DNA of 39,176 nucleotides from Ammonifex sp. (GTDB lineage: Bacteria; Bacillota; Desulfotomaculia; Desulfotomaculales; Ammonificaceae): assembly GCA_003604985.1 (NCBI GenBank), contig QZIW01000025.1, forward strand, positions 1 through 39,176, given 5' to 3'. This document shows positions 1 through 39,176 of this stretch, one piece after another; position 1 is the stretch's first letter, and every line of letters begins with the position of its first letter. A program made the position numbers and the translations under genes. A model generated the notes under the pieces. That model was not told the origin of the DNA and made no database searches. It saw only the letters and a program-made list of their open reading frames with translations.

Positions 1-57
1 TTAACTTCGAACTTCGAACTGTCTAACTTTGAACTTAGAACTTTGAACTTACTTAAG
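1..57. repeat. Degenerate heptanucleotide-periodic repeat (TTYGAAC-like units)
   Basis: TTCGAAC TTCGAAC TGTCTAAC TTTGAAC TTAGAAC TTTGAAC read directly; the 7-nt period is not a multiple of 3; the block runs to the window edge. Confidence 0.8.
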
Positions 58-70
58 ATGGGGGCATGTT

Positions 71-1456
71 GTTCTGGAGTTAAAAGGTAAGAAAGTTCTG
101 GTTGTCGGCGCCGGGAAGAGCGGCGTCGCTGCGGCGCGGTTTCTTCGCGCCAAAGGCGCGGTGGTCAGCCTCACCGATATAAAACCTGCTGCGGCGCTAC
201 CTGAGGCTGCAGCGTTAGAGGTGGAGACCTTTTTTGGCGCCCACCCGCCGGCAGTGGGGTACGAGCTTCTCGTAGTCAGCCCCGGGGTTTCTCCGGCGGT
301 CGCACCCGTAGCCGAAGCCCGGGGGCGGGGAATTGAAGTAATCGGGGAACTCGAGCTGGCCTACCGCTATGCCCGGTCGCCGATTGTGGCCATTACCGGG
401 ACCAACGGGAAGACCACTACCACCGCCCTTGCCGGAGAGATATTCCGCGGGGCCGGGTGGCGCGTCCTGGTGGCCGGTAATATCGGCTTGCCTCTGGTGG
501 AGGTGGTCGAAACCGACCGGGCGGATGTGATCGTTGCCGAGGTTTCGAGCTTCCAACTTGAGACCACGCGCCATTTTCGCCCGCGTGTAGCGGTCATCCT
601 GAACGTGACTCCGGATCACCTTGACCGGCACGCAACGCTCGCCGGGTACGCGGAGGCAAAGGCACGGATTTTCGCCAACCAGGGGGAAGGAGACGCTACC
701 GTACTCAACGGTGACGACCGGGTGGTGGCGGCCATGCGGGGCCGGAGCCGTGCAAGGGTATTATTGTTCAGCCGGCGGCATACGCTTGACCGGGGAAGCT
801 TTGTCCAAGGCGGCAGGCTGGTGCTTAATTTACACGGTGCTCCGACCGACGTGTGCGGGGTTGCCGAAATTGCCATTCCCGGCGCGCACAACCTCGAAAA
901 CGCGCTTGCGGCCGCCACCGCGGCAGCTTTCCTGGACGTTCCGGCCCCCGTGATCGGCAACACCCTGCGGGAATTCAGAGGGGTGAGTCACCGCCTTGAG
1001 TTCGTGGCCGAGGTCAACGGGGTAACGTACATCAACGATTCCAAGGGCACGAACCCCGATGCGGCGATCAAGGCCCTGGAAGCCTACGACCGGCCGGTGG
1101 TGTTAATAGCCGGCGGCCGGAACAAAGGAAACGATTTCGGGTTGTTTGCCGCGAAAATCAAGGAAAAGGCAAGAGCGCTCGTGGTCTTGGGCGAGAGCGC
1201 GGAAGAAGTTGCGGCGGCCGCGGCACGAGCCGGGGTTAATAAAATTGCCCGGGCAAAAGATTTTGAGGAAGCGGTTTACCTGGCGCGGGAAGCGGCACGC
1301 CCGGGCGATGTGGTTTTGCTTTCGCCGGCGTGTGCCAGTTGGGATATGTTCAATAACTACGAGGAACGCGGCGAGCTTTTCAAGACCATCGTCCGTGGTT
1401 TCGCGGGAGCAGGTAAGGAAAAGCTGGAACACGCGGCAGCAAAGAACAGCCGTTAA
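71..1456 (+). CDS. murD: UDP-N-acetylmuramoylalanine--D-glutamate ligase (MurD)
   Basis: GTNGKTTTT ATP-binding motif and HNLENALAA; reading frame extends upstream of the tracked GTG (161) with VLELKGKKVLVVGAGKSGVAAARFLRAKGA, so the true N-terminus is near 71-74. Confidence 0.93.
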   Translation, partial: VLELKGKKVLVVGAGKSGVAAARFLRAKGAVVSLTDIKPAAALPEAAALEVETFFGAHPPAVGYELLVVSPGVSPAVAPVAEARGRGIEVIGELELAYRYARSPIVAITGTNGKTTTTALAGEIFRGAGWRVLVAGNIGLPLVEVVETDRADVIVAEVSSFQLETTRHFRPRVAVILNVTPDHLDRHATLAGYAEAKARIFANQGEGDATVLNGDDRVVAAMRGRSRARVLLFSRRHTLDRGSFVQGGRLVLNLHGAPTDVCGVAEIAIPGAHNLENALAAATAAAFLDVPAPVIGNTLREFRGVSHRLEFVAEVNGVTYINDSKGTNPDAAIKALEAYDRPVVLIAGGRNKGNDFGLFAAKIKEKARALVVLGESAEEVAAAAARAGVNKIARAKDFEEAVYLAREAARPGDVVLLSPACASWDMFNNYEERGELFKTIVRGFAGAGKEKLEHAAAKNSR

Positions 1457-1538
1457 CGTCGAGAAAGGCTCGCTGCGCCGTACCGAATAGCAGCGGCAAT
1501 TCCAATTCGGATCCGGGTTTGACAGGGGGAAAATGTAG

Positions 1539-2645
1539 GTGCGATCCCGTATTCGGGCCACGAAACCACCCGACTTCATCCTTTTTCTATGCGTACTCAC
1601 CCTGTTGAGCATCGGGGTGATCATGGTCTTCAGCGCCAGCGAGTATGCTGCCCTGGTGCGCTACCATGACACCTTTTACTTTTTCAAACGTCAGTTTTTT
1701 TACGCGCTCCTGGGAATAGCGGGGATGTTTTTCTTCCTCAGGTACGACAGCCAGAATTTCAAACGTCTCGCATCTCCCCTGCTGGCGATTTCTTTTCTGC
1801 TCCTTGTCATTGTGCTTCTTCCGGGCGTTGGACACGCTTCGCACGGGGCGCAGCGATGGATTGCCATCGGCCCTGTGACCTTCCAGCCTTCGGAGATTAT
1901 CAAATTCGGCATTGTTGTCTTCACGGCGTACGGCCTGAGCCGGCAGAGAACCCCGGTCAGGGGTTTCCGCGGTCTGTTGCCTTACCTGGGCCTCGCCGGT
2001 TTGGCGGGAGTACTTGTTCTGCTCCAACCGGACCTTGGTACGGCCATAGCGCTTACGGGTACGGTCTTCATGATGCTCTTTTGCGCCGGCGCGTCGCTGG
2101 CGTCCCTTAGTTCCATCGGTGTCTGTGCGGTTGCCGCGGTGGGGGCCGCCATTGCCATTGAACCCTATCGTATGCGTCGTTTTCTTGCCTTTCTCGATCC
2201 CTGGAAAGACCCCCTGGGCAGCGGTTTTCACATCATACAGTCGCTCTACGCACTTGGTTCAGGGGGGCTTTTCGGTATGGGCCTCGGGCAGGGGAAACAG
2301 AAATTCCTGTACCTGCCCGAACAGCATACGGACTTTATTTTTGCGGTAATCGGCGAAGAGTTGGGTTTAATCGGAACGGTGCTGGTGGTTTCCCTGTTCC
2401 TGGTTTTCATCTGGCGCGGGCTCCGGATTGCGCTCTATGCCCCGGATACCTTCTCCAGTCTTCTTGCCGCCGGGATTACCTCGGGCATCGGGCTTCAGGC
2501 ATTTATAAACATCGGCGTGGTCACGGGGAGCTTGCCGATTACCGGCATTCCCCTGCCGTTCATCAGTTTCGGCGGCACTTCGCTGGTATTCACGCTTGCG
2601 GCTGTAGGAGTGCTCCTTAACATTTCCCGCCAAACGGTCAGGTGA
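1539..2645 (+). CDS. ftsW: FtsW/RodA/SpoVE family peptidoglycan polymerase
   Basis: Multi-TM protein with QPDLGTAI, PEQHTDFIFAVIGEELG and GIPLPFISFGGTS motifs; GTG start with upstream purine-rich SD. Confidence 0.93.
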   Translation: MRSRIRATKPPDFILFLCVLTLLSIGVIMVFSASEYAALVRYHDTFYFFKRQFFYALLGIAGMFFFLRYDSQNFKRLASPLLAISFLLLVIVLLPGVGHASHGAQRWIAIGPVTFQPSEIIKFGIVVFTAYGLSRQRTPVRGFRGLLPYLGLAGLAGVLVLLQPDLGTAIALTGTVFMMLFCAGASLASLSSIGVCAVAAVGAAIAIEPYRMRRFLAFLDPWKDPLGSGFHIIQSLYALGSGGLFGMGLGQGKQKFLYLPEQHTDFIFAVIGEELGLIGTVLVVSLFLVFIWRGLRIALYAPDTFSSLLAAGITSGIGLQAFINIGVVTGSLPITGIPLPFISFGGTSLVFTLAAVGVLLNISRQTVR

Positions 2646-2649
2646 AGTA

Positions 2650-3783
2650 ATGGCAGAGTTGCGGTTCGTCGTAGCCGGCGGTGGAACGGGGGGGCATATA
2701 TACCCGGCCCTTGCCATAGCGCAAGGCCTGGGGAATACCTTTCCGGGATGCCGGGTGCTTTACGTCGGCACGTCGCGAGGACTGGAGGCGGACATTGTCC
2801 CGAGAGCCGGGATCCCTTTCAAACCGATCAGCGCCGCCGGGTTTAAAAGGCGCCTCACGGCAAAGAACCTATGGGCTGCATGCCTCGCCTTGCGTGGCGC
2901 GGCGGAGGCCTACCGTCTGGTGAAGTCCTTTCGGCCGCAGGCGGTGATAGGGACCGGCGGTTATGTTTCCGGCCCGGTGCTTCTGGCCGCCCAATTATTG
3001 CGCGTTCCGGTCCTGGTCCACGAGCAAAATGCGTTTCCCGGACTCACTAACAGGATCCTGGCGCGTGTGGCCGGCCGCGTTATGCTCACCTTTCCCGAAT
3101 CCGCCAGGTACTTGCCGCGCGGCGCCAGGGTGAGGGTGACCGGCCTGCCGGTCAGGGAGGAAATCAAACGCGTTGACCGTGAACAAGCCAGACTTGGGTT
3201 GGCTGAAGGCGCCGGGACCGTGATCCTGTCGTTCGGCGGCAGCCGTGGGGCCGAGAGGCTTAACCAGGCCATGGTCGACGTGGTTGAGGCTTTTCGCGGG
3301 AGGCCGGACGTAAAGCTTTACCACTCCACGGGAACCGCGGGGTACGAGGATTTTCTGCGGCTTTTAAAGTCGAAAGGTATAGACCTTCCAGAGCAGGGGA
3401 ACGTTACCATTGCACCCTATTTTTATCAAATAGCGGATTACCTTGCGGCGGCCGATCTCGTCATCTGCCGGGCGGGAGCTGCAACCATAGCGGAGTTGAC
3501 GTACCTCGGGCGGCCGGCGATTCTCATCCCTTATCCGTACGCGGCGGCCAACCACCAGGAGTTCAACGCTATGGCCCTGGGTAAGAAAGGGGCGGCCGTC
3601 GTGATTAAGAATGCGGAGCTTTCGGGGGCGCGCTTGCTGCGTGAGATTAACGCGCTCTTGGCCGCACCGGAGCGGCTGCGCCGGATAGCGGAAAACAGCG
3701 GCCGCCTTGCGAACCCGGATGCGCTGGAGGAGATCATGGCATGTGTGAGGGAACTTGTAACACCCGCACGAGGGCGAGCTTGA
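2650..3783 (+). CDS. murG: Undecaprenyldiphospho-muramoylpentapeptide beta-N-acetylglucosaminyltransferase
   Basis: GGGTGGHIYPALAIA N-terminus, GGSRGAERLN, and CRAGAATIAEL motif. Confidence 0.95.
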   Translation: MAELRFVVAGGGTGGHIYPALAIAQGLGNTFPGCRVLYVGTSRGLEADIVPRAGIPFKPISAAGFKRRLTAKNLWAACLALRGAAEAYRLVKSFRPQAVIGTGGYVSGPVLLAAQLLRVPVLVHEQNAFPGLTNRILARVAGRVMLTFPESARYLPRGARVRVTGLPVREEIKRVDREQARLGLAEGAGTVILSFGGSRGAERLNQAMVDVVEAFRGRPDVKLYHSTGTAGYEDFLRLLKSKGIDLPEQGNVTIAPYFYQIADYLAAADLVICRAGAATIAELTYLGRPAILIPYPYAAANHQEFNAMALGKKGAAVVIKNAELSGARLLREINALLAAPERLRRIAENSGRLANPDALEEIMACVRELVTPARGRA

Positions 3784-3891
3784 ACGAGCGGCTTCTCACC
3801 GCAATCTTCAGGCGGACAAGCCCGGTGACAGGCTGCTGTGAAGTTGCATAAAATACCGTGGATGCTAAGGCGGGAAGGAGTGTACAGGTGA

Positions 3892-5265
3892 ATGATGGTT
3901 AGAATACCGAAAAATGTTCATTTTATCGGTATTGGCGGGGCCGGCATGAGCGGTCTGGCCGCGCTTCTCCTGTCCCGCGGGCACCTTGTGACGGGTTCAG
4001 ACATGAAACCTTCCCCCGTTACGGAACGTTTACAAGGTATGGGGGCTGTTTTTTACACGGGACACGCCGCAAACCATCTGGGCGCCGCGGAACTGGTGGT
4101 TGTTTCCACGGCGATCAAGCCGGACAATGAAGAGGTTCTGGAGGCCCGAAAGCGCAGCATTCCGGTGATGAAAAGGGGAGAACTCCTGGCGGAAGTAATG
4201 CGCGGTTACCGTGGCGTTGCGGTTGCCGGTGCGCACGGCAAGACCACGACTACGGCCATGGTGGCAACGGTGTTGTCTGCGGGCGGATTTGACCCTACCG
4301 TTCTGGTCGGCGGCGAATGGCCGGCGATAGAAGGGAACTTCCGTTTAGGGCGCAGCGATTATTTCGTTACTGAAGCGGACGAAAGCGATGCTTCCTTCCT
4401 GCTGCTTTCACCCGAAGTGGCGGTGGTAACCAACGTCGAGAACGACCACTTGGACTACTACGGTGGCATGGATGCCCTGGTGGCGGCCTTTCGCGAGTTT
4501 GTGGGCAGAGTTCCGGACAACGGCCTTACGGTAGTCTGCCTCGATGACCCAAAATATGAAATGATTGCGGGTCGGGCACAAGGAACGGTGGTCACCTATG
4601 GGGAAAAACCGAAAGCGGACTTTCAGGTTAGGGATATGGAGTTAAGAGGCCTGGTTTCCACGGGGGGGTTGTACTTCCGGGGAAGATTCATAGGGCGCTT
4701 GACACTGAACGTCCCCGGTCGGCACAACCTGCTCAATGCGGCCTGCGCGGTCGCGGTCGGCCTTCATTTCGGGGTAACATTTGAAAACGCCGCTGAGGGA
4801 TTGGTTTGCTTCAAACCCGTAAAACGTCGTTTCGAAAGGTTGGGGGAAGCCGCCGGTGTCTGTGTTGTGGACGATTACGCTCACCATCCGACCGAAATTA
4901 CAGCGACCATCCAGGCGGCGCGGCAGCTCAATCCGGGACGGGTTGTGGCGGTCTTCCAGCCGCACCGCTACACCAGAACGGCCCTGCTGTATGAAGAGTT
5001 CGGAAGGGCTTTTGGCGCGGCCGACCTGGTAGTGGTCGACGAAATATATGGTGCCGGGGAAAAGCCGCTAAGCGGTGTCAGCGCCGACTTGATCCGGGAA
5101 GCCATCGCCCGGAACGGGCAGGAAGCGCTCCGGCTGCCGGGCGACGGCGGTGCCGCTTACCTGGAGCGCATCGTCCGGCCGGGCGATGTGGTATTGACCC
5201 TGGGGGCCGGCGACATTTACAAGGTCGGCCAGGATTTGGTCAAACTAATGGCACAGCGCTTCTGA
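3892..5265 (+). CDS. murC: UDP-N-acetylmuramate--L-alanine ligase
   Basis: HFIGIGGAGMSGLA, GAHGKTTTTAM and DDYAHHPTEI motifs; start at 3892 or 3895. Confidence 0.95.
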   Translation: MMVRIPKNVHFIGIGGAGMSGLAALLLSRGHLVTGSDMKPSPVTERLQGMGAVFYTGHAANHLGAAELVVVSTAIKPDNEEVLEARKRSIPVMKRGELLAEVMRGYRGVAVAGAHGKTTTTAMVATVLSAGGFDPTVLVGGEWPAIEGNFRLGRSDYFVTEADESDASFLLLSPEVAVVTNVENDHLDYYGGMDALVAAFREFVGRVPDNGLTVVCLDDPKYEMIAGRAQGTVVTYGEKPKADFQVRDMELRGLVSTGGLYFRGRFIGRLTLNVPGRHNLLNAACAVAVGLHFGVTFENAAEGLVCFKPVKRRFERLGEAAGVCVVDDYAHHPTEITATIQAARQLNPGRVVAVFQPHRYTRTALLYEEFGRAFGAADLVVVDEIYGAGEKPLSGVSADLIREAIARNGQEALRLPGDGGAAYLERIVRPGDVVLTLGAGDIYKVGQDLVKLMAQRF

Positions 5266-5395
5266 CCGGCCTCTTACGGGATATCGGTTTCCGGAAAAGC
5301 GCGTCCGTCCACGGAGGTCCTCGATTTTTCCCGCTGATGTTAATAGACCGTACTTTAAACGGCTTGCGCAGCATGTCTTTGGAGGAAAAACAGCA

Positions 5396-6361
5396 ATGTC
5401 TTATCTGCCGCAGAGGGTTACGAGCAGGATTGAAGGAAAGATACTCTACAACGAACCTTTAAGAAATCATACCACCTGGCGTATCGGCGGTCCGGCCGAT
5501 GTGTTCATAGAACCGGCTTCACGCAAAGATATCGCGTTGCTCCTCGAGTTTGCCAGGGAGAACAACCAGCCGGTTACGGTAATCGGGAACGGTTCGAACC
5601 TGCTTGTAAGCGACAACGGTTTAAAGGGGGTGGTGATCAAAATCGGTGACGCACTGGGGCACGTGCGCATCGTTGAGGAAAAGCTGATTGCGGAAGCCGG
5701 AGCAAAACTGGGGCGCGTCACGGCTATCGCCCAGGCTGCCGGGTTGGGGGGACTCGAGTTCGCCGTAGGGATACCGGCCAGCATAGGCGGGGCGGTTACG
5801 ATGAACGCGGGGGCCAACGGCGCTGCGATGGCCGACGTTGTGGATACGGTAACGGTCATGGACTACCAGGCCCGGGAGCATGTTTTGAGCGCCGCCGACC
5901 TCGACTTCGGTTACCGCACCTCAAGACTGCAACGTCTGGAGGCGGTAGTCGTGGAGATCGAACTCCGGCTGGCGCCGTGCGACCCTTTAGAGATAAGGCG
6001 GCGGAGCGAGGAGTATCTCAGGCGGAGGCGCGTTACGCAGCCATTGGATTCCCCGAGTGCCGGGAGTGTTTTTAAAAACCCACCCGGCGAAGCCGCCGGG
6101 CGCTTGATTGAACTTGCCGGGGCGAAAGGCCTGCGGGTTGGAGACGCGGTGGTTTCCGAAAAACACGCGAATTTCATCATTAACGCGGGAAAGGCGAAGT
6201 CGGAAGACGTACTGCTGCTAATCGGGAGAGTAAGAGAAATGGTGCGGGATAAGTTTGGCATTGAGTTAGAACTCGAGGTGAAAGTAATTGGCAATAGCGG
6301 GGCGGGATGGCTGGATGCGATTTGTCATCAAGGGTCCAAACCGCTTGCAGGGAGCGATTAA
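5396..6361 (+). CDS. murB: UDP-N-acetylenolpyruvoylglucosamine reductase
   Basis: NHTTWRIGGPAD, GNGSNLLVSD, GIPASIGGAVTMNAGA and GSVFKNP motifs. Confidence 0.95.
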   Translation: MSYLPQRVTSRIEGKILYNEPLRNHTTWRIGGPADVFIEPASRKDIALLLEFARENNQPVTVIGNGSNLLVSDNGLKGVVIKIGDALGHVRIVEEKLIAEAGAKLGRVTAIAQAAGLGGLEFAVGIPASIGGAVTMNAGANGAAMADVVDTVTVMDYQAREHVLSAADLDFGYRTSRLQRLEAVVVEIELRLAPCDPLEIRRRSEEYLRRRRVTQPLDSPSAGSVFKNPPGEAAGRLIELAGAKGLRVGDAVVSEKHANFIINAGKAKSEDVLLLIGRVREMVRDKFGIELELEVKVIGNSGAGWLDAICHQGSKPLAGSD

Positions 6362-7565
6362 AGTAAGCGGCGCGAAAAATGCTGCACTTCCAATTTTGGC
6401 TGCGACTTTACTGTGCGACGGGGTAAGTGTAATCGAAGGAGTTCCTCGATTAAACGACGTAGATGTAATGTGCGAAGTAATGAAGCCGCTGGGAGTAGAA
6501 TGCCGGTGGCAGAATGAAAACATTCTGGTAGACACTACAAAGATCAGGCTTGAGGAAATTTCCGAAAAGTTAATGCGGCGGATGCGAGCTTCCTGTTTGG
6601 TTTTGGGACCACTTTTGGCCCGGTTCGGGCACGTCAAAATTTCGCAACCCGGGGGGTGCAATATAGGTTCACGCCCTATTGATCTCCACTTAAAAGGGTT
6701 GAGGGCCCTCGGGGCCGAAATAACGGAGCGGTCGGGGTATCTCATTGCTAAGAGCAACCGGTTGAAAGGCGCGGAGATTCATCTTGATGTTCCGAGCGTG
6801 GGGGCAACGGAGAACCTGATCATGGCTGCTGTTTTCGCGGAAGGCACAACAGTGATCAGGAACGCGGCCAAGGAGCCCGAGATCGTGGACTTACAAAACT
6901 TTCTAAACCGCGCAGGGGGCCGGATCCGCGGTGCAGGCACTCCGACCATCAGGATCGACGAGGTAAAGTCGCTGGTCGGGCCGAAAGGCCATCGGGTAAT
7001 CTCCGACAGGATCGAAGCCGGCACCCATATCATCGCGGCGGCACTCTCGGGCGGCGACGTGGTCGTACAAAACGTGATCCCGGAACACGTGGAACCCTTG
7101 CTCGCAAAACTGCGAGAGGCGGGGGTCGGCATTGAATTACACGGCGATACGGTCCGGATCTGGCGGGAAGGCGGCATCAAAGCGGTGGATATCCGGACCA
7201 TGCCCTACCCCGGCTTTCCTACGGACCTCCAGGCACAGATGTGCGTGTTGCTGGCAGTCGCCGAAGGTACCAGTGTGGTCACGGAGACTGTCTTCGAAAA
7301 CCGTTTCAAACACATTCCCGAACTCCGCCGGATGGGAGTGGATATCTATATCGAAGGCCGGACCGTGGTGATTCGGGGCGTCGAGAAACTTAGCGGGGCT
7401 CACGTTGAAGCACCCGACCTGCGTGCAGGGGCGGCGTTGGTACTGGCGGGTTTAATCGCCGAGAACAGTACGGTGGTCGATAATATCGAGCACATCGACC
7501 GCGGTTATGAGGCTCTGGAAGAGAAATACCAGACCCTGGGAGCTTCCATTGAAAGGGTTAGCTAG
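6315..7565 (+). CDS. murA: UDP-N-acetylglucosamine 1-carboxyvinyltransferase
   Basis: [33 protein letters not shown]; likely ATG at 6315 (tracked ORF begins at 6288). Confidence 0.94.
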
Positions 7566-7581
7566 TTGTCCAAAACGTTTA

Positions 7582-7649
7582 CTTCGGGGAGCGCACCCCA
7601 GTAAAAAGGCAATTGCAGTCGTTTCCTATCCGAAGGGACGGCTTTTTTT
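7582..7649 (+). terminator. Candidate intrinsic terminator/attenuator upstream of ftsQ
   Basis: GTCGTTTCC (7618-7626) pairs with GGGACGGC (7635-7642), three G-U pairs, followed by T7; CTTCGG (7582-7587) can alternatively pair with CCGAAG (7630-7635). Confidence 0.5.
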
Positions 7650-7652
7650 CTA

Positions 7653-8516
7653 TTGTATTGGTGGACAGGTACTGGTTATATTGTAGTTAAGCGAGGCCGA
7701 CACTTGGTGGGAAAGCCCGAAAAACCCAAAAGCAATACCCTTGAACGAATCTGCATCTTATTACTGCTTCTGTTTACGGGGTTCGTTTTGTTAAATTCCT
7801 CCTTTTTTTACATAAGCGAGGTCACGGTTACAGGAAATAAATCTCTAACACCGGAGGAAATTACCAAGGCTGCTGGAATTCCTATAGGTGAGAACATTTT
7901 TCGGATAAACCTGCGCGACGCTGCCGCACGGGTGAAAGCAATTCCTGCCGTTAAAGACGTACGGCTGGCCCGCCGCTTGCCGGCGCGGGTGGCGATCATG
8001 CTGACCGAAAGGGAAGCGGTGGCCTTAGTCTCCGGGAGGGACGGCTTTTACGGTCTGGATGAAGGTGGGGTGTGCATCCGGAAGGTTAACGCCGCCGATC
8101 CCCTTCCCATCTTAACCGGTGTTGGTATTGCGCCTTTGCCCGGAGGAGATCTAACAACGGAAGGATTCCGTACTGCGGTTTTGGTCTTGAAATCCCTGGA
8201 TGGGGACCTCATTTCAGGACTTGCAGAAATACACATTACTCCTTTAAGGTCGGTTGAAGCTTACACTACCGAGGGAGTGAAAATCTGTTTCGGCCGGCCG
8301 GAAGAACTGGCGGAGAAGGGAAAAATGCTTTGCGGCATACTCAAGGAAGTTGAGGACCGCAAAGTGGTATACATTGACCTGAGTGTCACTAAACGGCCTG
8401 TGGTTAAGTTTGCAGGCCAGGGGGTACACGAGAGTGCGGATAATGCACCTGTCAATGCTGCTGGTGGCCCTCTTTCTGGGAGTGATGCTGGCGGTACAGT
8501 TTCGGTTGTCCCGTGA
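7653..8516 (+). CDS. ftsQ: Cell division protein FtsQ/DivIB (POTRA domain)
   Basis: Single N-terminal TM followed by ISEVTVTGNKSLTPEEITKAAGIPIGENIFRINL POTRA; start could be 7705/7708 (TTG/GTG). Confidence 0.85.
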   Translation: MYWWTGTGYIVVKRGRHLVGKPEKPKSNTLERICILLLLLFTGFVLLNSSFFYISEVTVTGNKSLTPEEITKAAGIPIGENIFRINLRDAAARVKAIPAVKDVRLARRLPARVAIMLTEREAVALVSGRDGFYGLDEGGVCIRKVNAADPLPILTGVGIAPLPGGDLTTEGFRTAVLVLKSLDGDLISGLAEIHITPLRSVEAYTTEGVKICFGRPEELAEKGKMLCGILKEVEDRKVVYIDLSVTKRPVVKFAGQGVHESADNAPVNAAGGPLSGSDAGGTVSVVP

Positions 8517-9141
8517 CATCGAACGTACCGTTCCGATCCAGAGGGTACAGCGTCTCACTACCCAGGTAGCATCGGCGCGAAAAGAAAGAGACAAGTTCCA
8601 GATTCGGGTGGCGGGGCTGAGGGACGAGCTTGATGCGGTTACCACCCAGGCCGGGCTTAAACCGCTGAAAGAAAAACTCATTCAGTACCGCATCGAAGCC
8701 GGCTTGATTCCGGTCACCGGGCCCGGGGTCGAGGTGAGTTTGAATGACAGTAACACCGCTCTCCAGCCCGGGCAAAACCCCAACCTTTACGTGTTGCACG
8801 ATGAGGACGTGTTGCGGGTGCTGAACGAACTGCGTGCCGCCGGCGCCGAGGTGATGGCCATCAACGGGGAGCGGTTGCTTTCCACTAGCGAAGTACGGTG
8901 TATAGGGCCCACCATTTTAGTGAACAAGGTAAGGCGGGTTGCCGCGCCGTTTGTGATCACAGCTATCGGGGAGCCCGATACAATGATCAGCGCTTTAAAA
9001 ATGCGCGGTGGTGTGGTTGACACCCTCCAGCAGTTCTGGGGTATACAGGTTTCGGTTAAAAGGTTGAACCAGGTGACTATTCCGGCGTACAGAGGAAGCC
9101 GTGTATTCACGCATGCCAGGGAAGTTGGGGGGGGGCAATAG
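8443..9141 (+). CDS. DUF881 family protein (YlxW/YlxX-like), copy 1
   Basis: N-terminal TM, coiled coil, GPGVEVSLNDS... VLNELRAAGAEVMAINGERLLSTSEVRC; ATG at 8443 with hydrophobic N-terminus. Confidence 0.85.
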   Translation: MHLSMLLVALFLGVMLAVQFRLSRDIERTVPIQRVQRLTTQVASARKERDKFQIRVAGLRDELDAVTTQAGLKPLKEKLIQYRIEAGLIPVTGPGVEVSLNDSNTALQPGQNPNLYVLHDEDVLRVLNELRAAGAEVMAINGERLLSTSEVRCIGPTILVNKVRRVAAPFVITAIGEPDTMISALKMRGGVVDTLQQFWGIQVSVKRLNQVTIPAYRGSRVFTHAREVGGGQ

Positions 9142-9834
9142 GTGTCCAAACGTTATACGATCGGTCTGGTAGCGCTCGTGTTGGGCCTGATGTTGGCGCT
9201 GCAATTCCGTACCACGCAAAATACCGAGCCGACCGTACCGTATGACCGGGCCAGCGAGTTGACTGCGGAACTCAGGGCTTTGGAAAAAGAGACGACCGGA
9301 CTGGAGGCTGATGCCGGCGATCTCGAGAGAAAACTCTCCCGTGCGCGTATGGGATATACCCAGGCGGAAGAAATCTTAAGAGCGGAAGTAAAAGACGCGG
9401 CGGTGATTGCCGGTGTGGCCCCTGTCGAAGGGCCCGGTGTAAGGGTAAGGATTAGCGATCCGGGAGAGCGCGGAGCCCAGAGCGGGATCTTCACCGTCCG
9501 CGATGAAGACCTCTTGAAGCTAATAAACGAGTTGCGTGCGGCAGGAGCTGAAGCGATGAGTATCAACAGACAGCGTATTGTGTCTACCTCGGAAGTGCGT
9601 TTGGCGGGCTCAGTCATAAACGTTAATACGCAGAAGATTACCCCGCCGTACGAAATTCTGGCTATAGGAGGGCCCGCCGCGCTCAGGAGCAGCCTCGAAA
9701 TCAGGAACGGACTGGTTGAAACCCTCCGGGACTGGGGGATGGAGGTAACGGTGGAGGATAAGGATCACATTGTCATTCCGGCATATAGAGGGTCCTTGAG
9801 GTTCGAGTTTGCACGGCAGGCAAGGGAAGGTTAG
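9142..9834 (+). CDS. DUF881 family protein (YlxW/YlxX-like), copy 2
   Basis: GPGVRVRISD... LINELRAAGAEAMSINRQRIVSTSEVRLAG, paralogous to the preceding ORF; GTG start right after the upstream TAG. Confidence 0.86.
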   Translation: MSKRYTIGLVALVLGLMLALQFRTTQNTEPTVPYDRASELTAELRALEKETTGLEADAGDLERKLSRARMGYTQAEEILRAEVKDAAVIAGVAPVEGPGVRVRISDPGERGAQSGIFTVRDEDLLKLINELRAAGAEAMSINRQRIVSTSEVRLAGSVINVNTQKITPPYEILAIGGPAALRSSLEIRNGLVETLRDWGMEVTVEDKDHIVIPAYRGSLRFEFARQAREG

Positions 9835-9965
9835 CCTGCCCCTGCCGCTGCGCCATCGGCAGAAGGAAAACGGCCGTGCCGCGCGGTGTCCCCCGAAGCG
9901 CAGTGTTGCGGTCCCGCCGGTTGCGGCCGTGGTAAGATTCGGTTATCTACGAGGAGGGCTTCGCA

Positions 9966-10325
9966 ATGTGGGTCGGTGTCTGGCTGGCGGTAATTGGTCT
10001 GATAATAGGGGTGGCGGTCGGGCTTAAAGTGCCGCTTGTTTTCCCACAAGCCTACGGGAAATACATGGGTTTGGCGGTGCTTGCGGCCCTGGATTCGGTC
10101 TTCGGCGGGGTGCGTGCGTCTATGGAAGAACGCTTTGACAACGTAATTTTCTTGAGCGGTTTTTTCAGCAACGCCCTGTTAGCGGCCGGACTGGTGTTTA
10201 TCGGCGACCGTCTTGGGGTTGAACTTTATACGGCGGCGATCGTTGCTTTTGGTGTGCGTTTGTTCCAAAACTTGGGCATAATCAGGCGCTATCTGCTGAA
10301 AAAATCTAATAAATTAAAAAAGTAA
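9966..10325 (+). CDS. sbp: Small basic protein (DUF1290/Sbp)
   Basis: LKVPLVFPQAYGKYMGLAVLAALDSVFGGVRASMEERFDNVIFLSGFFSNALLAAGLVFIGDRLGV; dcw position before ftsZ. Confidence 0.9.
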   Translation: MWVGVWLAVIGLIIGVAVGLKVPLVFPQAYGKYMGLAVLAALDSVFGGVRASMEERFDNVIFLSGFFSNALLAAGLVFIGDRLGVELYTAAIVAFGVRLFQNLGIIRRYLLKKSNKLKK

Positions 10326-10406
10326 AATTGTCGTTTTAGGAAAAGGGAATACGACTGTGGCGTGGAATCTTAATAATTTAATATCCAGAGAAATGGGATT
10401 GTACTC

Positions 10407-10494
10407 GGACCTGAAATGTTCCCAAACCTGGAGATTGCCCTACAACCGCACACGGCCAAAAGGCCGCGCCGGGTGAAGCCGGCCATCCAGGTCC
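10407..10494 (+). ncRNA. Candidate structured leader upstream of ftsZ
   Basis: ACCTGGA(10426-10432)/TCCAGGT(10486-10492) closes internal hairpins CGGCCaaaaGGCCG and GCCGGgtgaagCCGGC; alternative helix GGACCTG(10407-10413)/CAGGTCC(10488-10494). Confidence 0.4.
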
Positions 10495-10585
10495 TAAAGT
10501 GTGAGCCCGGCGAGGTCATATAAAGCCAGGCATAATTTTTGGAGCAGTCTCTCATGTTACCTGAATAAGGAGGGGAGCTAAGACG

Positions 10586-11635
10586 GTGATTGACGTCGAA
10601 ATCGATCTGGAGAAATTTGCAAACATCAAGGTAATTGGTGTCGGTGGTGGTGGAAACAACGCCGTAAACAGGATGATTGCCGCGGGGGTTAGAGGGGTAG
10701 ATTTTATCGCTATCAATACTGACGCGCAGGCATTATCTATGTCCCAAAGCCCGAACAAGATCCAGATCGGTGCGAAGCTCACCAAAGGATTGGGTGCAGG
10801 CGGGAACCCTGAAATAGGGGAGAAAGCGGCGGAGGAAAATAGAGAAGAGGTAGCTGCGGGTATAAAGGGCGCGGATATGGTGTTCGTGACCGCCGGTATG
10901 GGCGGCGGCACCGGAACAGGGGGAGCACCCATCATTGCGGAGTTGGCCAAGGAGTTGGGGTCGCTCACGGTGGGTGTGGTGACCAGGCCCTTTGCCTTTG
11001 AAGGACGGAAAAGACAGATACAAGCGGAAACAGGTATTACCAAGTTGCGGGAACGGGTCGATACCCTAATTACTATTCCCAACGACAGGCTGCTTCAAGT
11101 TATAGACAAAAACACCTCGATGGTGGAAGCCTTCCGCATTGCCGACGACGTTTTGCGGCAGGGGGTGCAAGGCATCTCGGACCTTATTGCGGTGCCGGGG
11201 CTGATCAATCTTGATTTTGCTGACGTTCGTACAATAATGAAGGACGCCGGCTCCGCCCTGATGGGCATCGGTGTAGCGCGGGGGGAGAGCCGGGCGGTGG
11301 AGGCCGCGAGGCTGGCCATCTCGAGTCCCCTGCTTGAAACGACGATCGAAGGCGCGCGGGGCGTGCTCCTTAACATGACCGGTGACGCTTCAATGAAGTT
11401 ACTCGAGGTTAATGAGGCGGCCCAGATAATCGCTCAAGTCGTTGACCCCGAGGCCAACATCATCTTTGGTGCGGTCATCGACGAGAGTCTGAACGACGAG
11501 GTCCGGGTGACGGTCATCGCAACCGGTTTCGAAAGCCGAATCTTCCGCCAAACTACGGAGATTGACCTTAAAGCCACCAGCCAGCACGAGGACCTTGACA
11601 TTCCTATGTTTCTGCTCCGCAGAGCTACTAAGTAA
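10586..11635 (+). CDS. ftsZ: Cell division protein FtsZ
   Basis: [18 protein letters not shown] and [10 protein letters not shown] tubulin signature; strong SD AAGGAGGGG. Confidence 0.98.
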
Positions 11636-11693
11636 ACTACCGGGCAAGACCTGAATTAAATAAGACAATAACCATATTTTTACAGACTTTGCG

Positions 11694-11732
11694 GCCCTGA
11701 CTTGATAAACTGGAGTCAGGGCTTAATTTTTT
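11694..11732 (+). terminator. Intrinsic terminator after ftsZ
   Basis: GCCCTGACT(11694-11702)/AGTCAGGGC(11714-11722) 9-bp perfect stem followed by TTAATTTTTT. Confidence 0.9.
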
Positions 11733-11820
11733 CCGCCCCTTGAGCTTGCCGGGTGTCTTTCATAATTCCTGGGTTGCGAGCATACTTTTTTAGAAATTCC
11801 TGGAGAACGGACGGGTCCCC

Positions 11821-12720
11821 ATGGCCGGGTATACTGTGTACTTGGATGAGCTTTTGGCAAATAATCTGATCATGAACTACGCCGTCTTGCACCTGACGGC
11901 CAAGTTGGCCGGGGTGCCCTACCGCTTTCTCCGGCTGCTATCGGCGGCACTCGTTGGGTCACTTTATTTCGTTGCCGTATTCTTTCCTGAGGCCGGGAAC
12001 TTTTACAATCTGTCCGGCAAGTTCCTGGTTTCCATTCTGGTTGTGGTCGTAGCGTTCGGCTTCTTACCCTGGCGGCGGTTTCTCGGCGTTTGGGCTTTGT
12101 TCTTCGGTGTTTCCTTTGCGGTGGGCGGCGTGGTTTACGGGATCAACGGCCTGATTGCCGACCATGGGGCCGATGGTGTGGCAGGTTACCGGTACGTGTT
12201 GCCGGGGGTTGTTGCCGCCCTGGTACTTGTCGCGGTCTTGGGAAAGAAAGGGAGGATTCTCCGCCGGCGGATTGCGGAAGGCTTCTTCCGGGTTCCACTG
12301 GCCATCCAGATGGGGGGCAAGAAAGTGGAACTTGAGGCCTTGCTGGATACCGGCAACCAGCTTACCGACCCGGTAAGCCGGTGTCCGGTAGTCATAGTTG
12401 AATACGACTCAGTCTGCGACTTTTTGCCGCTTGAACTTCGGAAGGTCCTGGAAAGCAGTTTCGAGCCCGATTTCACAGCTATCGGTACCAAAATCGAAGA
12501 CCCGAAATGGGCGACCCGCCTGCGGCTGATTCCGTACCGTTCCCTCGGAAAAAGCGGCGGGCTGCTCGTCGGTTTCAAACCGGACGCGGTGGAGGTGGTC
12601 TACGGGGGGAGGGTTGTACGGGTCAACAGGGTGGTCGTCGGTATCTACCGCCAGCGCTTAAGTCCGGAGGCCAAGTACAATGCGCTTTTGCACCCGCGGC
12701 TGGTTGAAGCGCTTCTCTGA
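11821..12720 (+). CDS. spoIIGA: Sigma-E processing peptidase SpoIIGA
   Basis: N-terminal TM domain VYLDELLANNLIMNYAVLHLTAKL; aspartic-protease-like LEALLDTGNQLTDP; directly upstream of sigE. Confidence 0.93.
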   Translation: MAGYTVYLDELLANNLIMNYAVLHLTAKLAGVPYRFLRLLSAALVGSLYFVAVFFPEAGNFYNLSGKFLVSILVVVVAFGFLPWRRFLGVWALFFGVSFAVGGVVYGINGLIADHGADGVAGYRYVLPGVVAALVLVAVLGKKGRILRRRIAEGFFRVPLAIQMGGKKVELEALLDTGNQLTDPVSRCPVVIVEYDSVCDFLPLELRKVLESSFEPDFTAIGTKIEDPKWATRLRLIPYRSLGKSGGLLVGFKPDAVEVVYGGRVVRVNRVVVGIYRQRLSPEAKYNALLHPRLVEALL

Positions 12721-12948
12721 TCAACGTTCTAAGTTCTAAGTTGAGCTTAGGCTGATGGACCTTTGGGGTCCGTTCAACGTTCAAGGTTCAACGTTTTAAG
12801 GTTCTAAGTTCAAAGTTCTAAGTCCTCAGTCCTGAATTCTATCTTTGGACTTTGGACTTTAGACTCGGGACTTTGGACTCGTGACTTTCGACTTCTGGCT
12901 TCTGTATTCTTACTATCGACGACCGATGTCCGACGACTGACGACCGAT
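12721..12948. repeat. Composite heptanucleotide-periodic repeat region, three sub-blocks
   Basis: Block A GTTCAAC/GTTCTAA units (12721-12835), block B CTTTGGA units in the opposite sense (12842-12905), block C CGACGAC CGATGTC CGACGAC TGACGAC CGATTGA (about 12917-12951). Confidence 0.8.
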
Positions 12949-12966
12949 TGAGGGAGGGGATGTAAT

Positions 12967-13686
12967 TTGTTCGAAAGGCTGACATTCCGGTTAAGGCTTT
13001 TCATCGCGCGGTGCCTGGTCCGGCTGGGTTGGCGGCGCCCCGGGTACTACGTGGGCGGCCCGGAAATACTGCCGCCGCCGCTAAGCGTCGACGAAGAAAT
13101 GCTCCTCTTAGATAAGCTCGAGGAGGGGGACTTTTCCGTCCGCAATACGCTCATCGAAAGGAACCTCAGGCTGGTGGTATACATCGCGCGCAAGTACGAA
13201 AGCACCGGCGTAAACGTTGAAGACCTGGTTTCGATCGGCACCATCGGCCTCATTAAGGCGGTCAACACCTTCAACCCGGAGCGCAAGGTTAAGCTCGCCA
13301 CGTACGCTTCGCGGTGCATCGAAAACGAAATCCTGATGCACCTTCGCCGGCAGACAAGGATACGCCAGGAGATTTCCTTCGACGAGCCCCTGAACACGGA
13401 CTGGGACGGCAACGAACTGCTCCTTTCCGACATCCTTGGAACCGAAGAGGATATCACTTCCAGGGGGGTGGAGGAGGAGGTCGACCGGAAGGTGCTCCGC
13501 CTTGCGCTGGAACGTCTGAACGGGCGTGAGCGGATCATTATGGAACTTCGCTTCGGGCTGCAGAGCGGGGAAGAAAAAACGCAGAAGGAGGTCGCGGACC
13601 TGTTGGGCATTTCCCAGTCGTACATATCGCGCCTGGAAAAGCGGATCATCAAGCGTTTGAGGAAAGAGATGTACCGGCTTGCTTGA
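12967..13686 (+). CDS. sigE: RNA polymerase sporulation sigma factor SigE
   Basis: [40 protein letters not shown] sigma-70 region 2 and C-terminal HTH; downstream of spoIIGA; TTG start after GAGGGAGGGG. Confidence 0.95.
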
Positions 13687-13753
13687 AACCGCTTGCTTTT
13701 AAAAAGCAGCCGATGTCCGTAATAAAACCCTCGTCCGGCGCCCATCACCGGGT

Positions 13754-14011
13754 CTAAACCAGGCTTACGGAGACCTCCAGGAACCAGTAACCGTCCCGCA
13801 GCACGGGTTTTTTCTTCTCAAGCCTGACCGGGGAAGAAAAGATTGGACCGCTGGTCACCACCGTATGGTACTCTCCGCCTTCCCCAGACGGGTCAACTCC
13901 CGCTTTTTCCATTTCCCGGACTGCGTTTATGTCCGGCGTCCTGCCGAGGAACCGATTGTCGAGCACACCGTCTTTGACCGCAATGATTCGCAGCCTGCTT
14001 TTGCAGCAGGG
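13754..14011 (-). pseudogene. C-terminal remnant of a Dph6-like (diphthine-ammonia ligase/PP-loop ATP-binding) gene
   Basis: LRIIAVKDGVLDNRFLGRTPDINAVREMEKAGVDPSGEGGEYHTVVTSGPIFSSPV; in-frame TAG (14012-14014, minus) immediately upstream and no N-terminal domain. Confidence 0.7.
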
Positions 14012-14028
14012 CTAACGGGAGGCCGTTT

Positions 14029-14841
14029 TCAATCTCCGGCCACAAAGAGGGTCATCATCCATTCGCCGTTCTTTTTCGAAAACTCGGCCCTGTAGTCTAC
14101 GGGGCTCCTGATGAACTTCCTTTTAACGTACCCGGAGTCCGGCCCAACCTGGATTTTCACCCAGGAATCCGCTTCGTTCTGGGCCATCTCTTGCGGTTGC
14201 CTTACAAGTTTTACGATGTTATAGTTCAGCCTGGTTAAAACCCTCGAGTCGGCATCAGGTTCGGTATAGACATCAACATTTTTGTCAAGAACGGCAACGT
14301 ATTCAAAGGCGTCGTACTGGTCGGGAAAACGCGTAAATATGTACGGCGCCCGGAAGGAGGACTTATCCTTGTCGCCGTAAGCGCTGAAAGTTCCGCCAAG
14401 TGCCAGGACCTCGCCCAATTCATCCCACAGGCCTGACCTTAACGGGTTGACGTCCAACCCCCATTCTTCGAAGAAGCCGCTGATACCGTCATTCATCCCG
14501 AAACTGTACCTAATGTTTTTGTCAACGTGCTGTCTCAGGAAATCCAGGTTCCTGTTTCCGATCGCGACCATCAGCCTGTCGCGGAATTGCTTGAAGTCGG
14601 GGTTCCGGCCGGATTCGTCCACCGGGAGAAGCTGGGGCCCACTGTAAGCCTTGACTTCAGTTTCTTTGCTTTCGTTAGCCGGGCGGGTACCGGCTTTTTG
14701 GGTGGAGGCGGGCGAGTCATCGTGGTTGTCCGAGGTTGTTACATTACCGGGGGAGCGGGGAAGGTAATCCTTGAGGACTACAAAAACGGAGCCAAAGACA
14801 AAGAACGCAAGTAGAGACGCCACCAAGTACCGGTATTTCAT
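14029..14841 (-). CDS. Secreted/membrane-anchored protein with C-terminal bacterial SH3-like domain
   Basis: N-terminal TM/signal; VDVYTEPDADSRVLTRLNYNIVKLVR...WVKIQVGPDSGYVKRKFIRSPVDYRA resembles bacterial SH3. Confidence 0.7.
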   Translation of the reverse strand: MKYRYLVASLLAFFVFGSVFVVLKDYLPRSPGNVTTSDNHDDSPASTQKAGTRPANESKETEVKAYSGPQLLPVDESGRNPDFKQFRDRLMVAIGNRNLDFLRQHVDKNIRYSFGMNDGISGFFEEWGLDVNPLRSGLWDELGEVLALGGTFSAYGDKDKSSFRAPYIFTRFPDQYDAFEYVAVLDKNVDVYTEPDADSRVLTRLNYNIVKLVRQPQEMAQNEADSWVKIQVGPDSGYVKRKFIRSPVDYRAEFSKKNGEWMMTLFVAGD

Positions 14842-15285
14842 CTGAACCCCTCTTTTCGAAGATTGGATATGCTGTTGCTACTTATATGACACCGAAGACG
14901 TTGCCGGTATGACAAAACCAACAACTTTTTTTTGCAATAACTCCGCCGGCGTTTCTGTTTCGACTCCCGGCCTGGATGTTGAGGCCAAGGGTGAAACATC
15001 TATCGAGAGTATAGCATTAAAGACATTTTTTTCATCCCGGTAATTAATGTCGCGGTTTTATTGCCGCCGTCGGGTCAATCCCTGTTGTTAAAGGTTTTCA
15101 GTTGCGGTCACATTGTCGATAAAGAGAAGTTGCGGGCGATTATCATACCGATATCGCGCATCTGCAGCATTGAATTCGGCGCAATCCAAATAGATCCTTA
15201 GAACAGCGGGCATTTTGTGGCCGGCAAAGCACGTACCGGCTTACCCGGCCTTTTCATGTTTGAACCGGGATAAATTACGTTTTAG

Positions 15286-15750
15286 CTAAATCCGTTCCAA
15301 ATGTTTGTCCCGGTGATTCAAAAAGTCTTTGTAAACCCCATAATAGTCAGTTTCCTCGTACGCAATGTGTTTGACGGGGATGTGATCAAAGCTGTAAATG
15401 GTAGCCCCGGGAAGCGCAAGGAGAAACAGCGAGTGACTGGCCAGGGTGAATTGGGCGTTGCCGTCCAGGCTTGTTTCTTTGAGTATGGCCGGCAGCTCGA
15501 GTTGTTTTCTGGCGAGAGGGTGGTTTCGGGTTCGTCGAGGAGGTAAAGGCCCTTAATCTGGTACCGGGTTTTGAAATAGGACATGTTGCACTGGCCGTGC
15601 GATTTTGTGACCAGCGATTCACCGCCGAAGTACTTCAGCATGCCGGGATCGGCCACCGCCCACTCGTCCAGGATGTGGGCGACGTCCCGAAAGATCTCGG
15701 AAGCGAAAAACGAACCGGGCACGGGTTCGTCGGTCCACTCGACGGTGACC
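15286..15750 (-). pseudogene. Truncated and frameshifted AAA ATPase (COG3910-like)
   Basis: VEWTDEPVPGSFFASEIFRDVAHILDEWAVADPGMLKYFGGESLVTKSHGQ...GLYLLDEPETTLSPE then, after a 1-nt shift, QLELPAILKETSLDGNAQFTLASHSLFLLALPGATIYSFDHIPVKHIAYEETDYYGVYKDFLNHRDKHLERI*; Walker A region missing. Confidence 0.8.
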
Positions 15751-16135
15751 CAAAATGCAGTTTTTCCACAGCGTCTCGAGCGGGTCGCCGAAGACTTTCA
15801 GCTCACGTTCTGCAGGCGTGTCCGAGGTGTTGAACACCAGTGCGCATTTTGCTTTCAGCAGCCCGACCGGAACCCCGTCACCTTCGTCGCCCTCGACAAA
15901 CTCGTATGCGACTCCGGGTCTGACAACCCTGTCAACCCATGTTTTCATGATTGCCGGGCGGTTGACCCCACCAGTTGGGGTGGACGATGATAATGCCGTC
16001 GGCCCGGGCGATTTCACCGCAATGTGCCTTTATGGCGGGGTCCAGAGCAGCGCCCTCAAGGATTTCCGAGTACGGGAGCACGGGCTCGAAGCCCTCGGCG
16101 TAAAGGTCGTGAAAAACAACGTCGTGCCCTTCACC
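15751..16135 (-). pseudogene. Truncated and frameshifted NAD(P)H dehydrogenase (quinone)/flavodoxin-fold oxidoreductase
   Basis: HDVVFHDLYAEGFEPVLPYSEILEGAALDPAIKAHCGEIARADGIIIVHPNWWGQPP / AIMKTWVDRVVRPGVAYEFVEGDEGDGVPVGLLKAKCALVFNTSDTPAERELKVFGDPLETLWKNCIL, spanning two frames and missing both ends. Confidence 0.78.
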
Positions 16136-16501
16136 GCGACCCGGTCCGCACCCATGGTGGCCGGATTGGGGTTGGTGTCGCGAAACACCACTCCCACAGT
16201 ACCGCCGAGTGCCGCAAAATCCCTGTGCGCCGGCTTTTGGGGCTCAATATAATTGTGCCACAGTTCTTCCGCGTTCAACTGGTAATTCTGAGCGTTAAAG
16301 GACCATTGTTTCAGGTGTTCGTATTGCACCTGGGTTTCCGAGAGGCGTTCACTCAGCTTTGCGTTCTCCTCCTGCAGCGTTTTAATTCTTGCCGCCTGGG
16401 CGTCCATTTTTTGCATCCGTCTCTTTTACGCGGGACATAGCGCACCCGGACAGGACGACAGTAAACAACATCATGGCAGCGGCGGGTAACCGTTTAAACA
16501 T
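16136..16501 (-). pseudogene. Frameshifted/truncated lipoprotein with coiled coil
   Basis: MFKRLPAAAMMLFTVVLSGCAMSRVKETDAK (lipobox LSGC) then, after a T6 homopolymer at 16407-16412, MDAQAARIKTLQEENAKLSERLSETQVQYEHLKQWSFNAQNYQLNAEELWHNY in another frame; 3' end runs into the oxidoreductase remnant. Confidence 0.65.
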
Positions 16502-16641
16502 TTTACCAGCTCCTGTTCTCCCCATATCTTCACGGTATATTGCTCTTCTTACTTATGCCCGCTGCCGCAGGCCCGGGCTTCTACCCGGGGGTTGATGTCC
16601 AGGATTATTTTCACGTCCTTTATTATCTTTCGCCGTTGTGC

Positions 16642-17523
16642 CTACAGGGCTGCTTTTAACGGAGCAGCGGCACTGCGCGTGTGCCGGCGGTGGAACAGCC
16701 ATACCACGACCCAGCCGAACAAGAAGTTGGAAGAAGACACCTCGACGAGGTGGGCCAGCCGGATTTTATCGGGCATTATTTCCGTCGGGACGAGGAGGAG
16801 GGAACCCATCAGGACCGAGAACAGCAAAGACACCGCCAGCCCGGCCTCCCACCACCCGCCCTTCATCATCCGGATTACCGGGAGGGCGAGAGCCGCCCAA
16901 ATCAGTCCCCTCAATCCCTGAAAGGGGATTATCCACCAGGGCATTTCGAGACCGGCGTAATACTCCCGAAACGCTTCCCCCGCCAGGGGCAAGAAGACAA
17001 AGGCGCCGAATGAAGTGTAAACGGCTATGTAGATGACGGCCACCAACAACAGCTTCCAGGCCCATTCTTTCAGGGGCATAATCAGCCGCCTGTTGGGTTC
17101 GTGGGTCTCGGGCCCCTTCTTTTTTCTCCAGAATAAGACGAGCATCGGTGCAAAAAGGGCGGCGACGATGGCCCCTTGAGCGAACAACTTGGGGATCATT
17201 TCCGCAGGGATGATGTTTACCAGGTGCTTGAGAAAGACCACGCTTTCAATTTGGGACAGGAATGTGGTTATCCCGTAAAACACGATAAACACCGTCACCA
17301 TCAACCGCCAGCCCGACCACCTTGAACGAATGACCGTATAGCTGAGGACGACCGTGGATAAAACCGCGCCAACTACCGTCATCACCAGGGTACCGGCCGC
17401 GCCATGGCCCTGTGCCGCGCCGGTCAAGCCGGTCAGCTTAGCCGCCAGCGAATTAAACATCACTAGGTGGAACGAAAGAAGGGCTGTCTTAATCAGAAGC
17501 TCCAAAGCGGTTTTAGTAGTCAT
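16642..17523 (-). CDS. Polytopic membrane protein of unknown function
   Basis: About 7-8 hydrophobic segments; likely start MTTKTALELLIKTALL (tracked ORF 16642-17541). Confidence 0.7.
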   Translation of the reverse strand: MTTKTALELLIKTALLSFHLVMFNSLAAKLTGLTGAAQGHGAAGTLVMTVVGAVLSTVVLSYTVIRSRWSGWRLMVTVFIVFYGITTFLSQIESVVFLKHLVNIIPAEMIPKLFAQGAIVAALFAPMLVLFWRKKKGPETHEPNRRLIMPLKEWAWKLLLVAVIYIAVYTSFGAFVFLPLAGEAFREYYAGLEMPWWIIPFQGLRGLIWAALALPVIRMMKGGWWEAGLAVSLLFSVLMGSLLLVPTEIMPDKIRLAHLVEVSSSNFLFGWVVVWLFHRRHTRSAAAPLKAAL

Positions 17524-17777
17524 TCGGTTTTCCCCGCACAATTAGTATTTTACGTTTCCCGGAGGAACGGGACAGGTCTATTATAACTTGAAATGGCTCG
17601 TTAAGAAATAACACGAAAGAAGGGAATTGGAACGAAAGGTGCCACCATCTCGCGCAAGCGATCGGTACCACGGGTTTACCTGATGATCTTGTAACGGACG
17701 CCGCCCGGCGGACCGCTCTCCTGCAATTTTTAGCCTTTTCACCTCTTCGCCGGTCTGTTTGGATCTGAGTCTGCACG

Positions 17778-17915
17778 TCAGGCCGGCAGGTCGTCTCCGG
17801 TGAAATAAGCCCGGCCGTCCAACAAGCTCCGGTACTCGTGGGAGATTGTGTATTCGCCGGGGTGGGGGAGTTCAATCGTGGGTCGTCTCCGGCACAACCA
17901 CCCGGATCAGAGTCC
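17778..17915 (-). pseudogene. Short remnant of an unidentified conserved protein
   Basis: TLIRVVVPETT / IELPHPGEYTISHEYRSLLDGRAYFTGDDLPA* split over two frames. Confidence 0.4.
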
Positions 17916-17925
17916 CGGCCAGGCC

Positions 17926-18202
17926 TCATTCTTCGTCCTTCCAGTTCCACCACTTGAGCAGTTCCTGGTCGTGCGTTTCGTTGGACGAGTAGTATACCGC
18001 ACAGCGGAAAACGTACAGCATGCAGCGGTCAACCCGCATACCTTTAAGGTCACAGAGCCGGAGGTAAAGTTCCTCCGGGTCTTCTTTTTTTTTCAGCTCC
18101 CGGACGGACCGGAATCCCAGATCCCAAAGGTCTTCCCCGATTTTCTCGCCAAACACCGGGAATTTGCCGCAGTTCTTTTAGGACAATTCGTTTTTGTTTC
18201 AC
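17926..18202 (-). pseudogene. Helix-hairpin-helix 'pathogenicity locus' (Cdd1-like) protein, single-nt frameshift
   Basis: VKQKRIVLKELRQIPGV / GEKIGEDLWDLGFRSVRELKKKEDPEELYLRLCDLKGMRVDRCMLYVFRCAVYYSSNETHDQELLKWWNWKDEE; frame breaks at AAA 18151-18153. Confidence 0.75.
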
Positions 18203-18242
18203 GCTCAAACCACCCTCACAAAGAAGACGCTCCACAACTTTA

Positions 18243-18740
18243 TTAAATAAATCTTTGCATCCAGATTACATCAAAGTCTCTGCCGTTCTTTTTACCCACG
18301 CGCTTAAAGCGCCCGCACTCAGCAAATCCGTTTTTCCGGTGGAAATTGAGGCTCGCTGCGTTAAGGGAGGAAATGCTTGCGAGAACCGTTTCCACGCCCA
18401 TTTTAGTTGCGTCCGAAAGCAAGGCCGTTAACAGTTTAGTTCCCAGACCTCTATTGCCGTAAGCCGGCATGATGAAGTAGGCCAGTTCCGCGGCCCTGTG
18501 GAATATGCTCCCGCCGTGGTATTTTCTCAGAAGCCCGAAACCGATTACTTGTGCTTCCGGTGACTCTATGACGTAAAATGAATCTCCGCGCGCCGTTTCT
18601 TTGAGGTACTCAAAGAAGCCGTAGCCGACTTTTTTCGCCGGGTAAGCCGCAAAACTGTATTCAACAAAATGATTAAAGATGTCTACTACCGCAGTCCGGT
18701 CCCCTTCGCTTAATTTCCTGATCCTAAAATCCATTTCCAA
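18243..18740 (-). CDS. GNAT family N-acetyltransferase
   Basis: AYGNRGLGTKLLTALLSDATKMGVETVLASISSLNAASLNFHRKNGFAECGRFKRVGKKNG. Confidence 0.9.
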   Translation of the reverse strand: MEMDFRIRKLSEGDRTAVVDIFNHFVEYSFAAYPAKKVGYGFFEYLKETARGDSFYVIESPEAQVIGFGLLRKYHGGSIFHRAAELAYFIMPAYGNRGLGTKLLTALLSDATKMGVETVLASISSLNAASLNFHRKNGFAECGRFKRVGKKNGRDFDVIWMQRFI

Positions 18741-18746
18741 ATCCCT

Positions 18747-18936
18747 CTACACTCTCTCCATCGCTTTCACCCACGCGGCGTCCATTTTTAGGAGCCGGGT
18801 TTTTTGAGGTTTTCTTCCATAATCCAGCGGACATCTTTATCTTCACAGGCCGCCCACTTCTCCATCAGCTTTTTGCCCTTCTCCGGCGCGGCCGCTACTG
18901 CCTGAGCGCGGCGCGGTAACCGTCTATTTTACTCAT
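18747..18936 (-). pseudogene. HEAT-repeat-like gene remnant with large internal deletion
   Basis: MSKIDGYRAALRQ* followed in another frame by AAAPEKGKKLMEKWAACEDKDVRWIMEENLKK and in a third by LKMDAAWVKAMERV*. Confidence 0.6.
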
Positions 18937-18973
18937 GCGCAATCCCTTCTAAGTGCGCCCTGGACCATGTCAT

Positions 18974-19549
18974 CTAACGCAAGAAAGCTGCAAAGAAACA
19001 CATTGTGATAAAGATCCCCACTAAAGCGGCAATACCGCTTCTCAACCAGGAGGCATTTGCCGCTTTCCGGACGGCGAATGCAGTAAAAACGAACGCCCAG
19101 GCAAAGCCCACCCAAACGTAAGTGCCCCGAAACCACTTCCAGAAAGGATTGATCTGCGCTCCAACCGCCCAGGCATCGGGATAAAAAAAACGCGACCGAC
19201 GTTTCGGGGATCCACTTTACCAGCAAACAAGGCACGTATAACGAGAACCCAAGTACACTCAATATATCTTTAAAACCGCTTGCCGTAAACCGTTTGGACG
19301 CGATGAAACAGATCACCAGGCCTAGCAGCACCCAACCCGCTAATGCCACTGGTATAGTGAACAATATTTGCCCCAAGTAGTAGTTCTCTTTACTAATCGG
19401 CAAAAGGGGTTCGAAGGAAGGTTGCAAACTATTGATCATTAGAAAAATTGCGGTAATCGCGTACAAAAATCCGTAAAGAAATACGGAAGCGAAACCAAAC
19501 CACAGGTTTCTTTCCCGGAGGATTAACTCAAACGCCTTTGCTGGTTTGA
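18974..19549 (-). pseudogene. YIP1-like membrane protein, frameshifted at an A8/T8 homopolymer
   Basis: FELILRERNLWFGFASVFLYGFLYAITAIFLMINSLQPSF...LLVKWIPETSVAFF then, after removing one T, YPDAWAVGAQINPFWKWFRGTYVWVGFAWAFVFTAFAVRKAANASWLRSGIAALVGIFITMCFFAAFLR*. Confidence 0.75.
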
Positions 19550-19649
19550 CTATAGTGGTATATCCAGGCGTGCAAGAGTTTCGTTAACGCTCCTGGGCTT
19601 TGGACATACTCGACTTTCGCCATAAAGCGGACCTCTCAACTGTTCTGAA

Positions 19650-20087
19650 CTAGTCTTCTTTAGCCAGGTCAACCGCCCAGGAAGACAGTTTTTCACCGCT
19701 TCTGAACAGGACTCCTCTGCCCCTGTAATTACCGTCATCGATTTTGAGAAGGTACTCGCAGGCATAATACTGGCCGTCTTCCGACGCGGAGATGGAAATA
19801 ATCGAATCGTCAACAATGGAAAAAGCCCCAATCAGCACTCCCAGCGCGGGGTTGAAAGACTTCCAACTCGTGAAGTCCTTGCCCTCCGCGAAAGGCACGA
19901 TCTCGTACCTGTTCTGCAACTCAAGGCCGCTTTCGTCAAGCAGCCGCATGTACCCTTCGTTCACCCAGACTTCGGGCTCGTGGGTAATCGTGGTCTCGCC
20001 GTCCACAGGCACGGTGTTCCCGTCCGCGTCGGTGAACGTGCCTTTCGCGGTCCAGGTGGCTGGTTGAAAGAGAAAAGTGTGGTTCAT
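19650..20087 (-). CDS. Conserved hypothetical protein
   Basis: 145-aa uninterrupted ORF MNHTFLFQPATWTAKGTFTDADGNTVPVDGETTITHEPEVW...; upstream SD-like GGGAGGGAACAG. Confidence 0.65.
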   Translation of the reverse strand: MNHTFLFQPATWTAKGTFTDADGNTVPVDGETTITHEPEVWVNEGYMRLLDESGLELQNRYEIVPFAEGKDFTSWKSFNPALGVLIGAFSIVDDSIISISASEDGQYYACEYLLKIDDGNYRGRGVLFRSGEKLSSWAVDLAKED

Positions 20088-20524
20088 ATTCTGTTCCCTC
20101 CCTTGTGACGCCGGCTAACCCGTGATGGTCAGAACTCACGTAGAACCTTTTGGGAGGCAAGATATATTAGGCAAAAAAGTCTTTTCATAGAATTCTCTCC
20201 ATGCGTTTTACGGTTTAGATTCTTAAAGTAAAGGGTTAGCGCTCGAGGCGTGTCAAATCTTGTTTCGATTTCCCAACGCCTGCTTCGATTATTTCCACAA
20301 GGACGTTTTTTCCCCTTCTCTTTCTGAGGAAAGGATGGTAATAAGGGCGGAGACTTCACCGGGTTGCATTAGCAAACCGGCTATCAATCGACTTTCTTCA
20401 TTATGAAACTAATCGGTGTTCGAAACTAATCGGCGATGGGGTAGCGAAGACTTGCTTAAAACGTGTCGGCACGAAGAGGGAGGGGGCGATTACTCAGAAG
20501 ACGAAGGTTGGGAAAGCGTTGATA

Positions 20525-21556
20525 CTATTCTTTTGTCTTAAACTCTCTCAACCGGGTGAATTCCACGAGGCGGTCCATCGTTTTCAGGGTAAACACCTTT
20601 CCGCGTGTGGCGAGCAGGAGTTTTTTCATGTCTTCGCGGCGGACGCCGAACCCGCGACCGGCGATGCAGGCGATAACCTCAAATTTGGGGGAGTCTTTTG
20701 GACGTCCTATCAGGCTAAGTTCGGCAAGGTGCTGGATGCGGGTTGCTTTGTCACGGGCCGTGCCGTCGTCTTCAGTCAGCTTGGCCTCGATGATAATCTG
20801 TGGGTTGAACTCGCTCGGGATGATGAAGTCGGGCGCCTGGTCAAACCCGGAGATGCGCTCCGCCCGCTTAGTTTTTCTGTAACTGATGCCCGCCTTGACA
20901 AGTACATCCTCGACGGCCGATTCCAGGCTGTTACCGACCAGTTCTGATACGGAGTCCCTGTGCCCGGCAAAAGGTCGCCCCAAAAAGCGCTCGTAAAGGA
21001 GCATTGCATAAGGTACCCCCATACCTGATACTGCTCTGATGGAGTCGGAGCCGTTACGGGTGTCAGCCTTATCCAGGCGATGGATCTTTTCCGCTCCGAC
21101 CTCGGGAACCGTTGAAACGAGTAGTTGACAGGCTGTCTCTACCAGGGCCTTTACCCGCTTCAGTGTAACGTCACTGTGGCGCAACGGGACAAAGGGCGCC
21201 ATGCGAATGCCGCGGTCCAATGAGCGAATAAATCCTTGACTCACATCTATACCTGTACGTTGCGTTGCGATGTAAGCCCATTCCGGCGGGGTAAATCCAA
21301 GCATGGTCCGAAGGACGATCAGGACCATCGGGGTTTCAAAGACAGCATTAATTACTGACCCTATGTTAGTATTTCTAAATCCGTTTGTTGCTTGTTTTAA
21401 GGATTCGTATCCTTGCTCAAATACAGGGTAATCTATAAACCCATCGCCTTTTGGCAGAACAAGAAACTCTGATTCAAGGCAGGAGAATATGGCCGTGACA
21501 AATGGGTCCAGGTTAGTTTGTACTTCAGGAAAAGCCACTTCAAAAGGGTATTTCAT
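20525..21556 (-). CDS. PD-(D/E)XK-type restriction endonuclease candidate
   Basis: PDFIIPSEFNPQIIIEAKLTEDDGTARDKATRIQHL matches the PD-x(n)-ExK nuclease pattern; start MKYPFEVAFPEV overlaps the 3' end of the methyltransferase by 17 nt. Confidence 0.75.
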   Translation of the reverse strand: MKYPFEVAFPEVQTNLDPFVTAIFSCLESEFLVLPKGDGFIDYPVFEQGYESLKQATNGFRNTNIGSVINAVFETPMVLIVLRTMLGFTPPEWAYIATQRTGIDVSQGFIRSLDRGIRMAPFVPLRHSDVTLKRVKALVETACQLLVSTVPEVGAEKIHRLDKADTRNGSDSIRAVSGMGVPYAMLLYERFLGRPFAGHRDSVSELVGNSLESAVEDVLVKAGISYRKTKRAERISGFDQAPDFIIPSEFNPQIIIEAKLTEDDGTARDKATRIQHLAELSLIGRPKDSPKFEVIACIAGRGFGVRREDMKKLLLATRGKVFTLKTMDRLVEFTRLREFKTKE

Positions 21557-23750
21557 CCGTTTTTTCTCCGTAAACTGCTTGCTCTTCGCGGGCCACCCAG
21601 TTTTGCTGCCGGGGGGCAAGTGACAAGTCTTCAGAAAGATGCTGCTCTACGCCGGCCCAACCCCCCAGCCTTTCTATAGCTCGCGCAGCGAGTTTCTGCT
21701 TTTGTAACGTTGGCAGATTAATTTTCCAGCCTTTCCGCAGGTTCCAGATGGCCAAACGAACCAGATGTCCATAGGCGATGCAGCGGATGTCGCCGCGTGC
21801 CGGTTTGAGGTTCCCGGCCCGGAGGTAATCCAAGTCCTTCTGAACAAGTCCGGCGATCTCCTCGGGCTTCGAGACAATCATGTGTCTGGGGATAGAGCCG
21901 GTCAACCGGCATACAAAAACGGTATCCACCACCGATGAACCTGTCCCGTTGATGTGGATGGATGCGCTCATCTCCGACGGGCACGGGATTGAGGCGGAAC
22001 AAGTCAGCCCTGCATCGAGAATGGCCACTGTGATGGGTAAATACGCTTCTATTGTATTGTGGTGATATGTGAATACAAGCGGCGCTCCCGGTTTGAGGGC
22101 GCGGGCCATCTTGATAAACACGGCGGCCAGACCCTCGGTGAAATTATCAAGTCCGCGCTCCAATGTAGTGTTGCCGGTAAGTTCGTTTTCGTCCCTCGCG
22201 GAAGGCTTGTCGAAACACCCGTAAGCTTCAATAGCCAGCCTGCGCAACCAAACGTAACAGAAGTCCATTAATTCGGCATACTGGACATTAGCAAAGTAGG
22301 GCGGATCGGTTAATACCGCATCAAGGGAAGCGGGGGGTAAGTTGGAAAAAGTGGAACTACCACAGTATAGCTTAACTTCTCTCTTTTCCGTTTGACCAGA
22401 GACCTTGCGCTGCTGACCGATCCACTCGCCTATAATGGGCACCTGTACTTTACGCCCGCCTTGATGACGGACTTCGAAGGGGTTTTCACAGTAAGCTTTG
22501 GCGCGAGCATACTTTTCAACAATGTTGAGCCAGCCGCCACTGCCCACATTCAGGCCCCTTGTGCCATCGGTGATGCCGAGCAAATTTGATTCACACTGCA
22601 CCAGGCCGACCGGGAAACCATGGACAGAGAATATGTCGAGCGACTTCAGGGCCATCGTATCGTAGCGGCAGAGCATGTTTTGGTAACGAAGCAGGTCGGA
22701 AAGGTTTGTCGCCAACGCATTACGGACTGGTTCATCGGGATGCTCGGCTATAACCTGACAACTTAATTCCAGCCCCAGTAACTGGCGTTCGTTGAACATC
22801 TCCCGGTAGTGTCGATACCCCCAACGGTGAAGGCGGTCGGTTTCGTCACCGGGAGGTATTTCGTCGTCAGGTACAAAGTTAGGACGCAACAGAGCCCAAG
22901 CCGCGGCGGCGGCGGAGTATTTTGCCAAATCTTCCTCACTCGGTTTCTTGAAAAACCGGCCGCGGTGGCGGGGCTTACAGATGGGGCAATAATATTCAAT
23001 CGCGACCATGCGGTGTTGGGGTGCGCCGTTAGAAGCGTCCGGGTAATGGTTGGTTATGCCGCAACGAGGGCAAGCGCAACGGTTGCGACTCGCGGGTCCA
23101 GTAAGCTTTAAAGAAACCGTGCAGTTATGGCATGTCCCGGGGTTCTTCCGGTCTTCCACTTCGTTCAATTCGCCGCAAGCGGCGCACACGACAACATTTT
23201 TTGGGTGGCGCGTGTTGCCCGCGAGCAGGTAACCGGGAAATAGATCAAAGGTCTCGCCGCACCCGTTGCAACCCTGTGTTTTAACCCAGATGAAGTATTT
23301 GACATGGGTATCCGCAGAACCGCACTTCATGCACTTCGTCCGATAATAAAGCCCAACTTTTTTCTCCAGACATTCGTGGAGTCGGGACGCTGCTTCGCGG
23401 TAGGCCTTCAGATCAAGATGTTCAATTTCCTGGCGGACAATCCAATAGGCCATCGGATTGATGTCGTAACCGATTACATCGCAGCCTATGCGATTGGCTT
23501 CAATGAGGGGTGTTCCGCCACCCATAAAAGGATCGGCTATTTTTACTCCCCTAAGATTGTGGGCTTGGTAAAACGTTTCCCTCAGGTTGCCTTTGGTAAA
23601 TTCGGAGAGCAGAAGTCCGCGGAATAAAGTGCCGGGGCGTCTGGCAAACCATTTATGCACAGCGATAATAGGGCGGTAATTCTGTTGAATTTGCTTTTCG
23701 TGAAGAGCCAGATCCGCGATGAAAGGAATGTCGAAGGCTTTCTCGATCAT
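21540..23750 (-). CDS. Zn-ribbon-containing (DUF1156/COG1743-like) adenine-specific DNA methyltransferase
   Basis: DPFMGGGTPLIEANRIGCDVIGYDINP (motif I), TDPPYFANVQYAELMDFCYVWLRR (motif IV), six CxxC pairs between them; N-terminal MIEKAFDIPFIADLALHEKQ...HKWFARRPGTLFRGLLL. Confidence 0.85.
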   Translation of the reverse strand: MIEKAFDIPFIADLALHEKQIQQNYRPIIAVHKWFARRPGTLFRGLLLSEFTKGNLRETFYQAHNLRGVKIADPFMGGGTPLIEANRIGCDVIGYDINPMAYWIVRQEIEHLDLKAYREAASRLHECLEKKVGLYYRTKCMKCGSADTHVKYFIWVKTQGCNGCGETFDLFPGYLLAGNTRHPKNVVVCAACGELNEVEDRKNPGTCHNCTVSLKLTGPASRNRCACPRCGITNHYPDASNGAPQHRMVAIEYYCPICKPRHRGRFFKKPSEEDLAKYSAAAAAWALLRPNFVPDDEIPPGDETDRLHRWGYRHYREMFNERQLLGLELSCQVIAEHPDEPVRNALATNLSDLLRYQNMLCRYDTMALKSLDIFSVHGFPVGLVQCESNLLGITDGTRGLNVGSGGWLNIVEKYARAKAYCENPFEVRHQGGRKVQVPIIGEWIGQQRKVSGQTEKREVKLYCGSSTFSNLPPASLDAVLTDPPYFANVQYAELMDFCYVWLRRLAIEAYGCFDKPSARDENELTGNTTLERGLDNFTEGLAAVFIKMARALKPGAPLVFTYHHNTIEAYLPITVAILDAGLTCSASIPCPSEMSASIHINGTGSSVVDTVFVCRLTGSIPRHMIVSKPEEIAGLVQKDLDYLRAGNLKPARGDIRCIAYGHLVRLAIWNLRKGWKINLPTLQKQKLAARAIERLGGWAGVEQHLSEDLSLAPRQQNWVAREEQAVYGEKTDEIPF

Positions 23751-23926
23751 CGTAGTCCTCCAAGAGAATCCACGATTGTTAATCTTCTACTTCGACTGTG
23801 GTTATCCTTTTTTATCGAATTACTCAGGAATACTGAGGAGCGGATAAACCATCCCGCCTTTTTCCAGCAATATTTGAATTAACGGGGGGAAGCTTATAGA
23901 TAGCTACTTTGAAGGTGTTGAGCGCA

Positions 23927-24496
23927 ATGAGAAAGTTCACGGACCGCATCACCCTGGGAGCATTATGCGGATTGCTTGCGGGTGTCCCGCCCAAAATGTT
24001 TAACGCCCTGGAATATCATAAGGGTCTGACGGACGAGCGGTACAGCCAGACCGCTTCAAGTGTTCTCTTGCCGCGGACCGCGGCGATGTCGCATTCCACG
24101 GGAAGCAAAATCATAGCCGCGCTTGTAAACAACACCGTAGTTGGTGTTTCGGGAGTGATAATCGCTTATCTCCTCTCGCTATCGGGCCGTGACAGGGCGG
24201 TGATGAAAGGCGCATTCTTTGGCGCGGTGGAATGGATCTTCATCTGGGGTTTGGCCGGCAGGCTGGGACTCAAAGTGATGAGTAGAAAGCCTCTAACGCA
24301 CATTTTGAGCTTCATCGACCACGTGATGTTCGGCGCCGGCACCGCCGCACTTGTATCCAGATTGGGGGACGACAGCCTGTTCCCCGATACCGGGACCTTG
24401 GCCCCCGGCGAAAAACTTCCGCTCGCATCAAATTCTCCGCAGCGACTGTGGCTCCGCCGGAAAAGACCCGGGGAACGGCTGAAAGGCTCGGCATGA
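23927..24496 (+). CDS. Small integral membrane protein of unknown function
   Basis: MRKFTDRITLGALCGLLAGVPPKMFNALEYHKGLTDERYSQTASSVLLPRTAA...; several TM segments (tracked ORF begins at 23909). Confidence 0.6.
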   Translation: MRKFTDRITLGALCGLLAGVPPKMFNALEYHKGLTDERYSQTASSVLLPRTAAMSHSTGSKIIAALVNNTVVGVSGVIIAYLLSLSGRDRAVMKGAFFGAVEWIFIWGLAGRLGLKVMSRKPLTHILSFIDHVMFGAGTAALVSRLGDDSLFPDTGTLAPGEKLPLASNSPQRLWLRRKRPGERLKGSA

Positions 24497-24541
24497 GACG
24501 GTGTCTTAACCAATTCAGCAAGTTTTCAACGGTTCTGTCTG

Positions 24542-25969
24542 CTACAAAGGCAGCGGCGCGCTGGGCTCAATAACCCGCATGGACTTCCATTTGCCGCCGA
24601 GGAACCGGAAGAGAAAGGCCAGGCCGAGGACGACGATATAAGCCGACGCGATGTACCAGCCGGCATAGAGCCCCTTGTGGAGCAGGACAATGGCCACGTA
24701 GCTGGGAGCGACGAGACCGGCCAGCGACAGGACGACCATCATACGCATCACGAAGTGGGTATCGCCGGCGCCCTTGACGGCCGAGGCGAAAATCAGGTTC
24801 ATGGTATCGAACAGCGAATACACCGCGACAAAACGCAGCAGGACGACCACGAGACTCCGGATGGCCTCGAAGCTTTCCGGGTCGGCGTTGGCGGCAAAAG
24901 GCAGGATGAAGATGGAGGGCGCGAACACGTACAGCAGTGAAATCGCGGCCATGTAGCAGAAGGTCACGTGAAACCCGGAATACGTGCTCCGCGCGGCAAT
25001 CTCGGGGCGTTCCCTCCCAAGGTACTGCCCCACCAGCACCGAGACGGCGATGGCGCAACCCAGCATGGGCATGAACGCAACGGTGTTGATGTTGAAGGCG
25101 ATGTTCGTGGCGGCGAGGCTTGTGGTCCCCAGGGAGCCCATAATCAGAATGAACCCGGTGAACCCGGCGATGTCCACCAGGAAGTTTACCCCGTTAGGAA
25201 GGCCGAACCGGAGTATCCGCCCAAGCAGCGGCCAGTTCACCTGCCATTTCAGACTGCAGTACCTCTTTTTGTAAGCCCTGTTTGAAATCAGCAAGAGCAG
25301 CAACATAAAAGTGAAACACCCGGAAAGGACGGTGGCCACAGCGGCCCCCTTGATGCCCCAACCGGGGAACCCCCAGCGGCCGAAAATCAGGCAGTAGTCG
25401 AGGACCACATTTACCGCCGTTCCGGCAATGTTTACCCACATCAGCGTCCAGGTTTTTCCCCGGCCGGCGTAAAACGCCGATAGCGCGGCGGTCGCGAGCG
25501 CCGGGAAAGAGCCCAGGCAAAGTATCTTGAAGTAAACGACCTCGTTTTGAAGGATTGCCGCCTCGTGCCCGATCAGTTCAAAAATCCGGCGCGAGAAGGG
25601 CGCGACGGCTAGCAGAACCAGGCCGCCGACCAGCGAAATGTATACGCCCTGCCAAACGGTGGGGCCGATCATTTTGTGCCTTTCCGCCCCGTAGTACTGG
25701 GCGACGAACGTATCCACGTAAGTCACAGTGCCTAGAAACATGCAAACGATCGTAAAGTTAAGCATCCCGGCCGGCATAGCGGCGGCAACGGCCTCCGGGG
25801 AGTGCCACGTCAGGAACATTCGGTCGACGAACTGCTGCACAGACCACATCCCGGTGGCCAGGATGAGGGGAACCGCGATGATCAAAAACTCCCTGTACCC
25901 GCCCTCGCACGACCAGCGCCGGAAAAAGAAGCTATAGGTTTTCGTGAGTATTGCCGTGTTATTGGCCAT
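24542..25969 (-). CDS. MATE family efflux transporter
   Basis: 12-TM protein; IIAVPLILATGMWSVQQFVDRMFLTWHSPEAVAAAMPAGMLNF and repeated MatE half pattern. Confidence 0.93.
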   Translation of the reverse strand: MANNTAILTKTYSFFFRRWSCEGGYREFLIIAVPLILATGMWSVQQFVDRMFLTWHSPEAVAAAMPAGMLNFTIVCMFLGTVTYVDTFVAQYYGAERHKMIGPTVWQGVYISLVGGLVLLAVAPFSRRIFELIGHEAAILQNEVVYFKILCLGSFPALATAALSAFYAGRGKTWTLMWVNIAGTAVNVVLDYCLIFGRWGFPGWGIKGAAVATVLSGCFTFMLLLLLISNRAYKKRYCSLKWQVNWPLLGRILRFGLPNGVNFLVDIAGFTGFILIMGSLGTTSLAATNIAFNINTVAFMPMLGCAIAVSVLVGQYLGRERPEIAARSTYSGFHVTFCYMAAISLLYVFAPSIFILPFAANADPESFEAIRSLVVVLLRFVAVYSLFDTMNLIFASAVKGAGDTHFVMRMMVVLSLAGLVAPSYVAIVLLHKGLYAGWYIASAYIVVLGLAFLFRFLGGKWKSMRVIEPSAPLPL

Positions 25970-26166
25970 TAATCCGTAGACCTTCCGGTTTGTTAGCGAT
26001 TTAGCCCTATCTAATGCGGGCTCGGCATTATGAGTATAGCAAAAATAAGCGGCAGTGTCGTAACGATTTGCCGTCCGCTGCCTGACAACTGGAACAACGG
26101 TTGGAGGCCGATTGAATTTCCATCAACTCCCACCCATAATCTTGTTTTTACAAAAACTTCTGTGCC

Positions 26167-26192
26167 CGCCGAAAATCGGCGTTTTTTGTTTT
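26167..26192 (+). terminator. Plus-strand intrinsic terminator with no obvious upstream + gene
   Basis: CGCCG aaaat CGGCG followed by T6-G-T5. Confidence 0.65.
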
Positions 26193-26207
26193 TCAATTAA
26201 TTTTAAA

Positions 26208-26237
26208 GTATAAACAAAAATGGCCGCGGCAATAATG
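26208..26237 (+). promoter_or_regulatory. Sigma-F/sigma-G-type promoter upstream of sigG
   Basis: GTATA-N15-GGCAATAATG matches the B. subtilis sigma-F consensus GYWTA-N15-GGNRANAHTR at every position. Confidence 0.8.
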
Positions 26238-26286
26238 ACAATCGAAGAGTCGCATAAAAAAAAGGGATGCGAAGGGGGCGGAGCAG

Positions 26287-27057
26287 GTTATCAACAAGGT
26301 CGAAATTTGTGGTGTGAACACAGCCAAGCTTCCGGTTTTGACCGCGGCCCAGATGAGGAAACTCTTCGAGGCGATCGAAAGCGGCGACCAAAACGCCCGG
26401 ACCGAGTTGATAAACGGGAACCTCCGGCTGGTGCTGAGTGTTATCCAGCGCTTTACCAACAGGGGGGAATTCGTGGATGACCTTTTTCAGGTCGGCTGTA
26501 TCGGCTTGATAAAGGCAATCGACAATTTTGACCTGAAGCAGAATGTAAAGTTTTCGACGTACGCGGTGCCGATGATCATCGGCGAGATCCGGCGGTACCT
26601 GCGCGACAACAACGCCATCAGAGTGTCCCGGTCGCTCCGGGACGTGGCCTACAAGGCGCTCCAGGTGCGCGACGCCCTGGCGAGCAAAAACGCGCGGGAG
26701 CCTACGGTGAACGAAATCGCCGATGAACTCAAAGTCCCGCGGGAAGAAGTGGTGCTGGCCCTGGACGCCATCCAGGAGCCGGTATCCCTGTTCGAGCCGA
26801 TTTACCACGACGGCGGCGACCCGATCTTCGTAATGGACCAGATCGGGGACGAACGCAACCAGGACACGAACTGGCTCGAGGTGATCGGTATCCGGGACGC
26901 GCTCAGGAGACTCAGCGACCGGGAAAAGCTGATTCTGACCATGCGGTTTTTCGAAGGCAAGACGCAGATGGAAGTGGCGGAGGAGATAGGGATTTCGCAA
27001 GCGCAGGTCTCGCGCCTCGAGAAGGCGGCGCTCGGCCACATGCGCAAGTTCATGTGA
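26287..27057 (+). CDS. sigG: RNA polymerase sporulation sigma factor SigG
   Basis: NKVEICGVNTAKLPVLTAAQMRKLF...NGNLRLVLSVIQRFTNRGEFVDDLFQVGCIGLIKAIDNFDL; conserved N-terminus precedes the tracked GTG (26314). Confidence 0.96.
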   Translation, partial: VINKVEICGVNTAKLPVLTAAQMRKLFEAIESGDQNARTELINGNLRLVLSVIQRFTNRGEFVDDLFQVGCIGLIKAIDNFDLKQNVKFSTYAVPMIIGEIRRYLRDNNAIRVSRSLRDVAYKALQVRDALASKNAREPTVNEIADELKVPREEVVLALDAIQEPVSLFEPIYHDGGDPIFVMDQIGDERNQDTNWLEVIGIRDALRRLSDREKLILTMRFFEGKTQMEVAEEIGISQAQVSRLEKAALGHMRKFM

Positions 27058-27089
27058 TATGGGTAGGGAAGGAAAGGAAATGAAATGAG

Positions 27090-27731
27090 ATGAAACGACG
27101 TTTATTGGGCATAGTTATCGCGGGTCTTATCTGCGGCGGGCTGGCCGCAGGGGCACTCGTCCACGAGCGCGCGGTCGAGTCCTACAATGCCGACAACCTG
27201 ATCCGGCTCCACATCGTACCGAACAGCGATACGGCGGGGGACCAGGTGCTGAAGCACCGCGTCCGCCGGGCGGTCGTCAGGGCGATGGCGCCGGAGTTTA
27301 AGCAGGTTAAAAACGTGCGGGTCGCCCGCAGGCTGGTAGACAACAACCTTTGGCGGATCAAGCAGGCCGCCGCGCAGGAGGTCGCACTTGCCGGTGCGGA
27401 TTACGGCGTCAGCGTCTACCACGGGCGCTTCGACTTTCCCGAACGCACATACGGTGATCTCACCCTGCCGGCCGGGGAGTATGAAGCCGTCCGGGTGGTG
27501 CTGGGTTCGGGCAGGGGGCATAACTGGTGGTGCGTGCTTTTCCCGCCGCTTTGCATGGTGAGCGTAGAGGCGTCCGAGGACAGCGTTGCGGCCCTGGCCA
27601 GAAGCGCGGGCGAGCAGCGGGTGCAATTCCGTTCACGGCTCTGGGAGGTTGCGCGCAGACACCTGGGCCTTCCGCTCGACCAGGTGGTGCAGTCGCCGAA
27701 GGAAGCGCCGAAGAACAAGAAAACGCAATAA
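27090..27731 (+). CDS. spoIIR: Stage II sporulation protein R (SpoIIR)
   Basis: N-terminal signal, NLIRLHIVPNSDTAGDQVLKHRVRRAVV, GHNWWCVLFPPLCMV. Confidence 0.95.
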   Translation: MKRRLLGIVIAGLICGGLAAGALVHERAVESYNADNLIRLHIVPNSDTAGDQVLKHRVRRAVVRAMAPEFKQVKNVRVARRLVDNNLWRIKQAAAQEVALAGADYGVSVYHGRFDFPERTYGDLTLPAGEYEAVRVVLGSGRGHNWWCVLFPPLCMVSVEASEDSVAALARSAGEQRVQFRSRLWEVARRHLGLPLDQVVQSPKEAPKNKKTQ

Positions 27732-27762
27732 AACCGCGGGTCGAGGTCCAGCGGACAACAAG

Positions 27763-27790
27763 CCCGGCTTCCAGCCGGGATTTTGTTTTC
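27763..27790 (+). terminator. Intrinsic terminator after spoIIR
   Basis: CCCGGCT tcc AGCCGGG followed by ATTTTGTTTTC. Confidence 0.8.
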
Positions 27791-27887
27791 AGCGGACACC
27801 GTCCGGTTACTGAGCCACGGTACGTAAGGCGTTTGCTTCTAAGATCGGCTGGATGGGCATAGGTTTTTGAAAGGAGGGGACAATCCT

Positions 27888-28154
27888 ATGCTCAAGATCT
27901 CGGAACTCCGGATGCGGGAAGTGATCAATGTTATTGACGGGCGGCGGTTGGGGCTGATAAAAGACATCGACATCGACACAGACAACGGTAAGATTCAAGC
28001 CTTGGTACTGCCCGGACCATCCCGGATACTCGGTTTTTTCGGCAAGGAAGAAGAACTGATCATCCCCTGGGAGAACATAGTCAGAATCGGCATGGACGTC
28101 GTGCTGGTGGAAGCGCACGCGGAAAACTACGCCCGCTATTCTTACCGGCGCTAA
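27888..28154 (+). CDS. YlmC/YmxH family sporulation protein (PRC-barrel)
   Basis: MLKISELRMREVINVIDGRRLGLIKDIDIDTDNGKIQALVLPG; SD AAGGAGGGG. Confidence 0.9.
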   Translation: MLKISELRMREVINVIDGRRLGLIKDIDIDTDNGKIQALVLPGPSRILGFFGKEEELIIPWENIVRIGMDVVLVEAHAENYARYSYRR

Positions 28155-28278
28155 CCTCTTTCGACATCCCAATCGACAACCAAAGACAAATTATCTAAGA
28201 GTTTGAATGCGGACGAGCCTGGACTTGCCCGAAGAGAAAGGTTAAATTATTTACCCCTTTTTCCCCCCTTTTTGCCGT

Positions 28279-28332
28279 TTGCCAACCCAAAATATTGTGC
28301 TATAAAATTGGTTCGAATACTACATTTTGTGT
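28279..28332 (+). promoter_or_regulatory. nrdR promoter with two NrdR boxes
   Basis: TTGCCA(28279-28284)-N16-TATAAA(28301-28306); box 1 ACCCAAAATATTGTGC (28285-28300) and box 2 ATACTACATTTTGTGT (28317-28332), each 13/16 to ACACWATATATTGTGT, starts 32 bp apart. Confidence 0.72.
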
Positions 28333-28339
28333 GAGGCTT

Positions 28340-28837
28340 ATGCGCTGCCCTTTTTGTGCCTTTGCCGATACCCGCGTCGTGGACACCCGCGCGGCGGACG
28401 AAGGAGCGACCATCAAACGCCGTCGGGAATGCCCTCACTGCGGCAAGCGCTTTACCACCTTCGAGCGCGTTGACGAATTACCCCTGGTGGTCGTCAAGAA
28501 AGACGGGCGCCGGGAGATCTTCAACCGGACTAAGGTGCTGGGAGGGTTGCTAAAGGCCTGCCACAAAAGGCCTGTGAAGCGGGACGACCTCGAGCGGATC
28601 GCGGACGAGGTGGAGCGGGAGTTAAGGAACCGGCTGGAGCCCGAAGTACCCGCTCACGTTATCGGCGAGTCGGTCGTGGACAAGCTGCGCTGGCTTGACG
28701 AGGTGGCGTACGTCCGGTTCGCCAGTGTTTACCGCGAGTTCCGCGACGGTCACGACTTCAAGGCCGAACTGGAAAGGATGTATGGGGACCGCGAGAGGGG
28801 AAAGGGTTTGTTCGAAAAGAGAGAAGAGCAGACGTAG
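28340..28837 (+). CDS. nrdR: Transcriptional repressor NrdR
   Basis: MRCPFCAFADTRVVDTRAADEGATIKRRRECPHCGKRFTTFERV; ATP-cone. Confidence 0.97.
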   Translation: MRCPFCAFADTRVVDTRAADEGATIKRRRECPHCGKRFTTFERVDELPLVVVKKDGRREIFNRTKVLGGLLKACHKRPVKRDDLERIADEVERELRNRLEPEVPAHVIGESVVDKLRWLDEVAYVRFASVYREFRDGHDFKAELERMYGDRERGKGLFEKREEQT

Positions 28838-28905
28838 CCTTATCCCCGTCCTCGGCGCGAACTGAAAACGAGGACAAAACTGACTGGGAGGAGGTAGGGT
28901 TATAA

Positions 28906-30936
28906 TTGTTTGAGGTTATTAGGAAGCGTGACGGGCGGGAGGTCCCGTTCGATTATTCCAAGATCACCGACGCCATCTTCAAAGCGGCGCTCGCCGTCGG
29001 CGGTGAAGACCGGGAGACGGCGATGCGGCTTACGCTCGAAGTCCTCGGTATGCTCAAGGCAAAGTACAACGGCACGCCTTTCGGGGTCGAAGACGTCCAG
29101 GACCTCGTTGAAAAAGCGCTTATCGAGGCCGGGCACGCCAGAACCGCCAAAGCCTACATCCTTTACCGCAACTGGCGCACCCGGATCAGGGAAGCAAAAA
29201 GCGACCTTATGGACGCGGTGGAGGAGATCCTCGAGGAGACCAGCCGCGAAAACGCCAACGTTTCCAACTCCCCCTCCGCGAAGATGCTTCAGGTCGCAGA
29301 GGCGGCCAGCAAAAAATACTACCTCAGCCGGCTGATCCCCGAAGACTACGCCCAGGCGCACATCAGGGGCGACATCCACATCCACGACCTGGGTTTTTAC
29401 GCGAAAACGCTGAACTGCATCCAGATCCCCCTGGGGAAGCTCCTCGGGGAAGGGTTCAACACCGGGCACGGGTACATCCGGCCGCCCAAAAGGCCGGGTT
29501 CCGCGACCGCCCTGGCCTGCATCATCCTGCAAAGCTCGCAGAACGACATGTTCGGCGGGCAGTCCTTCGGCTTCTTCGACCGCGACATGGCGCCTTACGT
29601 GGAGAACGCCACCGACGACGAGGTTTACCAGTCAATGGAAGCACTGGTATATAATCTCAATAGTATGCATTCTCGGGCTGGAGCTCAAGTACCGTTTTCA
29701 TCGATCAACCTTGGGACGGAGACCGGTGAGGCCGCCCGGAAGGTGACCCGCAACCTGCTCCTCGCCTACGAGGCCGGCCTGGGGCGGAACGAGGCCCCGA
29801 TCTTTCCTAACATCATCTTCAGGGTGAAAAAGGGCGTCAACTTCAACCAGGGTGACCCGAACCACGACCTTTTCCAGCTGGCGGTGCGGGTGGCCGCTAA
29901 AAGGCTGAACCCCACCTTCAGCTTCATGGACGCCAGCTTCAACGCCCCGTACGGCGATCAGGTTTCTTACATGGGCTGCCGTTCGCGGGTAATGGCCAAC
30001 AGGCGGGGCCCTGAGGTGACCGAGGGCCGGGGCAACCTTTCCTTTACCACCATTAACTTGCCCCGCATCGCGATTAAGGCCGAGCGCGACGTAAACAGGT
30101 TTTTCACGCTGCTCGACGCGGTAGCCGAACTCGGGATCAGGCAGCTTTACCACCGCTACGAACTTCAGGCGAAGCTGAAAGTAAAGGACATCCCGTTCGT
30201 CATGGGACAGAGCCTTTACATGGGCGCCGCCGGTCTGAAGCCGGAGCAAAGCGTTGCCGAGGCGATCAAGCACGGTACGCTGTCTTTGGGGTTCATCGGC
30301 CTCGCCGAGGCGCTTGTGGCGCTTTTGGGAAAGCACCACGGTCAGGACGCCGGGGCGCAGGAACTCGGCATCGAGATCGTAAACTGGCTGCGGCGCAAGA
30401 TCGACGAAGCGTGCGATAAGTACGACTTGAATTACACCCTTTTGGCCACACCCGCGGAAGGAACGGCGGGCAGGTTCATAAAGCCGGACAGGAGAGAGTT
30501 CGGGATCGTGCCTGGGGTGAACGATAAGGACTACTACACCAACTCCTTCCACGTGCCGGTGCACTTTCCGATCGAGTGTTTCCGGAAGATAGAGATCGAG
30601 GGACCTTACCACAAGTTCTGCAACGCCGGACACATCAGCTACGTCGAGCTTCCTTCCCCGCCTGTCGAAAACCCGGAAGCGGTGGAGGCCATTGTCAGGT
30701 ACATGGCGGAACAGGACATGGGTTACGTCGGCATAAACTTCCCGGTGGACTTTTGTGAGAGCTGCAGTTTTGCCGGCGTCCTGGGCGACGAGTGTCCGAA
30801 GTGCGGTTCCACCGCCATCAGGAGGGTGCGCCGGATCACCGGGTACCTTTCCACGGTGGACCGCTTCAACGATGCGAAGGTCGCGGAGCTGAAGAGCAGG
30901 TTGGTTCATCTCGGCAGGCCGGGTACGCTGCAGTAA
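28906..30936 (+). CDS. nrdD: Anaerobic (class III) ribonucleoside-triphosphate reductase
   Basis: N-terminal ATP-cone; NLNSMHSRAGAQVPFSSINLG; C-terminal CESCSFAGVLGDECPKCGS and RITGYLSTVDRFNDAK glycyl-radical region. Confidence 0.97.
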   Translation: MFEVIRKRDGREVPFDYSKITDAIFKAALAVGGEDRETAMRLTLEVLGMLKAKYNGTPFGVEDVQDLVEKALIEAGHARTAKAYILYRNWRTRIREAKSDLMDAVEEILEETSRENANVSNSPSAKMLQVAEAASKKYYLSRLIPEDYAQAHIRGDIHIHDLGFYAKTLNCIQIPLGKLLGEGFNTGHGYIRPPKRPGSATALACIILQSSQNDMFGGQSFGFFDRDMAPYVENATDDEVYQSMEALVYNLNSMHSRAGAQVPFSSINLGTETGEAARKVTRNLLLAYEAGLGRNEAPIFPNIIFRVKKGVNFNQGDPNHDLFQLAVRVAAKRLNPTFSFMDASFNAPYGDQVSYMGCRSRVMANRRGPEVTEGRGNLSFTTINLPRIAIKAERDVNRFFTLLDAVAELGIRQLYHRYELQAKLKVKDIPFVMGQSLYMGAAGLKPEQSVAEAIKHGTLSLGFIGLAEALVALLGKHHGQDAGAQELGIEIVNWLRRKIDEACDKYDLNYTLLATPAEGTAGRFIKPDRREFGIVPGVNDKDYYTNSFHVPVHFPIECFRKIEIEGPYHKFCNAGHISYVELPSPPVENPEAVEAIVRYMAEQDMGYVGINFPVDFCESCSFAGVLGDECPKCGSTAIRRVRRITGYLSTVDRFNDAKVAELKSRLVHLGRPGTLQ

Positions 30937-30944
30937 ATCCGCTG

Positions 30945-30991
30945 GGCCTTTGCACCAAGTTTCTGTTTGGCGTGCAGGGGCCTTTTTCTTT
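30945..30991 (+). terminator. Intrinsic terminator/attenuator between nrdD and nrdG
   Basis: GGCCTTTGCAC(30945-30955)/GTGCAGGGGCC(30972-30982) 11-bp stem with two G-U pairs, then TTTTTCTTT. Confidence 0.65.
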
Positions 30992-31022
30992 CGTTAGGGA
31001 ATCAAGCTTTCGGAGGTAGAAA

Positions 31023-31538
31023 GTGAGCGGCTCGGAAAACGAAGTCCGCCTTAGGATTGCCGGAGTTGTGCGAGAAAGCGTTGTCGACGGCCCGGGTTTG
31101 CGGTACGTTATTTTCGCGCAGGGTTGCCCGCACCGCTGCCCCGGCTGCCACAACCCGGAGACGTGGGACCCGGCAGGCGGCTATGATATTTCCTTTCTCG
31201 AAATCATTAACGATATAACGGCCAACCCTTTAGTCTCCGGAGTGACTTTTTCCGGAGGCGAGCCTTTCATGCAGGCGACTTGGTTTGCTATGCTGGGAAT
31301 AGCCTTGAGGCACAAAGGGCTGGATATCGTTACTTATACCGGCTATACCTTTGAGGAACTCCTCGTCATGCCCGACGAGGGAGTAAGAGACCTTTTGGCG
31401 GTAACGGACCTTCTTATCGACGGCCCCTTCCTCCTTGAGGAGCGCGACCTTACCCTTCCCTTCCGCGGGTCGCGAAACCAGCGGATAATCGATGTCCGCG
31501 GTTCCAAAACAGCCCAATCACTCAGTAAAACCCTTTAA
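31023..31538 (+). CDS. nrdG: Anaerobic ribonucleoside-triphosphate reductase activating protein (radical SAM)
   Basis: GPGLRYVIFAQGCPHRCPGCHNPETWDP with CX3CX2C; GVTFSGGEPF. Confidence 0.95.
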   Translation: MSGSENEVRLRIAGVVRESVVDGPGLRYVIFAQGCPHRCPGCHNPETWDPAGGYDISFLEIINDITANPLVSGVTFSGGEPFMQATWFAMLGIALRHKGLDIVTYTGYTFEELLVMPDEGVRDLLAVTDLLIDGPFLLEERDLTLPFRGSRNQRIIDVRGSKTAQSLSKTL

Positions 31539-31646
31539 AAAATCCTACTTTGTTTTTTTTGAAAGTTGAACACTTTCTCCCGGCGCTGAATAATATTTTA
31601 GTAATAATTTTGGTTTTTTGGGTTTTACTGCCGGGAGGCTTGACCA

Positions 31647-32330
31647 TTGGCTTTAACGGGACGCCGGAAAACTTTTCTCCAAACGGTGCTCAACATGTAT
31701 CAGGAGGATGGAAGACCCGTACACTATTCCGTGGTGGCCCAGGTTATTGGCGTGAGCCGGTGGACGGCGTACGACATTCTCCGCAGGCTAGAGCGGGACG
31801 GATACCTCGAAGCGGTGTACGAAACGGGCAGGAAGGAGAAAGGACCAGGGCGGACCCAGGTACTGTACCGGCCCAGCACTCAGCTCACTGAGTGCCGGGA
31901 GGCCGAGAAAGGCCGCCCGGCGGAATGGAAGGCGCTGCGGACGCGCCTGCTGGAGCTTTTAAGATATCAAAAGCGGGCCGCGGGAGAAATGATAGCGGAA
32001 CTGGCCCACGAGTTCCCGAAAATCCCGGGACGGCTGGCAAAGAGCGCGACGGACCTTGCGGTGCTGATCAGTCACCTGCACGAAATCGGTGCGCCCGGAC
32101 GCCGGGCTCTGGCGGAAACGGTGGTCCGGGCGAGGCAGCCCGAACACGGCCTGAGCCTTTTCACCGGGGCGGCGGTCGGCAGCCTGCTCCGTACGCGCGG
32201 AGTACTCTCCGGACCGGTAGGGGAGTGCGTGGCGCGTTTGCAAAGCCGGCTTGCAGAGTTGAGCGCGGAAGAGGCACGGTTTCTGGCCGGTTTTGTAAAG
32301 GATGGACTCAGCGGCCAGCTTGATTTTTAG
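31647..32330 (+). CDS. HTH-type transcriptional regulator
   Basis: HYSVVAQVIGVSRWTAYDILRRLERDGYLEAVYE winged-helix; TTG start after GGGAGG. Confidence 0.75.
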   Translation: MALTGRRKTFLQTVLNMYQEDGRPVHYSVVAQVIGVSRWTAYDILRRLERDGYLEAVYETGRKEKGPGRTQVLYRPSTQLTECREAEKGRPAEWKALRTRLLELLRYQKRAAGEMIAELAHEFPKIPGRLAKSATDLAVLISHLHEIGAPGRRALAETVVRARQPEHGLSLFTGAAVGSLLRTRGVLSGPVGECVARLQSRLAELSAEEARFLAGFVKDGLSGQLDF

Positions 32331-32424
32331 GCTACGGGGGTGGGAATTCAGTGGGGACAAGATTTGGCACGGGAATTCTTGTTGCAGAAGGTTTTTTAAC
32401 TGAGAGAGCGACGGTAAGGAGGTA

Positions 32425-33819
32425 ATGTATATGTCGAGCGTGTTTCCGAGTTTCGATTACGCCAGGCAGTTCGTTGCGGAACAGGTGATCAGGCAGGTGC
32501 TTGAGTACATCGACCGGGACCCCGAGCAAAACCTCCCTAAAATCTTTAACCTGGCAAAAATACTGGCCGGGAAAAAGCATCACCAGCAGCATGCGGTAAC
32601 GCTGGCGGAAGGTTATGACACAAACCCGGTGGTACGGGCGTACATCAACCGGCTTTTCGAAAGGACGCACCCCAACGTTAAGCGGCGGCTCCTTTACAAC
32701 TGGTTTTTTAACGCGATGATTTTTGGGATACCGCATCAGCAGGAGAATTCGCGGAAGTTGGGCGTTCACATCCCGAACTTCTTTCTAATCGACCCCACCA
32801 GCGACTGCAACCTGCGGTGCGAGGGTTGTTGGGCTGGAATGTACGACAAACACGACACGTTGGACTTTGAAACCCTGGACCGCCTGATGGCCGAGGCGAA
32901 AGAACTGGGTATATACTGGGCGGCGATGTCCGGCGGCGAACCGTTCAAGTACCCGCACCTCATCCGCCTGGCGGCCAAACACCCGGATATGGCGTTCATG
33001 GTGTACACCAACGGCACGCTGATCACGGAAAGGATGGCCGACGCCATCGTGGAAGTCGGTAATGTCTCACCGGCCATAAGTCTGGAAGGTTGGCGGGAGA
33101 GTACCGACGCCCGGCGCGGCCCCGGGGTTTTCGACCGGATCATGAAAGTGATGGACCTTCTGCAGGAACGGGGTGCGATTTTCGGTGTTTCCCTCACGCT
33201 CACCAGGCACAACGTCGAGGAGGTTACCAGCGACGAGTTCATCGATTTTCTCATTGAAAAGGGAGCGGTTTACGGCTGGAGCTTCCACTACATCCCAATA
33301 GGGAGGGACCCGGACCTCGACTTGCTCGTAACGCCGGAACAGCGGGCTTACCTGGCCGAGCGGATTCCTTACATCAGGACGCATAAGCCGATTCAAATCG
33401 CTGATTTCTGGAACGACGGCGAACTCATGCACGGCTGCATAGCAGGCGGGAGGTTTTACTTTCACATCACGGCCAACGGGAACGTTGAGCCCTGCGCTTT
33501 TGTCCACTTTGCGGCCGATAACATCAAAGGGAAGACCCTGCTCGAAGTGCTCAAAAACCCCTTGTTTGCCGCCTACCAGAAGCGGCAGCCGTTCAGTGAC
33601 AATTACCTGCGGCCCTGCCCGATCATTGACGTTCCCGTCGCGTTGAGGGAAATTGTAAAGGAGTCCGGCGCCCGGCCCACTCATCCGGGAGCCGAATCCG
33701 TGCTCACCGGGACGATCGCTTCCCACCTCGACCGGCGTGCCGAGGAATGGCGCAATGTGGCGGACCGTATCTGGGCCGAAAGGCACGGCGTTGAGCGGGA
33801 AGCCGCGCAGTCGCGCTAA
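32425..33819 (+). CDS. Radical SAM protein
   Basis: DPTSDCNLRCEGCWAGMY CX3CX2C motif, AAMSGGEPFKYPHL, C-terminal Cys residues HGCIAGGRFYFHITANGNVEPCAF. Confidence 0.92.
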   Translation: MYMSSVFPSFDYARQFVAEQVIRQVLEYIDRDPEQNLPKIFNLAKILAGKKHHQQHAVTLAEGYDTNPVVRAYINRLFERTHPNVKRRLLYNWFFNAMIFGIPHQQENSRKLGVHIPNFFLIDPTSDCNLRCEGCWAGMYDKHDTLDFETLDRLMAEAKELGIYWAAMSGGEPFKYPHLIRLAAKHPDMAFMVYTNGTLITERMADAIVEVGNVSPAISLEGWRESTDARRGPGVFDRIMKVMDLLQERGAIFGVSLTLTRHNVEEVTSDEFIDFLIEKGAVYGWSFHYIPIGRDPDLDLLVTPEQRAYLAERIPYIRTHKPIQIADFWNDGELMHGCIAGGRFYFHITANGNVEPCAFVHFAADNIKGKTLLEVLKNPLFAAYQKRQPFSDNYLRPCPIIDVPVALREIVKESGARPTHPGAESVLTGTIASHLDRRAEEWRNVADRIWAERHGVEREAAQSR

Positions 33820-33852
33820 GGGGCAAAAGGAACTTATCCCTTAAGACTAAAA

Positions 33853-33880
33853 GGAACCCCACCAGGGGTTCCGGTTTTTA
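33853..33880 (+). terminator. Strong terminator, potentially bidirectional
   Basis: GGAACCCC acca GGGGTTCC followed by GGTTTTT; on - followed by TTTT; lies between convergent genes. Confidence 0.88.
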
Positions 33881-33943
33881 CTTCGGACAGACTCGGCTGT
33901 AGCCGCTTTGGTTAAAGGCCGGACCCGGCCTCTGCGGTCAGTG

Positions 33944-34153
33944 TCAGGTGGCGCAGCTTGTGGTCGTCTTGCAGGTGGCGCAGGCGGCGCCCTGCCCTCC
34001 CTCAACGCCCCGGGTGGCAAAAAAGGAGATGAGTTTATCGGGTTTGGGTGCTCCGCACGCGGGACAGGAGATGTTTTCTCCGGTTTCGCCCAACGGGCAT
34101 AGTTTCTCAAAACGCTCGCCGCATGACTTGCAGCGGAACTCGTAGATGGGCAT
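33944..34153 (-). CDS. FmdB family zinc ribbon protein
   Basis: MPIYEFRCKSCGERFEKLCPLGETGENISCPACGAPKPDKLISFFATRG. Confidence 0.93.
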   Translation of the reverse strand: MPIYEFRCKSCGERFEKLCPLGETGENISCPACGAPKPDKLISFFATRGVEGGQGAACATCKTTTSCAT

Positions 34154-34409
34154 ATTTTTATCTCCCTCTGGTTCGTTATCCAGGTATCAAATAAAAGCTT
34201 AAGGAAAACCCACCTGGTTGTCAAGGAAATGAGTTGGATCCGATTTGGTCGTTCGACAGGATTTGCGCCAACGGCAGCGAATAAATTTAGCCTGTAGGGA
34301 TGCAACCACGAATTGGAGGAGTCCCTCAGACGATTAATCGTCGCCACCGGGGATGAAAATAGGGACCCGTAAGCGTCTTACTTAAATGCAGTAGTGTAAC
34401 ATAAACAAA

Positions 34410-34529
34410 ACGCGGTGAGAAGCGAGCAGTACAAGGAAGGCGCAGGCGGACGGGCCGGAGCGTATACCGGAAATACGTGAGGACCCGGCCGGCGAGCCTG
34501 ACGCAATAATGCGAAGCTTATCGCCGCGT
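34410..34529 (+). ncRNA. Candidate structured RNA/cis-regulatory leader upstream of the beta-CASP gene
   Basis: P1 ACGCGGTGAGAAGC(34410-34423)/GCTTATCGCCGCGT(34516-34529), 13 of 14 paired; P2 CAGGC/GCCTG; P3 CGGACGGG/CCCGGCCG with one A.G mismatch; P4 CGTAT/ATACG; hairpin CGCAataaTGCG. Confidence 0.65.
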
Positions 34530-34570
34530 CCATCGAAAGAAGTACTATTTTTTTGGAGGAGAGAGAAAGC

Positions 34571-36100
34571 ATGCGGTTGAGCTTTTACGGTGCGGCCCGG
34601 ACGGTAACGGGCTCTTGCTTCCTGGCGGAGGTTTCGGGCATGCGCGTGCTTGTCGACTGCGGCCTCTTCCAGGGGCCGCCCGAGGTCCGGGAACGAAACT
34701 TCAAACCTTTCCCTTTCCTACCCGCCGCCATCGATTTCTTGCTGCTGACTCATGCGCATATCGACCATTCGGGGCTTATCCCGCGTCTTTGCAGGGAAGG
34801 CTTCAGGGGGAAGATCCTGGCGACGGAGGCGTCCGTTGATCTCCTGGGGGTGCTTTTGCCCGACGCGGCCCACATCCAGGAGATGGAGACGGAGCAGAAA
34901 AACCGGAAAGGCAAGCGCGCGGGGAAGCCCCCGCTGGCCCCGCTTTATACCGTTGCGGACGCGGCCAGAAGCCTTCAATTTCTCGAGGGAGTCGGTTACG
35001 AAACGCCGGTCTCCCTTTCACCCGGGGTCACCGCTACCTTTCTCAACGCCGGCCACATCCTGGGTGCTTCAATGATTCTGTTGACCGTCAACGAAGGCAG
35101 CGTGCCGCTCCGTGTCCTATTTTCAGGTGACGTCGGCCGTAAGGGGCAGAGGTTTTTGAAAGATCCCGTTACGGTTGACGCGGCCGATTACGTAATCATG
35201 GAGTCCACATACGGGAACAGGCTTCACCCCGAAGAGAACGAGCTGTCGGTACTCCGCGAGGTAATATGGCGCGCATATAACAGGGGCGGCAACGTGATCA
35301 TACCGGCCTTTGCGGTGGAGCGGACACAGGACCTGCTTTACGATCTGAGCGAGCTTAACCACGCGGGTGGACTGCCGCCCGTCAAGGTGTACATAGACAG
35401 CCCTCTGGCCTCTGCGGTAACCAGTATTTTCAACCGCCACAGGGAATTGTACGACCAGGAAACGCAGTCACTGATCAGGGCGGGCCTGGACCCATTAAAT
35501 TCGGATTTCGTTCATTTTTCGGTCACTACCGAGGAGTCACGCGCGCTCAACGAGAGCCCGCAGAGCCTGGTCATCATTTCCGCGAGCGGTATGTGTGAGG
35601 CCGGGCGGATCCGCCACCACCTGAAACACAACCTCTGGCGTCCGGAGTCCGCCGTGGTGTTCGTCGGGTTCCAACCGGTAGGGACGCTCGGCCGGCGCAT
35701 CCTGGACGGCGAGCGAAGCGTTACCATTTTTGGCGAAGAGATCGCCGTCAGGGCCGAGATCGTAGAGCTTTCAGGCTACTCCGCCCATGCCGACCAGCCG
35801 GCGTTAATCAACTGGTTGAGTGGAATTACGCATAAGCCGAGGCAGGTTTTCGTTGTGCACGGCGAGCCGGATGCCGCGGAATTCCTGCGGGGCAGGATCG
35901 AGAGCGGACTTGGTATAAAAGCCGTGGTGCCCGATTTTGCTTCGTCCTGGACACTGGTTGCGGACGTCCGGGCAGAAGCGCTCTGGGATGCTTACCGGCG
36001 GCTCGGCGACCGAATCCAGGAGACTTTGCGGGCGGCCGACCCGGCGGAGACAGCCGAAATAGTCCACCGGCTGGAAGCGGTTTTTAATGGCAGGAAGTAG
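34571..36100 (+). CDS. Metallo-beta-lactamase fold/beta-CASP RNA-processing hydrolase (COG1236-like)
   Basis: THAHIDHSG metal motif, ESTYGNRLH, beta-CASP ISASGMCEAGRIRHHL and GYSAHADQ, VHGE. Confidence 0.93.
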   Translation: MRLSFYGAARTVTGSCFLAEVSGMRVLVDCGLFQGPPEVRERNFKPFPFLPAAIDFLLLTHAHIDHSGLIPRLCREGFRGKILATEASVDLLGVLLPDAAHIQEMETEQKNRKGKRAGKPPLAPLYTVADAARSLQFLEGVGYETPVSLSPGVTATFLNAGHILGASMILLTVNEGSVPLRVLFSGDVGRKGQRFLKDPVTVDAADYVIMESTYGNRLHPEENELSVLREVIWRAYNRGGNVIIPAFAVERTQDLLYDLSELNHAGGLPPVKVYIDSPLASAVTSIFNRHRELYDQETQSLIRAGLDPLNSDFVHFSVTTEESRALNESPQSLVIISASGMCEAGRIRHHLKHNLWRPESAVVFVGFQPVGTLGRRILDGERSVTIFGEEIAVRAEIVELSGYSAHADQPALINWLSGITHKPRQVFVVHGEPDAAEFLRGRIESGLGIKAVVPDFASSWTLVADVRAEALWDAYRRLGDRIQETLRAADPAETAEIVHRLEAVFNGRK

Positions 36101-36280
36101 CGGGTTCATGCCGGCGGCCGGAACCGGGCGGCGCGGCAAGGCACGGTGCTGTATAATATAAGGCAAGGGCAAGCGTTCAACCGCTTCGCCCGTCCGAGCT
36201 TCTCAATCGATTTATGCGGGAATGGTGAGTAAATCATTAGTTCTGCCTTTTCTACTAAAAATTATAGTGGGCTGCGCCTG

Positions 36281-37054
36281 GTGCAAGCGGAGGCTTTCGA
36301 CCTTCCGTGGATGGCACATGCCTTCTCGACGCGTCTGGGGGGTGTGAGCGAGGGTGCTTATACTTCGTTGAACCTCAGTTTCGCCGTCGGCGACAGGCCC
36401 GAACGGGTAGTGGAAAACCGGAGACGGCTCGCCGGGGCGCTCGGTTATGACCCGCAGCGGATGGTTTGCGGCCGGCAGGTCCACGGCGACAAGGTCGCTG
36501 TGGTGACGCTGGGCGAGGCCGGCGCGGGGGCGCTTGGGCTGCAAACGGCGCTTCCCGCAACCGACGGGCTGATAACCGGCACGCCAGGTTTGCCGCTGGT
36601 GGCTTACTTCGCGGACTGCGTGCCGGTGGTGTTCGCCGATCCCGAAAACAGGGCGATTGCGCTTGCGCATGCGGGCTGGCGGGGCACCTTGCAGGAGATT
36701 GCCAGAAAAGCACTGGAAAAAATGACAGAAGCGTTCGGTACGCATCCACCGGAATGTCTGGTGTCCATTGGCCCGGCTATCGGACCCTGCTGCTACGAAG
36801 TAGACCATTCCGTGGCGGCCAGGTTTACCCGCTGGGGCCCGACGGTTGGCGCCAAGAAAAGCGGCAAGTGGTTCGTCGACCTCTGGGAGGCCAACCGGCA
36901 GATTCTTCTCGGTGCGGGCGTCAGACCCGAGCGTATTACGGTTATAAAGATGTGCACCGCTTGCAACCGGGAACTGATGTTTTCCCACCGGCGGGACGGG
37001 GGAGAGACCGGCAGGATGGCGGCCGTAGTGATGCTGCGTTCGGAAGGGGTTTAA
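36281..37054 (+). CDS. pgeF: Purine nucleoside phosphorylase YfiH/PgeF (multicopper polyphenol oxidoreductase fold)
   Basis: FSTRLGGVSEGAYTSLNLS, CGRQVHGDKV, FADCVPVVFAD, AHAGWRGT, SIGPAIGPCCYEV. Confidence 0.94.
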   Translation: MQAEAFDLPWMAHAFSTRLGGVSEGAYTSLNLSFAVGDRPERVVENRRRLAGALGYDPQRMVCGRQVHGDKVAVVTLGEAGAGALGLQTALPATDGLITGTPGLPLVAYFADCVPVVFADPENRAIALAHAGWRGTLQEIARKALEKMTEAFGTHPPECLVSIGPAIGPCCYEVDHSVAARFTRWGPTVGAKKSGKWFVDLWEANRQILLGAGVRPERITVIKMCTACNRELMFSHRRDGGETGRMAAVVMLRSEGV

Positions 37055-37056
37055 CC

Positions 37057-37764
37057 GTGGCGCTGATTTTGGTTGTCGACGATGAGGAACACATCCGCAG
37101 ACTGCTTCGTTTCACCCTTGAGCAAGAAGGTTTTGAGGTCCTGACCGCCGCCGACGGATCCAGGGCCCTACAAATTACCCGTACCAGGAAACCTGACCTG
37201 GTTATTTTGGACGTAATGCTTCCGGAAATGGACGGGTTGACGTTTTGCCAGGCATTGCGTGCGGATGGAAAGTGCCGGGGTATCCCGGTTATCATGCTGA
37301 GCGCCCGCGTGGGTGAGGCAGACAAGGTTACGGGGCTGGATACAGGGGCGGATGATTACGTGACGAAACCTTTCAGCCCGCGGGAACTGGTCGCGCGGGT
37401 GCGCGCCCACCTCCGGCGTCAGGCGCCCGTGGCGGATAAAAACAGGCTGGTTCACGGCCAACTGGTTATCGACCGGGAACGCCTGACGGTCTCCTGGGGT
37501 GAGGCGCACCAGGACCTGACACCGAAGGAGTTTGAGCTGCTTTATTTCCTGGCCGGCCATCCGGGGCGGGTTTTCTCCCGCGAGTACCTGCTCGACCGGA
37601 TTTGGGGGTTTGATTTTCCCGGCGGTTCCCGGACGGTTGACGTACACATCCGGTATATCCGGCACAAACTTGAACAGTTACCAGCCGCCCCCCGCGTGAT
37701 TGAAACAGTGCGGGGAGCGGGATATCGTTTTCGGGAGCAGTTGAATGGAAAAGACAATTCGTAG
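37057..37764 (+). CDS. phoP: OmpR/PhoB-family response regulator
   Basis: [15 protein letters not shown]...[13 protein letters not shown]...[18 protein letters not shown]; winged-helix C-terminus; GTG at 37057 (tracked ORF 36466 is 5' read-through). Confidence 0.93.
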
Positions 37765-39106
37765 AAGAATCTACGCCGCGTTCTTTTTTGTTTTCATCGC
37801 ATGCTCGGGTTTGGGCCTACTTATCCTTTCCGGTAATGCAGGGTTTTGGACGGTCCTGACAGGCTGTGCACTCGTGGCTGTGGTGGGCGGGCGGATAGTC
37901 AGCCGTTCCGTTGCCGAACCTTTGAAGGCCCTGATTGTGGTGGCGCGCGATCTGACCCAGTTTGAAGAAACCAAGGACCTGGCGCGTACCGACGATTTCG
38001 GGGGTCTTACCTTAAGCGTGAACCTCCTGGCCCCGCGCTTGAAACAGACGTTCGACGCCCTGCGAACGGAAAAGGCGCGCATGGAAACCATCCTGGCAAG
38101 TCTCAACGAAGCCGTGATGGCGCTGGATTCGTCGTGCAAGGTTCTGCTGACGAATGCGGCGCTCGAGCGTTTATTCGGCATACGTCCCGAGGACGCTTGC
38201 GGCAAAAACATCCTTGAAGTGGTCCGGCATCACGAACTGGAACAGTTGGTGTGCCGCGTTCTCAATACGGGGGTGCCGGTCAGACAGGAACTGAAATTCC
38301 TCATTCCCCAGCCCCGCACCTTTACCGCCCGGCTTACGCCCATTCAAACCCCGGAGGGGGCCGGCGTAGTGGTAGTTTTACGGGACGTCACGGAACAGAG
38401 GCGCCTTGAGCAACTCCGGAGCGAGTTCGTGGCCAACGTTTCACACGAACTCCGGACGCCGCTGACGGCGATCCGGGGCTTCGTGGAAACCCTGCGCAAC
38501 GGCGCCGTGAAAGACCCGGCAACCGCGGCGGAATTCCTCGGTATTATCGAATCCGAGACCAAACGCCTGGAGAGGCTGGTCGAGGACATTTTAAACCTCT
38601 CCCGCCTGGAAGACCGCAGGACCGCAATCACGCGCAGAGATGTCAACATCGCTGAGGTAGTGGCGCGGGTGATTCCGGTTTTCGAGACGCGGGCACGGGA
38701 GCAGGGCGTCGCGCTTTCGGTCGACCTTCCGACAGGGCTGCCCCCGGTCCACGGGGACCCGGAACTCATCAGCCAGGTGTTTACGAACCTTATTGACAAC
38801 GCGCTAAAATTTACGCCTCAAGGAGAAGTCTGCATAAGGGCCGTTACTTCGCCGGGATGGCTGAAGGTGGACGTGGAAGACACCGGTACCGGCATCCCCG
38901 CGGACAGCCTGCCGCGTATATTCGAGCGTTTTTACAGGGTGGAGAAAGCACGCTCGAGGCTTTCAGGGGGAATGGGACTGGGCCTGGCCATCGTGAAGCA
39001 CATAGTGGAGGCGCACGGCGGGAAAGTGGACGTGGAGAGCGAGTTGGGCCGTGGGAGTTGTTTTTCTTTCTATTTGCCGGTTTTGAAAAGTTTAACATCG
39101 GCTTAA
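37745..39106 (+). CDS. phoR: PhoR-like PAS-containing sensor histidine kinase
   Basis: TM, PAS ([22 protein letters not shown]), H-box [21 protein letters not shown] boxes; overlaps phoP by 20 nt. Confidence 0.93.
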
Positions 39107-39130
39107 CACAGACTTAACCGTGGCTTAACA
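39092..39130 (+). promoter_or_regulatory. Pho box array (four TTAACA-type repeats at exact 11-bp phase)
   Basis: TTAACA 39092, TTAACA 39103, TTAACC 39114, TTAACA 39125. Confidence 0.88.
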
Positions 39131-39176
39131 ATTGGGTGTTAGAGTGGTAGAAGGAGTTTATCCGACCCGGAAGCCG

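Follow-up and report, generated by a model that had tools for sequence, protein, structure and literature searches.

ERIC elements have served for decades as typing markers. They are described as MITE-like, with effects at the RNA level (PMC2229807, PMC10969869), and their termini and target duplication are TA (PMC2229807). In a limited search of the open-access literature, no account was found of ERIC relatives outside the Gammaproteobacteria or of the reason for the ERIC fold. A covariance model described below ties ERIC to repeats across phyla, in shells with different ends, and one of these repeats lies in the window, i.e., the whole stretch of 39,176 nucleotides of Ammonifex sp. DNA that was analysed (contig QZIW01000025.1). 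Like the ERIC (IRU) sequences of Enterobacteria, this repeat and its relatives are intergenic imperfect palindromes of ~120–130 bp, present in tens to hundreds of copies and with an apical hairpin of the form GGAGC-nTAC..GTAnGTGA. Unlike them, the element in the window carries a 5′ module of its own (M1), another 3′ end and no terminal inverted repeats (TIRs), and it sits at Shine-Dalgarno sequences (SDs). The TA duplication of ERIC is also unmatched, the window copy (class B) having a 9-bp TTGGAGGAG and a second class of copies (class A) having 8 bp.

The likeness to MITEs lies in the lack of an ORF, in apparent mobilisation in trans, in the TIRs and 8-bp target duplications of class A, and in the insertion polymorphism and element-free sites that were observed; the repeat differs from them in that the class-B shell of the window is without TIRs and no parent transposon was found. 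BOX, RIME and BIME elements, compared by architecture only, are similar in that modules combine, M1 being found with the core, with a different cargo or by itself. The short hairpin of M1 after a GGAG-like tetranucleotide, in many copies, recalls REP/REPIN (RAYT) elements, but the Y1 transposase genes of the genus are not flanked by the repeat.

The segment at 34410–34529 had been noted in a preliminary description as a candidate structured RNA upstream of a beta-CASP gene. It is the core of a dispersed multi-copy repeat and, with high probability, the structured core of a non-autonomous mobile element (a mosaic intergenic repeat) inserted at the SD of that gene. The features of the locus, all on the plus strand, are as follows.

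34313–34321, plus strand: upstream copy of the 9-bp direct repeat TTGGAGGAG, SD-like and identical to 34553–34561.
34322–34552, plus strand: whole dispersed repeat (class B), ~231 bp, delimited by comparison of copies and by the element-free site, the 5′ end being less certain.
34322–34361, plus strand: 5′ module M1, the hairpin GACGATTAATCGTC (34329–34342) followed by GGGGATGAAAAT, found elsewhere alone or with other 3′ parts.
34362–34404, plus strand: conserved linker GACCCGTAAGC...GTAACATAAAC, including a second, weak hairpin, from the alignment of copies.
34405–34532, plus strand: structured core, from the covariance model R1 (124.5 bits), covariation and z-score.
34455–34483, plus strand: most conserved part of the core, the hairpin CGGAGCGTA..TACGTGAGGA with the internal loop GGAG/TGAG, nearly invariant in the alignment columns and common to several phyla.
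34533–34552, plus strand: 3′ tail, consensus GAAAGAAGTACTATTTTC, the class-B right end, kept in class-B copies and replaced by a TIR in class A.
34553–34561, plus strand: downstream copy of TTGGAGGAG, SD for the beta-CASP gene, whose ATG follows after 9 nt.
34571–36100, plus strand: beta-CASP/metallo-beta-lactamase-fold protein of 509 aa, from the ORF and its orthologues.

In the window M1 comprises the hairpin GACGATTAATCGTC and GGATGAAAAT, the 3′ tail reads GAAAGAAGTACTATTTTT, and no TIRs were found in this class-B copy. The gap of 41 nt first given between the segment and the start codon at 34571 is correct. As to the limits of the segment, the sequence between them does fold, but the feature goes further, the core occupying 34405–34532 and the whole repeat ~34322–34552. 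Since M1 occurs without the core, either alone or joined to other 3′ parts, both in this genome and in others, the repeat is a mosaic. An M1...TATTTTC shell with a different cargo (TTACGTGGAACC...CTTGGCGGTTGATT), also ending right at SDs, was observed in the congener G002 (e.g., at C6 minus strand 139625, C4 60059 and C19 minus strand 7427, numbered along the strand read). At L281 and L285 (genomes G022 and G027, distant members of the order), a further conserved sequence, AATAGGGTTTGTGCTAT..., is found attached to M1.

The segment 34410–34529 closes on itself with a minimum free energy of −58.6 kcal/mol as compared with −40.3 ± 3.2 kcal/mol for shuffled sequences (z = −5.8), and none of 200 shuffles was as stable on the plus strand, in agreement, in outline, with the closed fold initially proposed; the opposite strand folds less well (z = −3.3). 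The covariation check suggested at the same time was carried out on 37 homologues and revealed compensatory changes at 25 of the 34 consensus pairs (RNAalifold). A direct count in the same homologues gave 94.3% paired cells in helices and changes on both sides in 145 cells of the core helices, and no measure was attained by any of 500 shuffles. When partner columns of the core alignment were slid the pairing signal was lost, a share of the difference from the slid versions being expected because the structure was derived from these same sequences. G.U cells outnumber A.C cells in the core helices (79 vs 22), which fits folding of the plus strand.

Covariation was found for the outer stem, the CGGACGGG/CCCGGCCG region, CGTAT/ATACG and the purine-rich loop between them, all part of the fold as first drawn. 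The local hairpin CGCAataaTGCG and the CAGGC/GCCTG helix of the same drawing are not conserved pairings, and long-range pairings replace both. The 3′ TGC pairs with the GCA of GCAGTAC (columns 23–28 with columns 109–114, with compensation), and the AG of AAGGAAG pairs in the conserved structure with the CT of CCTGAC. The GGAG/TGAG loop would allow tandem sheared G.A pairs, a conserved 3-nt bulge of a kink-turn not being evident. In line with the initial statement that the segment matches no riboswitch consensus, a scan of the window against Rfam gave no match that reached the gathering score, the stretch 34200–34700 was without one even with the limit relaxed to E = 10, and cores from other phyla had no Rfam match either. 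A phage collection searched with the element gave no match, and a literature search with sequence words of the core gave nothing relevant among the matches listed. The folded segment is real and has no Rfam family.

Recurrence of the sequence in related genomes, at first an impression, was borne out. Five copies were found by blastn in the genome of the window (G000), 36 in its congener G001 and, from 133 first-look candidates, at least 43 in G002. A covariance model made from 37 copies (R1) identified, at E ≤ 0.001, 11, 35 and 114 copies in G000, G001 and G002, respectively, and 13 and 6 copies in two other genera of the family, these copy numbers being lower bounds where the genomes are drafts. 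At the same threshold R1 gave no copies in three further genomes of the family.

All three genomes of the genus carry the element at the beta-CASP locus, the G001 copy being broken by long insertions. In G005, of the sister genus (73% protein identity), the upstream gene is the same and so is the flank as far as a single SD, and there is no element; nor was the element visible at other beta-CASP orthologues among those listed. Eight G001 copies have a recognisable orthologous downstream flank, and for seven of them no copy was found in G002, of which 1.95 of 2.8 Mb, assembled from stretches, was covered; at one of these seven sites another mosaic unit is present in G002.

The class-A units of G002 (176–181 bp), which have the core in common with class B, carry 11-bp TIRs (GTAACTATTCA) and, at several sites, 8-bp target duplications (e.g., GGAAAAAC and CTACTCCT, with GTCATTCT at a longer unit), and these are marks of transposition. 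In class B the matched 5′ and 3′ flanks share a mean of 5.68 as compared with 5.29 when permuted (p = 0.003), a similarity that is small because all the flanks resemble the SD consensus AGGAG. As this common consensus confounds the class-B repeat, the 9-bp TTGGAGGAG is a likely, not a proven, target duplication of the SD.

The position of the class-B copies was assessed in G002 by a strict test, in which an SD had to be followed by the start codon of an ORF of at least 50 codons, co-directional genes only being counted. Of the 84 copies with an intact 3′ end 55 passed, as compared with 894 of 20,000 random positions (4.5%) and with 1.6% on the opposite side, the fold enrichment being approximate because the random positions include non-intergenic DNA. 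Among the class-B copies that failed, many are followed by a small gene or by a further copy of the repeat. The start codons lie 23–35 nt after the core, mostly 28–30 nt, and the genes downstream of the copies are dozens of unrelated ones. A repeat at SDs that leaves an SD on either side would show mobile DNA entering gene leaders with little harm.

Two cores were observed in an rRNA operon (L360, G040:C1:2459000-2463000, minus strand, 1716–1839 and 2156–2280), the first ~13 nt after the 16S 3′ end and the other separating the second tRNA from the 23S gene; further core matches elsewhere in this genome may be other rRNA operons. A copy of a second subfamily in the genome of the window (L005, G000:C82, 945–1069, minus strand) stops ~8 nt short of the 5′ end of the tmRNA gene. 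Occurrence in leaders, in the 16S-tRNA-23S spacers of one genome and just before tmRNA would place the core in transcripts.

The apical motif, CGGAGCGTA-N7-10-TACGTGAGSAYC, matched at least 120 contigs of species genomes, the taxa among the matches listed being Mesorhizobium, Paenibacillus, Listeria, a Rickettsia endosymbiont, Myxococcales and Clostridia, and the matches inspected sit within long imperfect palindromes whose arms differ. Many full-length cross-phylum matches of 30–78 bits were obtained with R1, the apical share of their score being due to selection and the rest not. Since R1, the model of the genus, gave no ERIC match up to E = 10 with default filters, a broader model (R2) was built from the cross-phylum matches, without ERIC, its automatic alignment including a few wrong-strand matches. 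Of 200 genomes taken from the phylum, 30 gave core matches with R2 (E ≤ 1e-5), and several copies per genome were common. In E. coli the top matches of R2 were the ERICs of all five sites examined, at ahpCF (32.9 bits), aceF-lpdA (30.1), mobH (19–26), rpsB-tsf (21.4) and ybiT (15.5), the best non-ERIC score in 49 kb of E. coli (background) being 11.9 bits. The match of R2 to ERIC shows a relationship or strong convergence, not identity. We read it as pointing to a common ERIC-like superfamily that would include the window core and ERIC, the alternative being convergence on a similar hairpin; a structure-selected core belonging to this superfamily is the best reading. Such a cross-phylum core splits the question of what moves the element from that of what the folded core does, and the second becomes testable.

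If the segment is the core of an inserted mobile element, the insertion at the beta-CASP SD would have taken place in an ancestor of the genus, with an enzyme acting in trans as the probable mover and the 9-bp repeat as its presumed target duplication. The SD now on both sides (TTGGAGGAG) suggests that the gene kept a working SD after the insertion, the element thereby becoming part of the beta-CASP leader. The core may have been kept folded through acting as RNA in the transcripts that it entered, by way of tolerance, stability or processing; it would then be selected as RNA rather than as a transposase binding site, and in RNA its fold would make insertions tolerable. Since one core is met in shells with unrelated ends, the transposing enzymes would see the ends, not the core. 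The covariation and conserved loops exceed the need of a neutral hairpin, so that some cis function is possible.

The main rival, which is less probable, keeps the mobile element and has it folded as single-stranded DNA (a replication or transposition intermediate, a cruciform or a protein-binding hairpin), not as RNA. Transposition by way of ssDNA hairpins is established for REP/IS200-type elements (cf. PMC2817692), and here a palindromic core lies mid-element in elements with different ends; yet it is the core, not the ends, that is conserved across shells with unrelated ends, the copies occupy transcribed DNA, namely leaders, rRNA spacers and the stretch just upstream of tmRNA, and the Y1 association is absent. 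G.T wobbles are tolerated in ssDNA as well, so the count of G.U and A.C cells does not decide between RNA and ssDNA.

It is improbable that the repeat is a cis-regulatory leader, whether a riboswitch or an autoregulatory element, set before the genes of a large regulon and controlling translation from the adjacent SD. It is absent at orthologous genes in the congener (7/8) and in the sister genus, the downstream genes are unrelated, the genome of the window has far fewer copies than its congeners, the G001 copy at the beta-CASP locus is interrupted, other copies bear TIRs and target duplications, and the SD lies outside the helices; these observations are set against a co-directional, fixed position before SDs, strong covariation and invariant loop residues. 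Autoregulation of the beta-CASP gene, one of two functions considered in the preliminary description, is not supported, nor is any other beta-CASP-specific role, because the repeat is multi-copy, dispersed before dozens of unrelated genes and absent in the sister genus, and the G001 copy at this locus is interrupted. The second, a stand-alone non-coding RNA gene, would fit the compact, stable and conserved fold but is highly improbable for a dispersed repeat that has more than 100 copies in one genome and abuts the SD of the next gene.

The preferred reading, an inserted mobile element with a structure-selected core, may be extended to the superfamily as a conjecture that we regard as rather unlikely. 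One structured core, from Firmicutes to Alphaproteobacteria and including ERIC, would be carried in many unrelated mobile shells because it acts as RNA and thereby lets the shells insert harmlessly into leaders, operons and stable-RNA operons, and one shell would home to SDs and regenerate them.

Two candidate partners were considered for the mobilisation. No IS66 transposase, as a partner of class A, was found in the genus. Ten Y1 transposase loci of the genus were without M1, right-end or TIR motifs, one of them having a core near the edge of the stretch examined, and a RAYT/Y1 partner was rejected, there being no linkage to the repeat in the genus.

Six copies of an element of ~158 bp, 96–100% identical and with TIRs GTTCAAAAAGTCC and TTTAA/TTAAA duplications, were observed in one of the 30 genomes with R2 matches (L341–L346, G147). 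By its sequence this element is taken to be a recently active relative, and its copies are good material for finding the mobilising enzyme. In another genome (L348–L352, G166) the core and a constant 5′ piece are bracketed by a terminator-like hairpin that is specific to each locus and present in two copies, with direct repeats of up to 24 bp (AAACAGACTGAATGTATCAGTCTG; AAACGAGCCCATGCAGGCTCGTTT), as if the insertion had duplicated the whole terminator.
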